A DNA stretch of 64,000 nucleotides from positions 230,356-294,355 of the forward strand of contig JAUSOD010000091.1 in assembly GCA_030656215.1 (NCBI GenBank). The letters run 5' to 3'. This DNA is from Azoarcus sp. Lineage in GTDB: Bacteria; Pseudomonadota; Gammaproteobacteria; Burkholderiales; Rhodocyclaceae. The position numbers and the translations under genes were made by a program. The notes below the pieces were generated by a model. That model had not been told where the DNA came from. It was given only the letters and a program-made list of their open reading frames with translations, and searched no databases. Positions 1 through 64,000 of the stretch are shown here, piece after piece. Every line of letters starts with the position of its first letter. Position 1 is the stretch's first letter.

Positions 1-1102
1 AAAGCAGGGGCGCAAAAAACAGGACACCGACGAAGGAAATATCCGAGGCCAGCCATGCAAAAAGCGAATGCCACTTATCGAACCCCCAACCGTACACCAC
101 ACCAACCCGATATGGATAAGTGTGTTCGAGAATGGAACCATCCGCAGAGAGCGCTATTTCCACGATTCGGCCCAGCGAATACGAGTTGCCGACAAAATAA
201 GTCCATTCAAACGGCAGAGTCAGACTTAGATATAATCCATACAGTCCATTGGTAAAATATCCAAGAAAGACGCCCAGCGCCAGTGCGTAGTCGGAATTCA
301 CCAGACTAACCACAAAGGAGCTATCATCCCAAGCGATCAACGGATGGCTTTTCTCATAGATGTTATCGAGCCCGATACCGGCCGCCAGGTATCTTTGGCG
401 AAGAATCTCCAAAAACATCAAGAATACGGAAGCCACGACCACAGCAGCAATACCAAACGTACGCATGCTGACCTTCCTCCCGCGAGCCGCGAAGTTGATC
501 GCCATACAGAAGAAGGCGAATATCACCACATCACCCAGATATTTCTGCTTACCTGCACCGAAGACATTGACCACGAGATACGTCGTTACCACGAACAGGA
601 AGGCATGCTTGGCGAACCGTCCCATTACCTTGAAGTAGTAGAACGAGAACAGGAGAACGAGGGCAACCAGTGCCTGGTCGAAGATATTCAGGATATAGAG
701 TAAATTAATATGCGCCTGTCCACGCTCGTACCCTTCATAACCCTTGACATAGTTGTCGCCAATAGTGCCAAGACTGATGTCACCACCCGAGGCAAGAAAA
801 GAATACCCCTGTCCTACGGAACTGATCACACCAAGGACTAGAACCACGCTGACAAACCACCGAACCTTCCGATACGATGCGACACGCCCTTCAAAATTTG
901 TCGCATGCTGTCGATAGTTTCCACGTGCACCTGCGATATATCCCAGCGCAAACAGAGAGACCCATGCCGTAATGAACGACATCAGGACAATGTAATCGAG
1001 CCCCCTGTATTTGATGGGTCCAATGAACAAACATATCAGAACAAAAAAGGAGTATCCGACATATACATTCAGGGGAAGATATCGATAGCTGAGAATTCTC
1101 AT
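1..1102 (-). CDS. Polysaccharide polymerase-like membrane protein, partial (3' end outside window)
   Basis: The frame opens at an ATG at 1102 and stays open to the window edge, giving 367 residues without a stop. It is rich in hydrophobic segments: an N-terminal segment reading FFVLICLFIG, further ones near VVLVLGVISSVG and VALVLLFSFYYF, and VVVASVFLMFLEI later. The pattern of many membrane spans plus a long periplasmic-looking loop suits a Wzy-type O-antigen or exopolysaccharide repeat-unit polymerase. The ATG overlaps the TGA of the upstream acyltransferase by 4 nt (ATGA), so the two are translationally coupled and belong to one polysaccharide operon. The family call rests on topology and context, not on a motif; an unrelated polytopic protein of the locus is possible. 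Confidence 0.6.
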   Translation of the reverse strand, partial: MRILSYRYLPLNVYVGYSFFVLICLFIGPIKYRGLDYIVLMSFITAWVSLFALGYIAGARGNYRQHATNFEGRVASYRKVRWFVSVVLVLGVISSVGQGYSFLASGGDISLGTIGDNYVKGYEGYERGQAHINLLYILNIFDQALVALVLLFSFYYFKVMGRFAKHAFLFVVTTYLVVNVFGAGKQKYLGDVVIFAFFCMAINFAARGRKVSMRTFGIAAVVVASVFLMFLEILRQRYLAAGIGLDNIYEKSHPLIAWDDSSFVVSLVNSDYALALGVFLGYFTNGLYGLYLSLTLPFEWTYFVGNSYSLGRIVEIALSADGSILEHTYPYRVGVVYGWGFDKWHSLFAWLASDISFVGVLFFAPLL

Positions 1103-1635
1103 TTTCTATTAAATATCTTCTTGTACGCCAGAACCTTTTCCCTACCGGTCAAATGGCCAATCCTCAAAGACTTTTTTTGTGCACGTCGCAGGAAGTCTTC
1201 CGTCGTGCTCACGATCCTAGCCGGATTGCCGGCGACGATGGAACCGTCAGGCACACTTTTGGTGACAACTGAGTGGGCACCCACAATGCAGTTGTTTCCA
1301 ACAACCACATCCGGAAGAATCAAGACTCCTTTACCTATGAATACATTATCGCCTACTCGAATCTCTCCCGCCAATTCAAGGTCTGGAATATCCTTTCGGA
1401 ACGGCAGCGTCGAACCATCATGGCAAACGAAACTCGCACCAATGCTGATATAAACATTGTCGCCCAAAGTGACCAAGTAGGGCTCGGCACTGAACATGGC
1501 ATAACTTGAGCCGTATATCGTTACACGCCCCCGCATTTCAACACCAATCCTCCTTGCATAAGAAACCGGGTACAGCGCGGCATGCAGCATATTGATGGGA
1601 GCCGTGAAGATCTTCAGCAATCGTCGGGCCCTCAC
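1099..1635 (-). CDS. Hexapeptide-repeat (left-handed beta-helix) O-acetyltransferase
   Basis: This 178-residue protein probably acetylates a sugar in a surface polysaccharide using acetyl-CoA. Residues about 55-140 carry imperfect hexapeptide repeats with hydrophobic, small and Gly/Asn turns (VTLGDNVYIS, IRVGDNVFIGKG, VVGNNCIVGAHSVV). They end in the SVPDGSIVAGNPARIV block typical of WbbJ/NodL/LacA-type enzymes. H72 (in CHDG) and H121 (in GAHSVV) are candidates for the catalytic histidine. A basic N-terminal segment may hold it at the membrane. Only 1 nt separates it from the glycosyltransferase upstream, and it overlaps the polymerase-like gene downstream by 4 nt, so all three form one operon. 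The acceptor sugar cannot be read from sequence. Confidence 0.85.
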   Translation of the reverse strand: MRARRLLKIFTAPINMLHAALYPVSYARRIGVEMRGRVTIYGSSYAMFSAEPYLVTLGDNVYISIGASFVCHDGSTLPFRKDIPDLELAGEIRVGDNVFIGKGVLILPDVVVGNNCIVGAHSVVTKSVPDGSIVAGNPARIVSTTEDFLRRAQKKSLRIGHLTGREKVLAYKKIFNRK

Positions 1636-1636
1636 T

Positions 1637-2830
1637 TCACACCCCCACTTCAGTCAAAAAGGCGGAAACTTTGGCGGTGTAGTTTCTATAGTCGAATGTC
1701 CGCGAGCAGTAGGTCCGCTGCTTGAGAGCATCGATTTCGGTATGTGAAATCTCCATCACCTTCCTGACCAGATCAAGTTCGTCGCCCCGCGCGGCAAGAA
1801 ACAGCCCTTCGCTCCGGGCATGATTTTCAAGACTTGGCATCTTGTTTGAAACCACCGGGGTTCCACAACTGATCGACTCGGCTAACTTCGACGGGAATCC
1901 GGCCAACGTCACCCGGGTTTCGTCACGAAAAAATATACTGAAATCACATTCTGAAATTCGTTTCAACACCACTTCATTGGACTGTTTTCCCCGAAAGACC
2001 AAATGCTGCGCCAACTCCTGCAGCATTCCTGCATGTTCGGGAAAGACATTCAGATAGTCTGCGGCTTCGATTCCATAAATCTCGAAACTGAAGTTTTGTC
2101 CTGCCATGTAAAGGTGGTGGAAAACCTCGATACAGACATCAAGACGCTCTTTGAGATTGCTGCGCGTCCTATTTATCCGATCAGCGTTAAACGGCGATCC
2201 AACATAGATAAATCGTTTCGGTAATGCGTTATCCCTGGGCAAAGGTGGTTGAAACCGATCGGCATCGAATAGGGTCGGAAGCTCGACTGTTACCTTGCCC
2301 GTACGGCTATAGAAGTCTGTCAGATACTTGCTGGTGGTAATGACTCCATCGGCGAGTCGATGAACGATATGCATACGCAGCGCGGTATCGATCGATTTAA
2401 CGACGCGGTAGACTGGACTTCCACCACTTGCGTCATACCATTCCGTGGCATCGGACAGCATCTTGATGCCGAAGCGGCGGCACAGGAGTTTCATGCGCCA
2501 CTGAGCCACAGCGGGATAGTTGTAGCAGATTACGCCGACGACCTTGGCGGGACGCTTCATCTGGCAGAAATCGAGAATCTTGGTGAGACCTAGAATATAC
2601 TTCAGCCATGCGCGCCCCCCTACCGGGTAGGACACATTCCAACATTCGAAGCCGAGAAAGTCATGCCGTAGGAGATCCGCTCCAGAAGCTCGAGCACTGT
2701 CGACTCCGACGAACACGACGTCGTAGCCGAGCTCCCGCATGATTTTGCCATTCGCCAGAACACGGTGGGCCGCAGCGTTTCTGTCTGGCAGTTCGAAACC
2801 GCCGACGTAGAATATTGTCCCTTTGCTCAT
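1637..2830 (-). CDS. Glycosyltransferase, family 4 type
   Basis: A 397-residue protein with the two-Rossmann GT-B layout. The N-terminal half starts with a short beta strand and turn (GTIFYVGGFELPDRNAAAHR), typical of acceptor-binding domains. The C-terminal half contains FIYVGSP and the donor-site region FPSKLAESISCGTPVVSNKMPS, in which the Glu of KLAES matches the nucleotide-sugar-binding glutamate of GT4 enzymes. It should transfer a hexose during assembly of the surface polysaccharide encoded here. It is the first intact gene of a minus-strand operon with the acyltransferase and the polymerase-like gene. Its upstream flank is a decayed IS630 transposase. Base composition is lower in GC than the housekeeping genes from 6.3 kb on. 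Donor and acceptor are unknown. Confidence 0.85.
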   Translation of the reverse strand: MSKGTIFYVGGFELPDRNAAAHRVLANGKIMRELGYDVVFVGVDSARASGADLLRHDFLGFECWNVSYPVGGRAWLKYILGLTKILDFCQMKRPAKVVGVICYNYPAVAQWRMKLLCRRFGIKMLSDATEWYDASGGSPVYRVVKSIDTALRMHIVHRLADGVITTSKYLTDFYSRTGKVTVELPTLFDADRFQPPLPRDNALPKRFIYVGSPFNADRINRTRSNLKERLDVCIEVFHHLYMAGQNFSFEIYGIEAADYLNVFPEHAGMLQELAQHLVFRGKQSNEVVLKRISECDFSIFFRDETRVTLAGFPSKLAESISCGTPVVSNKMPSLENHARSEGLFLAARGDELDLVRKVMEISHTEIDALKQRTYCSRTFDYRNYTAKVSAFLTEVGV

Positions 2831-2954
2831 ATTCAGCCGGCGGTTTTCATATTAGTGCAGTACTGCATTCTGTTGGAACCTAAGCGACAATCAACTCGGA
2901 ATGAAATTCTGTAGGATCTTAAGAGCACTCTTGATCCAGACAAAACACTTGTGG

Positions 2955-3630
2955 TGGATTCACCGTGTGTGTGTCGCTGTTGGAATTGGCCGATTAGCTA
3001 ACCATCCAAGACACTGAGTGCCGCGTACAAGATCGTCGTGCCACTGCGCTTGTAGTCGTGAATCATGGTGGTGCCACGCCCCGTTCTTCGGGGACCAGAG
3101 CACTGGCGGCGTCCGACCCCGTGCTCGAGTCTGGCTCTTTTTGTCGCAGCATAGCCCCACCCAACCCATGCTCGAGTATCGACGCGTACAGGCCAACAGT
3201 GTCTTCCAAGTCCTCGACGAACCTCTCGAAACGCGCGAGGCCTTGCGAGCGCGCAGGAAAGACGGTTTCAGTATAGCCGCCTGCCAATGCCGCGACATTG
3301 AGACTGCGAAGGCGCCTAGTTCCCCGCCATCGCGTGCAAGCTCCAGTGAGTCGCCGCTTTGGTGTGGCTTGAGTGGTCAGGCCAACCATATGCGCCAAGC
3401 CGACGCCCTTCAACGGAGCCCCCCGCGGTAGATCACGCTCAATCTCGGCAAGCCGCATCTGGACATAGTGCCCACGCGAACGAACCACTTGAATCCGCCC
3501 AATGCCTGTTTTCACTGCAACTTGTCCGGTTGGCATGCCATGGGCGACCAAAAGCACAGTGTGGGGACGTTGAGACAACTGCCCATTCGTGAGCCGCGAC
3601 TTCGACAGCCCACTCAACCCAAGTCACTTG
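2955..3630 (-). pseudogene. IS630-family transposase remnant, multiply frameshifted
   Basis: No single frame codes a protein here, but three minus-strand frames read in turn give a recognisable IS630 transposase. In order these are LSQRPHTVLLVAHGMPTGQV and IGRIQVVRSRGHYVQM (helix-turn-helix region, about 3585-3440); ATHWSLHAMAGELG then SRHWQAAILKP (about 3345-3265); FVEDLEDTVGLY (about 3215-3180); CCDKKSQTRARGRTPPVLW (DDE core, about 3150-3095); and MIHDYKRSGTTILYAALSVL ending at an in-frame TAG near 3000. After one more shift, LIGQFQQRHTH follows. At least four frame changes and a stop make it inactive. It fills most of the 992-nt gap between the glycosyltransferase and the chain-length gene. 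From about 3640 to 3822 I see only AT-rich sequence with no gene. Confidence 0.82.
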
Positions 3631-3822
3631 TCGTCGGCCAATACGATATATTATGCATCACGAATTTTCTTCTGATTCCCATGCGGAGCGCTATAGACGG
3701 CATATCGTCGGTCAAGTCCGCTTAAAGTCGTTATATTATACGATAAGTATAATCGGCGCCTTGAGCCAACTTGATGAGAGCAGCGCGACCACAACCGGAA
3801 CAATGATGGGCGCTCTCGTCAA

Positions 3823-5022
3823 TCAAGCTCGCTGCGGAGCAGCGATCACCTCATGGCTGGCGCGCCACCACCCAATCACGAAAGCGAGAAGCACTCCCAG
3901 CAGGCCGCCAGCCACCAGCCCCAGGATGAGTCCCGTAACAAGTCCGGGCCTGCTCTCACGAAACTCGGACCCTTCGGGCGAGACGACGAAGCGCATACTG
4001 GCAAGGTAAGAATTGATCCAGTTTGCTCTTTGCAGGTCGAGTTCGTTCCAGGTTTGTTCGACGATGCCGATGCTCTTGTCGGCACCAGTGAACACATTGG
4101 CCTGGATGCTCGAGAGCGCGGCAAGGAACGCGCGACCGCTGAGCGGGCCTTGTAGTGCCTTTTGAGCTTCGCAGTAGTAGTCGCGCTTGAGTGCACTACC
4201 GATCAGTTCACGCTCACGCCTGGCCTCGGCAAGCTTCATGTCGGCAATCAGGATCTCCACCGCAGTAAGTTGTGCGACCGGCGACAGGAAACGTTCGGCG
4301 CCTTTCTCCACTGCAACAATCTGGCGACTGTCGGAAAGGGTGGAGTCTGGCCGGCGGGCGATCAGGTCCTTCAGGGTCTGGACACGATGCTGCTGCTGCT
4401 TGATATCGAACTCACTCTGGATCTGCTCATTGCGCAGCGTTTGCTCACGCGTGCGGTAGTGGTTGCACTGAGCCAGCATCGTTGCATCCATGTCGACCCG
4501 TATCATGGTGTCACGGATGTATTCGGCCAACAGCAACACCGGCGCAGCACCGGTGGGCGTGCGTTCCTCGTTGCGCAGACGGATGCCGATCAGTGCGCTA
4601 GTCTGGTCCGCCTTTACGCCGAATGCCTTGGTATCCTTGTCGGTAAAGCTGAACTCCGGCTTTAGCGCGCCGCTCAGACTCACCGGATTGTCAACCAGTT
4701 TCAAGAGGTGCTGCCCAGCCGGATTGCCTTCCTTGCTGCTTTGCTGCAAGAACTGTTGCAGCCGTGGGCCATTGAACAGCACGCTTTCGTAGCGCTTGTA
4801 TGCGTCCATCGACCCAGTCGTCATGAACAAGCCTTCTGACACGTACCTGGCCGACATCAGGCTAGCGCCGACACCGAGCAGAGCACCAATGACGGCAATA
4901 CCGACGATGATGAGCCGCTGTAGCCACAAGACGCGAATCAGGTCGCGCAGGTCGATTTCATCGTTATCGACGGACTGATACTGTTGGAACTCTTGAGAGC
5001 GGGGCCGAGCCTGGTCATTCAT
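3823..5022 (-). CDS. Wzz-type polysaccharide chain-length determinant protein (first copy)
   Basis: A 399-residue inner-membrane protein with the polysaccharide co-polymerase layout. It has a cytoplasmic N-terminus (EIDLRDLIRVLWLQR), a first membrane span (LIIVGIAVIGALLGVGASLM), a large periplasmic region rich in Glu/Gln helices, and a C-terminal span with a Gly-rich hairpin (LVTGLILGLVAGGLLGVLLAF). Such proteins set the modal length of O-antigen or exopolysaccharide chains. The ATG at 5022 (MNDQARP) was chosen because the conserved N-terminus starts just after it; the frame is open to an ATG at 5073, so 17 more residues are possible. It has no C-terminal tyrosine kinase domain. It lies just upstream of the IS630 remnant and about 260 nt from a second Wzz-type gene. 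Confidence 0.85.
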   Translation of the reverse strand: MNDQARPRSQEFQQYQSVDNDEIDLRDLIRVLWLQRLIIVGIAVIGALLGVGASLMSARYVSEGLFMTTGSMDAYKRYESVLFNGPRLQQFLQQSSKEGNPAGQHLLKLVDNPVSLSGALKPEFSFTDKDTKAFGVKADQTSALIGIRLRNEERTPTGAAPVLLLAEYIRDTMIRVDMDATMLAQCNHYRTREQTLRNEQIQSEFDIKQQQHRVQTLKDLIARRPDSTLSDSRQIVAVEKGAERFLSPVAQLTAVEILIADMKLAEARRERELIGSALKRDYYCEAQKALQGPLSGRAFLAALSSIQANVFTGADKSIGIVEQTWNELDLQRANWINSYLASMRFVVSPEGSEFRESRPGLVTGLILGLVAGGLLGVLLAFVIGWWRASHEVIAAPQRA

Positions 5023-5284
5023 TATGGAAAATTCTCTGTGCATGGCAATCTTGCGAATGCGCTCGGCGTGCATCTTGTTCGCAAAGAGGCGCGCCTACTT
5101 GAGGACAATCCGGACGCCAGAACTGCTTGTGCTTAGCCGCATGTTTTAGCGAGGTATTATCGCATAGCTGGGTCTTTTATTCACCGACCTTCACAACACA
5201 GTATGCGATCAGGACTTGCGCGCTCACCACATTAGCCCAAGCAGCAAGGCCGTAAGCCTGAACGCAGTAATGGCCGTGAACGCA

Positions 5285-6118
5285 TCATGCACCGGTTGTG
5301 CGAACCGCTCGTGTTCTGGCTTTGTCGATAAACTCGGCCAGAAAGGCCAACAGAACGCCCGCCATCAACCCCATGACCGAGGCCAAAACAATAACCTGGA
5401 TTTTCTTGGGGGCTGCAGGTGTGGCTGGCGCGGTGATCGCGCCGAGGAGCTCGGTTGCCTGCGTTTGCGGTGTTGAGAGTTTTTGCGCTAGCGCAGGCCG
5501 TTCGGCATCGAGGGTAGTGATTGCCGTGGCAATTCGCCCACGCTCGAACATGATGAGCGAGGCCTGAACGGGGTTGCTCTCTTTGAGCTGATCCATCATC
5601 TCGGTCGCGTCTGTAAGTTGCCGCTCCAGCGTCTTGCGCTGGGCTTCGAGGCTATCAATACGCTCAGCAAGATATTTGAGATTGAGCCTATAGGTCTGGT
5701 CGTGCACCTGATGGATGTTGGCATAGACTGTCTCCAGAATTGCAATAGCATCCTGTGGGCTATCACCTTCGCTGACCAGCTCAATTGCCGAAGGCAGTGC
5801 TTTTGGAACAGTGGCTCGCTTAAGAAAGGGCCGATCGCGCTTGACACCGTCAGCGACGTCTTCACCGTATTGGGATAGCAGCCGCGAAGACAACAATTCT
5901 GGCGATTCGAAGAGCCCTGCTCCGGCCACTTGGCCGATTCTGAGCTTGACCGACGCCTGGTAGACGGGCGGTTTGAGCATAAGGTAAGCCACAGCCGCGA
6001 TTAGACATAAGCCGAAACAGCCCAAAATCCAGGCTTTTCGGCGAACCAGGATATCCCAGAGTTCGATCAGGCTGATCTCGTCGTCGGGCAAGGAAGCGGA
6101 AGGCTGCTCGTTATGCAT
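5285..6118 (-). CDS. Wzz-type polysaccharide chain-length determinant protein (second, short copy)
   Basis: A 277-residue protein with the same membrane-periplasm-membrane layout as its neighbour but little residue identity by eye. The N-terminus DEISLIELWDILVRRKAW is the typical Wzz start, followed by a span ILGCFGLCLIAAVAYLML. A coiled-coil-like periplasmic helix follows (YLAERIDSLEAQRKTLERQL), and the second span near the C-terminus is VIVLASVMGLMAGVLLAFLA. The start at 6118 is supported by AGGAG five bases upstream. The same frame is open further upstream and runs into a Uma2-like fragment, which is not taken as part of the gene. It probably acts with the polymerase and first Wzz-type protein in chain-length control, perhaps on a different polymer. 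Confidence 0.82.
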   Translation of the reverse strand: MHNEQPSASLPDDEISLIELWDILVRRKAWILGCFGLCLIAAVAYLMLKPPVYQASVKLRIGQVAGAGLFESPELLSSRLLSQYGEDVADGVKRDRPFLKRATVPKALPSAIELVSEGDSPQDAIAILETVYANIHQVHDQTYRLNLKYLAERIDSLEAQRKTLERQLTDATEMMDQLKESNPVQASLIMFERGRIATAITTLDAERPALAQKLSTPQTQATELLGAITAPATPAAPKKIQVIVLASVMGLMAGVLLAFLAEFIDKARTRAVRTTGA

Positions 6119-6212
6119 GGCGCTCCTGACGTCTAAATGAAGAGTTATTCTTTCATGCGTCAGCAGCAAGAATTTTTTAGAACCGTTACAAGATGTTGGG
6201 GCGACAGGGCAG

Positions 6213-6330
6213 CGGGTTTCAATACTCCGGACGCAGTAGGCGACGAACTTGGCGCCGCGGTCGCGGGTGGCGGTGGAGTCGGACAGGACTTCGACGACCA
6301 GCGCAAGATGCTCGATGACCCTAGCAATGC
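6213..6330 (-). pseudogene. Fragment of a Uma2-family (DUF820) endonuclease-like gene
   Basis: On the minus strand the segment reads RVIEHLALVVEVLSDSTATR then DRGAKFVAYCV. This closely resembles the core of Uma2/DUF820 proteins (VVEVLS-S-T--RDRG-KF--Y), whose Glu, Asp and Lys form a PD-(D/E)XK-like site. Nothing of the usual N- or C-terminal parts is present, so this is a relic of about 40 residues. It sits in the 230-nt gap between polA and the short Wzz-type gene, at the border between the low-GC polysaccharide island and the housekeeping region. Its frame is continuous with the Wzz-type gene downstream, by chance or by deletion. The call is from residue pattern alone. Confidence 0.55.
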
Positions 6331-6348
6331 AATTCGGTCCCCGCGGCG

Positions 6349-9087
6349 TCAGTGCGCCTCGTCCCAGTTATCCCCCGCCCCCACCTCCACCAGTAGTGGC
6401 ACGGCCAGTTCGGCCACGCCGCCCATCAGCCGCGGCAGTTCCGCGCGGATGGTGTCTAGTTCGGCGTTCGGCACCTCCAGTACCAGTTCATCATGCACCT
6501 GCAGCACCAGCCGCGACTTCAGCTCGGACCCCGCCAGCCAGCCGTGCACCGCGATCATTGATTTCTTGATCAGGTCGGCCGCGGTGCCCTGCATCGGCGC
6601 GTTGATCGCCGCGCGCTCGGCGGCCTGCCGGCGCCCGGCCTGACTGGAGCGGATCTCGGGCAGATGCAGCCGCCGGCCGAAAAGGGTTTCGACGTAGCCC
6701 TGGGTCTTGGCTTCGGCCTTGGTGCGCTCCATGTAGTCGGCAACACCGGGATAACGGGCGAAGTAGCGGTCGATCCAGGCCTGGGCGGCACCGCGCTCAA
6801 TACCGAGGTTTTTGGCCAGGCCGTGGGCGCTCATGCCGTAGATAAGCCCGAAGTTGATCACCTTGGCGTAGCGGCGCTGCTCGCTGCTGACTTCGGCCGG
6901 CGTAACGCCGAAGACCTCGGCAGCGGTGGCACGGTGCACGTCCTCGCCGCGGGCGAAGGCTTCCAGCAGGCGGGCGTCGCCCGACAGGTGGGCCATGATG
7001 CGCAGCTCGATCTGCGAGTAGTCGGCGGAGACGATGAGGTGATCGCGCGGGGCGATGAAGGCGGCGCGGATGCGGCGGCCTTCGGCGGTGCGGATCGGGA
7101 TGTTCTGCAGATTGGGCTCGGAGCTCGCGAGCCGCCCGGTGACCGCAACCGCCTGCGAGAAGCTGGTGTGCACCCGGCCGGTTTTCGGATTGACCATGCG
7201 CGGCAGCTTGTCGGCATAGGTGCTCTTGAGCTTGGCCAGGCCGCGGTGTTCGAGCAGCAGCTTGGGGAGCGGGTAGTCCTCGGCGAGCTGCTGCAGCACC
7301 TCTTCGTCGGTGGAGGGCTGGCCGGTGGCGGTTTTCTTGACCGTCGGCAGGCCGAGCTTGCCGAACAGGATCTCGCCGAGCTGCTTGGGCGAACCGAGAT
7401 TGAAGGGCTGGCCTGCAAGTTCATGGGCCTCGCGCTCGAGCCCTACCAGCCGACGGCCGAGTTCTTCGCCATGCTGGGCGAGCAGGAAGGGGTCGATCAG
7501 CACGCCGATGCGTTCCATGTCGAGCAGCACCGACAGTGTCGGCAGTTCGACCTCGCGATAGAGCACTTCGAGCCGCGGTGCGGCCTCGACCTGCGGCCAC
7601 AGCGCGCGGTGCAGGCGCAGGGTGATGTCGGCATCCTCGGCAGCGTATTCGGTGGCACGCTCTACCGCGACCTCGTCAAAGCCGATCTGCTTGGCCCCCT
7701 TGCCGCACACCTCGGCGTAGGGAATGGTGGTGAGGCCGAGGTGGCGCTTGGCGAGCGAATCCATGTCGTGGCTGCGGTCTGACTCCAGCACATAGGATTC
7801 GAGCAGGGTGTCGTGCGCAATGCCGCCCAGGCGAATGCCGTGGTTGAGCAGCACGTGCGCGTCGTACTTGAGGTTCTGGCCGACCTTGGCGTGGGCCTCG
7901 GATGCCAGCCAGGGCTGGAGCCGCTCCAGCACCTCGGCGATCGGCAGCTGATCCGGCGCATCGGCGCCGCGGTGGGCGAGCGGCAGGTAGGCTGCCTCGC
8001 CCTCCACCATGGAAAACGACATGCCGACGAGCTTCGCCGCCATCGGGTCGAGGCTGGTGGTCTCGGTATCGAAGGCAGCGAGTTCGGCGCCGTTCAGCTT
8101 CTCCAGCCAGCGCTCGAAAGTGGCCCAGTCGAGGATGGCCTCATAGCCGACGCGGTGTGCCGCAGGATCAACGGGAGCGGAATCCAGCAGTGAACCAGTG
8201 GGGTCAACCGCGTCCGACTCCATTGACTTCGGCAGTGCTCCTGCGTCCGCCAGATCCTTCAGCCAGCCGCGGAACTCGAAGCGCTCGTAGAGTGCTTTCA
8301 ATGCCACCTTGTCGTCTTCCCGCGCAGGCAGATCCTCGAGTTGCAACGGTAGCTCAAGGTCCGTCGCCACCGTGACCAGGCGCTTGCCCAGGGGCAGAAA
8401 TTCGAGGTGTTTGCGCAGGTTCTCGCCCACCTTGCCGCCGACCTTGTCGGCATTGGCCACCAGATTGTCGAGCGTGCCGTATTCGGTGAGCCACTTCACG
8501 GCCGTCTTGGGGCCGCACTTCTCGACGCCAGGCACGTTGTCCACGGTGTCGCCGACAAGCGCGAGGTAATCGACAATGCGCTCCGGCGGCACCCCGAACT
8601 TGGCCGTCACGCCGGCCTCGTCGAGCACCTCCTCACTCATCGTGTTCACCCAGCGCACGCCGGGGCGCACCAGCTGCGTGAGGTCCTTGTCGCCGGTCGA
8701 GATCACCACCTCCCAGCCACGCTCGGCGGCCTGCCGGGTGAGCGTGCCGATGACGTCGTCGGCTTCCACCCCCTCGACCGACAGCAGCGGCCAGCCTTCC
8801 GCCCGCACCGCTTCGTGCAGCGGTTCGATCTGCGCGCGCAGGTCGTCGGGCATAGACGGGCGCTGGGCCTTGTAGTCGGGATACCAGTCGTCGCGAAAGG
8901 TCTTGCCCTTGGCATCGAACACGCAGGCGCGGTACTCCGCCTTGTAGTCGCTCTCGAGCCGACGTAGCATCGACAGCACGCCCCGGATCGCACCCGTCGG
9001 CTCACCCTTCGCGGTGCGCAGATCGGGAAGCGCATGAAACGCGCGGTAGAGGTAACTGGAACCATCGACAAGCAACAGGGTGGGCAT
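6349..9087 (-). CDS. polA: DNA polymerase I
   Basis: Repairs DNA and removes Okazaki primers. The 912-residue protein has all three family domains. A 5'-3' exonuclease domain begins at PTLLLVDGSSYLYRAF. A proofreading 3'-5' exonuclease domain has an intact metal-site motif FDTETTSLDP near residue 345. The polymerase domain carries motif A (SADYSQIELRIMAHLSGD), motif B (RRYAKVINFGLIYGMS) and motif C (QVHDELVLEVP). The start at 9087 was chosen because the protein family begins with MPTLLLVDGSS; AAGGA lies nine bases upstream. The frame is open for another 97 codons without family similarity. It is divergent from the LOG-family gene across about 110 nt. Ends GDNWDEAH. Confidence 0.98.
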   Translation of the reverse strand: MPTLLLVDGSSYLYRAFHALPDLRTAKGEPTGAIRGVLSMLRRLESDYKAEYRACVFDAKGKTFRDDWYPDYKAQRPSMPDDLRAQIEPLHEAVRAEGWPLLSVEGVEADDVIGTLTRQAAERGWEVVISTGDKDLTQLVRPGVRWVNTMSEEVLDEAGVTAKFGVPPERIVDYLALVGDTVDNVPGVEKCGPKTAVKWLTEYGTLDNLVANADKVGGKVGENLRKHLEFLPLGKRLVTVATDLELPLQLEDLPAREDDKVALKALYERFEFRGWLKDLADAGALPKSMESDAVDPTGSLLDSAPVDPAAHRVGYEAILDWATFERWLEKLNGAELAAFDTETTSLDPMAAKLVGMSFSMVEGEAAYLPLAHRGADAPDQLPIAEVLERLQPWLASEAHAKVGQNLKYDAHVLLNHGIRLGGIAHDTLLESYVLESDRSHDMDSLAKRHLGLTTIPYAEVCGKGAKQIGFDEVAVERATEYAAEDADITLRLHRALWPQVEAAPRLEVLYREVELPTLSVLLDMERIGVLIDPFLLAQHGEELGRRLVGLEREAHELAGQPFNLGSPKQLGEILFGKLGLPTVKKTATGQPSTDEEVLQQLAEDYPLPKLLLEHRGLAKLKSTYADKLPRMVNPKTGRVHTSFSQAVAVTGRLASSEPNLQNIPIRTAEGRRIRAAFIAPRDHLIVSADYSQIELRIMAHLSGDARLLEAFARGEDVHRATAAEVFGVTPAEVSSEQRRYAKVINFGLIYGMSAHGLAKNLGIERGAAQAWIDRYFARYPGVADYMERTKAEAKTQGYVETLFGRRLHLPEIRSSQAGRRQAAERAAINAPMQGTAADLIKKSMIAVHGWLAGSELKSRLVLQVHDELVLEVPNAELDTIRAELPRLMGGVAELAVPLLVEVGAGDNWDEAH

Positions 9088-9196
9088 CCGGGGCAATCCT
9101 TGCGGGAAACCTTGGCACTGCACCACGTTCGAACGCTTGTGGGCGTGCCAAATCAATGAATAAGACAAGACAACGAAGAAGACAAGAAGAGACACC

Positions 9197-9922
9197 ATGA
9201 CCGCGAAAGACAAACTCTCCCGCAGCATGCCGGACGACACCGCACCACGTTTCAATGCGCGCGAGTCCTGGCGAATCTTTGGAATTATGGCAGAGTTCGT
9301 GGAGGCGACCGAACGGCTCAAGGCCATCCGCCCGGCGGTGTCGATTTTCGGCAGTGCGCGGATTCCGCCCGACCACAACTATTACCTCCTTGCCGAAAGG
9401 ATCGCCCGCCTGCTGTCGGATTCCGGCTTCTCGGTCATCTCAGGCGGCGGCCCGGGCATCATGGAGGCGGCCAACAAGGGTGCCTATTTCGGCAAGAGCG
9501 CATCGGTCGGCCTCAACATTCAACTGCCGCTCGAACAGCAGGCCAATCCCTACCAGGATATTTCGCAGACCTTCCAGCACTTCTTTGCGCGCAAGTTCAT
9601 GTTCGTGAGATTTGCCACCGCCTATGTGGTGATGCCCGGCGGCTTTGGCACGCTCGACGAGTTGCTCGAGGCCATGACCCTGATCCAGACGCACAAAAGT
9701 CGCCGGATCCCGATCATTCTGGTGCACGGCCCCTTCTGGAAAGGCCTGATCGACTGGTTCCGCGACCAACTGGTCACCGAGCGCCTGATCAACCCCGAAG
9801 ACCTCAACCTGATCCAGATCATCGACAAGCCCGAAGATGTAGTCGAAGCGATCTTCAAGCATTACGAATCGCGCGGCTTCCTGCCGCTGCCCGAAGAGCA
9901 CGAGTTGATGCTGAATCTCTGA
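9197..9922 (+). CDS. LOG-family (TIGR00730-type) nucleotide-binding protein
   Basis: A 241-residue Rossmann-fold protein. It has the two family signatures: GGGPGIMEAANKGAY near residue 85 and PGGFGTLDELLEAMT near residue 150. Members with this motif pair include cytokinin riboside 5'-monophosphate phosphoribohydrolases (LOG) and the nucleosidase PpnN. It probably hydrolyses a nucleoside 5'-monophosphate, but the bacterial substrate cannot be told from sequence. The N-terminal 45 residues (RFNARESWRIFGIMAEFVEA) precede the core and are typical of the proteobacterial long form. It is divergent from polA and is followed after about 100 nt by the DUF2782 gene. Confidence 0.9.
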   Translation: MTAKDKLSRSMPDDTAPRFNARESWRIFGIMAEFVEATERLKAIRPAVSIFGSARIPPDHNYYLLAERIARLLSDSGFSVISGGGPGIMEAANKGAYFGKSASVGLNIQLPLEQQANPYQDISQTFQHFFARKFMFVRFATAYVVMPGGFGTLDELLEAMTLIQTHKSRRIPIILVHGPFWKGLIDWFRDQLVTERLINPEDLNLIQIIDKPEDVVEAIFKHYESRGFLPLPEEHELMLNL

Positions 9923-10021
9923 CCAACAGGATGCTTGCTGCCCCGCAACGCTCGTTCGGCCTCCGTCATCCATCGGCGTCCATGCCGGGTGATAGAATCC
10001 ATGCAACTGAAGGAGAACCCC

Positions 10022-10345
10022 ATGCGCCGTATCCTGATCACCCTGCTGCTGGCCGTGTCGATGCCGGTCCTGGCCCAGCAGACCCCTGCGCTAGAGCCCA
10101 TTCCCGAACCGCCTCCGCCACCGCCCGGCATGACCGACATCGAAGAACCGGAGGTCACCATCGTAAAGCGCGGCGAAGACACGGTCACCGAGTACCGCAT
10201 CCGTGGCAAACTCTACATGGTCAAGGTCACCCCGCCGCACGGCGTTTCCTATTACCTGGTCGACAAGGAAGGCAGCGGCCAGATGGTGCGTGACGATAGC
10301 GCGCCGACGCTGGCAGTGCCGATGTGGGTCATCAAGTCCTGGTGA
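10022..10345 (+). CDS. DUF2782 family exported protein
   Basis: A 107-residue protein with a cleavable-looking signal peptide (MRRILITLLLAVSMPVLAQQ), a Pro-rich linker (EPIPEPPPPPPG) and a small conserved domain (VTIVKRGEDTVTEYRIRGKL, then YMVKVTPPHGVSYYLVD). This is the DUF2782 pattern common near polA in beta- and gammaproteobacteria; the function is unknown. The start at 10022 is set by AGGAG six bases upstream and by the signal peptide. Its TGA overlaps a GTG (GTGA, 10342-10345) that may start the next gene, so the two are probably co-translated. Confidence 0.85.
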   Translation: MRRILITLLLAVSMPVLAQQTPALEPIPEPPPPPPGMTDIEEPEVTIVKRGEDTVTEYRIRGKLYMVKVTPPHGVSYYLVDKEGSGQMVRDDSAPTLAVPMWVIKSW

Positions 10346-10878
10346 GCGCCGGTCCGGGGATCTGCGGTCTCGAAGCCAGCAGTTTCGAACCGGTATACCG
10401 CGAGGATGCGCAAATTCTGATCCTGGGTAGCATGCCTGGCGTAGCCTCGCTTGCCGCCGGGCAGTACTACGCGCACCCGCGCAATGCCTTCTGGCCGATC
10501 ATGGGTGCGCTGTTCGATGCCGGGCCGGAACTGCCCTACCCCGAGCGGCTTGCCCGACTGCTCGACGCGCGCATCGCGCTGTGGGACGTAATCGGCCGCT
10601 GTCAGCGGGTTGGCAGCCTGGATAGCGCCATCGCCACTGACAGCATTGAAGCCAACGATCTCCCCGGGTTGTTTGCGGCCTGCCCCGGACTGACCCATGT
10701 GTTCTTCAACGGCAGTGCGGCCGAAGCCGCTTTCCGCAAACACATCGGGCCGGCATGCACGAGGAAAGATCTGACCCTGGTGCGCCTTCCATCCACCAGC
10801 CCCGCTCACGCCGCACTTGGCCTTGCCGACAAGCTCGCCGTCTGGCAGGCCGTTCGGATTCACCTCACGGAGTCTTGA
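10342..10878 (+). CDS. DNA-deoxyinosine glycosylase (uracil-DNA glycosylase superfamily)
   Basis: A protein of about 178 residues that should excise deaminated bases (hypoxanthine, perhaps uracil) from DNA. It has the superfamily N-terminal motif in the form LILGSMPGVASLAAGQYYAH, where uracil glycosylases carry an activating Asp or Asn. NAFWPIMGALF and the late loop LPSTSPAHA match the family 6 deoxyinosine glycosylases. Two starts are possible: GTG at 10342, overlapping the upstream stop as GTGA, or ATG at 10324, adding six residues. I prefer GTG because of the overlap, but there is no strong ribosome-binding site for either. Its TGA overlaps the next start (TGATG). The biochemical specificity is inferred from family. 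Confidence 0.85.
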   Translation: MSAGPGICGLEASSFEPVYREDAQILILGSMPGVASLAAGQYYAHPRNAFWPIMGALFDAGPELPYPERLARLLDARIALWDVIGRCQRVGSLDSAIATDSIEANDLPGLFAACPGLTHVFFNGSAAEAAFRKHIGPACTRKDLTLVRLPSTSPAHAALGLADKLAVWQAVRIHLTES

Positions 10879-11822
10879 TGTCCGTCTTCACCCCCGTACC
10901 CGAGTCAGTGCTGTCGAGCTGGCTGAAAAACTACGCCATCGGCCGTCTGGTCGAGCTCAAGGGGATTTCCGCCGGGGTGCAGAACAGCAACTTTTTCGTC
11001 ACCACGACCCTCGGACGCTACGTGCTGACCCTGTTCGAGGGCATCGGGCGCGCCGAGCTGCCGTATTACCTCCACCTGATGGCACACCTGGCACGCCACG
11101 GCTTGCCGGTGCCGGCGCCGATCGCCAACCGTGACAACGAGTACCTCGGCACGGTGGAAGGCAAACCGGCGGTGCTGGTGATACGCCTGCAGGGTGCGTC
11201 GGTAATGGAACCGGACGAAGGCCATTGCGCGCGGGCCGGCGCGATGCTCGCCGGCCTGCATCTGGCGGGGCAGTCCTACGGCCGTCGCCAGCCCAACCCA
11301 CGTGGCCCGCAGTGGCGCGAGCAGGCTGCCAGCCAGGTGCGAGAACACTTGCCGGCCGACGAACGCGCCCTGCTCGATGAAGAAATGCGCTTCCAGGCGA
11401 CCATCGAGACCGACACCCTCCCCGCCGGCGCGATCCATGCAGATCTTTTCCGCGACAACGTGCTGTGGGACGGCGAGCACATCGGCGGCGTGATCGATTT
11501 CTACTTCGCCGGCCACGACGCCTTGCTGTTCGATGTGGCGGTCACGGTTAACGACTGGTGCACCCGCCCCGGGGGCGAACTGGATCCGGCGCGCACCGCC
11601 GCCCTGCTCACGGCGTATCACGCCGAACGCGCCTTCAGCGACGCCGAGCGCGTTGCCTGGCCGGCCATGCTGCGCGCTGCCGCGCTGCGCTTCTGGCTAT
11701 CCAGGGCAGTCGATTTTCACCTGCCACGCGAGGGCGAAATGGTGATGGTCAAGAATCCGGACGAATACCGCGACATCCTGCGCCAGCGCATCGCGTATTC
11801 TCCGGACTTGCCGGCGGTTTGA
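10878..11822 (+). CDS. thrB: Homoserine kinase, aminoglycoside-phosphotransferase fold
   Basis: Phosphorylates L-homoserine with ATP on the route to threonine. The 314-residue protein starts MSVFTPVPESVLSSWL, the usual start of the APH-fold ThrB found in beta- and gammaproteobacteria, unlike the GHMP-type enzyme of E. coli. The catalytic loop is AIHADLFRDNVLWDGEHIGG, with Asp and Asn of H-D-x4-N. The metal-binding motif is VIDFYFAGHD. The ATG at 10878 shares a base with the stop of the glycosylase gene (TGATG), giving translational coupling. No ribosome-binding site is needed beyond that junction. Length matches the family (about 315-330). Confidence 0.93.
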   Translation: MSVFTPVPESVLSSWLKNYAIGRLVELKGISAGVQNSNFFVTTTLGRYVLTLFEGIGRAELPYYLHLMAHLARHGLPVPAPIANRDNEYLGTVEGKPAVLVIRLQGASVMEPDEGHCARAGAMLAGLHLAGQSYGRRQPNPRGPQWREQAASQVREHLPADERALLDEEMRFQATIETDTLPAGAIHADLFRDNVLWDGEHIGGVIDFYFAGHDALLFDVAVTVNDWCTRPGGELDPARTAALLTAYHAERAFSDAERVAWPAMLRAAALRFWLSRAVDFHLPREGEMVMVKNPDEYRDILRQRIAYSPDLPAV

Positions 11823-11894
11823 ACTCGCCTCCCCAATCAGCTAGCATCGAACGAAGCGGCCGCCGCACCGACGCGCCGCCCCTCTGAGCACTCA

Positions 11895-12671
11895 ATGCCC
11901 GATACCCGTTCGCCCGCCCATCATTACCATCCGCTCCCCGAGCCCGGCACGGTCACGCCCGCTCACGCGCTTAAATGGCTGGCAGCCGGATGGGTACTGT
12001 TTATCGGCAACCCCGGCGTATGGCTGGCGCAGACGCTGATCTTCGTCCTTATCCTGTCTGCGCTGGGCTTCGTTCCCATCATCGGCTGGGCCGCTGCACC
12101 GGTCGCACTGCCCGTGCTGGTCGCCGGCCTGGTGGCTGGGGCCAATGCGCAGGCCGCAGGCGAGCGCCTGCGGGTTGACCATCTGTTCGACGGCCTGCGG
12201 CTGCACGCCGGCAACCTGCTCCTGGTGGGCGGATTCCATCTGCTCGGCGCCTTGATCGCGGCCCTGATTGCGGCTGCTATCGGCGGCAGCGCCGTGCTCA
12301 CCGGCATGGTGGTCGGGGCATTTGCCGGCATGGGCCTTGCCGCCGGCGGGGTGATGCTGGGGGTGCTGGTATTTACCGTGCTGTGGGGCCTGCTGATGAT
12401 GGCACTGTGGTTTGCGCCGGCACTGGTCATGCTGCAGGACGTGGCCCCGCTCGACGCAATGAAGCTCTCCGCACGCGCCTGCTTCCACAATCTGCTCACC
12501 TTCATCGTGTTCGCCACCATGCTGTATGTGCTGGTGTGGCTGGCGATGCTCCCTGCCGGGCTGGGTGTATTCATCCTGGTGCCGGTGCTGGCCGGTGCGC
12601 TTCAGGCCGCGTGGCGTGATACCTTCTCGCCCCCGCTGGCACTTCCGCCTCCAACCGAATTCACTGAATAG
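11895..12671 (+). CDS. BPSS1780-type membrane protein (first of two)
   Basis: A 258-residue integral membrane protein with about six hydrophobic segments, for example WLAQTLIFVLILSALGFVPI and LLLVGGFHLLGALIAALIAA. It resembles the BPSS1780 family of betaproteobacteria (a conserved TPAHALKWLAAGW lead-in and a small-residue-rich core); no biochemical role is known. It is followed after 7 nt by a second membrane protein of the same general family. The two could be subunits of one membrane assembly. An ATG at 11895 is used; there is no strong Shine-Dalgarno, although GAGCACTCA lies just upstream. Confidence 0.7.
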   Translation: MPDTRSPAHHYHPLPEPGTVTPAHALKWLAAGWVLFIGNPGVWLAQTLIFVLILSALGFVPIIGWAAAPVALPVLVAGLVAGANAQAAGERLRVDHLFDGLRLHAGNLLLVGGFHLLGALIAALIAAAIGGSAVLTGMVVGAFAGMGLAAGGVMLGVLVFTVLWGLLMMALWFAPALVMLQDVAPLDAMKLSARACFHNLLTFIVFATMLYVLVWLAMLPAGLGVFILVPVLAGALQAAWRDTFSPPLALPPPTEFTE

Positions 12672-12678
12672 ACAATCA

Positions 12679-13449
12679 ATGCAAGCCAATCAATTACCCA
12701 TGCAGCGCGGTTGGGGCTGGCTGCGCGACGGCCTGATGCTGTGGCGCCGCAGCCCTGCCCTGCTCAGCTTTGTCGCCTTCGGCTATCTGCTGGTGCTGCT
12801 GGTGATCAGCATCTTCCCGCTGATCGGCCAGCCGATTGCCTCGCTGCTGATGCCGGTGTTGTCGCTCGGCGTACTCAACGGCTGCCGTGCGATCGACAGC
12901 GGACGCAAAGTCGGACCGGAGGTGCTGTTCTCCGGCTTCAAGAGCAACGTGCAGAGCCTGGTCACGATTGGCGGCATCTACCTCGTTGCGAGCCTGCTGG
13001 TGCTGGTGCTGACCTCACTCGTCGATGGCGGCGGTCTGCTCAAGGCGATGACCGGCGGCAAGGTCGACGAGGCTACCGCGATCGATCCCTCCTTCACCGC
13101 CGCCCTGCTGCTGGCGATCGTCTTGTCCACGCCGGTGGTAATGGCTTACTGGTTTGCGCCGGTGCTCGCCGGGTGGTGGAAGATCAGTGCGCCCAAGGCA
13201 CTGTTTTTCAGTTTCTTTGCCTGCCTGCGCAACTGGCGCCCGTTTCTTGCCTATGCCATCGGGCTGATGATTTTCGGCGCCATTTTGCCTGGCATCATCA
13301 TCGGCGTGGTCGGGCTGGTCTCGCCCACCCTCGCCACCATCCTCACCGTTCCGCTGCCACTGATCCTGATTCCGGTCGTGTTCGCCAGTTTCTACGCAAG
13401 CGCACGCGATGTGTTCGGCCTGCCCGACGATGGCGCCAGCCTTGTCTAG
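12679..13449 (+). CDS. BPSS1780-type membrane protein (second of two)
   Basis: A 256-residue membrane protein. The lead-in RGWGWLRDGLMLWRRSPALL is the conserved feature of BPSS1780-type proteins. It is followed by LVLLVISIFPLIGQPIASLL, then VLSLGVLNGCRAID and at least four further membrane segments. No enzymatic motif is seen and the function is unknown. It starts 7 nt after its paralogue, and its 3' end overlaps the nadD start by 20 nt, so it is co-transcribed with the NAD and ribosome-maturation genes downstream. The frame is open upstream to 12526, but the family starts at the ATG used here (MQANQLP). Confidence 0.75.
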   Translation: MQANQLPMQRGWGWLRDGLMLWRRSPALLSFVAFGYLLVLLVISIFPLIGQPIASLLMPVLSLGVLNGCRAIDSGRKVGPEVLFSGFKSNVQSLVTIGGIYLVASLLVLVLTSLVDGGGLLKAMTGGKVDEATAIDPSFTAALLLAIVLSTPVVMAYWFAPVLAGWWKISAPKALFFSFFACLRNWRPFLAYAIGLMIFGAILPGIIIGVVGLVSPTLATILTVPLPLILIPVVFASFYASARDVFGLPDDGASLV

Positions 13450-14125
13450 TCCGGCAGTGGGCGGGCCGCTCGGTCTGCTCGGCGGCACCTTCGACCCGAT
13501 CCACAACGGTCACCTGCGTCTGGCTGAGGAAGCCTGTGACGCGCTTGGCCTGGAACGGGTCCGGCTGATTCCGGCTGGCCAGCCGCCCCATCGGGGCGAG
13601 CCGGGGTCTGCCGCGGACAACCGGCTGGCGATGGTGCAGTTGGCCATTGCCGGCAACCCGCATCTCGAAATCGACGATGGCGAGGTGCGCGCGCAACGCA
13701 AGAGCTACACCATTCTGACCCTCGAGCGCCTGCGCAGTGAGCTCGGCCCCGACCGCCCGCTGGTGCTGATTCTCGGGGCCGACGCTTTTCTGGGCCTGGC
13801 CCAATGGCAGCGCTGGCAGGAATTGTTCGCGCTCACCCACATCGCGGTGGCCAATCGCCCCGGGTACGCGCCGCACGGTCGGCGCTGGCCGGGCGCGCTT
13901 TCGCCCGAACTCGACGAGGCCTGCCGCGACCGCCAAGTCACCGATCCGGCCCTGCTGCGTGACCGCAGCGCCGGCCTGGTGATTCCCTTCGACATGACCC
14001 CGCTGGCAATCTCCGCCTCACTCATCCGGGATCTGGTCCGCAGCGGTACCAGTCCGCGCTATTTGCTGCCCGATTCCGTTCTCGACTATATTGCCTTGCA
14101 TCACCTCTACGAAAATCACGAATGA
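13430..14125 (+). CDS. nadD: Nicotinate-nucleotide adenylyltransferase
   Basis: Makes deamido-NAD from nicotinate mononucleotide and ATP in NAD synthesis. The 231-residue protein carries the nucleotidyltransferase motif GGTFDPIHNGHL near residue 18, with the two His of H-x-G-H. The second ATP-binding motif near the C-terminus is ISASLIRDL, the family's ISSTxxR. The ATG at 13430 (MAPALSS) gives a short leader before the core and lies inside the end of the upstream gene. The 3' end overlaps rsfS by 4 nt (ATGA). nadD-rsfS-rlmH-maf-rng is a common betaproteobacterial gene order. Confidence 0.96.
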   Translation: MAPALSSPAVGGPLGLLGGTFDPIHNGHLRLAEEACDALGLERVRLIPAGQPPHRGEPGSAADNRLAMVQLAIAGNPHLEIDDGEVRAQRKSYTILTLERLRSELGPDRPLVLILGADAFLGLAQWQRWQELFALTHIAVANRPGYAPHGRRWPGALSPELDEACRDRQVTDPALLRDRSAGLVIPFDMTPLAISASLIRDLVRSGTSPRYLLPDSVLDYIALHHLYENHE

Positions 14126-14493
14126 ACACATCCAAGCTTGAAAAGATCGTCGTTGCTGCCCTGGAAGACATCAAGGCACGCGACATCGAAGTCATCAATA
14201 CCGCCAAGCTTACCGCCCAGTTCGAACGCATCGTCGTTGCCAGTGGCGAGTCCAACCGGCAAACCCGGGCCTTGGCGCGTCACGTCCAGGACAAGGTCAA
14301 GGAAGCCGGCGGCACCGTGATCGGCATCGAAGGTGAAGACACCGGCGAGTGGGTACTGGTCGATCTGGGCGACGTCGTTGTCCACATCATGCAGCCCGCC
14401 ATCCGCAGTCACTACAACCTCGAGGAACTGTGGGCCACCACCCCTGCGGCCCGGCGCAAGGCCGCCGAAGCGGTACGCGGCAGCGGAGAGTGA
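14122..14493 (+). CDS. rsfS: Ribosomal silencing factor RsfS
   Basis: Binds uL14 on the large ribosomal subunit and blocks subunit joining when nutrients are short. The 123-residue protein has the conserved DUF143/Iojap core: [38 protein letters not shown] and [20 protein letters not shown], then YNLEELW. The length is slightly above E. coli RsfS (105) because of a short basic tail. Its ATG overlaps the nadD stop (ATGA), and the TTG start of rlmH follows within 2 nt of its stop. This gene neighbourhood, with rlmH directly downstream, is conserved across proteobacteria. Confidence 0.95.
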
Positions 14494-14494
14494 A

Positions 14495-14965
14495 TTGAAG
14501 CTGTTCGTCGTTGCCGTCGGCCACCGCATGCCCGCCTGGGTGGAAGCCGGTTTCGACGAGTTCGCCCGGCGCATGCCGCGCGAACTGCCGCTGCAACTGC
14601 TAGAGGTCAAGGCCGAGCCGCGCACCTCGGGCAAGACGGTGGAGGCCATGATGGCCGCCGAAGCAAGCCGCATCGAAGCGGTACTGCCACCGCGCTGCCG
14701 CCGCATCATCCTTGACGAACACGGCGCCGATCTCACCAGCGTGGCGCTCGCCCGCCGCCTCGAAGACTGGCAGGCCGAAGGACAGGACATCGCGCTGATC
14801 ATCGGCGGCCCCGACGGGCTGTCGCCCGCGTTCAAGGCCGGTGCCAGCGAAGCCGTCCGCCTGTCCAGCCTGACCCTGCCTCATGCCCTGGTGCGCCCCC
14901 TGCTCGCCGAGGCCCTTTACCGGGCCTGGAGCATCACCAAGAACCATCCTTACCACCGCGAATGA
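14495..14965 (+). CDS. rlmH: 23S rRNA (pseudouridine-1915-N3)-methyltransferase
   Basis: Methylates pseudouridine 1915 in helix 69 of 23S rRNA using SAM. The 156-residue protein starts [20 protein letters not shown], as E. coli RlmH does. It has the SPOUT-fold SAM-binding loop [13 protein letters not shown] and the knot region [23 protein letters not shown], ending NHPYHRE, a tail typical of the family. A TTG start at 14495 was chosen because no ATG or GTG precedes the conserved N-terminus and GGAGAG lies five bases upstream. The length is one residue from the E. coli protein. It follows rsfS with a 1-nt gap. Confidence 0.95.
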
Positions 14966-14987
14966 GCGGCATCCCGGGAACAGCGCA

Positions 14988-15608
14988 ATGTCGGCCATCC
15001 AGCCCCGCATCTACCTCGCCTCCAAAAGCCCCCGTCGCCGCGACCTGCTGCGCCAGATCGGGGTGCAGTTCGACGTACTGACCTTTCGCGGCGGCGAGCG
15101 TGGCGAGGATGCCGATGTGGACGAAACGCCAGAGCCGGGTGAGGACGTGGAACGCTATGTCGAACGCCTCGCGCTGACCAAGGCCGAGGCCGGCATGCGC
15201 CGCATCCTGTGGCGCAAGCTGCCGCGCCACCCGGTACTGGCTGCCGACACGACGCTTGAGGTGGATGGCGAGATCATCGGCAAGCCGCTCGATGCCGAAG
15301 ACGCCCGCGCCATCCTGCAGCGCCTGTCCGGACGCAAACACCGGGTACTGACTGCAGTTGCGATCAGCGACGGCAGCCGAACCCGCTGCCGTGTGTCGAG
15401 CAGCGAGGTCTGCTTTCGGACGCTTAGCGAAGACGACATCCGGCGCTATATCGTGTCTGGCGAGCCGATGGACAAGGCCGGCGCCTATGGTATCCAGGGC
15501 CGCGCGGCCACCTTCGTCGAAGAGATCCATGGCAGCTACTCCGGCATCATGGGCCTGCCCCTGTTCGAAACCGCGCAACTACTGGAGGTGTTCGGCTACT
15601 CTGTGTAA
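14988..15608 (+). CDS. maf: Maf-family nucleotide pyrophosphatase
   Basis: A 206-residue house-cleaning enzyme that hydrolyses non-canonical or excess NTPs to NMPs. The family start is IYLASKSPRRRDLLRQIG. HPVLAADTTLEVDGEIIGKP contains the catalytic Asp region, and YGIQGRAATFVEEIHGSYSG follows near the end. This last motif fits the dTTP/UTP-specific YhdE subgroup rather than the m7GTP-specific YceF subgroup. It lies 22 nt after rlmH and upstream of rng, matching the usual maf-rng pairing. The ATG at 14988 leaves six residues before the conserved strand. Confidence 0.93.
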   Translation: MSAIQPRIYLASKSPRRRDLLRQIGVQFDVLTFRGGERGEDADVDETPEPGEDVERYVERLALTKAEAGMRRILWRKLPRHPVLAADTTLEVDGEIIGKPLDAEDARAILQRLSGRKHRVLTAVAISDGSRTRCRVSSSEVCFRTLSEDDIRRYIVSGEPMDKAGAYGIQGRAATFVEEIHGSYSGIMGLPLFETAQLLEVFGYSV

Positions 15609-15627
15609 TGCAGGCGGCTGTGCAGTG

Positions 15628-15650
15628 CGGGCCGACATACCCGGCCCGCG
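15628..15650. repeat. GC-rich hairpin between maf and rng
   Basis: GCGGGCCG and CGGCCCGC form an 8-bp perfect stem around a 7-nt loop, 20 nt after the maf stop. There is no T-run, so it is not a standard intrinsic terminator. A second, imperfect inverted repeat follows (about 15651-15680, CACCGC...GCGGTG). It could be an mRNA stabiliser or processing site within the operon, which would be notable because the next gene encodes RNase G. Confidence 0.5.
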
Positions 15651-15765
15651 CACCGCGCCGCCACACCCGGCGGTGCTCGGCAAACCCGCAGTTTCACGAT
15701 GAGCCATGCGCAATGGCAGCCACCCCGGACTGTCATTGCGCATTTCCCATTGGGCTGAATCCACC

Positions 15766-17220
15766 ATGAGTATCGAGTTCCTGATCAATTTCACCCCGCA
15801 GGAGACGCGGGTCGCGATCGTTGAACAGGGTGTCGTGCAGGAGCTGCACGTCGAACGGACCGCCAGTCGCGGCATCGTCGGCAACGTGTATCTGGGCAAG
15901 GTCGTGCGCGTGCTGCCCGGTATGCAATCGGCCTTCATCGAGATCGGTCTCGAGCGTACTGCCTTTCTCCATGTGGCCGATATCTGGAGCGACCGCCAGC
16001 ACGGCGAGGCCGCGAAACCGATCGAGCGGATCCTGGCCGAGGGCCAGAGCCTGCTGGTGCAGGTGCTGAAAGACCCACTCGGCACCAAGGGCGCCCGACT
16101 GTCCACCCAGGTCAGTCTCGCCGGGCGTCTGCTCGTCTATCTGCCGCAGGAACGGCACATCGGCATCTCGCAGCGGATCGAGAACGAATCCGAACGCGAA
16201 CTGCTGCGCGAGCGCCTCACCCGTCTGGTGCCCGCCGACGAGAAGGGCGGATTCATCGTCCGCACCATGGCCGAATCCGCCACCGACGACGAACTGGCCG
16301 CCGACATCGCCTATCTGCGCAAACTGTGGCGCGAGATCGGCAACACCAGTGTGGGCGCGTTCCCGCCGCGCCTGCTGCATGAAGACCTCGGCCTCGGCCA
16401 GCGCACCCTGCGCGATCTCGCCAACGACGAAACCACCCGCATCCGCGTCGATTCACGCGAGAACTTCCAGAAGCTCAGCGCTTTTGCCGCCGAATACACG
16501 CCCAAGGTGCTGCCGCTGCTCGAGCACTACACCGGTGAACGGCCGCTGTTCGACCTGTTCAACGTCGAAGAAGAGCTGCAGAAGGCACTCGCCCGCCGGG
16601 TGGACCTCAAGTCCGGCGGCTACCTGATCATGGACCAGACCGAGGCCATGACCACGGTGGACGTGAACACCGGCGGCTTCGTCGGTGCGCGTAACTTCGA
16701 CGACACCATCTTCAAGACCAATCTCGAAGCCACCCAGACCATCGCCCGCCAGCTGCGGCTGCGCAACCTGGGCGGCATCATCATCATCGACTTCATTGAC
16801 ATGGAGAACATCGAGCACCGCGAAATGGTGCTCGACGAGTTCCGCAAGGCCCTGTCACGCGACCACACCAAGATGAGCATCAACGGCTTTACCGCCCTCG
16901 GCCTGGTGGAGATGACCCGCAAACGCACCCGCGAGTCGCTGGCCCACCTGCTGTGCGAGACCTGCCCCACCTGCGGCGGACGCGGCGAGGTGAAGACTGC
17001 GCGCACAGTGTGCTACGAGATCCTGCGCGAACTGCTGCGTGAGGCCCGCCAGTTCAATGCCAAGGAGTTCCGCGTGCTCGCCGCCCCCAACGTGATCGAC
17101 CTCTTCCTCGACGAGGAAAGCCAGTCGCTGGCGATGCTGTCGGACTTCATCGACAAGAAAATCTCGCTCCATCCGGAGGCGAGCTACAACCAGGAGCAGT
17201 TCGACATCGTGCTGCTCTAA
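15766..17220 (+). CDS. rng: Ribonuclease G
   Basis: Endoribonuclease that trims the 5' end of 16S rRNA and turns over some mRNAs. The 484-residue protein has an N-terminal S1-like domain (GNVYLGKVVRVLPGMQSAFI), the RNase H-like/5'-sensor region, and the catalytic domain. The Mg-binding Asp pair lies in TTVDVNTGGFVG and IIIIDFIDM. The zinc-link cysteines are in CETCPTCGG. It lacks the long C-terminal scaffold of RNase E, so it is RNase G. The ATG at 15766 (MSIEFLINFTPQETRVA) matches the family start. It sits 157 nt downstream of maf, with hairpins in between. Confidence 0.96.
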   Translation: MSIEFLINFTPQETRVAIVEQGVVQELHVERTASRGIVGNVYLGKVVRVLPGMQSAFIEIGLERTAFLHVADIWSDRQHGEAAKPIERILAEGQSLLVQVLKDPLGTKGARLSTQVSLAGRLLVYLPQERHIGISQRIENESERELLRERLTRLVPADEKGGFIVRTMAESATDDELAADIAYLRKLWREIGNTSVGAFPPRLLHEDLGLGQRTLRDLANDETTRIRVDSRENFQKLSAFAAEYTPKVLPLLEHYTGERPLFDLFNVEEELQKALARRVDLKSGGYLIMDQTEAMTTVDVNTGGFVGARNFDDTIFKTNLEATQTIARQLRLRNLGGIIIIDFIDMENIEHREMVLDEFRKALSRDHTKMSINGFTALGLVEMTRKRTRESLAHLLCETCPTCGGRGEVKTARTVCYEILRELLREARQFNAKEFRVLAAPNVIDLFLDEESQSLAMLSDFIDKKISLHPEASYNQEQFDIVLL

Positions 17221-17236
17221 GCCCGTGACCCGTAAC

Positions 17237-18205
17237 ATGCCCCGCAATACGCACTCCACCGCGGCCCCGGACGAACCCAGCCCCGGCCGCTACCGCAATC
17301 CGCTGGCGTGCTACTTTGCCGCCACCCGTCCGGCCTTTCTGTCGGTCACCCTGGTCGCCTGCCTGATCGGGCTGGCGACGGCGCACGGCAGCGGAGTGAC
17401 GCTCGACGCGGTCACGGCGACGCTCACCGTGCTCTTCGCGCTGGTTGCGCATGCCGGCGGCAACGTGATCAACGACTATCACGATGCCGTCAGCGGCGCC
17501 GACGCCGCCAACACGCAGCGGATCTTCCCCTTCACCGGCGGCAGCCGCTTCATCCAGAACGGTGTACTGAGCCCGCGTCAGACCGCCGTGTTCGGCTATG
17601 GCTTGCTGGCGGCAGTCATCCCCGCGGGCCTGTGGCTGACCTGGCACACCGGCCCCGGCCTGCTCGCGATCGGCATCGCCGGGCTGTTTGCCGGCTGGGC
17701 CTACTCCGCGCCGCCACTGGCCCTGATCGGCCGTGGTCTGGGCGAGGCCGTGATCGCCGCGGGCTGGTTGCTGGTGGTGGTGGGCACAGATTACGTGCAG
17801 CGCGGCAGCTTCAGCGTGCTGCCGGTGGCCGCCGGCCTGTCGTATGCGCTGCTGGTGGCCAATCTGCTGTTCATCAACCAGTTCCCGGACCACCTCGGCG
17901 ATGCTGCCGTCGGCAAGCGCACCCTGGTGGTCCGCCTCGGGCCCGAGGTCGCAAAATGGGGCTACCTGCTGATTGCAATCCTGGCCTACGGCTGGCTGGT
18001 CTCGATGGTGACGATCTACCTGCTCCCGCAGCACGCCGCCGCGGCTGCCATCACCCTGGTATTCTCGTTTTCCGCCGCACGAGAGCTGATCGCCGACGCG
18101 AGCAATCCGGCCGAACTGGCCACCCCGATCAAGCGCACCATTGTCGCCGCCAATGTGCATGGCCTGCTGCTCGCCGCTGGCCTCGCCTTCGGCCGCTGGC
18201 CGTAA
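17237..18205 (+). CDS. UbiA-superfamily prenyltransferase (MenA-like)
   Basis: An integral-membrane aromatic prenyltransferase of about 322 residues with eight or nine hydrophobic helices. The first Asp-rich diphosphate-binding motif is NVINDYHDAVSGAD near residue 85. The second is NQFPDHLGDAAVGKRT near residue 200. The spacing and the NDYHD form resemble MenA (1,4-dihydroxy-2-naphthoate polyprenyltransferase) more than UbiA, but the aromatic substrate cannot be fixed, because no menaquinone genes are in the window. ATG at 17237 is used; a GTG at 17225 would add four residues. It follows rng by 16 nt and is probably in the same transcript. Confidence 0.8.
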   Translation: MPRNTHSTAAPDEPSPGRYRNPLACYFAATRPAFLSVTLVACLIGLATAHGSGVTLDAVTATLTVLFALVAHAGGNVINDYHDAVSGADAANTQRIFPFTGGSRFIQNGVLSPRQTAVFGYGLLAAVIPAGLWLTWHTGPGLLAIGIAGLFAGWAYSAPPLALIGRGLGEAVIAAGWLLVVVGTDYVQRGSFSVLPVAAGLSYALLVANLLFINQFPDHLGDAAVGKRTLVVRLGPEVAKWGYLLIAILAYGWLVSMVTIYLLPQHAAAAAITLVFSFSAARELIADASNPAELATPIKRTIVAANVHGLLLAAGLAFGRWP

Positions 18206-18274
18206 GCACAGCGCCGCGCGCAGCACGAATCGATCGCCTCACCCTGTCACCTCCACCTTCCGGGCAACTCTCAC

Positions 18275-18874
18275 ATGATCGGACGCATCACCGGCATCCT
18301 GCTGGAAAAAAACCCGCCCCAGATCCTGATCGATGCCAGCGGCGTCGGTTACGAACTCGACGTGCCGATGAGCACCTTCTACAACCTGCCCGCCACCGGT
18401 GAGCGGGTGAGCCTGCACACCCACCTCGCGGTGCGCGAGGACGGTCACTTCCTGTACGGTTTTGCCACCACCGAAGAGCGCACCGCCTTCCGCCAGTTGC
18501 TCAAGGTCTCGGGCATCGGTGCGCGGATGGCGCTGGCCGTGCTGTCGGGCCTGTCGGTCAGCGACCTCGCCCAGGCTATCGCCTTGCAGGAGGCTGGCCG
18601 CCTGGTGAAGATTCCCGGTATCGGCAAGAAGACCGCCGAACGCCTGCTGCTCGAACTGCGCGACAAGCTGGGCAAGGCCCTGCCGCAAACGGCTGGCATC
18701 CGGCTCGCCACCTCGGTTGGCACCGTGCCCGACGCACGGAGCGATATCCTCAACGCCTTGCTGGCCCTGGGCTACAACGAGCGTGAGGCGTTCGGTGCGA
18801 TGAAAGGCCTGACCGACGATGTGGGCGTCTCCGACGGCATCCGCGCGGCGCTCAAGCTGCTGTCCAAAGCCTGA
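18275..18874 (+). CDS. ruvA: Holliday junction DNA helicase subunit RuvA
   Basis: Binds the four-way junction and loads RuvB. The 199-residue protein has the OB-fold domain I ([20 protein letters not shown]), two helix-hairpin-helix motifs ([18 protein letters not shown] and [20 protein letters not shown]) and a C-terminal domain III ([16 protein letters not shown]) that contacts RuvB. Length matches the family (about 200). It is 44 nt upstream of ruvB. ruvC is not adjacent here; it lies about 23 kb away next to yebC. Confidence 0.97.
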
Positions 18875-18918
18875 GGATTGCCGCGGACAGTCTGTCGCCA
18901 AGCCGCTAAACTCACGCC

Positions 18919-19977
<1,059 letters not shown>

Positions 19978-19984
19978 ACCGTTC

Positions 19985-20182
19985 ATGGCCGCCGGCGCGC
20001 TGGTATTCATGGCGATCATCGGCCTGATCCTGCTGGTCGCGCGCAGCCTTGGTGCAAAAGCCGCCTCACGCCGCAGACAAGGACGCGGGGACTCTTCCCA
20101 TACCGCCTCGAATCCCACGGACTGCGGCAGTGGGCACTGTTCGGACGGCGACAGCGGCGGTGATGGTGGTGGCGGAGACTGA
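19985..20182 (+). CDS. Small membrane protein with Cys/Asp/Gly-rich tail, unknown
   Basis: A 65-residue protein that I do not recognise. Residues 3-23 form one hydrophobic segment (AGALVFMAIIGLILLVARSL). A basic stretch follows (ASRRRQGRGD), then a tail rich in Gly, Asp, Ser, Cys and His (DCGSGHCSDGDSGGDGGGGD). Starting 7 nt after ruvB and sharing one base with the next start (TGATG at 20180-20184), it is placed like a real operon member. The basic patch after the span predicts an N-out, C-in topology. The Cys/His/Asp tail could bind a metal, but that is only a guess. Confidence 0.55.
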   Translation: MAAGALVFMAIIGLILLVARSLGAKAASRRRQGRGDSSHTASNPTDCGSGHCSDGDSGGDGGGGD

Positions 20183-20541
20183 TGCGCACCTTTCAGGTTC
20201 TCATGCTCACCTTGTGCCTCGTTGGCGGTCTGCACCTGGTGCTGGAGGCTCCCGAGTTCTTCATGCCCGACCGCAGTGATCCGGTATTCGGTCGCCAGTT
20301 CGGTGCCACCGCCTCACGCATCCTCGGCGCAGGTCTGCTCGCCATGGCCGCACTGGCACTGATCTTCCTGCGCCACCATTACTACTCGGTCGAGCGCCAC
20401 CTGCCCGGTCAGCGCATGCAGCGCGTGTATTTCGGCCTGGTAGTGCTGGCACTCGGATTGATCTCGCTTGCGTTCAACCTCGCAGAACCCGGGCCCGACC
20501 CGGCACGCACACCGCCGGCGTCACGAACCGACGCGCGCTAA
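20182..20541 (+). CDS. Small membrane protein, unknown
   Basis: A 119-residue protein with three hydrophobic segments: MLTLCLVGGLHLVLEA, ILGAGLLAMAALALIFL and FGLVVLALGLISLAF. The charged connecting loop contains RHHYYSVERHLPGQRM. I recognise no family. Its ATG shares a base with the stop of the preceding 65-residue protein, so the pair is translationally coupled and may act together. The gene ends 12 nt from the end of the convergent rlmI. Confidence 0.65.
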   Translation: MRTFQVLMLTLCLVGGLHLVLEAPEFFMPDRSDPVFGRQFGATASRILGAGLLAMAALALIFLRHHYYSVERHLPGQRMQRVYFGLVVLALGLISLAFNLAEPGPDPARTPPASRTDAR

Positions 20542-20553
20542 GCCGCGCCAGTT

Positions 20554-21744
20554 TCAGCCTATCTGTACTGCCAAGCCCTTGAGATACTCGCCTTCCGGCA
20601 CCGACAAACCCACCGGATGGTCCGGCGCTGCCGACAGTCGGTGGAGGATGCGTGCATCCACACGGGCGTCGCTCGCCGCGCCGGCGACGATTTTCTGGAA
20701 CATTTCGAGGCTGATGCCACCCGAGCATGAGTAGCTCATCAGGATGCCGCCCGGTGCGAGCAGGCGAAAACCGAAAAGATTGATGTCCTTGTAGGCCCGG
20801 GAGGCACGCTCGGCGTGTGCGGCAGACGGGGCGAACTTGGGCGGATCGAGGATGATCAGGTCGAAGCTGCGCTCTTCGGCGCGCAAGGCGCGCAGGGCTT
20901 CGAACACATCGTCCTCGCGCCATTGCGCACGGGCGGCGTCGAGTTGCGGATTGTGGCCGAGGTTGCGCGCAGCGGCCGCCAGTGCCGGCCCCGAAGAGTC
21001 TATCGACAGCACGCTGGTCGCCCCACCTGCCAGCGCCTGCAGCGAAAAACCGCCGGTGTAGCAGAAACAGTTGAGCACCCGACGCCCACGGGCCAGTTCA
21101 CCGGTGAGTTTTCGGTTGTCGCGTTGATCCAGATAGAAACCGGTCTTGTGGCCGGAAACCACGTCGACCTCCATGCGCACCCCGTTTTCGCTGATCAGCA
21201 GCGGCCCTTCGGGGAGCTCGCCAAAAGCACAGCCGGTGCGCGGCTCCAGCCCTTCGAGGCGACGTACGTCCGAGTCGGAGCGCTCATACACGGCGCTACA
21301 CCCGGTTGCCTGCACCAGCCCGGCCACGATCGCATCGCGCCACTTTTCGGCGCCGGTACTGGTGAGTTGGAGCACGACCACCGGGCCGTAACGGTCTGCA
21401 ATCACCCCCGGCAAACCGTCGGACTCGCCGTGGATCAGGCGCTGCCCATCCTGACCGGCGAGCATCGGATGGGTCGCACGGCGCGCGACCGACTCCGCAA
21501 CACGGCGCTTGAAAAATGCATGATCGATCGCGGTTTCGCCGTCGAAGGACCACACCCGGGCGCGGATCTGGGATTCGGGCGACCACGCCGCGCGCGCGAG
21601 CACGTCGCCATTGGCCGCAATCACGTCCACCGTGTCACCCGGTCTCGCCCGCCCCTCCAGACGATCGACCGAACCTGCAAAAATCCAGGGGTGACGGCGC
21701 AAAACGGTACGCTCCCTACCGGGAGTCAGGTGCAGGCGGGCCAT
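20554..21744 (-). CDS. rlmI: 23S rRNA (cytosine-1962-C5)-methyltransferase
   Basis: The 396-residue protein has an N-terminal PUA domain (LTPGRERTVLRRHPWIFAGS) followed by a class I SAM-dependent methyltransferase domain. The SAM motif is LNCFCYTGGFSLQALAGGA, motif IV is LIILDPPKFAPS, and the catalytic cysteine is in MSYSCSGGIS. This arrangement matches E. coli RlmI (YccW), which methylates C1962 of 23S rRNA. A cysteine after Asp-Pro-Pro is what separates these m5C enzymes from the m2G group. It is convergent with the small membrane gene, with only 12 nt between them. Confidence 0.92.
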   Translation of the reverse strand: MARLHLTPGRERTVLRRHPWIFAGSVDRLEGRARPGDTVDVIAANGDVLARAAWSPESQIRARVWSFDGETAIDHAFFKRRVAESVARRATHPMLAGQDGQRLIHGESDGLPGVIADRYGPVVVLQLTSTGAEKWRDAIVAGLVQATGCSAVYERSDSDVRRLEGLEPRTGCAFGELPEGPLLISENGVRMEVDVVSGHKTGFYLDQRDNRKLTGELARGRRVLNCFCYTGGFSLQALAGGATSVLSIDSSGPALAAAARNLGHNPQLDAARAQWREDDVFEALRALRAEERSFDLIILDPPKFAPSAAHAERASRAYKDINLFGFRLLAPGGILMSYSCSGGISLEMFQKIVAGAASDARVDARILHRLSAAPDHPVGLSVPEGEYLKGLAVQIG

Positions 21745-21817
21745 GAAGGAGTATCCGGCAAAAGGGCGCCAAGTTTAGCTGCTAGCTGCCGCCCTGTACC
21801 AGAACCTGCAACAACAA

Positions 21818-22321
21818 TCAGTCTTCGAGCATCTGCCGGGCACGGTCGGCCGTTTCGACCAGCTCGGTGAGCTCACGCGAGCTGAGCAAACCACCAAAGT
21901 GCCTCAGCGCCGCCGGCGATGCATAGAGGTGGCCGTTGCTGCGCCGCGAAACCCAACCGAGCTCGACCAGGCGCACGATCTTGCGCCGCACCGTCTCACG
22001 CGGCAAACCGGTTGCAGCCGCAATCGAATAGGCGTTACACGGTTTGAGGGCACATTTAGTGCCATCGTCTTCATCACTCGCCACGCTGTCCGATCGCACC
22101 TGCATACCAATGTTGTGCAGCGCAATCTCGCCCAACAGGATAGGCAGGAGAATGTCGCGCTCGAACTCCTCGAACCAGCGGCGCAAATGACGGATTTCGT
22201 GCCTGGCGAGCAACATTGCAACATCCCTGAGAATGCGCTGGCGCTTGAGAGGCAATTTGGCGGACTGCTCTGCCCTATCGGCGACAGAGACGTCAATTTC
22301 GGGGTTGTACTCTGCTGACAT
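21818..22321 (-). CDS. Helix-turn-helix protein, unknown regulator
   Basis: A 167-residue protein that I cannot place in a named family. The N-terminal half is helical and charged (RRWFEEFERDILLPILLGEI). Residues about 95-120 form a clear winged-helix-like HTH (AYSIAAATGLPRETVRRKIV, then RLVELGWVSRR). They are followed by a wing (SNGHLYASPAALRHF) and a C-terminal helix. The HTH suggests a DNA-binding regulator with an N-terminal dimer or sensor segment. It is monocistronic, between rlmI and xerC on the same strand. No binding site can be proposed. Confidence 0.7.
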   Translation of the reverse strand: MSAEYNPEIDVSVADRAEQSAKLPLKRQRILRDVAMLLARHEIRHLRRWFEEFERDILLPILLGEIALHNIGMQVRSDSVASDEDDGTKCALKPCNAYSIAAATGLPRETVRRKIVRLVELGWVSRRSNGHLYASPAALRHFGGLLSSRELTELVETADRARQMLED

Positions 22322-22462
22322 TGATGCTCTGCCTCGGCGGCGCCTCTTGAAATAGGCGTCACGACAAAACGCTTGAATTTATAATGCCGCGGAGCATAGC
22401 GGAAACCCTACAATTTCATCGTTTCACGATACCCATTGTGGGGTGTGTTGGTCGAATCAGCC

Positions 22463-23371
22463 TCACTTCTTAGCCCGTGGATGCGCGGCGTCATACACTT
22501 TGGCGAGATGCTGGAAGTCGAGATGAGTATATACCTGTGTGCTGCGGATGCTCGCATGCCCCAGCAACTCCTGTACCGCGCGCAGGTCACCACTCGACTG
22601 CAGGATGTGGCTGGCGAAACTGTGCCGCAGCATGTGAGGATGCACATGGAGGCCGAGCCCCGCTGCACGCGCGCGCAAGGCAAGCCGGCTACGTACCGCC
22701 CCCTGACTCATGCGCTGCCCGACGCGGGTCACGAACAGGGCCGCGTTTGTGGCCGCCGCCGGCACCTGCTCGCGCACAGCCAGCCACGCCCGAACGGCCT
22801 CGAGTGCCTTGCCGCCGACCGGCACCGCACGCGTCTTGCCGCGCTTGCCGATCACGGTGACCATGCCCTCGACCAAGTCCAGCCCCCCCCCCACATCGAG
22901 GCCGGTAAGTTCAGCCAGACGCAGACCGGACGAGTAGAACAGCTCAAACATCGCCAGATCACGAACGTCGAGCAGGCTATCCGCCACGCCATCCAGCAGC
23001 AGTCCGGCCTGATCCGGGGACAGCACGCGAGGGAGTATCGTTGGCGACTTTGGCGCACGAATACCATCGACCGGGTTGTGCTTCAGTCCGTGATGCCGGA
23101 TCAGCCAGCGATAAAGACCACGCCAGGCTGAAAGGCAGCGCGCGATCGAACGCCCACCCAGCCCCTCGCCATGCATGCGCCCGACGAAGCGACGGATCTC
23201 GGCCGCGGTCAGCACGGCTGGATCGCGGCCCTCGGCCAAGCGCTGCAGCCGCATCAAATCACGGCGGTAGTTCTCCAGCGTCAGCGCCGCCGCACGCCGC
23301 TGAGTGGCAAGCCAGTCGAGGTAGCCATCCAGCCAGACCGGCACGGCATCCACGACCAGGTTGGAAGTCAT
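22463..23371 (-). CDS. xerC: Tyrosine recombinase XerC
   Basis: With XerD it resolves chromosome dimers at dif. The 302-residue protein has an N-terminal SAM-like core-binding domain (WLDGYLDWLATQRRAAALTL) and a catalytic domain with all six residues visible. These are Arg in YSSGLRLAELTG, Lys in GKRGKTRAVPVG, His and Arg in HPHMLRHSFASH, His in LLGHASIRS and the nucleophile Tyr in TQVYTHLDF. The order dapF-DUF484-xerC on one strand is the conserved chromosomal setting of xerC, which argues against a phage integrase. Only 5 nt separate it from the DUF484 gene. Confidence 0.95.
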   Translation of the reverse strand: MTSNLVVDAVPVWLDGYLDWLATQRRAAALTLENYRRDLMRLQRLAEGRDPAVLTAAEIRRFVGRMHGEGLGGRSIARCLSAWRGLYRWLIRHHGLKHNPVDGIRAPKSPTILPRVLSPDQAGLLLDGVADSLLDVRDLAMFELFYSSGLRLAELTGLDVGGGLDLVEGMVTVIGKRGKTRAVPVGGKALEAVRAWLAVREQVPAAATNAALFVTRVGQRMSQGAVRSRLALRARAAGLGLHVHPHMLRHSFASHILQSSGDLRAVQELLGHASIRSTQVYTHLDFQHLAKVYDAAHPRAKK

Positions 23372-23376
23372 GCGCC

Positions 23377-24030
23377 TCAGCCGACCTCGCCGAGCAGGGC
23401 CGCCGCCGCCAGCTCGGCAATCCGACCCAGGTAGAGCGTGCCCATTTCGGGGTAGAAACGCTCGGGCTCTTCGCTACCCAAGGCCAGCAAGCCGATCACC
23501 TGCGTCTGCCGGCGCAGGGGCATCAGCGCCACCGAGCGCACATGGGGCGCGGATTCGCCAAACCAGCTCAGCACCTCGATGTTGCTCGGTGCGCCGCAGT
23601 AGGGATGACGTAAATCGCCCGCGAACAGCCGCACGCCCTCGCCCACCGGCGCAAAGTCTTCGTCGGTACGCGCCAGCACGCTGTTCCAGATGCGCAATGC
23701 CACATGGGGCACCGAAAAATCTTCCTGCATGCTGGTAAACAGTTCGTGACGCACGCCCTCATAGCCGTGCGCCTCGAGCAGCACGAGGGCGAAACGGTGC
23801 ACCTTCTCGCTGATCTCATCGTTCTCCTCGCCAAACCGGATCAGTTCGGCGAGCTTGACCTCAAGCTGGCGGATCTTGTCGCGTAATGCGTGAAGCTGGC
23901 GCTCGGCCAACGAGATCGCCTGCCCGCCATGCTGGGGGTGCGGTACGGTAAGCTCGGTAAACAACTCACCGTGGTCGGACAGAAAATCAGGGTGATCGCG
24001 CAGATAACGTGCGACATCTTCGGCATTCAT
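23377..24030 (-). CDS. DUF484 family protein (GAF-like)
   Basis: A 217-residue protein of unknown role, always found between dapF and xerC in proteobacteria. It starts with a conserved helix MNAEDVARYLRDHPDFLSDH, then a coiled-coil-like segment (ERQLHALRDKIRQLEVKLAE), then a GAF-like domain (VPHVALRIWNSVLA and ALMPLRRQTQVIGLLALGSE). The ATG at 24030 fits the family start and has GGAG upstream; the frame extends 14 residues further to 24072. The GAF-like fold hints at ligand sensing, but none has been assigned. Confidence 0.9.
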   Translation of the reverse strand: MNAEDVARYLRDHPDFLSDHGELFTELTVPHPQHGGQAISLAERQLHALRDKIRQLEVKLAELIRFGEENDEISEKVHRFALVLLEAHGYEGVRHELFTSMQEDFSVPHVALRIWNSVLARTDEDFAPVGEGVRLFAGDLRHPYCGAPSNIEVLSWFGESAPHVRSVALMPLRRQTQVIGLLALGSEEPERFYPEMGTLYLGRIAELAAAALLGEVG

Positions 24031-24078
24031 CGGCTGGAGCTCCTGGCGGGCGTATGCCCGGTTGAACGGCATTCAATA

Positions 24079-24912
24079 TCAGGTGAGATCGATCTCACCT
24101 TCGAAAACGGTCACTGCCGGTCCGGTCATCTGCACCGGTGTGCCGGGCCCGGCCCACGCGATCTCAAGCTCGCCACCCCGGGTTTCAACCCGCACCGGCG
24201 ACGCCACCAGCTCGCGCAAAATGGATGCCACCACCGCCGCGCATGCCCCGGTACCACAGGCCAGCGTTTCGCCGCTGCCGCGCTCGAACACGCGCAGGCG
24301 AATGCGATGTGCATCCACCACCTGAACGAAGCCCGCATTGACCCGTGCAGGGAAGCGCGGATGGTGCTCGATCAGCGCACCCTGCGTCTGCACAGGCGCA
24401 GCATCGACATCGGCAACAATCTGCACCGCATGCGGATTGCCCATCGACACCGCGGTGATCGCCACCGTCTCGCCGGCCACGTCGAGCGGCTGGACGACGG
24501 CATCGGAATCCGACACGAACGGGACGCCGGCGGGGTTCAGCACCGGAACGCCCATATCGACTGTCACCAGCCCGTCATCACGCAGGCGCGGGGCAATGAT
24601 GCCGGAACGGGTCTCGACCCGGATATCGGACTTGGTAGTGAGCTGCTTGTCATGCACGAAGCGCACGAAGCAGCGCGCCCCATTGCCGCACTGCTCGACC
24701 TCGCCGCCGTCGGCGTTGAAGATCCGGTAGCGGAAATCGACGCCGGGCTGGTTAGGTGGTTCAACTACCAGCAACTGGTCGCAACCGACCCCGAAATGGC
24801 GGTCGGCCAGGGCGCGCACACGTGCCGGCGTGAGATCAACCGGGGCGCGGGTGGCATCGATCACGACAAAATCATTGCCGAGGCCGTGCATCTTGGTAAA
24901 ACGCAGTTTCAT
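24079..24912 (-). CDS. dapF: Diaminopimelate epimerase
   Basis: Interconverts LL- and meso-diaminopimelate for lysine and peptidoglycan synthesis. The 277-residue protein starts [20 protein letters not shown]. The two catalytic cysteines lie in [13 protein letters not shown] (near residue 73) and [11 protein letters not shown] (near residue 220), in the usual pseudo-symmetric halves. The ATG at 24912 is fixed by this N-terminus, although the frame is open for another 114 codons. It leads the dapF-DUF484-xerC cluster and is divergent from a small membrane gene across about 90 nt. Confidence 0.97.
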
Positions 24913-25003
24913 GGGAACTCGATGCAATGCGGAAAACGTGCCCGGATTCTCCCCCAGCGCCCGGGTATCGTCCAGCACGCTGCATCGTGCCAGAATCGCG
25001 AGC

Positions 25004-25270
25004 ATGAACGACACGACCTCCGGCACGCGCCACGACCCGCCCCGCGGCTTCCCTCTTGCCACCTGGCTGATCGGACTGCCCGGCCTCGCCTGTCTGGCTG
25101 GTGGCCTGACCCTGATCGTCGGTGACTTCGGCCACTTCCACCCGATTCTGGCCGAGAGCGGCACCGGCATCGTGCTTGTCGTGTCCGCCATTGCGCTGCT
25201 CGGCACTGCCGCGTTTCCACTGGTGCTGCGGCGCCTCGCTGCGGCCGACAGCAAACACCAGGATCAGTAA
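25004..25270 (+). CDS. Small two-span membrane protein, unknown
   Basis: An 88-residue protein with two hydrophobic segments ([20 protein letters not shown] and [19 protein letters not shown]) joined by a loop with DFGHFHP. I know no family for it. The ATG at 25004 was chosen because the hydrophobic core begins soon after; the frame is open further upstream but crosses into the dapF promoter. Its 3' end overlaps the convergent acyltransferase gene by 7 nt. It might be a real small gene or a conserved Rhodocyclales orphan. Confidence 0.5.
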
Positions 25271-26142
25271 GGACGCGCCTCGCCCTCGGGACGGGTCTTG
25301 AAACGCCGATGGACCCAGTAGTACTGCTCCGGCATGGTGCGCACCATGGACTCGATCCATGCGTTCATGCGCCGGGTGTCGGCCTCGACATCGGCGGTCG
25401 GGAAATCGGCCCACGGCTCACCAATCTCGACCACATAACCGCCCGCCCCGGGCAGCATCCGGGTCACGCACGGCAGCACCACCGCGCCAGCCACCCGGGC
25501 CAGCCGCGACAAGCCGGTGATGGTCGCCGCCGGCACGCCGAAGAAGGGCACGAAGATGGCATCCTTGCGCCCGTAGTCCATGTCCGGCAGGTAGTAGAAC
25601 GGGCGCCCCGACTTCATTGCCTTCACCGTTCCGCGCACGCCATCCTGCCGCGCCAGCAGTAACTGGTCGCCAAAGCGGCTACGACCGTGATACAGCCAGC
25701 GGTCCAGCACCAGGTTCTTCTTCTGCCTTGCGTAGATGCTGACGAGATCAAAAACCATCGTCACCCGCGTGCCCCCCATATCCAGCCCGACAAAATGCGG
25801 GGCCAGCAGGATCACCGGTTTGCCCGCCGCCTGCAGGGCCTGTACCCGTTCGGCACCCTCGATGCGCACGATGCGCTCCAGCCGTTCGCGACTGCCCCAC
25901 CACAGCAGACCACGCTCCAGCAGACTACGACCGACACAGAAAAAATGCCGGCGGGCCAGTTGCCGCCGCGCCGCGGGGCTCATCTCGGGGAAACAAAGCC
26001 GCAGATTGGTCATCACCACCCGTCGTCGCGGCAGCGCGAACACATACAGCACCAGCCCGAGCGCCTGCCCAACCGGTGCAAGCAGCGATAGCGGTAACCA
26101 GTGCAGCAACCAGAATACGGCGACACCGAAGCGGCTGATCAC
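25264..26142 (-). CDS. LpxL-type lipid A biosynthesis acyltransferase (second gene of pair)
   Basis: A 292-residue membrane-associated acyltransferase that probably adds a secondary acyl chain to lipid A. The active-site H-x4-D is in LLAPHFVGLDMGG near residue 125, and the later conserved blocks are FYYLPDMDYG and EQYYWVHRRFKTRPEGE. The C-terminal W-x-H-x-R-F motif is typical of LpxL/LpxM. The start is GTG at 26142, overlapping the stop of the upstream acyltransferase gene (GTGA). A purine-rich GGAGG lies only one base before the GTG, so coupling rather than independent initiation is likely. Which acyl position it serves is unknown. Confidence 0.9.
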   Translation of the reverse strand: MISRFGVAVFWLLHWLPLSLLAPVGQALGLVLYVFALPRRRVVMTNLRLCFPEMSPAARRQLARRHFFCVGRSLLERGLLWWGSRERLERIVRIEGAERVQALQAAGKPVILLAPHFVGLDMGGTRVTMVFDLVSIYARQKKNLVLDRWLYHGRSRFGDQLLLARQDGVRGTVKAMKSGRPFYYLPDMDYGRKDAIFVPFFGVPAATITGLSRLARVAGAVVLPCVTRMLPGAGGYVVEIGEPWADFPTADVEADTRRMNAWIESMVRTMPEQYYWVHRRFKTRPEGEARPY

Positions 26143-27005
26143 GCCTCCTGCCCCACAGCGGCCTGCCGCGCGGCACGTGGCTTCTTGTAACGGTTGTAGC
26201 CCCAGATGTACTGCCCCGGACACTGCAGGATCAGGCGTTCGATCTCGCGGTTCATCGTCGCGCAGCGGGCCTCGACATCCCCTGTGAGGGTCTCGGTCGG
26301 CCCTGAAAGCCGGAATATGTAACCCTCGCCCCGCGGCAGGCGCTCGGCCCAGCAATAGATCACATGCACACCCTTGACCTCGGCCAGTCGTGCCGCCAGG
26401 GTCATCGTCCACGCTGGCCGGCCGAAGAAATCGACCCACGCCCCTTCACCGGCACCCGGCACCTGATCGGGCAACATGCCGATGGCTTCGCGACTACGCA
26501 GGGTCTTGACCAGCGTGCGCACCCCCGACAGGTCGGCGGGCGCCGTCCGCATCTGGCCCCGCACCCGCCCGGCCTGCATCAGCGGCTCCAGCGCCGCATT
26601 GCGCGGAGGGCGGTAGAGCACCGTGATCGGCATGTACGCCGCGACATATTGAGCCGTGATCTCGAAACAGCCGAGATGGGGAGTCATGAACAGGATGCCC
26701 CCGCCTTCACGCTGCGCGGCCTCGATCAGGGCCCAGCCCTCGACTCGAACCACCTTGGCGACCACTTCTTCCGACGGTCGCAGCCACAACCATGGCAGTT
26801 CGAGCGCCTGTTTGCCCGCTTCCTCGATCGCCACATGCAATACGCCGGCATCCGTGCGACCGATCGCCTGGGTCAAATGACGACGCAAGCGGCTGCGGTA
26901 ACTGGGGGACAGTCCGTAGGCGAGCCAGCCTGCCCAGGCACCGAACCGGTGCAGCCAGGAAAGCGGAAAGCGCGCAAGCAGTTTGAACAGAAGTGAAAGC
27001 AACAC
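26139..27005 (-). CDS. LpxL-type lysophospholipid/lipid A acyltransferase (first gene of pair)
   Basis: A 288-residue protein with a hydrophobic N-terminal anchor (LLSLLFKLLARFPLSWLHRF), the H-x4-E active site in LFMTPHLGCFEITAQ near residue 110, and MLPDQVPGAGEGAWVDFFGR. The C-terminal motif is YIWGYNRYKKPRA. Glu instead of Asp in H-x4-E/D is common in this superfamily. It is related to its neighbour at low identity, and the two overlap by 4 nt, so they probably add two secondary acyl chains in turn. The start is a GTG at 27005; a TTG at 27002 is also possible. It is divergent from metK. Confidence 0.88.
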   Translation of the reverse strand: MLLSLLFKLLARFPLSWLHRFGAWAGWLAYGLSPSYRSRLRRHLTQAIGRTDAGVLHVAIEEAGKQALELPWLWLRPSEEVVAKVVRVEGWALIEAAQREGGGILFMTPHLGCFEITAQYVAAYMPITVLYRPPRNAALEPLMQAGRVRGQMRTAPADLSGVRTLVKTLRSREAIGMLPDQVPGAGEGAWVDFFGRPAWTMTLAARLAEVKGVHVIYCWAERLPRGEGYIFRLSGPTETLTGDVEARCATMNREIERLILQCPGQYIWGYNRYKKPRAARQAAVGQEA

Positions 27006-27037
27006 GGTAATTTTTGGCAGGTCTCGCCCGCAAGGGT

Positions 27038-27065
27038 TTGACCGGAAGAATTCAGAGCCTATAAT
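27038..27065 (+). promoter_or_regulatory. Sigma-70 promoter of metK
   Basis: TTGACC at 27038-27043 and TATAAT at 27060-27065 are separated by 16 nt, a near-consensus vegetative promoter. Transcription should start at about 27072, which gives metK a 5' leader of about 150 nt. Confidence 0.8.
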
Positions 27066-27071
27066 TGTGCC

Positions 27072-27210
27072 TCAGCCGCCGAGTTAACTCGACAACTTGC
27101 AGGGCGGCCTTCACCACACGAGTGATCCATAAATACTGCTAAAGCGTCGGCTGCTCGAAGAAATCCCCGGAGCTGGCCGTAACGCCAGAAGAATGGGGAT
27201 TTTTGTTTTT
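27072..27210 (+). promoter_or_regulatory. Structured metK leader ending in a terminator-like hairpin
   Basis: The leader starts with a palindrome (CGAGTTAACTCG) nested inside GCCGCC...GGCGGC. It ends in an intrinsic-terminator-like hairpin: AAATCCCC at 27161-27168 pairs with GGGGATTT at 27195-27202, an inner CTGGC/GCCAG stem sits between them, and a T-rich run (TTTTTGTTTTT) follows. This hairpin ends immediately before the metK ribosome-binding site (AGGAG at 27212-27216). CAGCCG near 27072 can pair instead with CGGCTG near 27148, giving a second possible fold. The layout suits transcription attenuation, perhaps by S-adenosylmethionine, but I cannot assign it to a known riboswitch class. Confidence 0.6.
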
Positions 27211-27222
27211 CAGGAGCAGTAC

Positions 27223-28389
<1,167 letters not shown>

Positions 28390-28395
28390 CCCGAG

Positions 28396-28425
28396 CCGGG
28401 GTGCAGGCACTCGACTGCACCCCGG
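28396..28425 (+). terminator. Hairpin after metK
   Basis: CCGGGGTGCAG pairs perfectly with CTGCACCCCGG across an 8-nt loop, starting 6 nt after the metK stop. The following bases (CATTTCA) are only weakly T-rich, so termination would be by hairpin strength or Rho. Confidence 0.65.
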
Positions 28426-28524
28426 CATTTCACCGGGCATCCACCACGAACACCGGGAACCAGGCAGGCCAAACCCGCTCTTAGAACCTAAATCCGCACT
28501 TCACCTTTCATTGCCACCCACCTC

Positions 28525-29607
28525 ATGCTCCAGCAAGCCCTGTTGTTCGCCCTTGGTCTGATCACGCTTGTCATCGGCGCCGAGGGTCTGGTCCGCGGCG
28601 CATCGCGCCTTGCGGTTTCTTTCGGCATCTCGCCACTGGTGGTGGGCCTCACCGTGGTGGCCTTCGGCACCAGCGCGCCCGAGATGGCGGTTTCGGTTGG
28701 ATCGGCACTCGGCGGTACGCCGGACATCGCGATTGGTAATGTCGTGGGCAGCAATATCGCCAACGTTCTGCTGATACTGGGCATTGCGGCGATCATTGCC
28801 CCGCTGCTGGTTGCCGAGCAGATCATCCGCCAGGAAATCCCGATCATGATCGGCGCCACGGTGCTGCTGTTGGTGATGGCGCTTGATGGGTCGATCAACC
28901 GCCTCGAGGCCGCTGTACTGGTCGGATTGGTGATTGCCTACACCGTGTTTCTGGTGCTGCAGTCGCGGCGCGCATCGAAAGCCATCGAGGACGATTTCGC
29001 CAGTGATATTCCCACCTCGAACTGGGACCGTCACTGGTCCGTGCAGGTCCTTCTGGTGATCGTGGGTCTCGGCCTGCTGGTGCTTGGGGCCGACTGGCTG
29101 GTAAGTTCGGCCGTCTCCTTCGCCCGCGCCTTCGGTGTCAGCGACCTGGTGATCGGCCTCACCGTGGTGGCGGTGGGCACCTCGATGCCGGAGATTGCGA
29201 CGTCCATCATTGCCGCATTGCGCGGGCAGCGCGACATTGCGGTGGGCAATGTGGTGGGCAGCAATGTGTTCAACATCTGTGCCGTGCTCGGCGTGACCGG
29301 CCTGATCGCACCAGGTGGATTGCCAGTATCGGAGGCTGCACGCAATTTCGATCTGTGGGTGATGCTGGCCGTGGCTTTTGCGTGCCTGCCGATCCTGATC
29401 ACGGGCCGCGAAATAGCGCGCTGGGAAGGTGGCGTCTTTCTGGGCTACTACGCCGCCTACACGGCGTGGCTGGTGCTGGCTGCGCAGCAGCATGCCAGCA
29501 TGCAGGCCTTCTCCGGTGTGATGCTCGGCTATGTGATGCCACTGACCGTGATCACCCTGGTGGTCAGCATCGTCCGTCACAACGGACAAAACACCTCGAA
29601 TCAGTAG
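28525..29607 (+). CDS. Calcium/sodium antiporter (YrbG-type)
   Basis: A 360-residue inner-membrane exchanger with about ten membrane spans. The two alpha-repeats that line the ion path are clear: VVAFGTSAPEMAVSVGSALG (near residue 45) and VVAVGTSMPEIATSIIAALR (near residue 215), in inverted topology. Each has the conserved Glu and the following GNVVGSN motif (IGNVVGSNIANVLLI and VGNVVGSNVFNICAV). It should export Ca2+ or another cation against Na+ or H+. It lies between metK and the ahcY riboswitch, on the same strand, but the ahcY promoter directly follows it, so it is probably not part of that operon. Confidence 0.92.
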   Translation: MLQQALLFALGLITLVIGAEGLVRGASRLAVSFGISPLVVGLTVVAFGTSAPEMAVSVGSALGGTPDIAIGNVVGSNIANVLLILGIAAIIAPLLVAEQIIRQEIPIMIGATVLLLVMALDGSINRLEAAVLVGLVIAYTVFLVLQSRRASKAIEDDFASDIPTSNWDRHWSVQVLLVIVGLGLLVLGADWLVSSAVSFARAFGVSDLVIGLTVVAVGTSMPEIATSIIAALRGQRDIAVGNVVGSNVFNICAVLGVTGLIAPGGLPVSEAARNFDLWVMLAVAFACLPILITGREIARWEGGVFLGYYAAYTAWLVLAAQQHASMQAFSGVMLGYVMPLTVITLVVSIVRHNGQNTSNQ

Positions 29608-29636
29608 CAGGCATTTCGCAACCGGCTCTGCCCGGC

Positions 29637-29642
29637 TATAAT
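29637..29642 (+). promoter_or_regulatory. -10 element of the ahcY promoter
   Basis: A TATAAT box lies 10 nt upstream of the first conserved base of the riboswitch, so transcription starts at or just before the aptamer. A -35 element is weak (TTTCGC at 29614-29619, 17-nt spacer). Confidence 0.65.
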
Positions 29643-29652
29643 TCGACTTCTT

Positions 29653-29747
29653 CCGAGGAGCGCTGCGAGGCGTTGGCTGCGTAACTGCCGCCAATCCCCA
29701 GGCTCGGAACCCGTCCTCACAGGGCGGGCGTTTTAACGGCGCTCACC
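29653..29747 (+). ncRNA. S-adenosylhomocysteine (SAH) riboswitch
   Basis: The segment holds the conserved SAH aptamer blocks in order: CCGAGGAGCGCTGCGA at 29653, CCAGGCTCGG at 29698-29707 (pairing with CCGAGG to form P1), and AACGGCGCTCACC at 29735-29747 (forming the pseudoknot with GAGCGCTGC-side bases). This class turns on methyl-cycle genes when SAH accumulates. Downstream, at 29787-29804, lies GGGTGAGC...CGCCGT, which can pair with the last aptamer strand ACGGCGCTCACCC over 13 base pairs with a small bulge. That is a likely expression platform. The gene 92 nt downstream is ahcY, the usual target. Confidence 0.93.
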
Positions 29748-29838
29748 CTGGTTGTTACTCTCAAACCCTGCCGGGTTCGGGATGATGGGTGAGCTCAGCG
29801 CCGTCCTCGTTCCTCCCGGCCATAGCACGGAGCTTCAC

Positions 29839-31260
<1,422 letters not shown>

Positions 31261-31273
31261 TCGGACCGGTACC

Positions 31274-31305
31274 CGCTCGGCCGCCTCCTCCTTGGCGGCC
31301 GAGCG
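31274..31305 (+). repeat. GC-rich hairpin between ahcY and the GNAT gene
   Basis: CGCTCGGCCGCC pairs over 12 bp with GGCGGCCGAGCG across an 8-nt loop, 13 nt after the ahcY stop. It has no T-run. It may be a partial terminator or a stability element that lowers expression of the downstream genes relative to ahcY. Confidence 0.6.
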
Positions 31306-31331
31306 GCTCCGGAAGCAAAAGGGGGCCCTGT

Positions 31332-31994
31332 GTGACTGACATTAAAATTAAAGTACGCAATACCCGCCCGGAAGACATCCCCGAACTGATCGCCCTGCAG
31401 GCGCGCGTCTATCCTGGCATACCGCCCTGGAGCCGGCGCAAGCTGCGCGAACAACTCGAGGTCTTCCCCCAGGGGCAGATCGTGGCCGAAGGTGAAAACG
31501 GTCTGGTTGGCTGTGCCAGTTCGCTCATCGTGCTGTGGGACGACTGGTCCGAATCGCACAGTTGGAAAGAGATCACCGGCGCCGGCACCTTCGACAACCA
31601 CAACCCGCTGGGCCGTACGCTGTATGGTGCGGAAGTGTTCGTCGACCCCAACCTGCAGGGCCAGGGTATCGGGCATTTTTTGTATGAAGGCCGACGCAAG
31701 TTGTGCCGCGCAATGAACCTCAAACGCATCATCGCCTGCGGACGGCTACCGGGCTACCGCGCCTACGCCCACGACATGAGCGCCGAGTTCTATGCGCAGA
31801 AAGTGGTGTGGGGCGATCTGGTCGACCCGGTGCTCAGTTTCCAGATCAAGGAAGGCTTCAGCTACTGTGGAGTGATTGAAAACTACATCCCCGAGGATCT
31901 CGACTCACACGGTTACGCCTCGCTCATCGTCTGGCTCAACCCCGAATACCATCCCGAACGTCCCGTCACCATCCCGGAGCACATAGCGCTATGA
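31332..31994 (+). CDS. GNAT-family N-acetyltransferase
   Basis: A 220-residue GNAT protein. The acetyl-CoA-binding motif A is VFVDPNLQGQGIGHFLYEGR near residue 105, preceded by GAEV and followed by a helix. The N-terminal strand VRNTRPEDIPELIALQARVY is typical. In many bacteria this type of GNAT domain is fused to a nitrilase-family domain. Here the two are separate genes with a 4-nt overlap (ATGA), so they probably form a functional pair. The start is GTG at 31332, with AGGGGG just upstream. Its substrate is unknown; its place in a SAH-riboswitch operon hints at a link to methyl-cycle metabolites. Confidence 0.82.
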   Translation: MTDIKIKVRNTRPEDIPELIALQARVYPGIPPWSRRKLREQLEVFPQGQIVAEGENGLVGCASSLIVLWDDWSESHSWKEITGAGTFDNHNPLGRTLYGAEVFVDPNLQGQGIGHFLYEGRRKLCRAMNLKRIIACGRLPGYRAYAHDMSAEFYAQKVVWGDLVDPVLSFQIKEGFSYCGVIENYIPEDLDSHGYASLIVWLNPEYHPERPVTIPEHIAL

Positions 31995-32866
31995 TCGTCC
32001 GAATTGCTGCCGTTCAGTACCTGTTGCGCCCGATCCACGACTGGTCGGGTTTCGAGAATCAGGTCCGTTTCATCATGAAGGCAGCCGGCGACTACAAACC
32101 GCAGTTCGTGCTGCTGCCCGAGATCTTCACCACCCAGCTCCTGTCGTTCATGGACACCAGCGACGTCAGCGCTGCCGTACGCAACATGCACGACTACACC
32201 AAGCGCTACAAGGACCTGATGCAGGAGCTTGCCGCACAGTGGGACGTACACCTGATCGGTGGCACTCATCCGACTGTGCGTGAAGACGGGAAGCTGCTCA
32301 ACACCGCCTATTACTTTGCCCCGGATGGACAGATCTTCGAACAGGACAAGATCCACCGCACGCGCTGGGAGCGCGAAAAGTGGAATACCGACGCCGGCGA
32401 TCAGCTGCGTCTGTTCGAGACCCCGTTCGGCAAGATCGCCATCCTGATCTGCTACGACATCGAATTCCCCGAACTCGCGCGCATGGTGTGCGAGGCCGGC
32501 GCCGACATCCTGTTTGTGCCTTCGTGCACCGACGACCGCCAGGGTTTCCTGCGGGTGCGTTACTGCTGCCATGCGCGCGCGATCGAGAACCAGGTATTCG
32601 TGGCGATGACCAGCACGGTCGGCAACCTGCCGGTGGAAGGCCTCGGCCTGCACTACGGCCAGGCGAGCATCATCACGCCCTCGGACTTCTCCTTTGCCCG
32701 TGACGGCATCGCCGCCGAAGGCACGCCCAATATCGAACAGATCGTCGTTGCCGACGTGGATCTGAAGGATCTCGAGAGCAACCGCCTCAGCGGCACCACC
32801 ATTCCCCTCTACGACAAGCGCAAGGATGTGTACGAGCACCCGGTCGAAGTCGTGAAGGTGGGCTGA
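31991..32866 (+). CDS. Carbon-nitrogen hydrolase (nitrilase superfamily)
   Basis: A 291-residue amidase-fold protein. The catalytic triad is visible: Glu in VLLPEIFTTQ near residue 44, Lys in EQDKIHRTRWER near residue 120, and Cys in ILICYDIEFPELAR near residue 155. Such enzymes hydrolyse amides or nitriles; some repair damaged metabolites such as deaminated glutathione or keto-amides. It overlaps the GNAT gene by 4 nt; the two correspond to the domains of a known bifunctional GNAT/C-N hydrolase type of protein. The substrate cannot be told from sequence. It is followed 20 nt later by tlyA. Confidence 0.88.
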   Translation: MIVRIAAVQYLLRPIHDWSGFENQVRFIMKAAGDYKPQFVLLPEIFTTQLLSFMDTSDVSAAVRNMHDYTKRYKDLMQELAAQWDVHLIGGTHPTVREDGKLLNTAYYFAPDGQIFEQDKIHRTRWEREKWNTDAGDQLRLFETPFGKIAILICYDIEFPELARMVCEAGADILFVPSCTDDRQGFLRVRYCCHARAIENQVFVAMTSTVGNLPVEGLGLHYGQASIITPSDFSFARDGIAAEGTPNIEQIVVADVDLKDLESNRLSGTTIPLYDKRKDVYEHPVEVVKVG

Positions 32867-32886
32867 AACCGCTCGGGAAAACACGT

Positions 32887-33738
32887 GTGAAGTCCTTCCA
32901 TCGCCGCAGCTCACGCCCCGCAACCGAACCCATTGTGCATACCGTGTCGCCCGTCGAGCGCCATGGTCTGCTGCGGGCGGACAGCCTGCTGGTGGATCAG
33001 GGGCTGGCGCCATCGCGCACCGCCGCCCGGGTGCTGATCGAGGCCGGACGCGTCAGCTGGGCTGGTGGACCGATCACCAAGCCGGCGCAGACCCTGGCCG
33101 CTTCGGTGCCGTTGAGCGTGAGCGCCGACGATGAAGCCGATCGCTTTGTGTCGCGCGGCGGATTCAAGCTCGCCGGGGCATTGCGCGCCAGCGCCATCTC
33201 GGTGAGCGGGCGGGTCGCCCTCGACGTCGGCCAGTCCACCGGCGGCTTCACCGACTGCCTGCTGCAGGCGGGCGCATCCCGGGTGATCGGGGTAGAGGTC
33301 GGCCACGGCCAGATCCACCCACGCCTGGCGGCAGATCCGCGCTGCGTGAGCCTCGAGGGCATCAACGCGCGATACCTCGTCGCAGCCGACCTGGGCGAAC
33401 ACTTTCCGCCCGCTGGCTTCGACCTGATCGTGTGCGACGCAAGCTTCATCTCGCTGACCCTGCTGTTGCCGCAGTGGTCCGCCCTGCTCGCCAAAGATGG
33501 TGACGTTCCTGGCGGTGACATTCTCGCGCTGGTCAAACCACAATTCGAAGTTGGCGCCAAAGGGCTGTCCAAAGGCGGTATCGTGCGCGACGCCGCGCTT
33601 TATGCTGTGGTGGAAGCCAGGCTTCGGGACTCCGCTGCGGCCTGCAGGCTGAAGGTGCAAGGCTGGTTCGATTCACCGATCACCGGCACCGACGGCAACC
33701 GCGAATTTTTTATCTGGATGCAACATGAACACGACTGA
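32887..33738 (+). CDS. tlyA: TlyA-family rRNA methyltransferase/hemolysin
   Basis: A 283-residue protein with an N-terminal S4 RNA-binding domain (RADSLLVDQGLAPSRTAARV, then LIEAGRVSWAGG) and an FtsJ-like Rossmann methyltransferase domain. The SAM motif is ALDVGQSTGGFTDCLLQAGA, and the catalytic Lys-Asp-Lys-Glu set includes KPQFEVG. TlyA makes 2'-O-methyl cytidines in 16S and/or 23S rRNA. The start is uncertain: GTG at 32887 is used, but GTG at 32935 or later starts would remove a non-conserved leader. Its 3' end overlaps metF by 14 nt. A SAM-using enzyme in a SAH-controlled operon makes metabolic sense. Confidence 0.88.
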   Translation: MKSFHRRSSRPATEPIVHTVSPVERHGLLRADSLLVDQGLAPSRTAARVLIEAGRVSWAGGPITKPAQTLAASVPLSVSADDEADRFVSRGGFKLAGALRASAISVSGRVALDVGQSTGGFTDCLLQAGASRVIGVEVGHGQIHPRLAADPRCVSLEGINARYLVAADLGEHFPPAGFDLIVCDASFISLTLLLPQWSALLAKDGDVPGGDILALVKPQFEVGAKGLSKGGIVRDAALYAVVEARLRDSAAACRLKVQGWFDSPITGTDGNREFFIWMQHEHD

Positions 33739-34558
33739 ACTCTCGATCGAATTCTTCCCGCCACAAACCGCGGAAGGCGCAGAGAAACTGCGCACGGTCC
33801 ACGCACGGCTGGCCGAACTGAAGCCTGCGTTTTTTTCCGTCACTTACGGTGCGGGCGGATCGACCCGCGAACGCACCTTTGCCACGGTCAAGGAAATTGC
33901 CGCCAGCGGCAGCGAGGCCGCGCCGCACCTGTCGTGCATCGGTTCCACCCGCGACAGCATTCGCGCGATTTTGCAGGAATACGCCGACGCCGGCATCCGC
34001 CGCATCGTGGCCCTGCGCGGCGATCTGCCGTCGGGCGTGGGCGATGCGGGCGAGTTCCGCTATGCCAACGAACTGGTCGAGTTCATTCGCAATGAGACGG
34101 GCAAGCGCTTCCGCATTGAGGTCGCCGCCTATCCCGAGTGGCACCCGCAGGCCCGATGCCCGCAGGACGACCTGCTCGCCTTCAAGCGCAAGGCCGACGC
34201 CGGCGCCGACTCGGCGATCACCCAGTACTTCTACAATATCGATGCGTATCTGCACTTCGTGGACTCTGCACGGGCCATGGGCGTCACCATCCCGATCGTG
34301 CCGGGCATCATGCCGATCGCCAGCTTCTCCAAGCTCGCCCGCTTCTCGGATGCCTGCGGCACCGAGCTGCCGCGCTGGATGCGCAAGAAATTCGAGGCCT
34401 ACGGCGACGATGCGGAATCGATTCGCGCCTTCGGCCTGGACGTGGTCACCTCGCTGTGCGAAAAGCTGCTGGCAACGGGCGTACCCGGCCTGCACTTCTA
34501 CAGCATGAACCAGGCCGGGCTGACCACCGAGATCTGCAAGCGGCTGAAGCTGGCCTGA
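33725..34558 (+). CDS. metF: 5,10-methylenetetrahydrofolate reductase
   Basis: Reduces methylene-THF to 5-methyl-THF, the methyl donor for methionine synthesis. The 277-residue TIM-barrel flavoprotein starts LSIEFFPPQTAEGAEKL, with the catalytic Glu in EFFPP. FVSVTYGAGGSTRERT (here FFSVTYG) is the family block near residue 40. GDLPSG and ITQYFYNIDAYLHFV hold the FAD and folate contacts, and GLHFYSMNQAGLT ends the barrel. It overlaps tlyA by 14 nt and is the last gene of the riboswitch operon, so SAH probably regulates it too. This agrees with known SAH-riboswitch targets. Confidence 0.97.
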   Translation: MNTTELSIEFFPPQTAEGAEKLRTVHARLAELKPAFFSVTYGAGGSTRERTFATVKEIAASGSEAAPHLSCIGSTRDSIRAILQEYADAGIRRIVALRGDLPSGVGDAGEFRYANELVEFIRNETGKRFRIEVAAYPEWHPQARCPQDDLLAFKRKADAGADSAITQYFYNIDAYLHFVDSARAMGVTIPIVPGIMPIASFSKLARFSDACGTELPRWMRKKFEAYGDDAESIRAFGLDVVTSLCEKLLATGVPGLHFYSMNQAGLTTEICKRLKLA

Positions 34559-34599
34559 GGCGGGCCCGACTGTAGACTGATGCCCCCGTCCGACACGCG

Positions 34600-34636
34600 G
34601 TGCAAGTCTGCCCCATACACGTGGGCAGACTTGCAC
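34600..34636. terminator. Perfect 14-bp inverted repeat between convergent metF and EamA genes
   Basis: GTGCAAGTCTGCCC and GGGCAGACTTGCAC pair perfectly across a 9-nt loop (CATACACGT). It lies midway in the 95-nt gap between two convergent genes, as a bidirectional terminator would, but neither side has a T-run. Confidence 0.6.
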
Positions 34637-34653
34637 GCGCTATTTGCGAAGGC

Positions 34654-35556
34654 TCACTGCCTTGCCTGCGGACGCGCCATCACCAGCACCCCCGCGATCA
34701 CCATCGCGGTGCCCGCCATCTGCGCCACTCCGATCGCCTCATCGAGCATCACCCAGCCGAGAAACAAGGTAATCACCGGCCCCAGCGTACCCGTAAGCGA
34801 CACCGGCCCGGCTCCAAGCCGCCGGATCGCCTCCGACACCAGCCACACCGGTGCCACCGTGCTGAAGAGGGCCATCGCAAGCGACAGGCCATACACCGGC
34901 CACGGCTGGATCAGCGCCTCGAGCGGACGCATCAACCCGAACTGCGCGAGGCTGAAAGCGCACGCAAACGACGAGGCGAAGGCGGTCACCCGGCCCGACC
35001 CCAGACGGCCGACCACCTGACCGTTTCCCATCAGATAGAGCGCGTAACTCACCGCACTGCCAAACACCAGCAAGCAGCCGATCACCACATCGGCGGTCTC
35101 GCCCGCGATCTTCAGGTCATGCCCCACCGCAAGCCCGATACCGAGGTAGGACAGCGCCAGCGCACCCAGCATCCGTCGTGAAATCGGTTTACCGAGAAAG
35201 ATGGCCGACACGACAATGACGATGGTCGGGTAGAGAAACAGGATCAGGCGCTCGAGGGCCGCCGAGATATAGGCCAGGCCGAGAAAGTCGAGGTAGCTCG
35301 CGAGGTAATAGCCAAACAGGCCCAAGCCCGCCATCCACCACCAGTCGCGACCCGACAGCGGAAGCGCGGCGGAGCGCGTCGCCAGCAAGCCCATCACCAG
35401 GAAGAAGGGCAAGGAAAACGCCATGCGCAGTGCAAGCAGCGTTTCCGCGTCGACACCATGACGGTAGGCCAGCTTCACCAGGATCGCCTTGAACGAAAAG
35501 CCCACCGCGCCACACACGGCAAACACCAACCCGACGCCAGCCGACGGCTGCTTCAT
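34654..35556 (-). CDS. EamA/DMT-family transporter
   Basis: A 300-residue inner-membrane protein with ten predicted spans in two EamA repeats (GLVFAVCGAVGFSFKAILVK at the start of the first, LLVFGSAVSYALYLMGNGQV at the start of the second). The second repeat ends GTLGPVITLFLGWVMLDEAI, the usual C-terminal signature. Such proteins export amino acids or related metabolites; the substrate is unknown. The ATG at 35556 has AAGGAG eight bases upstream; the frame continues to 35667 without family similarity. It is convergent with metF and divergent from the DUF1631 gene. Confidence 0.87.
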   Translation of the reverse strand: MKQPSAGVGLVFAVCGAVGFSFKAILVKLAYRHGVDAETLLALRMAFSLPFFLVMGLLATRSAALPLSGRDWWWMAGLGLFGYYLASYLDFLGLAYISAALERLILFLYPTIVIVVSAIFLGKPISRRMLGALALSYLGIGLAVGHDLKIAGETADVVIGCLLVFGSAVSYALYLMGNGQVVGRLGSGRVTAFASSFACAFSLAQFGLMRPLEALIQPWPVYGLSLAMALFSTVAPVWLVSEAIRRLGAGPVSLTGTLGPVITLFLGWVMLDEAIGVAQMAGTAMVIAGVLVMARPQARQ

Positions 35557-35731
35557 TACCTGCGCTCCTTTCTGCGAGGCCGAATTAAGCCAGTTCAGCG
35601 CCAAATGCACAATCGGCGGGCGGCTTCCCCACCAGCGAAAGCCGCCCGGCGGTCGGCACCCCTGCACTACCCATGACGGGCAGCCCGGTCTGCCCTACAC
35701 TACGCCGACTTCAACCATCACCATCGGTGCC

Positions 35732-37699
35732 ATGTCGTCATCGCAGCTGTCCCCGGGCGCGACCCTGATCCAGGCACTTCGCTCCGCCTTCCTTGTTGAG
35801 TTGGAGAATATCGTCCGCACCCTCGGCCACGACCGGACGGGCGTGGTGGAAGCCGTGCGTGAGGCCGCAGGACAACAACATGACGAACTCGCCGGGCTGA
35901 GAGGCCGCATGGGCTTCGAGCAGACCAAGGCCCTCACCGCGTCGCGGATCAGCCTTGTGCATGAGGACGAGCTGACTTTCACGCTCGAGCTCGGCGACCT
36001 TGCGCGGGGGCTGCGGGAACGCTGCGGCACCGAGCTCGCCGCCTTGCATTCCGGCTATGCCAAGCTGCTCTCCGTCGCAGAGATTGGGCCGGAGCAACTG
36101 CCGATCGGACCGGAAACGGTGTGCCAGTCGCTACGCGCCCTGGCTGACGCTGCGAGCATGTCCTCCGAACAGCGGCTGCGACTGCTCGAAGATATCGCGT
36201 CGCCGCTGGCAGAAGGCTTGCGGCAGCTCTATGGACAACTGAACGCGATGCTGGTCGAGGCCGGGATCCAGGCCTATCGTCCTCCGGCGACGAGGGAGGC
36301 ATCGCCGCCCGCCTCCAGCGCGCCAGCGCCGAACCCACCACCCGCGCCACTTCAGGATCCCGCAGCAGCGCTGCAGCAACAGTTGTCCGCCCGACTACCC
36401 TCTCAATTGCCCGCCGCTTCCGGTACTGCACCGACTGCGCTCGATCCAAGCCTGGCTGCCGCCATTCTGGGCCAGGTCAGAACGTGGCTCGCTCAGAGTC
36501 GGCAAGCCCGTCAGGGCGAGGCCCACCTGTCGGGAAGCGGACTGGCGCCGCTGCTGCCCGCAGCAGTGGCCGGGGCCGTGGAGACGGTGGAGCAGATATT
36601 CAGCCTGATCGCGACCCACCCCGACCTCCCGGCCCGGATCAAGCCGATACTGGCCGAATTGCAGACCCCGATGCTGTTGCTCGTGCTCGATGATGCAGGC
36701 GCAATCGGCGAGCCCGCTCACCCGGCGCGCCAATTGATCGACGGTATCGCCAGCTTCGGCATGCGCTTGCCCGATGACCGCCGCGCTGACACCGAATACC
36801 GCGAACTTGCCGATATCGTCACCAGCCTGCAAGACGCCACCACACCGGACGAGCGCGCCTTCGCGCTTGCCCTCGAACGTCTGCAGGCGATTGCCACCCT
36901 GCACGACTCGGCCTGCCAGCAACACACCGCTCCGTTGATCGACAATGCGGCCCGCCTCGATCGACGCGAGCACGCGCTGCATGCTGCGTCGCGCGCGCTC
37001 GCGCGCATCATCGAACCCGACACTCCCAGCCCGATCCACGACTTCCTATGGACGTGGTGGGTGCAGGTGCTGGCACGCACCCTGTATCGGCTCGGCGACA
37101 AGCATCCACGCTGGCGCGAGCAGCTCAATGCGGCGCATCAGCTTGTGCTCAGCGGTCATCGAATCCACTCCCCACAGGAAAGAGCTCGCCGTATCGACCT
37201 GCTGCCGCAACTGATCGGGAGCCTGCAGGAGGGGCTCGCCGGTGTGGGTCTGGACGGCGGCGCCTGCGAGCGCGCGCTGGCGCCGTGTGTGGATCTGCAC
37301 GCGGCGATCCTGAATGGACAGCCCGTACCCGGCGCGGCGGAACAGATGGCCGACCCGCTACCCGGACTGATTGTCGACCCGACGATCAAACTGCGACTGT
37401 TCGGCATCGGCCAGGTCTTGCACGAACAGGGCAGGCACACGACCGAGCCGCTTGGCATCACGACCGACTCCCTGCTCGAAATACGCCTGCCGGACGAAAG
37501 CCTTATACGGGCGAGTGCGACCTGGATCGGCACTCACCGCCAGGTCGCACTGCTATTCAGTCATACCGATGGCAACCCACTGGCAATGAGTCTCAAGGCC
37601 TTGGCCCGCCTGGTGAGCTTGCAGCGTGCCCGCATCCTGCGCGACCGGGGAATCGTCGAGCAGGCGGCCGCGCAACTGCTGCGCAGGACCGCAGGATGA
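35732..37699 (+). CDS. DUF1631 family protein
   Basis: A 655-residue soluble protein, mostly helical and rich in Ala, Leu, Arg and Gln. It matches the DUF1631 pattern: an N-terminal region SRISLVHEDELTFTLELGDL, a Pro/Ala-rich linker around residues 175-220, and long helical repeats. A C-terminal beta-rich part (EIRLPDESLIRASATWIGTH then RQVALLFSHTDG) looks like a PilZ-type barrel. That resemblance is only by eye and would suggest c-di-GMP sensing. No catalytic motif is seen. It is convergent with the HerA-like gene (26-nt gap). The ATG at 35732 is chosen as the family start (MSSSQLSPG). Confidence 0.75.
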   Translation: MSSSQLSPGATLIQALRSAFLVELENIVRTLGHDRTGVVEAVREAAGQQHDELAGLRGRMGFEQTKALTASRISLVHEDELTFTLELGDLARGLRERCGTELAALHSGYAKLLSVAEIGPEQLPIGPETVCQSLRALADAASMSSEQRLRLLEDIASPLAEGLRQLYGQLNAMLVEAGIQAYRPPATREASPPASSAPAPNPPPAPLQDPAAALQQQLSARLPSQLPAASGTAPTALDPSLAAAILGQVRTWLAQSRQARQGEAHLSGSGLAPLLPAAVAGAVETVEQIFSLIATHPDLPARIKPILAELQTPMLLLVLDDAGAIGEPAHPARQLIDGIASFGMRLPDDRRADTEYRELADIVTSLQDATTPDERAFALALERLQAIATLHDSACQQHTAPLIDNAARLDRREHALHAASRALARIIEPDTPSPIHDFLWTWWVQVLARTLYRLGDKHPRWREQLNAAHQLVLSGHRIHSPQERARRIDLLPQLIGSLQEGLAGVGLDGGACERALAPCVDLHAAILNGQPVPGAAEQMADPLPGLIVDPTIKLRLFGIGQVLHEQGRHTTEPLGITTDSLLEIRLPDESLIRASATWIGTHRQVALLFSHTDGNPLAMSLKALARLVSLQRARILRDRGIVEQAAAQLLRRTAG

Positions 37700-37725
37700 T
37701 TTCCAGCGGCTGGTAAGTCCGTTCT

Positions 37726-39240
37726 TCAGCGCTTGCCGCTGCCGAGCAAGGAGCCTAGCAGACCGCGCACGATCTGACGCCCGATGCTGCTGCCGATGGT
37801 GCGGGTAACCGTCTTGGCCGCAATCTGCATCAAGCCATCGCGCTGACCGCCACGCGGACCGGTGGATCCAAACAGAATGTCGTTGAGCCCACCACCGGCC
37901 TCTGCAGGGGCGGGCGCACCACCGCTTCCTGGCGAACGTTCTTGCGCCAGATCCGCGCGCGCAGTCGCCTGCGCCCGCAACAACTCGTAAGCCGATTCGC
38001 GGTCGACCTCCTTTTCGTAATGGCCGAACAGCACCGACGCACGAATTGCGGCATCACGCTCTGCTTGCGTCATCGGCCCGAGGCGCGAGACCGGCGCCAC
38101 CACAAAGGCACGCTCGACCACCTCGGGCCGCCCCTTTTCGTCGAGGAAGGACACCAGCGCCTCGCCCACTCCCAGTTCGGTGATCGCGGTCGCGGCGTTG
38201 AAGCCGGGGTTGGTACGCATGGTGTCGGCTGCGGCTTTGACCGCCTTCTGATCGCGTGGGGTGAAGGCGCGCAGGGCATGCTGCACCCGGTTGCCGAGCT
38301 GGCCGAGCACGGTGTCAGGCACGTCAAGCGGATTCTGGGTCACGAAGTACACCCCGACCCCCTTGGAACGGATCAATCTCACCACCTGCTCGATCTTCTC
38401 GATCAGTGCCTTGGGCGCATCCGCAAACAGCAGATGGGCCTCGTCAAAGAAGAACACCAGCTTGGGCTTATCAACGTCGCCCACCTCCGGCAGCTGCTCG
38501 AACAGCTCGGCCAGCATCCACAGCAGGAAGGTGGAATACAACTTGGGCGAGTTGTACAGGCGCTCGGCCGCAAGCACGTTGATCACGCCGCGACCGGCGG
38601 CATCGGTCTGCATCAGGTCGTTGATGTCGAGCATGGGCTCGCCGAAGAAGACATCGCCGCCCTGCGCTTCCAGCCCCAGCAGATTGCGCTGGATGGCACC
38701 GATCGAAGCCGCCGACACATTGCCGTACTCGGTGGTGAAGGTCTTCGCATTCTCCCCCACGTGCTGGACCATGGCACGCAAGTCCTTGAGGTCGAGCAGC
38801 AGCATGCCGTTGTCGTCGGCGATCTTGAACACCAGCTGCAACACACCGGTCTGGGTGTCATTGAGGTTGAGCAGGCGCGAGATCAGCAGCGGCCCCATGT
38901 CCGAGATCGTGGCCCGCACCGGATGGCCGCCGGTGCCAAACACATCCCAGAACACCGTGGTGTTGGCCCTCGGTTCGAAGTCGGTGATGCCGATCGCCGC
39001 AAGGCGCTGCATCAGTTTGTCGGACTTGACCCCCGCGGCCCCGATCCCCGACAGATCGCCCTTCACGTCGGCCATGAAAACCGGCACGCCGATGCTGGCG
39101 AAGGCTTCGGCCATCTTCTGCAGGCTCACCGTCTTGCCGGTGCCGGTGGCGCCGGTGATGAGCCCGTGCCGATTGGCCAGGCGCGGCAGCAGGTTGATTT
39201 CCTTGTCTTGTGTCTTGGCGATCAGAAGCGGCTCTGCCAT
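37726..39240 (-). CDS. HerA-like ATPase (DUF853 family)
   Basis: A 504-residue RecA/FtsK-type ATPase. Walker A is [14 protein letters not shown] near residue 30, Walker B is [16 protein letters not shown] near residue 265, and an arginine-finger-like block [19 protein letters not shown] follows. The N-terminus [20 protein letters not shown] is typical of DUF853 proteins, which act alone and are not paired with NurA. The C-terminal Gly-rich tail ends with [20 protein letters not shown]. The role is unknown; DNA translocation is inferred from family. GGAG lies six bases before the ATG. It is divergent from yebC. Confidence 0.88.
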
Positions 39241-39421
39241 GCGAGTCTCCAGCAAGCTTGCGAGTTGAAATACGCGGGAATACGCTGAAACTTTCGGCGC
39301 CAATCTTAACCCGGGCACCCCGCCTGTGCGTGTCTGTGCGCGCCCTCGCGCAGCTGTCTCTCACGCCGCAGCTGTATAATGCGCGCACTTTTCAATCGCA
39401 CACGCTGCGCCAGGGGTTCGT

Positions 39422-40147
39422 ATGGCTGGTCACTCGAAATGGGCCAATATCCAGCATCGCAAGGGTCGTCAGGATGCCAAGCGAGGCAAGGTTTTCACCA
39501 AACTGATCAAGGAAATCACCGTCGCTGCCCGCATGGGTGGCGGTGACATCGGCGCCAACCCGCGCCTGCGCCTCGCCATCGACAAGGCCAAGGGCGAATC
39601 GATGCCCAAGGACAACATCGACAACGCGATCAAACGCGGCACCGGTCAGCTCGAAGGCGTGACCTATGAGGAAGCGCGCTATGAAGGCTACGGCATCGCC
39701 GGCGCTGCAGTCATGGTCGATTGCCTCACCGACAACAAGATCCGCACCGTAGCCGACGTGCGCCACGCGTTCGCCAAGTACGGCGGCAACATGGGCACCG
39801 ATGGCTGCGTGGCCTTCCAGTTCAAGCACTGCGGTCAGCTGATGTTTGCTCCCGGCACCGACGAAGATGCGCTGATGGAAGCCGCACTCGAAGCTGGCGC
39901 CGAAGACGTGATCACCAACGATGACGGCTCGATCGAGGTCATCACCGGGCCGTGGGAATTCACCGCGGTGAAAGAAACCCTGGAGAAGGCCGGCTTCAGC
40001 GCCGAATTCGGCGAGGTCACGATGAAGGCGCAAAACGAGACCGAGCTTTCCGGCGAAGACGCTGCGCGCATGCAAAAACTGCTCGACGCACTCGAATCAC
40101 TCGATGACGTGCAGGACGTGTACACGTCCGTGGTGCTGGACGAGTGA
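39422..40147 (+). CDS. yebC: YebC/PmpR-family protein
   Basis: A 241-residue protein starting [20 protein letters not shown], the invariant YebC start. It contains [20 protein letters not shown] (here GANPRLR) and [11 protein letters not shown]. Members act as DNA-binding regulators, and recent work on the family links some to translation of proline stretches. The -10 box TATAAT at 39375-39380 lies upstream. It is followed by a strong intrinsic terminator, so it is transcribed alone even though ruvC, its usual neighbour, is 1.3 kb downstream beyond an EamA gene and ybjQ. Confidence 0.95.
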
Positions 40148-40187
40148 TCGTGTAGCCCTCTGTGATTGCCCCTGTGGCATGCAACTC

Positions 40188-40217
40188 GGGCGGCGCGCTG
40201 CGTCGCCCTTTTCTTTT
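40188..40217 (+). terminator. Intrinsic terminator of yebC
   Basis: GGGCG pairs with CGCCC around a GC-rich loop and is followed by TTTTCTTTT, 40 nt after the yebC stop. Confidence 0.75.
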
Positions 40218-40236
40218 GGTGGATCCACTCACGCTC

Positions 40237-41118
40237 ATGAACACCCCGTCGCTTGCTCAACGCATCATGCCGCTGCTGTTCGTCGTGCTCTGGAGCACCG
40301 GTTTCATTGGCGCCAAGTTCGGCCTGCCCTATGCCGAACCGCTCAGCTTTCTCGCCACCCGCTATGTGCTGGTGATCCTGCTGATGGTCATGCTTGCCCT
40401 GGCCATGCGCGCGCCCTGGCCCGCCAGCCCGCGCGAAGTGGTTCACATCGCCATCACCGGGGTACTGGTGCAGGCGCTCTACCTTGGCGGGGTGTTCGTG
40501 GCGATCCATCGCGGCCTGCCCGCCGGGGTCACCGCCCTGGTCGTGGGCATGCAACCCCTGCTCACCGCGCTCGGTGCGGGCATGTTGCTGGGCGAGCGGG
40601 TCAGCATCCGTCAATGGGGCGGGCTTGCCCTCGGCTTCTTCGGCGTCACCCTGGTGGTGAGCAACAAGGTGGCGGTGGACGGTGTCGCCCCGGACGATCT
40701 CGGCTACATGCTGGCACCGGCAATGGCGGCACTCATCGGCATCACCGCCGGCACGCTGTACCAGAAGCGTTTCTGCCCGCGCTTCGACCTGCGCACCGGA
40801 TCGGTCATCCAGTTCGTTCCCAGCCTGATTCTCACCGCACTCGTGGCCAGCCGCACCGAGACCATGGAAATCACCTGGAGCGGCGACTTCATCTTCGCCT
40901 TGGGCTGGCTGGTGGTGGTGCTGTCACTCGGCGCAATCAGCCTGCTCAATCTGTTGATCCGCAGCGGTACGGCGGTCAACGTCGCCAGCCTGTTCTACCT
41001 TACGCCGCCCACCACCGCACTGATTGCATGGGCGATGTTCGACGAGACCCTGACCGGCCTCGCGCTGGCCGGCATGATCGTTGCCGTTGCCGGCGTATGG
41101 CTGGCGCGCAAGGCCTGA
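40237..41118 (+). CDS. EamA/DMT-family transporter
   Basis: A 293-residue ten-span membrane protein with two EamA repeats. It begins RIMPLLFVVLWSTGFIGAKF and ends the first repeat with GMQPLLTALGAGMLLGERVS; the second ends TPPTTALIAWAMFDETLTGL. The Arg/Lys-bearing loop LYQKRFCPRFD between repeats is common in the YedA/RhaT-like branch. The substrate is unknown. ATG at 40237 is used; the longer frame to 40162 crosses the yebC terminator. It is separated from yebC by the terminator and from ybjQ by 36 nt. Confidence 0.87.
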   Translation: MNTPSLAQRIMPLLFVVLWSTGFIGAKFGLPYAEPLSFLATRYVLVILLMVMLALAMRAPWPASPREVVHIAITGVLVQALYLGGVFVAIHRGLPAGVTALVVGMQPLLTALGAGMLLGERVSIRQWGGLALGFFGVTLVVSNKVAVDGVAPDDLGYMLAPAMAALIGITAGTLYQKRFCPRFDLRTGSVIQFVPSLILTALVASRTETMEITWSGDFIFALGWLVVVLSLGAISLLNLLIRSGTAVNVASLFYLTPPTTALIAWAMFDETLTGLALAGMIVAVAGVWLARKA

Positions 41119-41154
41119 TAGCATCAGCAAACGATTCAAGCCAAGGAGTGCACC

Positions 41155-41472
41155 ATGCAGATGTCCACCACCCCCACCCTCGAAGGCCGCCCGATCCAGC
41201 GCTACCTCGGTGTCGTCACCGGCGAGGCGATCATCGGCGCCAATATCTTCAAGGACCTTTTCGCCTCGGTCCGCAACATCGTCGGCGGCCGCGCCGGCGC
41301 CTACGAGCGCGCCCTCGCCGACGCACGCGAAATGGCGATGGAAGAAATGAGCGAGCAGGCGGCCAAGCTCGGCGCCAATGCGGTGGTCGCCATCGATATC
41401 GACTACGAAGTGCTGGGTAAGGACAACGGCATGCTGATGGTGTGCGTCAGCGGCACAGCGGTGAGCGTTTGA
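41155..41472 (+). CDS. YbjQ family protein
   Basis: A 105-residue protein with the family core [20 protein letters not shown] and [17 protein letters not shown], ending [13 protein letters not shown]. YbjQ-type proteins form pentameric beta-rich rings and have been called heavy-metal-binding domains, but the function is not settled. It overlaps the proposed ruvC start by 4 nt (TTGA), which would couple the two. It carries no cysteine cluster, so metal binding is not evident. Confidence 0.88.
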
Positions 41473-42065
41473 CCCAGCCCGTCTTGACCGCCACCGCTTC
41501 ACGCACGGTCGCCACCCGCATCCTCGGCCTCGACCCCGGCCTGCGTATCACCGGCTTTGGCATCATCGACATCCTCGGCAGCCAGTTGCGCTATGTGGCA
41601 AGCGGCTGCATCAAAACCCGCGACGGAGAGCTCCCCGGCCGCCTCAAGACCCTGCTCGACGGCGTGCGCGAAGTGATCGCCACCTATTCGCCGGATGAGG
41701 TCGCAGTGGAAAAGGTCTTCGTCAACGTCAACCCCCAATCCACCCTGCTGCTCGGTCAGGCCCGTGGCGCGGTGATCTGCGGTGCGGTCTCGTGCAACCT
41801 GCCAGTGGCCGAATACACCGCGCTGCAAGTCAAGCAGGCCGTCGTGGGGCACGGCAAGGCCGCCAAGGAACAGGTCCAGCACATGGTCCAGCGCCTGCTT
41901 GCGCTGGATGCCCCCCCCGGCCCAGACGCCGCCGACGCCCTCGCCTGCGCAATCTGCCACGCTCACGGCAGCCAGGGCATCGGCGCCATCGCCGGAATTG
42001 GCACCCGCCGCAAAGGCGGCCGCATGCAGGCCCCCGACTTGAACGCACTCAACCGTAAGAGTTAA
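41469..42065 (+). CDS. ruvC: Crossover junction endodeoxyribonuclease RuvC
   Basis: Resolves Holliday junctions. The 198-residue protein has the first catalytic Asp in [16 protein letters not shown], Glu in [17 protein letters not shown], and the late acidic pair in [16 protein letters not shown]. The C-terminal basic tail is unusually long but not suspicious. The start is uncertain: TTG at 41469 overlaps the ybjQ stop (TTGA) and has GGTGAG just upstream; TTG at 41484 or GTG at 41442 are alternatives. It is 23 kb from ruvAB, although many betaproteobacteria keep ruvCAB together. A strong tRNA promoter lies just after the stop. Confidence 0.93.
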
Positions 42066-42076
42066 GTCATAAAGAC

Positions 42077-42105
42077 TTGCGCATCCATCCCTGATTGGCT
42101 ATTAT
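42077..42105 (+). promoter_or_regulatory. Promoter of tRNA-Lys
   Basis: TTGCGC at 42077-42082 and TATTAT at 42100-42105 have a 17-nt spacer, followed by a GC-rich discriminator (GCGCGCC), as stable RNA promoters have. It lies 50 nt before the tRNA. Confidence 0.7.
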
Positions 42106-42154
42106 GCGCGCCTCTCGACGCAATACAGATCGAGCAAAAGCAACGAAGCAGCAC

Positions 42155-42230
42155 GGGGGTATAGCTCAGTTGGTAGAGCAGCTGACTCTTAATCAGTAGG
42201 TCGTAGGTTCGAATCCTACTGCCCCCACCA
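42155..42230 (+). tRNA. tRNA-Lys(CUU)
   Basis: A 76-nt cloverleaf with encoded CCA. The acceptor stem GGGGGTA pairs with TGCCCCC (one T-G). The D arm is GCTC-AGTTGGTAGA-GAGC-like, and the anticodon stem GCTGA/TCAGT encloses loop CTCTTAA, so the anticodon is CUU (lysine). The T arm is GTAGG-TTCGAAT-CCTAC. An intrinsic terminator follows 16 nt later. Confidence 0.97.
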
Positions 42231-42246
42231 AGAATAACAAGCACTT

Positions 42247-42279
42247 AGGCCAATCTCACGGGATTGGCCTTTTTGTTTT
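42247..42279 (+). terminator. Intrinsic terminator of tRNA-Lys
   Basis: AGGCCAATC pairs with GATTGGCCT (9 bp) across a 6-nt loop, then TTTTTGTTTT. It is the clearest Rho-independent terminator in the window. Confidence 0.9.
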
Positions 42280-42432
42280 CCGAGCCATGTAGCCACGGCG
42301 TAGCCACATCCGGATGCCGCGCCGCCAAGCGATAGCCTACTAAAACTAACGCAAATTAGTAGAAATTAGTAGGGCCGCGCTCCACCCGAAACCACCAATC
42401 AGGATCAGCAGACAGGACGGGGAATGGTGTGA

Positions 42433-43395
42433 TCAGCCTTCCGCTGGCCAGCCAGGCGCCAGCTGGATGAGACGGGTCGCCGACTTCCGGCATTCCTCGC
42501 GCACCGCCGGGTGGAGCGCCGTGAGCCAGCGTTCGGGCAAGGCGTTCTCGCCAGCCAATGCGCCCATCACCATACCGGCGATGGCGCCGGTGGTGTCGGC
42601 GTCGCCGCCACGATTGACGATGTCGATCAGTACCGCCTCAAAGCCCAGGCTACGCTCCATGGCCTGAAAGACCGCGCGCATGGTGTCCACAATGTAGCCG
42701 CTGGGATTATCGCAGCGGCTACCAGCGAAACCGAATGCCGGCAGTAGCGTCGCCAACGCCTGCGCACGTGTCAGCACCTGCTGCTGCGAATCTCCGGCCA
42801 GCGCAGCCTGAACCATACCGACCACGCATAAGGTGGCCGCATCGGTGAGCGGGTTGTGATGGGTCACCCGCGCCTGCACCAGGGCAGCATGCCCGATCGC
42901 GTCCGGGTCACCGCCGAAACCGGCAAGTGCAACCGGCAGGCAGCGCATGGTGGCGCCGTTGCCCGCATCGGACGATGGCGGCGCTTCGGTGCTGCCGGTG
43001 AGGCGCCAGCGCACGATGCCGCGGCGTACGGTGTTGCCGATATCCACCGGCTTGCTTCGCATCCAGCCGTCGAATGCCAGGGCGCAGGCCTCGGCCGAGG
43101 GCGGCCCCGCTGCCGCAAGCCAGGCCTCGGCCAGGGCCAGGGTCATCGTGGTGTCATCGGTGACTGCACCGGCGGCGAGCCGCAGCCAGCCGCCACCCCG
43201 GATCCGGTCATGCACACCGTACTGCGCGCCGATTTCGCGTGGGGTCATGAACTCCACCGTGGCACCGAGCGCATCTCCGATGGCCAGACCGAGCATGGCG
43301 CCGCGAGCGCGCGCGAGCAGTAGCGCTCTACCCGATTCAGCGGGCAAACGCTGGCGGGTAAGGCCCGACGGCATCAACGATGCGAGGAGGGTCAC
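42433..43395 (-). CDS. draG: ADP-ribosyl-[dinitrogen reductase] glycohydrolase
   Basis: Removes ADP-ribose from an arginine of nitrogenase iron protein and so restores its activity after ammonium or dark switch-off. The 320-residue protein has the dinuclear Mn/Mg site motifs: GDALGATVEFMTPREI, AGAVTDDTTMTLALAEAWL near residue 80, and NRGGDADTTGAIAGMVMGAL near residue 260. This set separates DraG-type enzymes from other ADP-ribosylhydrolases. The start is GTG at 43395, overlapping the nifQ stop (GTGA); an ATG at 43374 is an alternative. It is the last gene of the nifB operon. The partner transferase DraT is not in the window. Confidence 0.88.
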   Translation of the reverse strand: MTLLASLMPSGLTRQRLPAESGRALLLARARGAMLGLAIGDALGATVEFMTPREIGAQYGVHDRIRGGGWLRLAAGAVTDDTTMTLALAEAWLAAAGPPSAEACALAFDGWMRSKPVDIGNTVRRGIVRWRLTGSTEAPPSSDAGNGATMRCLPVALAGFGGDPDAIGHAALVQARVTHHNPLTDAATLCVVGMVQAALAGDSQQQVLTRAQALATLLPAFGFAGSRCDNPSGYIVDTMRAVFQAMERSLGFEAVLIDIVNRGGDADTTGAIAGMVMGALAGENALPERWLTALHPAVREECRKSATRLIQLAPGWPAEG

Positions 43396-43967
43396 ACTTC
43401 GGGCCCGAAGCAGGTGGCGTAGTCGGTGCACGCCTCGCATGAAGGCGAGGCACAGACGAAGATCCCTTCACGCTGGCACAGCTCGCGGTAGAGGAACTTC
43501 TTCCACTTCATGTCGCGGTTGTTGGCAAGAGCAAGCGCCGGAAAGTTGAGTGCGATCAGCTGTGACAGCTCGCGCCGCGATGGCAGGCCGAGGTCCTGCC
43601 ACAGATGATCGTCCCCCATACATGCAGTGGCGACGATTTGCGCCACCTCGGCGGCACCGGCCACCTCGGCATCCGCTTCGCCATCGATGAAGCGGACCAG
43701 ATCCTCGAATTCCGGATGCAGGGTCGGTGTCTGGCTCAGATCGGATCTGGGCTGCCACATCAGCCGCGGAAAGTGCTGCGCGATGAGCGCGGCAAAACGA
43801 GCCGGGCCAAGGCCGAAGTCGGCCGGCAGCATGCCGTCGCCCAAGGTCCAGCCAGCAATCAGATGAGCAAGGAGTTCATCGTTGGGATAACCCGCCGCAT
43901 GCTGCATCAGATGCGCGTGCAGCGCGGCGCGGGCGGGCGACGGGCGAAAACTCAGCGGTGCAAGCAT
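43392..43967 (-). CDS. nifQ: NifQ, molybdenum donor for FeMo-cofactor
   Basis: NifQ binds a Mo-Fe-S cluster and gives molybdenum to the NifEN/NifH complex during FeMo-co synthesis. The 191-residue protein ends with the diagnostic cysteine motif CASPSCEACTDYATC (C-x4-C-x2-C-x5-C) in the last 20 residues, preceded by MKWKKFLYRELCQREGIFV. The start at 43967 (MLAPLSFRPS) has AGG eight bases upstream; the frame is open to 44003. It lies in the nifB operon between a [2Fe-2S] ferredoxin gene and draG, overlapping draG by 4 nt. Confidence 0.94.
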   Translation of the reverse strand: MLAPLSFRPSPARAALHAHLMQHAAGYPNDELLAHLIAGWTLGDGMLPADFGLGPARFAALIAQHFPRLMWQPRSDLSQTPTLHPEFEDLVRFIDGEADAEVAGAAEVAQIVATACMGDDHLWQDLGLPSRRELSQLIALNFPALALANNRDMKWKKFLYRELCQREGIFVCASPSCEACTDYATCFGPEV

Positions 43968-44045
43968 GATGAATACCTCATGTTGATTCAGGTACCGGCA
44001 CACCGTGCTGCGGTCCGCACAGTGCGGCGTGCCGGATCGGACGGA

Positions 44046-44408
44046 TCAATACTCGACCAGCAGATCCTCGTCGCGCAGGATCATCTGGCAGGCCAGGCGC
44101 CACGGCGTGACCGCAATATCCTCGACCCGCATGCGCTCGATCTCGTCGAGGGTGACTTTCTTGTGCTCGCGCAGCACAACGAGCTCCTTGTCGGTCAGGC
44201 GGCTGGCCATCGAGTCGGTGTGGGTACCGTGGTTGGCCAGCGGGGTGATCTTGACCATGCAGGTGGCGCATTCGCCGTCTTCACAGGAAAAATCGATCGG
44301 GATATGGTTATCCTTGGCGATCTTGAGGATGGTCTGGGTATGCGAGCCGGCTACCGCGTAGACGGTCTTATCCTTGTGAATCGGGCTCGAGAAAGTGATG
44401 TTGGGCAT
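44046..44408 (-). CDS. [2Fe-2S] ferredoxin resembling the Shethna FeSII protective protein
   Basis: A 120-residue ferredoxin with one [2Fe-2S] site: CEDGECATC near residue 43 and the fourth cysteine in WRLACQMILRDEDLLVEY at the C-terminus. The start ITFSSPIHKDKTVYAVAGSH and the end DEDLLVEY resemble the FeSII (Shethna) protein of Azotobacter vinelandii. That protein binds oxidised nitrogenase and holds it in an inactive, oxygen-safe complex. The middle segment (LTDKELVVLREHKKVTLDEI) is the longer loop that separates FeSII from ordinary adrenodoxin types. The resemblance is judged from memory and must be aligned. It sits in the nifB operon before nifQ. GGAG lies seven bases before the ATG. Confidence 0.75.
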   Translation of the reverse strand: MPNITFSSPIHKDKTVYAVAGSHTQTILKIAKDNHIPIDFSCEDGECATCMVKITPLANHGTHTDSMASRLTDKELVVLREHKKVTLDEIERMRVEDIAVTPWRLACQMILRDEDLLVEY

Positions 44409-44491
44409 GGTGAAACTCCACAGTGGTTGAATGGACGAACGGCCTCTCTGCCGGTTGTTGTAGGGTTGGGCCCGCGGGTTTGGCCCGCGTT

Positions 44492-44779
44492 TCAGCCCGG
44501 GCGCACGACGACTACCCCGCCCAGCACCTGGGCCTGACAGGCGAGCCGGTTCTTGACCCCGGCGTAATTTTCCTTGAGGACCTTGTCCTCGAGGACCGAG
44601 GGGTTGGCGAGATTCTCGGCACCGGACACGATTTTCATCATGCAGGTGCCGCACTCGCCTTCCCGGCAGCCATAAGTGAGTCCAGCACCGATCTGTTCCG
44701 ATACCTCGATGAGACGGGTACCGGCCGGCACCGTGACGGTGACGCCGATATCCTCGAAGGTGACCTGAGCCTTGGGCAT
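44492..44779 (-). CDS. [2Fe-2S] ferredoxin of the nif operon
   Basis: A 95-residue plant-type ferredoxin. The cluster ligands are CREGECGTC near residue 38 (C-x4-C-x2-C) and the fourth cysteine in RLACQAQVLGG. It is shorter than its neighbour and lacks the extra loop of FeSII-like proteins, so it is probably an electron carrier. The start MPKAQVTFEDIGVTVTV is typical. It lies 10 nt downstream of the flavodiiron gene and 83 nt upstream of the FeSII-like gene, within the nifB operon, so NifA should control it. Its redox partners are unknown; the flavodiiron protein is the nearest candidate. Confidence 0.88.
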   Translation of the reverse strand: MPKAQVTFEDIGVTVTVPAGTRLIEVSEQIGAGLTYGCREGECGTCMMKIVSGAENLANPSVLEDKVLKENYAGVKNRLACQAQVLGGVVVVRPG

Positions 44780-44789
44780 GATGAAAGTC

Positions 44790-46079
44790 CTATGCGGTAA
44801 GTGCGCTGGGCGCGGTGAAATCGACATAACGGGGCGCGGCGCGGCCCACCAGGTGCTCGGCCAGTTCGCGACCCAGCGCGGCACAGCTGGCAAGTTCTTC
44901 TTCGGTGGGAATGAGCTTGACCTTCACCCCGGGGCGCGGCACCCGCATCTTCAGGCCGCGCAGACGGTCCTCGACCATATTGACCGCCTCGCCGCTCCAG
45001 CCGTAGGAGCCGAAGGCGGCGCCGAACTTGCCCTTGACCTTGACCAGGGTCAGCGAGGACAACAGGTCCCACACCGGCTTGACCGCATCACCATTGATCG
45101 TCGGCGAGCCGAACACGAGGCCATCGGCCTCCTCGATCAGGTCGACGAAGGGGCCGGGGTCGCCGCCGGCGATGTCGTACAGCGATACACGCACGCCTTC
45201 GACCCCCTCGGCACCGTCGCGCACCGCTTCGGCCATGCGTGCCGTGTTGCCATAGGCGCTGATGTAGAACACCAGTAAGGTCTTCTCCCGCTCGCCGGCT
45301 TCGTTGGCGAGCAGGGGGGCGGCGAGCTGACGATAGCGGCGCACGTAACTGGCCGGTGCATCGCGCAATATCGGGCCGTGCGCGGGCGCGATCAACCGGA
45401 TCGCCAGCGGCTCGATCAGATCGAGTGCGGTCAGCACATGCTCGCGGAAGGGCCGCATGATGTGCTGGTAGTAGTAATCGAAAGAGAACCGGAAGTCGCC
45501 CACGCGATCGTTGAACAGGCGGGTGTCGCAAAAGTGGCAGCCAAACACGTCGCCGGAGAACAGCAGCCCCTCTTCCTCGACCCAGGTGCACTGGGTGTCG
45601 GGCCAGTGCAGATAAGGGGTGTGAATGAAACGCAGGGTGCGTCCGCCGAGATCGATGCGAGTGTCTTCATCGACCGGCACGATACGGGTCTCGTCGAGAC
45701 CGTCCTTGACCAGGCCCTTGAGCATTTTCAAGGCCGGGTAGGACAGATAGACGGTGGCCTGCGGCGCCGCCGCCAGCAGCTGCGGCAGCGCCCCGGTATG
45801 GTCGGGCTCGAGGTGGTTGAGCACGATCGCGCGGATTTCGTCAGGCCGGCAGACCGACCACAGGCGCGCAAAAAACGCATCTGCGAATTCGGCCTTGACC
45901 GTGTCGATCACCGCCACACCGTCGCTGCCACGCACCGCATAGGCGTTGTAACTGGTGCCGTTGGCCGTGCGCAGGATGATGTCGAACTGGCGCAGGTCCG
46001 GATCGAGTGCGCCCACCCAATGCACATCAGGAGCAATGGCGACGGGTTCCCCGGGACGGACGGCGCCTGTGCGACTCAT
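44790..46079 (-). CDS. Flavodiiron protein (FprA-type)
   Basis: A 429-residue two-domain protein that reduces O2 or NO to water or N2O. The N-terminal beta-lactamase-like domain has all diiron ligands: NHLEPDHTG (His, Glu, Asp, His), LHWPD, FSGDVFGCHF and IAPAHGPI. The C-terminal flavodoxin domain begins VFYISAYGNTARMAEAV and has the FMN loop GSPTINGDAVKP. It lacks a fused rubredoxin, so the electron donor should be separate, possibly the adjacent ferredoxin. It sits inside the nifB operon, where an oxygen-scavenging role protecting nitrogenase is likely, though electron transfer to nitrogenase has also been proposed for such proteins. Confidence 0.9.
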   Translation of the reverse strand: MSRTGAVRPGEPVAIAPDVHWVGALDPDLRQFDIILRTANGTSYNAYAVRGSDGVAVIDTVKAEFADAFFARLWSVCRPDEIRAIVLNHLEPDHTGALPQLLAAAPQATVYLSYPALKMLKGLVKDGLDETRIVPVDEDTRIDLGGRTLRFIHTPYLHWPDTQCTWVEEEGLLFSGDVFGCHFCDTRLFNDRVGDFRFSFDYYYQHIMRPFREHVLTALDLIEPLAIRLIAPAHGPILRDAPASYVRRYRQLAAPLLANEAGEREKTLLVFYISAYGNTARMAEAVRDGAEGVEGVRVSLYDIAGGDPGPFVDLIEEADGLVFGSPTINGDAVKPVWDLLSSLTLVKVKGKFGAAFGSYGWSGEAVNMVEDRLRGLKMRVPRPGVKVKLIPTEEELASCAALGRELAEHLVGRAAPRYVDFTAPSALTA

Positions 46080-46167
46080 CGCCCAACTCCCCTCGGCTTC
46101 GCCATTGCGCAGCCGCGCCGCCCCGCCCCGGGGAGCGCGTTGGCACAGGAGGGCGAGCGGACCGAAT

Positions 46168-46650
46168 TCATGTCAGACCTGCGCCCGAGGGCGGCGCACA
46201 GTATGCGGCCGGATTGGCGTAACGACTGGACTCGCGCTGCGGGTCGCCATGGTGGTGATGCTCGCCGTGGCTGCAGCCTTGAGGAACGGGAACATCCGGC
46301 AGCACCACCCCCCGCGCACCCAACCACTCGGTATCGAACCCGCTGCAGCGCTGGCCGCGAACGTCGAGCAAGGGACGCCGGATCAGGATCGGATCGGCGA
46401 CGAGGCGGGCAAGCGCCCCGTCCGGACTGAAGGTGTCCGGATCCACCTCTCCGCTCTTGATCGCGGGCGCAGCGGGATTGAACCACTCTGCCACTGGCCG
46501 GGCTCCGAAGAACTCGGCCAGCAGTGCCGGCGTCCAGGCTTCGGTGAGCAGGTCGCGCACCTCCACCTGACAGCCGGCTGCTTCAAGCAGGGCGATCTGG
46601 CGGGTGTTGGTGGCGCAACCGGGCTTCCACCACAACGTTACTGACGACAT
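46168..46650 (-). CDS. ArsC/Spx-like nitrogenase-associated protein
   Basis: A 160-residue thioredoxin-fold protein of the nitrogenase-associated ArsC branch. It starts VTLWWKPGCATNTRQIALLE, with a single cysteine where ArsC has its catalytic one. WFNPAAPAIKSGEVDPDTF and DPILIRRPLLDVRGQ are the ArsC-like blocks. The C-terminus adds a segment with two cysteines and a His cluster (CSHGEHHHHGD) not seen in plain ArsC; it could bind metal. The function in nitrogen fixation is unknown. Its ATG lies inside the end of fdxN (13-nt overlap), so it is translationally coupled. Confidence 0.85.
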   Translation of the reverse strand: MSSVTLWWKPGCATNTRQIALLEAAGCQVEVRDLLTEAWTPALLAEFFGARPVAEWFNPAAPAIKSGEVDPDTFSPDGALARLVADPILIRRPLLDVRGQRCSGFDTEWLGARGVVLPDVPVPQGCSHGEHHHHGDPQRESSRYANPAAYCAPPSGAGLT

Positions 46651-46928
46651 TCCGCTTCCCTCAACTGCTCGAGCAGGTGGAGTGGAATGCCCGTGAGCGA
46701 TCCGGGCGGGTTAAGCGGCTCGCCGTACTCGTCGACAATCGCGCCTTCGATCGGACAAATTTCAGCACACTGCGGCAGATCGTGGTCGCCGAGACACTCG
46801 GTGCATTTGTCCGGGTTGATGAAGAACAGCGGCTCACCCGGCTGCATCACGGCAGAGATGGCCTTGTTCGGGCACAGCGGTTCGCAGGCAAAACAACCCA
46901 CACAGGAATCGACGATTTCGAGTGACAT
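46638..46928 (-). CDS. fdxN: 2[4Fe-4S] ferredoxin FdxN
   Basis: A 96-residue ferredoxin with two [4Fe-4S] sites: CVGCFACEPLCPNKAI and CTECLGDHDLPQCAEICPI. The second site has the long insertion between the second and third cysteines typical of NifB-linked FdxN. It is known in other diazotrophs to feed electrons to NifB or nitrogenase. AGGAG lies eight bases upstream of the ATG. It is 13 nt downstream of nifB, the usual position, and overlaps the next gene by 13 nt. Confidence 0.93.
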   Translation of the reverse strand: MSLEIVDSCVGCFACEPLCPNKAISAVMQPGEPLFFINPDKCTECLGDHDLPQCAEICPIEGAIVDEYGEPLNPPGSLTGIPLHLLEQLREAECRQ

Positions 46929-46941
46929 GTTCGTGCTCCTC

Positions 46942-48444
46942 TCAGGCTGCCTGTGCGGCAACGCCGCCGGCGGGCAAGGCCAGCTTGCCGGCCGCAGCCA
47001 TCTCGTCATACACCGCGCGGATCGCCTCTTCGATCGGCTCCATCGCGTGCTCGCCATTGGGCTTGATTCCGGCTTTCTCCAGATCGGCCCAGGGCTCGAA
47101 GCCGATCTTGCTCGCAAGCAGCACCTCGACGCCCTCGAGCGACTTGATGATGCCGCCGAGCACGGTCTCGCCGTCGCCACAGGATTCGTCACCCATGCAG
47201 TAGGCGGTGCATTTACGATGACCGAGGAAGCGGTGCTCCTTGGGGCCGATCTCGTACACCAGGAACTCGTGGGCGTGGCCGAAGTGCTCGTTGATCACGC
47301 CGCCACCCTTGGTCGCGACCGCGATGCGGATGTTGCGCGTGGCCGGTGCGGCCTCTTCGACAGCGGGATTGAACTTCGGCGCAGCCTTGAGCGCACGCTT
47401 CATTTCGAGCTCGGTGGTGATGGCGTCGTGCACCTTGGCCCGCTCGACCATGGCCGTGGCGTAGTCGATTTCCATGGTGTCGATCTTGTCGAGGGTGAAC
47501 TCGTCGCCGCGATCCTCGCCCAGCAGGCCGACCGCATCGGCACGGCACTGACGGCAGTGGCGCATCATCGACATGTCGCCGGAACAGTCGTCCTGCAGCG
47601 CCTGCAGTTCGAGCGGGGTCGGTTCGCGCTGCCCCATGATGCCGTAGTAGGTGCCATGTTCGGCCTCGGCGATCAGCGGCATCACGTTGTGCAGGAAAGC
47701 GCCCTTGGACTTGACGATACGCGACACTTCCTTGAGGTGGTGGTCGTTCACCCCCGGGATCATCACCGAGTTGACCTTCACCAGAATGCCGCGCGCGGTC
47801 AGCATCTCGAGCCCTTTTTGCTGCTGCTCGATCAGGATCTTCGCGCCCTCGATGCCGCGGATACGCTTGTTCTCCCAGAAGATCCACGGGTAGATCTGCG
47901 CGCCGATCTCGGGATCGACGCAGTTGATCGTGATCGTGACGTGGTCGATGTTGTGCTTGGCGAGCTCATCCACACAGTCGGGCAGCGACAGGCCGTTGGT
48001 CGACACACAGAGCTTGATGTCGGGCGCCTGCTCCGAGAGCTGACGGAAGGTCTCGAAGGTGCGCTCGGGGTTGGCGAGTGGGTCGCCAGGGCCGGCAATG
48101 CCGAGGACCGTCATCTGCGGGATCGCAGTGGCCACGGCCAGGGTTTTCTTGACTGCCTGGTCGGGCGTCATCAGCTCGGATACGACACCCGGGCGCGACT
48201 CGTTGGAGCAGTCGTACTTGCGGTTGCAGTAGTTGCACTGGATGTTGCAGGCCGGGGCCACGGCCACGTGCATGCGGGCAAAGTAGTGATGGGCCTCCTC
48301 CGAATAACAGGGGTGGTCCTGCACCTTGGAGCGGATGTGATCGGGCAGATGCGAGAGGCCATCCGGAGCCGTACCACATCCACTTTCGCTACAGCCGCCC
48401 GAAGCTTCGACAGGCGCCGTATTGCTGATGACCGGGAGTTCCAT
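46942..48444 (-). CDS. nifB: Nitrogenase cofactor biosynthesis radical SAM protein NifB
   Basis: Builds NifB-co, the 8Fe-9S-C core of the nitrogenase cofactor, with SAM as source of the central carbide. The 500-residue protein has the radical SAM cysteines in ACNIQCNYCNRKYDC near residue 60 and further Fe-S cysteines in SCRQCRADAVGL-like HCRQCRADA near residue 285. The GIAGPGDPLANP loop and VKVNSVMIPGVNDHH are strongly conserved. Residues from about 370 form a NifX/NafY-like domain (NIRIAVATKGGGVINEHFGH). It leads an operon of eight genes whose promoter is sigma-54 dependent. Confidence 0.98.
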   Translation of the reverse strand: MELPVISNTAPVEASGGCSESGCGTAPDGLSHLPDHIRSKVQDHPCYSEEAHHYFARMHVAVAPACNIQCNYCNRKYDCSNESRPGVVSELMTPDQAVKKTLAVATAIPQMTVLGIAGPGDPLANPERTFETFRQLSEQAPDIKLCVSTNGLSLPDCVDELAKHNIDHVTITINCVDPEIGAQIYPWIFWENKRIRGIEGAKILIEQQQKGLEMLTARGILVKVNSVMIPGVNDHHLKEVSRIVKSKGAFLHNVMPLIAEAEHGTYYGIMGQREPTPLELQALQDDCSGDMSMMRHCRQCRADAVGLLGEDRGDEFTLDKIDTMEIDYATAMVERAKVHDAITTELEMKRALKAAPKFNPAVEEAAPATRNIRIAVATKGGGVINEHFGHAHEFLVYEIGPKEHRFLGHRKCTAYCMGDESCGDGETVLGGIIKSLEGVEVLLASKIGFEPWADLEKAGIKPNGEHAMEPIEEAIRAVYDEMAAAGKLALPAGGVAAQAA

Positions 48445-48482
48445 CGTCTATCCCCTAGTGATGTCTCTGATGGGGATATCTT

Positions 48483-48498
48483 TGCAATCGGCGTGCCA
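48483..48498 (-). promoter_or_regulatory. Sigma-54 (-24/-12) promoter of nifB
   Basis: On the minus strand the site reads TGGCACGCCGATTGCA, matching the sigma-54 consensus at both the GG and the GC elements with the correct spacing. It lies 39 nt before the nifB ATG and downstream of two NifA sites and an IHF site. Confidence 0.93.
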
Positions 48499-48513
48499 GC
48501 AGAACGACTCACT

Positions 48514-48526
48514 CAAGCAATTGATT
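48514..48526 (-). promoter_or_regulatory. IHF binding site of the nifB promoter
   Basis: AATCAATTGCTTG on the minus strand fits the IHF consensus WATCAANNNNTTR at every position. It lies between the sigma-54 promoter and the NifA sites, where IHF bends DNA to bring NifA to the polymerase. Confidence 0.75.
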
Positions 48527-48559
48527 TAAAATACATTGCAATGCAATGAATGAGGAGGT

Positions 48560-48575
48560 TGTCAGCTTTGGAACA
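48560..48575. promoter_or_regulatory. NifA upstream activator site 1 of nifB
   Basis: TGT-N10-ACA with exact spacing, 62 bp upstream of the -24 element. Confidence 0.88.
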
Positions 48576-48583
48576 GGGTGCCG

Positions 48584-48599
48584 TGTGCGACTCCGGACA
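48584..48599. promoter_or_regulatory. NifA upstream activator site 2 of nifB
   Basis: A second exact TGT-N10-ACA, 24 bp (centre to centre) from site 1. It lies between the nifB promoter and the end of nifA, on the same helical face within about two turns. Confidence 0.85.
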
Positions 48600-48664
48600 A
48601 GCACCAACAAGAGGCACGGCAGGTGCAAAATGGTGCGATCGGGGCCCACCCGACCGCAGCCGCG

Positions 48665-50211
<1,547 letters not shown>

Positions 50212-50215
<4 letters not shown>

Positions 50216-51771
50216 CGGTAGGCCTCCGCTTCAGTCGCGGGGGCATGGTTGAGCGCCGGAAAACTGACCAGCAGGCGACAGCCACCGGCATGCTCGGGAT
50301 CAATTTCAAGCATGCCGCGATGGCGACTGACGATTTCCTGCGCCAGCGACAGGCCGACGCCACGCCCGGCGCTGCGGGTCTGCTTGGTCGTGAAGAAGGG
50401 TTCGAAGACTTTCAGCCGCAGTGCCTCCGGAATGCCAGGGCCGGTATCGGTGACCACCGCCCGGACATGGCCATCACGCATTTCGGTCATGAGACTCAGG
50501 TTGCGCTCGGCCCAGCCGCGCACATTCATCGCCTCGACCGCATTCGACACCAGCACGCGGAACAGGGTACGCAGTGCGGTCGGATTGCCCTGGATCGACG
50601 GCAGGACATGCGCCGGATGCCAGTCGACGGTAATGCCCGCCGTAAGGAAGGCTTCCGTCTCCAGCATCAGGACATCACGCAGGACCTCGTTCAGGTTAAC
50701 CAGTCCGGAAGGCGCTTCAGCCTCCGGCGGCATCGCCTTCTGCAGCGTGGCTATGGCCTGCTCGCCCGCAGTCTGGGCATCCGACAAGGCCTTGGCCAAG
50801 GCATCGCCGCCCGCCACGGCACCACTGCGCCGCCGTTGCAGGCTGGCCGCGGCAGTGATCAGGTTGACCGGCCCCTGCAACTGGAAGATCGCGCCCGATA
50901 GCGCCTCACGCAGACTCTGATTGAACTCGCCCTCGGACAGCATGGCCCGCATCGCGGCGATGCGCAGCGCCTCCTGCTGGCGCTTGGATGCACTGATATC
51001 GTGCATCACCAGCAACATGTAGTCCGAGCAGCCGTCACCATAGAACGCGTCCGGGCTGGTGTGCCGTTCCTCAAACCAGGATACCGAGCACGAGTACCAG
51101 CGTGGCTCACCCGCGCCGCGGTCGAAGCGCAGTTCATGGTTGAGCAGGGCTCGGCGATGCGCCAGCGCATGATTGAAGGCTTCGCCCAGGCTCTGGCGCA
51201 GCGCATCCATCACCGCATGCGCCGGCTCATTGACCCGCATGTCGGCCACCACGCGGCGATAAGCCGGGTTGTCGAGCACCACCTTGCCGTCCACATCGAG
51301 CAGCGCAACAGCCATCGGCGCGACTGAGATCACCGATTCGATCAACTGCTTGTGGTTACTCAACTGTTGCGCCAGTCGATGCTCCTCGGTGGCATCCCAG
51401 TGCATGCCGAGGTAGCGGACCGGTTCGTCGCCGCCGGCCGATGACTTGAGCGGGGTCGCCGTGAGTTCGGCCACATAGGGCGAACCGTCGCGGCGCCGGT
51501 TGAGCAACCGTCCCGTCCACGGCTGACCTGCCCTCAGGGACTGCCACAGGCCCTGATATACGGACCTGGGGGTGGATTTGTACGACAACAGCGACTGCCT
51601 CTGCCCCACCACCTCGGACGCCGCGTAACCCGTGATCGCGCAAAAGGCAGGATTCACGTACAGGATGCGGGCGTTGGCATCGGTGATCGAAATCGCGATC
51701 GCCGACTGCTCGACAGCATCGTGAAAGACAGCATCCGCGAAAACAGTTTGGATCGGATCTAGGGCAGACAT
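50212..51771 (-). CDS. nifL: Nitrogen fixation regulatory protein NifL
   Basis: Redox- and nitrogen-sensing anti-activator of NifA. The 519-residue protein has a first PAS domain (ITDANARILYVNPAFCAITG, expected to bind FAD), a second PAS domain (VALLDVDGKVVLDNPAYRRV), a central helical part and a GHKL ATP-binding domain. That domain has an N-box RVLVSNAVEAM, G1 DTGPGIP and G2 GRGVGLSLAQE. The H-box region (IFQLQGPVNLITAAAS) shows no obvious phosphoacceptor histidine. Its stop overlaps nifA by 4 nt (ATGA). It has its own sigma-54 promoter about 35 nt upstream and is divergent from rnfA. Confidence 0.93.
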
Positions 51772-51804
51772 GGCAGTCTCGTAAAGAACAATTCACCTTC
51801 TTCA

Positions 51805-51820
51805 AGCAAACGTTGTGCCA
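51805..51820 (-). promoter_or_regulatory. Sigma-54 promoter of nifLA
   Basis: On the minus strand the site reads TGGCACAACGTTTGCT, matching the -24 GG and -12 GC elements with correct spacing. It lies about 35 nt upstream of the nifL ATG. A sigma-54 promoter on nifLA means either NtrC-type activation or NifA autoactivation; a NifA site 112 bp upstream favours autoactivation. Confidence 0.82.
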
Positions 51821-51931
51821 AACCCTACAAAGCGATGCACTTTGACGGTGCATCGCACGCCCTTCCCATCGAGATGCCCCTGGGCGGGTTCAAGTGAACA
51901 CCAGGCGCGCCGAAACACGGCGGAAAAGCCG

Positions 51932-51947
51932 TGTCGGATTCGCGACA
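51932..51947. promoter_or_regulatory. NifA upstream activator site shared by nifL and rnfA
   Basis: TGT-N10-ACA with exact spacing, about 112 bp from the nifL -24 element and 94 bp from the rnf -24 element. It is symmetrical, so one bound NifA could serve both promoters. Confidence 0.85.
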
Positions 51948-52040
51948 AACCGGAGGAAGGTGGCGCACTCGATACATCAGATTCGCCATCCATCACCCCG
52001 ACAACCCATTCAAATCATTAACTTGCGCCACACCAGGCAA

Positions 52041-52056
52041 TGGCACGCCTCATGCA
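52041..52056 (+). promoter_or_regulatory. Sigma-54 promoter of the rnf operon
   Basis: TGGCACGCCTCATGCA: the -24 element is perfect; the -12 element is ATGC in place of TTGC but keeps the essential GC and its spacing. It lies about 40 nt before the rnfA ATG and downstream of the shared NifA site. Confidence 0.85.
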
Positions 52057-52097
52057 ATGAAGCCAGTAACAAACGAATGTGACGGAGAACGTCGGCA

Positions 52098-52679
52098 ATG
52101 AACGAATGGTTGATGCTGCTGCTGGGCACCGCGCTGGTCAACAACGTGGTGCTGGTGAAATTCCTTGGCCTGTGCCCCTTCATGGGGGTATCGCGCAAGG
52201 TCGACAGCGCGCTCGGCATGGGCATGGCCACCACCTTCGTGCTGACGCTGGCCAGCGCGGTAACCTGGGTCCTCGAGTACGCCCTGCTCGCGCCCTACGA
52301 CCTGGGCTACCTGCGCATCCTCGGCTTCATCCTGGTCATTGCCGCCACCGTTCAGTTTGTCGAAATGGCCGTCAAGAAGAACGCACCGGAGTTGTACAAG
52401 GTGCTGGGTATCTACCTGCCGCTGATCACGACCAACTGCGCCGTGCTTGGCGTCGCCCTGCTCAACGTGCAGGAGGGCGCGGGCTTCGTCACCAGCGTGC
52501 TCTATGGCCTGGGCTCCGCAGCGGGATTCACCATGGTGATGGTGCTGTTTGCCGGACTGCGCGAGCGCCTTGCCCTGGCAAGGGTGCCGAATGCCTTTGC
52601 CGGGGCACCGATCGGCTTCATTACCGCCGGCCTGCTGTCGCTGGCGTTCATGGGCTTTTCCGGCCTGACCAATCACTGA
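52098..52679 (+). CDS. rnfA: Rnf electron transport complex subunit RnfA
   Basis: Inner-membrane subunit of the Rnf complex, which uses the membrane ion gradient to push electrons from NADH to low-potential ferredoxin for nitrogenase. The 193-residue protein has six membrane spans and starts [20 protein letters not shown], with the family-typical [11 protein letters not shown] loop. The block [15 protein letters not shown] holds a conserved Cys that, with RnfE, ligates an Fe-S cluster in related complexes. It leads an operon of seven genes under a sigma-54 promoter, with only 21 nt before rnfB. Confidence 0.96.
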
Positions 52680-52700
52680 TCCCACGATAAGGAGCCGTTC

Positions 52701-53228
52701 ATGTTGATCGCCGTTGTGAGCCTTTCTGCGCTGGGTATTGTATTCGGCCTCGTGCTGGGGCTGGCTGCGCGCTTTTTCCATGTCGAGCGCGGCGGGATCG
52801 AGGCCGAGATCGAAGCCATGATGCCGGGCACCAATTGTGGCCAGTGCGGCTTTCCTGGCTGCGCGGGCGCCGCAACGGCACTGGCCGAAGGCAACGCAAC
52901 CGTCACCTGCTGCCCCCCCGGCGGTCTCGCCCTTGCCGAGGCACTGGCTGCCCGGCTCGGTGTTGCGCTCGATGCCAGCACCGTTCAGGCGCAGGTCCCG
53001 CAAATCGCCGAGGTCCGCGAGGAAATCTGCATCGGCTGTACCAAGTGCTTCAAATCCTGCCCCACCGATGCCGTGCTCGGTGCAGTCAAGCAGATCCACT
53101 CGGTGATCCGCGAGGCCTGTACCGGATGCGCAAAATGCGAATCCGTCTGCCCCACCGGCGCCATCGAACTGATCCCGGTACCGGTCACCCTGCAGACCTG
53201 GGTCTGGCCTAAACCGGCAAGCGCCTGA
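52701..53228 (+). CDS. rnfB: Rnf complex iron-sulfur subunit RnfB
   Basis: A 175-residue ferredoxin-like subunit with a single N-terminal membrane anchor ([19 protein letters not shown]). The first Fe-S motif ([14 protein letters not shown] and a later CC pair) is of the type that carries a [4Fe-4S] near the membrane, and two bacterial ferredoxin clusters follow ([12 protein letters not shown] and [12 protein letters not shown]). It passes electrons between RnfC and the membrane subunits. Motifs are complete. It is 21 nt after rnfA and 7 nt before rnfC. Confidence 0.96.
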
Positions 53229-53235
53229 GGAAACC

Positions 53236-54798
53236 ATGCTCTCGACCACTGCCCCCGCCCGTTCCGCGCTTCGCCGCCTGTTGCAACGCTGGGGCGCCCA
53301 CCCCGAAGGACGCAAGCACCCTGCGGCAGGCACCGAAATCACCGTCCTTCCCTTGCCACCGCAACTCATCCTGCCGCTGGCACAGCACATCGGTGCCCCC
53401 GCGCGCCCACTGGTAATCGCGGGTCAGCGGGTGCTGCGCGGCGAGTTGCTGGCCGAAGCACAAGGGGCGATTTCCGCTCCGCTGCACGCCCCGACCTCCG
53501 GTGTCGTGCTCGGCATCGCCGACGTCCCGGTACCGCACGCATCCGGACTCAGCGGTGCGGCGATCGTGCTCGAGCCGGACGGCCTCGATGAGGCCATACC
53601 GATCGAACAATCCGACCCGTTCACGATGGAGCCCGCCGAGATTTCGCGCCGGGTTGCAGCGGCAGGCGTCGTCGGCATGGGGGGCGCCACCTTCCCCGCC
53701 GCGGTGAAGCTCGCCCTGGGACAGAAAAACCGAATTCCGACGCTGATCCTCAACGGCGGCGAATGCGAACCCTACCTGAGCTGCGACGACCGTCTGATGC
53801 GCGAACGCGCGCCCGAGGTCGTCGACGGTGCGCGCATCATCCTGCGCGCCATTGGCGGCGACCACGCCATGATCGGAGTCGAGAACAACAAGCCCGAGGC
53901 CATCGCGGCTTTGCGCGCGGCCGCCGCGGACTTTGCCGAGGTTGAAGTGGTGCCGGTACCGAGCCGCTATCCCATGGGTTCGGAGAAGCAGCTCATCGCC
54001 TGGCTGACCGGACGCGAGATTCCCGCCGAGGGCCGTTCCGCCGACATCGGTGCAATGGTGCAAAACGTGGGCACCGCTGCCGCCATTCATCGCGCAATTC
54101 GATTCGGCGAGCCGCTTACCCGCCGCATCGTCACCGTCTCCGGCGGCGCGATCCGCACACCGCGCAATCTCGAAGTCCGCATCGGCACGCCGATCTCCGC
54201 ACTGGTTGAATTCTGCGGCGGCACCACCGCACCGGTGGCGCGCTGGGTCATGGGCGGCCCGATGATGGGACTGTCGATCCAGTCGCTCGACATCCCCATC
54301 ATCAAGGGTAGCGGCGGCCTGCTGGCGCTGGTCGAAAGCGAACTCGCCACCCGCCCCGAACCCGGCCCCTGTATCCGCTGCGCCTCCTGTGTCAGCGCCT
54401 GTCCGATCGGGCTGGTCCCACTGGAGATGGCCGCACTGATCCGCAGCGGCGACCTCAAGGCTTCGGTCGAAATCGGACTCAAGGACTGCATCGGCTGCGG
54501 CACCTGCTCGTTCGTATGCCCGTCGCAGATTCCCCTGGTGCAGTACTTCAACCACGCCAAGGGCGAACTCGCCGCCCAGGATCGCGGCAAGATGAAACAG
54601 GACGCGATCCGCCAGTTGGTCGAAGCCCGCGACGCCCGCATGGAACGCGAGGCCCGCGAGAAGGCCGAGGCAGCCGCACGCCGCAAGGCCGAGCGCGAAC
54701 GCGCCAAGGCCGCGTCACTGACGTCGAAAGCAGCAAGCGCCGCACCCGCCCGCAATGCCGACAGTCCGGCAATAACCACCGAGGAGACCACGGCATGA
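53236..54798 (+). CDS. rnfC: Rnf complex subunit RnfC (NADH/FMN/Fe-S)
   Basis: The 520-residue peripheral subunit where NADH is oxidised. It has the NuoF-like region GMGGATFPAAVKL, NGGECEPYLSCDDRL and an FMN-binding core, followed by two [4Fe-4S] motifs: CIRCASCVSACPIGLVPLEM near residue 375 and CIGCGTCSFVCPSQIPLVQY near residue 415. The last 90 residues are an Ala/Lys/Glu/Arg-rich helical tail (REKAEAAARRKAERERAKAA) of the kind seen in proteobacterial RnfC. Its TGA overlaps rnfD (ATGA). Confidence 0.95.
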   Translation: MLSTTAPARSALRRLLQRWGAHPEGRKHPAAGTEITVLPLPPQLILPLAQHIGAPARPLVIAGQRVLRGELLAEAQGAISAPLHAPTSGVVLGIADVPVPHASGLSGAAIVLEPDGLDEAIPIEQSDPFTMEPAEISRRVAAAGVVGMGGATFPAAVKLALGQKNRIPTLILNGGECEPYLSCDDRLMRERAPEVVDGARIILRAIGGDHAMIGVENNKPEAIAALRAAAADFAEVEVVPVPSRYPMGSEKQLIAWLTGREIPAEGRSADIGAMVQNVGTAAAIHRAIRFGEPLTRRIVTVSGGAIRTPRNLEVRIGTPISALVEFCGGTTAPVARWVMGGPMMGLSIQSLDIPIIKGSGGLLALVESELATRPEPGPCIRCASCVSACPIGLVPLEMAALIRSGDLKASVEIGLKDCIGCGTCSFVCPSQIPLVQYFNHAKGELAAQDRGKMKQDAIRQLVEARDARMEREAREKAEAAARRKAERERAKAASLTSKAASAAPARNADSPAITTEETTA

Positions 54799-55850
54799 AT
54801 GCGATTTCCTCACCTCACGCGCACGGCGCCCGTCCGGTCGGACGGGTAATGCTGCTGGTGATGCTGGCGTTGGCGCCGGCAACCCTGGCCGGTTTCTGGC
54901 ACTTTGGCTGGCCGGCGATCACGCTGTGGTGTGTGACCATACTTACTGCAATCGGGGCCGAGGCCTTCTGCGCCCGTCTCGCCGACCGCCCCGCAGCGCC
55001 GATGGTCGCCGACGGCTCGGCCATCCTCACCGGCTGGCTGCTCGCAATGTCACTGCCACCGTGGGCTCCGTGGTGGATAGGCGCAGTCGGCGCGGTGTTT
55101 GCCGTGGTGGTGTGCAAGCACGCTTTTGGTGGCCTTGGCCAGAACCTGTTCAATCCGGCGATGGCGGCGCGGGTGATGCTGCTGATCTCCTTCCCGGTGG
55201 AAATGACCCAATGGGTCGCCCCCCACGCAGCCAACCTCGCCAGCGGGCTCGACCCGCTGGCCGGGCTCGCACTCACCTTTGGCGGCAGTGCGCCCGACGC
55301 GGTAACCAGCGCCTCGCTGCTGGGCCATGTCAAGGCCGAAGCGTCGCGTGGCCTCACCCTGTCGCAGTCCCTCACCGGGCACTGGGACCTGTTCGGTTTC
55401 GGTCTCGGGCAACGAGCCGGCAGCCTGGGGGAAACCAGTGCCTTACTGATCGCCGGCGGCGGCCTCTTCCTGATACTGCAACGCGTGATCGGTATTCGCA
55501 TTCCCGCCGCCTTCCTGCTCGGCGTCGCCCTGCCGGCAGCACTCGCCCACTTTCTCGCCCCCGATCGCTATCTGCCGCCGCTGACGCACCTGCTCAGTGG
55601 CGGGGTCATGCTCGGCGCCTTCTTCATCGCCACCGACTACGTCACCTCGCCGAGCACGCCGCGCGGGCAGTGGATCTTCGGTCTCGGCTGCGGCCTGCTG
55701 ACCTGGATCATCCGCAGCTGGGGCGCCTATCCGGAAGGCGTCGCTTTCGCCGTGCTACTGATGAACGCGGCGGTGCCCCTGATCGACCGGGCCACCCGAC
55801 CCCGTATTTTTGGTCGTCGCCGCGACGGCCGCTCGCTGACCGCACCGTAA
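54795..55850 (+). CDS. rnfD: Rnf complex subunit RnfD
   Basis: A 351-residue membrane subunit related to NqrB with about ten spans. The conserved flavin-attachment threonine is expected in TDYVTSPSTPRGQW near residue 280, where FMN is bound through a phosphoester in related proteins. The block GGLGQNLFNPAMAARVMLL near residue 120 is typical. The ATG at 54795 overlaps the rnfC stop by 4 nt; the frame is open upstream but inside rnfC. It is followed 19 nt later by rnfG. Confidence 0.94.
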   Translation: MNAISSPHAHGARPVGRVMLLVMLALAPATLAGFWHFGWPAITLWCVTILTAIGAEAFCARLADRPAAPMVADGSAILTGWLLAMSLPPWAPWWIGAVGAVFAVVVCKHAFGGLGQNLFNPAMAARVMLLISFPVEMTQWVAPHAANLASGLDPLAGLALTFGGSAPDAVTSASLLGHVKAEASRGLTLSQSLTGHWDLFGFGLGQRAGSLGETSALLIAGGGLFLILQRVIGIRIPAAFLLGVALPAALAHFLAPDRYLPPLTHLLSGGVMLGAFFIATDYVTSPSTPRGQWIFGLGCGLLTWIIRSWGAYPEGVAFAVLLMNAAVPLIDRATRPRIFGRRRDGRSLTAP

Positions 55851-55869
55851 CCGCCGGAGCCCGCCTGCC

Positions 55870-56592
55870 ATGAGTCCGACCCCAGCCCCGACCTCAGTGC
55901 CAAGCTCAGCGCCAACGTCAACGCCGACGCCCGTCAAGAGTCCGCCTGGCGGTCCGCCCATTGACGCCCTGTGGTACCAGGGGGTGTCGCTCGGCATCGT
56001 CGCCCTCGCCGCCAGCGCTGCCCTGGCCTTTGCCCACCAGGCCACCGGCCCGGCCATTGCCGATGCTGCGGCCCGCGACATGGCGGCCTCGCTGGCGCAG
56101 GTGCTGCCGCAGGACTTTGCCGACAATGACCTGCTTGCGGACACCCTGAGCCTGAAGGTGGAAGGCGCCTCGCCGTTGACGGTTTATCAAGCCCGGCGCG
56201 CAGCGCAGGTGCGAGGCGTGATTTTTCCGGTGCTTGCGAAGGGCTATGCGGGCCCGATTCACATCGTGATGGGCGTCGACCGCGACGGCCGACTCCTTGG
56301 CGTACGCATCACCCGCCACACCGAAACACCCGGTCTTGGCGACAAGATCGAGGTTGCGAAGCACCCATGGGTGCACGATTTTGCCGGGAAGGCGCTCGGC
56401 ACCCCGCCCGCAACGCGCTGGGCGGTGAAAAAGGATGGCGGCGACTTCGACCAGTTTGCCGGCGCCACCATCACCCCGCGGGCCGTGGTCAACGCGGTGC
56501 GAGGCGGGTTGGAATTATTCGCCACCCATCGCGCCGCGATGCTGGGCGAAGACACCCCGCTGGCCACTGCCGGCAAGGAGCAAACACCATGA
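55870..56592 (+). CDS. rnfG: Rnf complex subunit RnfG (covalent FMN)
   Basis: A 240-residue subunit with one N-terminal span (YQGVSLGIVALAASAALAFA) and a periplasmic FMN-binding domain. The covalent FMN site is in DQFAGATITPRAVVNAVRGG near residue 205, with Thr of the S/A-G-A-T motif. GFV-type core blocks such as GVDRDGRLLGVRITRHTETP and GLGDKIE are complete. The N-terminal 30 residues are unusually rich in Pro, Thr and Ser (TPAPTSVPSSAPTSTPTPVK), which looks like a disordered cytoplasmic leader. Its stop overlaps rnfE by 4 nt. Confidence 0.94.
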   Translation: MSPTPAPTSVPSSAPTSTPTPVKSPPGGPPIDALWYQGVSLGIVALAASAALAFAHQATGPAIADAAARDMAASLAQVLPQDFADNDLLADTLSLKVEGASPLTVYQARRAAQVRGVIFPVLAKGYAGPIHIVMGVDRDGRLLGVRITRHTETPGLGDKIEVAKHPWVHDFAGKALGTPPATRWAVKKDGGDFDQFAGATITPRAVVNAVRGGLELFATHRAAMLGEDTPLATAGKEQTP

Positions 56593-57335
56593 GCACAAGC
56601 GCAACGGCATCCGCAGGCGACGCCGTGCCCCCCGCAAAACCGGCCCGGCCCTCCATCCCCTTCGGCACCATCTTCCGCGACGGCCTGTGGCGGCAGAACG
56701 TGGTCTCGACCCAGATGCTGGCGTTATGCCCGCTGCTGGCGGTCACCAGCACCGCCACCAATGGCCTCGGCATGGGTCTGGCCTCGACCGCGGTGCTGAT
56801 CCTGTCCAACGTCATCGTGGCCACGATCCGCAACTGGGTGAGTCCGAGCGTGCGGATCCCGACCTTCATCGTGCTCATCGCCACGCTGGTGACGCTGGTC
56901 GACATGGTCCTCAATGCCTGGCTGCACGATCTGCACAAGGTGCTGGGTCTGTTCATTGCACTGATCGTGGTCAATTGCGCCATCCTGGGCCGCGCCGAAG
57001 CCTTCGCCTCACGCCAGCCAGTGGTCGCCGCGGCGGCCGACGGGGTGGCAATGGGCCTGGGCTTCACCCTTGCGCTGGTGGTGTTGGGCGCCACCCGCGA
57101 GGTGCTTGGCAGTGGCACCCTGTTTGCCAGTGCCAGCCTGCTGCTGGGCGAGTCCTTCCGCTTCCTGGAAGTGACCGTGATCCCTGACTACAAGGGCTTC
57201 CTGATGATGATCCTGCCCCCGGGCGGCTTTCTCGCCCTTGGTTTTCTGATGGCCCTGCAGCGCCACCTTGAAACCCGCCGCGCCCGCAGCCCCGGCACCC
57301 CCGATCCGGTGGCGGCAGAGCGCGTGCCTGCCTGA
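56589..57335 (+). CDS. rnfE: Rnf complex subunit RnfE
   Basis: A 248-residue six-span membrane subunit, paralogous to RnfA in opposite topology. It contains the RnfE/NqrD core LALCPLLAVTSTATNGLGMG, with the conserved Cys, and FIALIVVNCAILGRAEAFAS, also with Cys. The N-terminal 25 residues precede the core. The ATG at 56589 overlaps the rnfG stop. It is followed by rnfH after 12 nt. Confidence 0.94.
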   Translation: MSTSATASAGDAVPPAKPARPSIPFGTIFRDGLWRQNVVSTQMLALCPLLAVTSTATNGLGMGLASTAVLILSNVIVATIRNWVSPSVRIPTFIVLIATLVTLVDMVLNAWLHDLHKVLGLFIALIVVNCAILGRAEAFASRQPVVAAAADGVAMGLGFTLALVVLGATREVLGSGTLFASASLLLGESFRFLEVTVIPDYKGFLMMILPPGGFLALGFLMALQRHLETRRARSPGTPDPVAAERVPA

Positions 57336-57347
57336 AGGAGATGAACG

Positions 57348-57623
57348 ATGAGAATCGGCGTAGCGTATTCCGACGGCGCCCAGCACTGCTGGCTGCGGAC
57401 CGACGTTGCGGACGATGCCACCGTGCAGGATGCGATTGAACGCTCCGGCGTGCTGGCAATGTATCCCCACATTAACCTCGCCGAGCAGAAAGTCGGCATC
57501 TTTGGCAAGCTGGTCAAGCTCGATGCCCCGCTGCAGGCTGGCGACAGGGTGGAGATCTACCGCACGATTACCTGCGACCCGACCCAGGTGCCACGCCGGA
57601 GCGGGATGGAAGATGACGACTGA
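57348..57623 (+). CDS. rnfH: RnfH family protein
   Basis: A 91-residue ubiquitin-fold protein (MRIGVAYSDGAQHCWLRTDV, LKL-type strands, then LQAGDRVEIYRTITCDP). RnfH is usually encoded with rnf operons or with the RatA toxin; here it ends the rnf operon. AAGGAG lies seven bases before the ATG. Its role in Rnf assembly or function is not known. The short tail RSGMEDDD is acidic. Confidence 0.92.
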   Translation: MRIGVAYSDGAQHCWLRTDVADDATVQDAIERSGVLAMYPHINLAEQKVGIFGKLVKLDAPLQAGDRVEIYRTITCDPTQVPRRSGMEDDD

Positions 57624-57692
57624 GAAGTAACGCACTGGAACTTGATCCCGGCGTGGAGGATACTGGCATCATTACAAGACCGTGAGCCACCC

Positions 57693-58730
57693 ATGCTCGT
57701 TGTCATTGTCGATGACACCCCGCTGAACCTGACACTGATGGAAATGCTGGTGGGCCGCGTGGGCGGCTGCCATGCGATGTGTTTTGTCGACCCGGTGCTG
57801 GCACTGGACTGGTGCGAGCAAAATGAGCCCGATCTGATCATTGTCGACTACATGATGCCGGGCATAAACGGACTTGAATTCATCAGGCGAATTCGTGCCC
57901 GGCACGACCATGACGACCTGCCCATCCTGATGGTCACCGCCAATCACGAGCGCCGCACGCGTTACGACGCGCTCGAGTGCGGTGCGAACGACTTCCTCAC
58001 CAAACCCATCGACGCGCACGAATTCGAGCCGCGGGTGCGCAACATGCTCAAGCTGCGCGAAGCACATCTTGCGACCCTCGATCGCGCGGCATCGCTCGCC
58101 GAGGCGGTGCGCACCGCAACAGCCGAGATACAGAACCGCGAGCGTGAAACCGTCACCCGCCTGGCGCGCGCCGCGGAGTTTCGCGACCCCGAAACCGGTG
58201 CCCACATCCAGCGCATGGCACACTACTCGGCTCTGATCGCACACCGCCTGGGGCAGGACGAAGATCACGCAGAGGCGATGCTGCAGGCCGCACCAATGCA
58301 CGACGTGGGCAAACTGGGGATCCCTGATTACATTCTGCTGAAGGCGGGCCGACTGACGGCAGATGAATTCGTGGTGATGAAACGGCACCCGACCATCGGC
58401 TACGACATTCTCAAGGACTCGGCATCAAGGGTGGTGCAGATGGGCGCCGTGATCGCGCTGACTCACCACGAGAAATTCGACGGCAGCGGTTATCCGCATG
58501 GACTTGCGGCAAACGGGATCCCGCTGGAAGGGCGGATAGTTGCCGTTGCAGATGTATTCGACGCTCTGACCTCGGAACGTCCTTACAAGCGAGCATGGCC
58601 CATGGAGCAGGCAATTGCATTTCTGCGCGCTGGCCGGGGCTCGCACTTCGATCCGGACTGCGTCGACGCCTTTCTGCATGGCTGGAAGGAAGTGGTGGAG
58701 ATACACAAGCGTTTTCAGGATCGCTGGTAG
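57693..58730 (+). CDS. Response regulator with HD-GYP domain (c-di-GMP phosphodiesterase)
   Basis: A 345-residue two-domain protein. The N-terminal receiver domain has the acidic pair in VIVDDTP, the phosphoacceptor Asp in IIVDYMMPG near residue 52, and Lys in FLTKPIDAHE. The C-terminal HD-GYP domain has MHDVGKLGIPDYIL and HHEKFDGSGYPHGLA, with all metal-site residues, so it should hydrolyse c-di-GMP. The ATG at 57693 (MLVVIVDDTP) is used. No histidine kinase is next to it. It lies 70 nt after rnfH; co-regulation with rnf is possible but not supported by any site. Confidence 0.93.
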   Translation: MLVVIVDDTPLNLTLMEMLVGRVGGCHAMCFVDPVLALDWCEQNEPDLIIVDYMMPGINGLEFIRRIRARHDHDDLPILMVTANHERRTRYDALECGANDFLTKPIDAHEFEPRVRNMLKLREAHLATLDRAASLAEAVRTATAEIQNRERETVTRLARAAEFRDPETGAHIQRMAHYSALIAHRLGQDEDHAEAMLQAAPMHDVGKLGIPDYILLKAGRLTADEFVVMKRHPTIGYDILKDSASRVVQMGAVIALTHHEKFDGSGYPHGLAANGIPLEGRIVAVADVFDALTSERPYKRAWPMEQAIAFLRAGRGSHFDPDCVDAFLHGWKEVVEIHKRFQDRW

Positions 58731-58815
58731 GCCGGAGCCGGTCCCCAAGGGTGAAAACTACGCGTTCAAGGGCGCGCTTGCCGGCCGATACCGCGGGACA
58801 GGGCACCCCGAGCGC

Positions 58816-59205
58816 TCAGTGGGCCTTGTGCTCGATCAGCTCGATCTTGTAGCCGTCCGGATCCTCGACAAAGGCGATCACCGTGGAGCCATGCTTCATT
58901 GGCCCGGCCTCACGCACCACCTTGCCGCCGCGGGCACGGATGTCATCACAGGCCTTCTTCGCATCCGCCACCTCGAGCGCGATATGGCCATAGGCCGTAC
59001 CCTGCTCGTACTGGTCCACGCCCCAGTTGTGCGTGAGTTCGAGCACTGCGGCTTCGCGCTCGTCTTGGTAACCGACAAAGGCCAGGGTGAACTTGCCATC
59101 GGGAAAATCATTGCGCCGGAGCAGCCGCATGCCGAGCACCTCGGTATAGAAGGCCAGCGAGCGGTCCAGGTCGCCAACGCGCAGCATGGTGTGCAGTATT
59201 CTCAT
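58816..59205 (-). CDS. gloA: Lactoylglutathione lyase (glyoxalase I)
   Basis: Converts the hemithioacetal of methylglyoxal and glutathione to S-lactoylglutathione. The 129-residue protein has the metal ligands in order: His in [10 protein letters not shown] (residue 5), Glu in VLELTHNW, His in GHIALEV and Glu in YKIELIE. Length and ligand set match the Ni-dependent bacterial form. It is 3 nt downstream of the YgjP-like gene on the same strand and convergent with the HD-GYP gene. Confidence 0.95.
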
Positions 59206-59208
59206 GGG

Positions 59209-60012
59209 TCAATCCTCATCGCTGATAGGGTTGGTATCGTTGTCGTCGATCACGGGCAGCAGCGCCCCCTGAACGCGCAGGCGCCGGCGGGCGGACTGCC
59301 AATCCGGATAGATCTGTCCAAGCACGGACCAGAACCGGGGTGAATGATTCATCTCGAGCAGATGCGCCACCTCATGGGCGACGACATAGTCGATCAGGGC
59401 TGGCTCAAGGTGGAGCAGGCGCCAATGCAGGCGGATCCCGCTGCGCTGGCTGCAACTGCCCCAGCGCGTTCGCGCCGACGACAGCCTCACCGCCGGCACC
59501 GGCACGCCAAGGCGATGGCAGTACTCCTCGACCCGCCCCCGAAACCAGTCCAGTGCGCGCGTGCGAAGGGCGCGCAGCAAGGCTGCTGCACCCGCCGCAT
59601 CCGGCAGCCACAGTTCTTCTGCGCCGTCGGTGCCGCGACGCCATTGTGGCCGCCGTCCGCTCAGTCCGGTGCGCACCCGCGCCGCCCTGCCGAACAGTGG
59701 AAACTCGGCACCATCCGCGACCGCGAGTGCAGCGGGCACAGGGCACTCCCGCTGCGCGGCAAGCCTGTCCAGCAACCAGCGCCCATGACCCAGCACGAAT
59801 CGATCGACGGCCTGCAACGGGGTTCCATGCGGTACCGCAACGCGGGGCCCACGGTGATCGACCATCAGCGCAAACGAACGCCGTGCGGACTGACGCAACA
59901 CGAGCTCCACGACCCGGCCGTCGATTGCGATCTGATGCGCGACTTCGACCGGTGCGCGCGTAGCCGGTCGCAGCGTGCGCTTCAATGTGCCGATCAGGCC
60001 TTGTCTTCCCAC
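59209..60012 (-). CDS. YgjP-like metallopeptidase (DUF45, M48-type)
   Basis: A 267-residue protein. The zinc motif is VVAHEVAHLLEMNHSPRFWS near residue 215 (H-E-x2-H with a downstream His), typical of DUF45/YgjP proteins related to SprT and Wss1. Family blocks RTRWGSCSQRSGIRLHWRLL and APAALIDYVV (here EPALIDYVV) precede it. The N-terminal 60 residues are basic. Its function in bacteria is unknown. It overlaps the CinA-type gene upstream by 19 nt. Confidence 0.88.
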   Translation of the reverse strand: MGRQGLIGTLKRTLRPATRAPVEVAHQIAIDGRVVELVLRQSARRSFALMVDHRGPRVAVPHGTPLQAVDRFVLGHGRWLLDRLAAQRECPVPAALAVADGAEFPLFGRAARVRTGLSGRRPQWRRGTDGAEELWLPDAAGAAALLRALRTRALDWFRGRVEEYCHRLGVPVPAVRLSSARTRWGSCSQRSGIRLHWRLLHLEPALIDYVVAHEVAHLLEMNHSPRFWSVLGQIYPDWQSARRRLRVQGALLPVIDDNDTNPISDED

Positions 60013-60743
60013 TGAAAACCTTGTGCGCCCACGCTGGCCTTGAGCCGGGCCATGGCCTCGGCCACGCGCGCTGCGGTGCCCTTCATCCCGAGCTCGATCG
60101 AGCGCCGCTGTCCTTCTGCCGCGATGGTCGGCAGACTGAACAGGGTGGTGTCGGGAAACGCCTCGGTGAGCTCACGCATCAGGCCGATCAACTGCCCCTC
60201 ATAGGCGTCCCACACGGTGATTGCCCGCTCGATGTAATCCTCGGCATGGTGCAGATGGGCGTAACGGGTATCGAGCACCCACTCGACCATCGGCCAAGCC
60301 ATCACCGGAAAGCCGGGCACGAAGTAGTGCTCGCGAATGGAGAAGCCGGGGATGCGGTTGTACGGATTGGGAACGATCTCGCTACCGACCGGAAACACCC
60401 CCATCTGCAGGCGCTCCGGGGTAATCTCGGCGCCAAAGCGGGCGCGGATCTCGGCCTCGGCCGCCGGATGGAGTTCAATGTCGGCGCCCAGTGCCGCAGC
60501 CGCACTCTCGCGGGTATGGTCGTCCGGCGTCGCACCGATGCCGCCAAAGCTGAACACCACATCGCCGGTCGCGAAGGTCTGGCGCAGGGTCTCGATCAAT
60601 CCCGCGGGCTCGTCCCCGACATAGCGCGCCCAACCCAGCTTGAGCCCGCGGGCCCCCAACATTTCGATGATTTTGGCCAGATGCTTGTCGCTGCGGCGAC
60701 CGGAGAGGATCTCGTCGCCAATGATGAGTGCACCGAAATTCAT
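59994..60743 (-). CDS. CinA-type molybdopterin-binding domain protein
   Basis: A 249-residue protein of the MoCF-biosynthesis/CinA N-terminal family. It starts FGALIIGDEILSGRRSDKHL, with the loop VVFSFGGIGATPDDHTRESA near residue 65 (GG-G-T-DD signature). It lacks the C-terminal CinA deamidase domain, so it is the short stand-alone form. That form may be a pyrophosphatase on ADP-ribose or a related compound; the substrate is unproven. Its stop overlaps the DUF45 gene, and its start overlaps the EI24 gene by 4 nt. Confidence 0.88.
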   Translation of the reverse strand: MNFGALIIGDEILSGRRSDKHLAKIIEMLGARGLKLGWARYVGDEPAGLIETLRQTFATGDVVFSFGGIGATPDDHTRESAAAALGADIELHPAAEAEIRARFGAEITPERLQMGVFPVGSEIVPNPYNRIPGFSIREHYFVPGFPVMAWPMVEWVLDTRYAHLHHAEDYIERAITVWDAYEGQLIGLMRELTEAFPDTTLFSLPTIAAEGQRRSIELGMKGTAARVAEAMARLKASVGAQGFQWEDKA

Positions 60744-61516
60744 TCGTTGATCCGGGGAAGATTGGAGGGTTCGGGGTCGAGTAGCATCACCCCGTTACTG
60801 ACACGTTCGCGACGCAGTGCCTCGAGCATGAAATGGACGAAGGCCAGTCCGGCAAAGGCTGGTGCCAGCAGGTTCACGAACGGAATGTAAGCCAGCAGCG
60901 CGGTGCTGCCGCCAAGCACCAGCATGGGCATGCGCCGTTCAACCCGCAGGCGTGAGAACTCCTCGCGGTCGGCGTGCAACATCAGCGCATCGTAGCCAAA
61001 GGCACGCTGATTGAGCCAGCCGGTAAGCAGCACCGACACGATCAGCCCAACCCCCGGAATCAGCCAGAACGGCAGCGACACAATCAGGCCGCCCAGAAAC
61101 CACGCCGTGGCCACCAGCGCGTTCCAGGCGCTGCCCACCGTGGAGCCACCGAGGCGCTGCTCGAGATCGGCATAGTCGCGCTTTGCCACCCGCTCAAGCA
61201 TCAAGGGCAAGGCGACCACCGCAACAAGGATCGCAGCGGTCACATAGATCAGCGGAACGAAAGCGAGAAAAACGGCGATCTTGACCAGGATCAGGACCAC
61301 CCCTGCGACCACCTCCGAGCCCTCGAGCCAGCTTCCGACCCAGGTCAGGCCAAGGAGCCAGCCCATGATGCCGTCGATGATCACCGCCCACGAGAAGATC
61401 GCCGCAACCGTCCACAAGACAGCCGCGGCAAGCCCGGGCCAGATCAGATGCCAGAAGATATCCGCCCGCAGCAGGCTGCGCAGCGAGCGGCCAAAAGCGA
61501 GGACGATGTCACCCAT
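60740..61516 (-). CDS. EI24 domain membrane protein
   Basis: A 258-residue membrane protein with about six spans (for example AVLWTVAAIFSWAVIIDGIM and LIVSLPFWLIPGVGLIVSVL). The blocks LLRADIFWHLIWPGL and LNQRAFGYDALMLHADREEF match the EI24/CysZ-like family (the latter region carries NQR-x4-D). CysZ is a sulfate uptake protein, but many betaproteobacterial members are uncharacterised, so no substrate is given. It is 13 nt downstream of ffh on the same strand and overlaps the CinA-type gene. Confidence 0.85.
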   Translation of the reverse strand: MGDIVLAFGRSLRSLLRADIFWHLIWPGLAAAVLWTVAAIFSWAVIIDGIMGWLLGLTWVGSWLEGSEVVAGVVLILVKIAVFLAFVPLIYVTAAILVAVVALPLMLERVAKRDYADLEQRLGGSTVGSAWNALVATAWFLGGLIVSLPFWLIPGVGLIVSVLLTGWLNQRAFGYDALMLHADREEFSRLRVERRMPMLVLGGSTALLAYIPFVNLLAPAFAGLAFVHFMLEALRRERVSNGVMLLDPEPSNLPRINE

Positions 61517-61529
61517 GGCGGACAGCCGC

Positions 61530-62897
61530 TCAGCGCGGCATTCCCGGCATGCCGGGCAGCATGCCCTTCATGCCGCGCATCATCTTGGTCATGCCGCCCT
61601 TCGAGAACTGCTTCATGACCTTCTGCGTCTGTTCGAACTGATTGAGCAGACGATTGACTTCCTGCACCGTCACCCCGGCACCGGCGGCAATGCGGCGCTT
61701 GCGGCTGGCCTTGAGCAGTTCGGGCTTGGCCCGCTCGAGCGGCGTCATCGAGTTGATGATGCCTTCGATACGACCGATGGACTTTTCTTCCGCACCACCC
61801 TGCAGCTTGCCGGCCGCCTGCGCGAACTGCGCCGGCAGCTTGTCCAGCATCGACGACAGCCCACCCATCTTGCGCATCTGGCCGATCTGCTCCTTGAAGT
61901 CGCTCAGATCGAAACCCTTGCCGCTCTTGAGCTTCTGCGCAAAGGCGCGCGCCTTGTCCTCGTCGACACCACGACGCGCGTCTTCAACCAGGCCAAGGAT
62001 GTCGCCCATACCGAGAATCCGGCTGGCCATGCGGTCGGGGTGAAATGGCTCGAGCCCCGAGAGCTTTTCGCCCACGCCGGCAAACTTCAGTGGCTTGCCG
62101 GTGACGTGGCGCACCGACAGCGCAGCACCGCCGCGCGAATCGCCATCGAGTTTGGTCAGCACGATACCGGTAAGCGGCAGGGCCTCGTTGAAGGCGCGTG
62201 CAGTATTCACCGCATCCTGGCCGAGCATCGCATCGACCACGAACAAGGTCTCGATCGGATTGAGTGCGGCATGCAACTCACGGATTTCAGCCATCATGGC
62301 TTCATCGATCGCCAGCCGGCCGGCGGTATCGACCAGCAGCACGTCATTGTGGTGCTTGCGTGCGTAATCCAGCGCCGCAAGGGCAATATCAACCGGTTTC
62401 TGGTCTACGCTGGAAGGAAAAAAATCCACCCCCGCCTGCCCTGCCACCGTTTTTAACTGCTCGATTGCCGCCGGGCGATAGACGTCGGCCGACACCACCA
62501 GCACCTTTTTCTTGTGCTCCTCGCGCAGATGCTTGGCGAGCTTGCCGGTGGTGGTGGTCTTGCCTGCGCCCTGCAGGCCGGCCATCAGCACCACAGCTGG
62601 CGGCTGGGTGGCCAGATTGAGCCCCTGATGCGCCCCGCCCATCAGCGCCTTGAGCTCATCATGAACCACGCCGACCAGTGCCTGGCCCGGGGTCAGCGAC
62701 CCGAGTACCTCCTGCCCGACGGCCTTTTCCTTGACCCGATTGACAAAATCCTTGACCACAGGAAGCGCCACATCGGCCTCGAGCAGCGCCATGCGCACCT
62801 CGCGCATTGCTTCCTGGATGTTGTCTTCGGACAGGCGAGCCTGGCCGCGCAGGGTCTTGACGACCTTGGACAGCCGCTGGGTGAGATTATCGAGCAT
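61530..62897 (-). CDS. ffh: Signal recognition particle protein Ffh
   Basis: GTPase that, with 4.5S RNA, targets membrane proteins to FtsY and SecYEG. The 455-residue protein has an N domain, then a G domain with G1 GLQGAGKTTTTGKLAK near residue 105, G3 DTAGRLAIDEAMM and G4 TKLDGDSRGGAALSV. The C-terminal Met-rich M domain ends MMRGMKGMLPGMPGMPR and binds signal peptides and RNA. It is divergent from the YpjD-like gene across about 50 nt. Confidence 0.98.
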   Translation of the reverse strand: MLDNLTQRLSKVVKTLRGQARLSEDNIQEAMREVRMALLEADVALPVVKDFVNRVKEKAVGQEVLGSLTPGQALVGVVHDELKALMGGAHQGLNLATQPPAVVLMAGLQGAGKTTTTGKLAKHLREEHKKKVLVVSADVYRPAAIEQLKTVAGQAGVDFFPSSVDQKPVDIALAALDYARKHHNDVLLVDTAGRLAIDEAMMAEIRELHAALNPIETLFVVDAMLGQDAVNTARAFNEALPLTGIVLTKLDGDSRGGAALSVRHVTGKPLKFAGVGEKLSGLEPFHPDRMASRILGMGDILGLVEDARRGVDEDKARAFAQKLKSGKGFDLSDFKEQIGQMRKMGGLSSMLDKLPAQFAQAAGKLQGGAEEKSIGRIEGIINSMTPLERAKPELLKASRKRRIAAGAGVTVQEVNRLLNQFEQTQKVMKQFSKGGMTKMMRGMKGMLPGMPGMPR

Positions 62898-62946
62898 GTT
62901 CTGGGAACCTTCAGCCGGGGTGACTTGGAGTAAACTGTGAGCCTGT

Positions 62947-63777
62947 ATGCAGCCAATTCTACTTCATCTCCTCCCCGCCTCGCTCTATGCCGGCCTCGGC
63001 GTGCTGTTCTGGCGTGCCTGCGTTCTGGGCCCGGAACCCATCCAGAAGCGCAAATGCATGTCGGCGCGCGAACGCATCCTCCTGCTGGTGGCGCTGCTGG
63101 CGCACGGCGCCGCGCTGCACTTCGCCCTGTTTCCCGGCGCCGAAATGCGCTTCGGCTTCAGTGTGGCGCTATCGCTGATGGTCTGGCTGGCGATTTGCTT
63201 CTACTGGGTGGAAACCCTTTATACGAGGCTCGACGGGCTTCATGCGGCGGTGCTGCCCGCCGGTGCGCTCGCCAGCGTGCTGCCGGCGATCTTCCCCGGA
63301 GAGCATGTACTGACCAACGCGGCATCACCCGCCTTTCGTGCCCACTTCATCATTGCGATGCTGGCCTATAGCCTGTTCACGCTGGCGGCGCTGCACGCCA
63401 TGCTGATGGCGGTAGCCGAGCGTCAGCTGCATCACGCGCGCTTCTCGCGCATCCTGTCCGGCCTGCCTCCGCTGCTCACGATGGAGGCGCTGCTGTTCCG
63501 CCTGATCGGTATCGCCTTCATCCTGCTGACGCTCACCCTCGCGTCGGGCATCGTGTTCTCCGAGAGCCTGTTCGGCAAGGCCTTCATGATCGACCACAAG
63601 ACGGTGTTTGCCATCGTGTCGTGGCTGCTGTTCGGCGCCCTGCTGGTAGGCCGCCGGGTGTGGGGATGGCGTGGGCGGATCGCCTTGCGCTGGACCCTTG
63701 CCGGCTTCGTCGCACTGATGCTGGCCTATGTGGGTAGCCGCTTCGTGATCGAGATTCTCTTGCACCGCACCAGCTGA
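62947..63777 (+). CDS. CcsA/YpjD-type cytochrome c assembly membrane protein
   Basis: A 276-residue eight-span membrane protein of the cytochrome c assembly (CcmC/CcsA) family, resembling E. coli YpjD. It contains the conserved His-bearing segments, including LLPASLYAGLGVLFWRA, HFIIAMLAYSLFTLAALHAM and the late FMIDHKTVFAIVSWLLFG region, but no clear WGxxWxWD heme-handling motif. Its role may be linked to heme handling or unknown. It is divergent from ffh. In many betaproteobacteria this gene is followed by a CorB/HlyC-type transporter gene, as here. Confidence 0.87.
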   Translation: MQPILLHLLPASLYAGLGVLFWRACVLGPEPIQKRKCMSARERILLLVALLAHGAALHFALFPGAEMRFGFSVALSLMVWLAICFYWVETLYTRLDGLHAAVLPAGALASVLPAIFPGEHVLTNAASPAFRAHFIIAMLAYSLFTLAALHAMLMAVAERQLHHARFSRILSGLPPLLTMEALLFRLIGIAFILLTLTLASGIVFSESLFGKAFMIDHKTVFAIVSWLLFGALLVGRRVWGWRGRIALRWTLAGFVALMLAYVGSRFVIEILLHRTS

Positions 63778-63868
63778 GTGTCGTATCCGGGCGATCCCGC
63801 ATGATTTCCGGTTGACACCGGATCCTCACCGCTTCGATACTCAAAGCCCGCTTCAACTTCTCCCATAC

Positions 63869-64000
63869 GTGTCAGACATCAGTCTCGCGGCGCAATTTGG
63901 CGCCCTGGTTTTGCTCCTCGTGGTCTCCGGCCTGTTTTCCATGTCCGAGACCGTCATGATGGCGGCGAACCGCTACCGACTGCGCTCCCTGGCAGCCCAG
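63869..64000 (+). CDS. CNNM/CorB/HlyC-type transporter, partial (5' end only)
   Basis: A GTG at 63869 opens a frame that runs to the window edge, 44 codons. The start SLAAQFGALVLLLVVSGLFS, followed by MSETVMMAANRYRLRSL, is the conserved first span of the DUF21 domain, with the SxSE motif seen in CorB/YtfL/HlyC family transporters. The CBS domains and C-terminal transporter-associated domain are outside the window. A magnesium/cobalt export or hemolysin-type role is inferred from family. Confidence 0.75.
   Translation, partial: MSDISLAAQFGALVLLLVVSGLFSMSETVMMAANRYRLRSLAAQ

Follow-up and report, generated by a model that had tools for sequence, protein, structure and literature searches.

A flavodiiron protein, an FdC-type ferredoxin and an FeSII-family protein within the nifB operon of an Azoarcus sp.: a candidate oxygen-defence set for nitrogenase

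Gene content and promoter of the nifB operon

The window, that is the whole 64 kb stretch of Azoarcus DNA that was analysed, carries the following features, given in the direction of transcription:

48560..48599, minus strand: two NifA-type upstream activator boxes (TGT-N10-ACA; 48599-48584 and 48575-48560), a consensus match only
48483..48498, minus strand: sigma-54 (-24/-12) promoter-like site upstream of nifB, 11/11 scored consensus bases
46942..48444, minus strand: nifB (TIGR01290, 647 bits, cut-off 344)
46638..46928, minus strand: 4Fe-4S dicluster ferredoxin gene (fdx), between nifB and nifO (Fer4_7 above cut-off; YfhL-type model below cut-off)
46168..46650, minus strand: nifO-like gene for an ArsC-like "nitrogenase-associated protein" (TIGR01616, 137 bits, cut-off 109)
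44790..46079, minus strand: class A flavodiiron protein (FDP, FprA-like), 429 aa (PF19583 and PF00258 above cut-off)
44492..44779, minus strand: [2Fe-2S] ferredoxin, FdC (FdIV)-like, 95 aa (E 1.3e-36 to 9i2a)
44046..44408, minus strand: FeSII-family (Shethna protein II) [2Fe-2S] protein, 120 aa (E 1.4e-21 to 5ffi)
43392..44003, minus strand: nifQ (PF04891, E 3.4e-52)
42433..43440, minus strand: draG, ADP-ribosyl-dinitrogen reductase hydrolase (TIGR02662, 343.6 bits, cut-off 337)

The preliminary description had placed the FDP, ferredoxin and FeSII-like genes at 44046-46079 and inside the nifB operon, and both statements hold. All three lie on the minus strand in the order nifB-fdx-nifO-FDP-Fd-FeSII-nifQ-draG (the product of the TIGR01616 gene we take to be NifO), separated from nifB to draG by gaps of 13, -13, 88, 10, 83, 42 and -49 bases, and nifB is preceded by the sigma-54 site and by the two NifA-type boxes, which a pattern search puts at -155 and -131 relative to its ATG. 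The sigma-54 pattern scored was TGGCAC-N5-TTGC[AT] (11 positions); just two sites in the window match it at 11/11, this one and a second that precedes nifL, and no site scoring at least 7/11 was found in the stretches scanned before FDP (321 bases), FdC (121 bases) and FeSII (192 bases). Co-expression with nifB under NifA, as earlier proposed, is thus predicted by the promoter type and the operon-like layout.

The three proteins

The FDP consists of an ODP/lactamase and a flavodoxin domain according to Pfam, which gave no match to a rubredoxin or flavin-reductase domain at E 0.001 in the 429 residues. With a lactamase-like diiron domain, a flavodoxin domain and nothing further it belongs by domain content to class A (FprA type), the members of which normally carry no rubredoxin domain, so that this absence is not unusual in itself. 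All six diiron ligands (His89, Glu91, Asp93, His158, Asp177 and His234, in the H-x-E-x-D/H/D/H pattern) are present, in agreement with the full ligand set noted earlier, and are invariant in the 81 FDPs aligned, namely those of 80 loci and that of the window. The sequence matches 1ycf with an E-value of 5.5e-67, and Foldseek also ranks FprA 1ycf first for the model, although most full-length FDPs superpose on it with TM-scores of only about 0.5 and an rmsd near 9 A. The cause is probably uncertainty in how the domains of the model are positioned relative to each other, and the fold search therefore adds little to the sequence match.

Two further positions bear on the substrate. Lys62 (80/81) and Tyr276 (81/81) occupy the positions of Asp52 and Ser262 in the NO-reducing flavorubredoxin of E. 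coli, so that the window FDP bears the residues of the mutant entries D52K and S262Y rather than the native ones. As a control, the E. coli-like flavorubredoxin of one of the genomes (G576) has Asp/Ser at these positions, two other FDPs have His/Tyr and Moorella FprA has Tyr/Trp. In work on an Entamoeba FDP, Lys/Tyr at the positions of E. coli Asp52/Ser262 reportedly marks a preference for O2. The presence of Lys and Tyr in place of Asp and Ser points to O2 as substrate, and the FDP is, judged by its residues, probably an O2-destroying enzyme.

The 95-residue ferredoxin matches 9i2a, the FdC of Rhodobacter capsulatus, over residues 3-94 (E 1.3e-36; 57 of 92 aligned residues identical) and contains a CX4CX2C...C motif, the cysteines of which are invariant in 17/17 aligned sequences. 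Excerpts of the R. capsulatus literature propose FdC as the donor of FprA (PMC6925177, PMC10936413), report that it interacts with and reduces an FprA-type partner (PMC12223475, PMC10936413) and state that it is of importance to N2 fixation when the cells grow phototrophically and anaerobically (PMC10936413, PMC12223475), its deletion slowing the process in phototrophic cells (PMC10936413). Of 80 family genomes, 15 have FdC in the nifB operon with FDP missing, and some of these operons lack FeSII as well. The suggestion that the ferredoxin could serve the FDP is consistent with the FdC match; because FdC matters anaerobically in R. capsulatus and occurs without FDP, it is probably not just a donor for O2 protection. 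In our reading it is a wider nif electron carrier, and FDP and FeSII would form an accessory pair for O2 defence.

The resemblance of the third protein to FeSII withstood alignment (phmmer against A. vinelandii FeSII, E 1.4e-21 over residues 2-120), as well as a fold search and a tree. The four FeSII cysteines are invariant in 15/15 aligned sequences, and the model, of moderate confidence (mean pLDDT 74; residues 60-66 below 50), fits the adrenodoxin-like [2Fe-2S] fold with four cysteines and an N-loop insert, its best Foldseek match being 9cu1_N, FeSII in the nitrogenase complex (44% identity). A generic ferredoxin match was rejected as the explanation, A. vinelandii FeSII scoring 80 bits and the best non-FeSII chain 25; the tree agrees, since the operon-type clade is nested among other FeSII, including that of Azotobacter, with tandem paralogues as outgroup, although the program flagged the small number of columns and the length of the branches.

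According to the cited part of PMC3045800, Lys14, Lys15 and His55 of Azotobacter FeSII are linked to nitrogenase binding. The window protein keeps Lys14, with Thr in place of Lys15 and Pro in place of His55. Operon-type proteins (n = 132) have Lys14 in 132, Lys15 in none (Thr in 132) and His55 in 3, and other members of the family (n = 36) have Lys14 in 4, Lys15 in 1 and His55 in 6. A nitrogenase-shielding role, as proposed for this protein, is suggested by family membership, while only one of the three binding-linked residues (Lys14) is kept. The window protein resembles A. vinelandii FeSII in its homology, its four cysteines, Lys14 and a predicted fold nearest to the nitrogenase-bound form, and differs in falling in a separate clade (SH-aLRT 100, from few columns), in being of the operon type KDKT (or RDKT) as opposed to HNKK, in having no His55 and in being joined to an FDP-FdC pair.

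Recurrence of the block and joint occurrence of FDP and FeSII

The arrangement had been described as non-standard, but this did not survive comparison with relatives: FDP, FdC and FeSII are all contiguous in 14 of 17 diazotrophs, these being the FDP-bearing genomes of a draw not chosen by FDP, and a unique arrangement was accordingly rejected. Among 80 FDP loci, FdC lies within 3 kb of FDP in 79 (within 276 bases in 77) and FeSII within 3 kb in 73. The block order is found in both beta- and gammaproteobacterial hosts. By genus name the hosts of these loci are metabolically mixed and include Methylomonas, Gallionella and Thiothrix, as well as the Thiobacillus denitrificans bins L030 and L033, named as denitrifiers. 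Among the FeSII-bearing genomes of the diazotroph draw, 28/45 are without this FDP.

Across family genomes the presence of FDP tends to go with that of FeSII, and its absence with the absence of FeSII, though phylogenetic support is thin. In 80 genomes chosen for FdC, with FDP and FeSII counted from whole-genome searches because the tblastn thresholds of the early neighbourhood scans had passed over some FeSII genes (that of L097, for instance), 63 have both, 2 FDP only, 6 FeSII only and 9 neither (Fisher p 1e-6, or 8e-6 if a remnant in genome G764 is counted as FeSII; Pagel-type likelihood ratio 20.8, nominal p 3e-4). The best NifB tree requires at least 11 state changes for FDP and at least 8 for FeSII. 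When the comparison is confined to well-supported branches, just 7 independent pairs remain in which FDP differs, and in these FeSII differs in the same direction in about 3, in the opposite direction in 0.1 and not at all in 4 (median p 0.25).

The prediction that FDP and FeSII would be lost in oxidase-free genomes was not borne out. When 15 FDP-lacking genomes were compared with 30 chosen FDP-bearing ones, 14 of the former had a gene with a score similar to that of the genome's own cbb3 or aa3 subunit I, and the fifteenth (G1021) had only a lower-scoring member of the haem-copper family. An A-type-like oxidase (at least 480 bits) is found in 12/15 FDP-lacking and 15/30 FDP-bearing genomes (p 0.06), and the sole genome of the 45 without any member of the oxidase family, G889, has FDP. 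The third haem-copper-family protein of the Azoarcus genome, considered as a possible NO reductase, had no NCBIfam match.

Oxygen defence and its alternatives

We lean slightly towards a NifA-driven nifB operon that holds, among its cofactor genes, an FdC-type nif electron carrier and an accessory two-part O2 defence. Under N2-fixing conditions NifA and sigma-54 would transcribe the whole operon; the FDP, reduced by the FdC-type ferredoxin, would turn cytoplasmic O2 into water and, if O2 still rose, the FeSII-type protein would be oxidised and would form with the MoFe and Fe proteins a complex, inactive and resistant to O2, that lasted until reductant returned. We infer this order of events, scavenging and then locking. 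The O2-defence reading is supported by FeSII family membership in sequence, fold and tree, by the diiron ligands and Lys62/Tyr276 of the FDP, by the conserved block and the FDP-FeSII association, by the likeness of the ferredoxin to 9i2a, and by the R. capsulatus operon and the FdxD report described below. We counted against it the weak association on well-supported branches, the oxidases retained by FDP-lacking genomes, the replacement of FeSII Lys15 and His55, and the occurrence of FdC, and of FeSII, without FDP. The R. capsulatus fprA deletion described by Jouanneau in 2000 reportedly left N2 fixation largely unaffected, under microaerobic conditions too, which also counts against O2 defence.

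An unlikely alternative is that FDP and FdC tune the redox supply for FeMo-co assembly (NifB, NifQ) or for nitrogenase instead of removing O2, FeSII being the sole O2-protection part. The remaining named genes of the operon do serve cofactor assembly or nitrogenase control, FdC can occupy the operon without FDP and phototrophic R. capsulatus fixes N2 more slowly when FdC is deleted, and metallocluster assembly is, in an excerpt of PMC12223475, one hypothesis for separate ferredoxin pathways; the FDP-FeSII association and the Lys/Tyr residues would be left unexplained. It is rather unlikely that the FDP is mainly an NO reductase guarding NifB, nitrogenase and Fe-S clusters from NO, next to FeSII for separate reasons. 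The nearest solved structures by sequence (1ycf and E. coli flavorubredoxin) are named NO reductases, FprA is possibly an oxidase or an NO reductase in an excerpt of PMC12223475 and some hosts are named denitrifiers, but the FDP has Lys/Tyr where E. coli flavorubredoxin natively has Asp/Ser, and the mixed metabolism of the hosts also argues against it. A frozen operon of unrelated helpers, kept in order by common ancestry and without joint function, would suit the shared history of the relatives and the weaker association on well-supported branches and is very improbable, as the order recurs in beta- and gammaproteobacteria despite repeated gains and losses of FDP and FeSII.

An FprA-FdC pair in a nif operon is already known, and the component parts are of known kinds. 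According to excerpts of PMC6925177 and PMC10936413, R. capsulatus fprA and fdxC form one NifA-dependent operon, with the FprA flavoprotein encoded beside the FdC-type [2Fe-2S] ferredoxin as in the window; this operon continues with fdxN, rcc03282, rnfF and rcc03281 (PMC6925177), whereas the window pair, likened to it by FdC sequence only, lies in the nifB operon, flanked by nifO and the FeSII gene. The FeSII-like FdxD of R. capsulatus, likened to the window protein by description, is NifA-activated and is reported, again in excerpts, to protect the Mo-nitrogenase from O2 (PMC8777916, PMC10936413), but is encoded beside nifH (PMC7294313) and not in the nifB operon. Heterocyst Flv3B of Anabaena is likewise a flavodiiron protein, enabling N2-fixing growth in air (by a title cited in PMC6579470), but of the cyanobacterial three-domain type (excerpt of PMC4390876). 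The open-access flavodiiron-nitrogenase literature sampled deals, to judge by the titles, mostly with cyanobacteria; where nifB is included, its subjects are cyanobacteria or further oxygenic phototrophs. No description of this operon was found in the sampled open-access literature on FeSII, flavodiiron/fprA and nifB/nifQ.

The O2-defence reading can be extended to a self-resetting circuit, which we consider quite improbable, in which FdC would feed both the FDP, clearing O2, and the oxidised FeSII-type protein, which would then release nitrogenase, so that removal of O2 would come before the restart of N2 fixation, with one reductant serving for both. Such a circuit would account for the tendency of FDP and FeSII to occur, or to be missing, together and for FDP being hardly ever seen without the ferredoxin while the ferredoxin does occur without FDP; it would also provide a candidate reductant for undoing the FeSII lock.

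Excerpts of PMC10936413 and PMC12223475 still describe the roles of FprA and of its neighbour FdC as unknown, and the conserved FprA-FdC-FeSII operon, together with the FprA-FeSII association, gives the question of the role of FprA a direct test. If the O2-defence reading is true, the operon would offer a compact, co-regulated gene set to those who attempt to have nitrogenase operate in air.

Gene order and predicted control of the nifB operon

The preliminary description placed genes for a flavodiiron protein, a ferredoxin and an FeSII-like protein within the nifB operon, and the gene order bears this out: the minus strand carries, in this order, nifL, nifA, nifB, a 4Fe-4S ferredoxin gene, a nifO-like gene, the three genes in question, nifQ and draG.

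44790-46079 (-): class A flavodiiron protein (FDP), 429 aa
44492-44779 (-): FdC-type [2Fe-2S] ferredoxin (FdC), 95 aa
44046-44408 (-): FeSII-type protein, 120 aa
from 52098, direction opposite to the nif genes: rnf-like genes
56367-57335: rnf-like gene matching profile PF02508; the remaining rnf names were assigned by eye

Intergenic gaps in the nifB operon are short, except for 88 bases before the FDP gene and 83 before the FeSII gene. The nifQ and draG reading frames, with starts as listed, share 49 bases (43392-43440), and the draG start may be set too far upstream. The host genome (5.08 Mb) carries nifH on another contig and has a single full-length FDP of nif type and a single FeSII-family gene; a further FDP match is weak and spans residues 43-181 only.

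Upstream of the nifB start, at -54 to -39, lies a sigma-54 site matching 11/11 scored bases, with two TGT-N10-ACA boxes farther upstream. The 321, 121 and 192 bases preceding the genes for FDP, ferredoxin and FeSII, respectively, contained no sigma-54 site of at least 7/11 (GG and GC held fixed) and no TGT-N10-ACA box. Given this arrangement and the mostly short gaps, the nifB operon is likely to form one NifA-driven transcript, as predicted from sequence. An 8/11 match ahead of nifQ falls within the FeSII coding region. The only other 11/11 site in the window precedes nifL (51805-51820, minus strand) and a 10/11 site precedes the rnfA-like gene (52041-52056, plus strand); the divergently oriented operons, nifLA and rnf, likewise appear to depend on sigma-54. 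In Azoarcus olearius BH72, draG1 is reported to be 24-fold up in N2-fixing cells, and fdxD is listed among the nif-cluster genes whose induction was missed by microarrays and recovered by RNA-Seq (PMC8467165); we infer that the fdxD in question corresponds to the FeSII gene.

The three proteins of the block

The full diiron ligand set previously ascribed to the FDP is present, all six ligands being invariant across 81 sequences. Its nearest named relatives, among the best 80 of 486, are from Azoarcus and Pseudothauera (82-90% identity). Lys occupies position 62 in 80/81 sequences (the other has Arg), and all 81 have Tyr at position 276. In alignments, the counterparts in E. coli flavorubredoxin are the native residues Asp52 and Ser262, and entry titles record solved structures of its D52K and S262Y mutants. 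In Entamoeba FDP1, Lys and Tyr at these positions reportedly go with a preference for O2, a rule based on few enzymes. Not all FDPs have this pair: the controls carry Asp/Ser (E. coli-like flavorubredoxin of G576), His/Tyr (two other FDPs, from G978 and G1078) and Tyr/Trp (Moorella FprA). In-frame stops, due to sequencing error or decay, interrupt otherwise near-complete FDP matches in three genomes (G461, G886, G1047).

The ferredoxin shares 57 of 92 residues with R. capsulatus FdC (structure 9i2a; E 1.3e-36). In that organism fprA, its FDP gene, and fdxC are reported to share a NifA-dependent operon (PMC6925177). FdC, with a reported potential of -275 mV, has been proposed to act as donor to FprA, whose own role is described as unknown, and loss of fdxC slows N2-fixing growth of phototrophic cultures (PMC10936413), a loss for which extra fdxN can compensate (PMC12223475). 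This slower growth cannot easily be explained by an oxygen role alone. Three loci from three genomes (L135, L136, L137) have an FDP and two FdC-like matches in tandem, the first shorter; the fetched pieces lack a nifB match and FeSII lies elsewhere in the genome.

The proposed likeness to FeSII holds on alignment with the A. vinelandii protein (E 1.4e-21, residues 2-120). The best PDB match of the AlphaFold model (mean pLDDT 74) is 9cu1 chain N, FeSII in a filament with nitrogenase, and Azotobacter FeSII accounts for all of the top 14 chains. We built a tree of 82 family members (44 of 132 operon-type sequences, taken as every third, all 36 others and two from Azotobacter), in which a branch with an SH-aLRT of 100 sets the operon type apart from the rest, under warnings of few columns and long branches meeting. 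The types were divided by profile score (165 bits) and not by context alone; the tree label "nifHDK_type" is loose, since only 16 of 31 other FeSII (tandem paralogues aside) have nifH or nifD at 60% identity or more in the fetched stretch. Lys14, Lys15 and His55 have been linked to nitrogenase binding (PMC3045800). All 132 operon-type sequences have Lys14 and Thr at position 15, and three have His55; among the remaining 36, Lys14 occurs in four, Lys15 in one and His55 in six. From these counts, the lysine pair may be an Azotobacter trait. At five loci (L107, L108, L111, L112, L115) a diverged second paralogue stands in tandem with the FeSII gene, and these five form their own clade.

Distribution and joint presence

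Among the best 80 loci of the 486 FDP relatives (65-90% identity), a set chosen by FDP similarity, FdC lies on the same strand within 3 kb of the FDP in 79 (within 276 bases in 77; absent from L045) and FeSII does so in 73; of the seven loci without FeSII, three terminate in or just past FdC. Hosts include Azoarcus, Zoogloea, Azonexus, Thiobacillus, Gallionella, Methylomonas, Thiothrix and Thiodiazotropha, and many are metagenome bins.

A second set, overlapping the first in some genomes, was not selected on FDP. In the order, 55 of 399 genomes contained nifB, and in the phylum 46 of 397; we searched 80 of these, namely 37 of the order's 55, with no more than two from any genus, and every one of the 43 additional genomes. 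A nif-type FDP was found in 17, FdC in 21 and the FeSII family in 45; an eighteenth FDP match (G576) was excluded as a different FDP. The FDP adjoins FdC in 17/17, all three genes are contiguous in 14, and all 17 genomes have FeSII somewhere. FeSII occurs without nif-type FDP in 28 genomes, and FdC without FDP in four, in the nifB operon of G066, G330 and G338 and elsewhere in G741.

Within the window's family, FdC was found in 116 of 395 genomes; of 87 with at least 90% completeness and at most 5% contamination we took 80 (six had already been seen and G1129 was omitted). As these were selected for FdC, its loss rate cannot be read from them, and the second set is the sole evidence there. Whole-genome searches gave FDP in 65 (67 matches minus two of another type) and full-length FeSII in 69 (70 minus a 25-residue match in G764): both in 63, FDP alone in two, FeSII alone in six and neither in nine (Fisher p 1.0e-6; 8e-6 if G764 is scored as FeSII-bearing). 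In FDP-less G764 the FeSII gene is a remnant ending after 31 residues, at about 6881-6976 of locus L149, just before draG. FdC stands in line behind nifB in all 15 FDP-less genomes. Operons without FDP upstream of FdC, with the order otherwise kept, were seen at L138, L139, L140 and 15 loci among L149-L220; FdC there follows nifO, or the 4Fe-4S ferredoxin gene where nifO was undetected.

We built a NifB tree for 78 of these genomes (the fetched piece of the other two lacked NifB); it requires at least 11 changes of state for FDP and eight for FeSII. A Pagel-type test, of a kind known to be liberal, favoured dependence with a likelihood ratio of 20.8 (nominal p 3.4e-4). On well-supported branches, seven independent pairs differ in FDP, and FeSII differs the same way in about three, the opposite way in 0.1 and not at all in four (median p 0.25). 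We regard this evidence for joint presence of FDP and FeSII as suggestive.

Oxidases and the place of the block

On the oxygen-defence idea, FDP and FeSII might be lost from oxidase-free genomes. This prediction failed: in a chosen set of 45 genomes, of which 30 have the FDP and 15 lack it, haem-copper-family genes are present in 44. At a cut-off of 385 bits, in the range of the host's confirmed ccoN (408) and ctaD (550), such a gene occurs in 14/15 FDP-less genomes (not G1021) and 29/30 FDP-bearing ones; A-type-like genes (at least 480 bits) occur in 12/15 versus 15/30 (p 0.06). The sole genome without any haem-copper-family gene, G889, retains FDP. From this distribution, the FDP/FeSII pair is no mark of aerobic life. 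The host also encodes a 459-aa haem-copper-oxidase-family protein (locus L224, 473-1849, minus strand) with no NCBIfam match at E 1e-10, possibly a NO reductase subunit.

The individual parts of the block are already known: as here, R. capsulatus has an FDP-ferredoxin pair in a nif operon, and FeSII-like protection has been reported there too. What appears to be new is that FDP, FdC and FeSII form a fixed block of the nifB operon, that the FDP of this block carries Lys and Tyr at positions 62 and 276, and that FDP and FeSII are associated; we found no description of the three-gene block in the open-access literature, which is weak evidence of absence. Combined oxygen protection, as first proposed, is plausible, and the FDP/FeSII pair could, on a reading made after the fact, serve microaerobes with weak respiratory protection.
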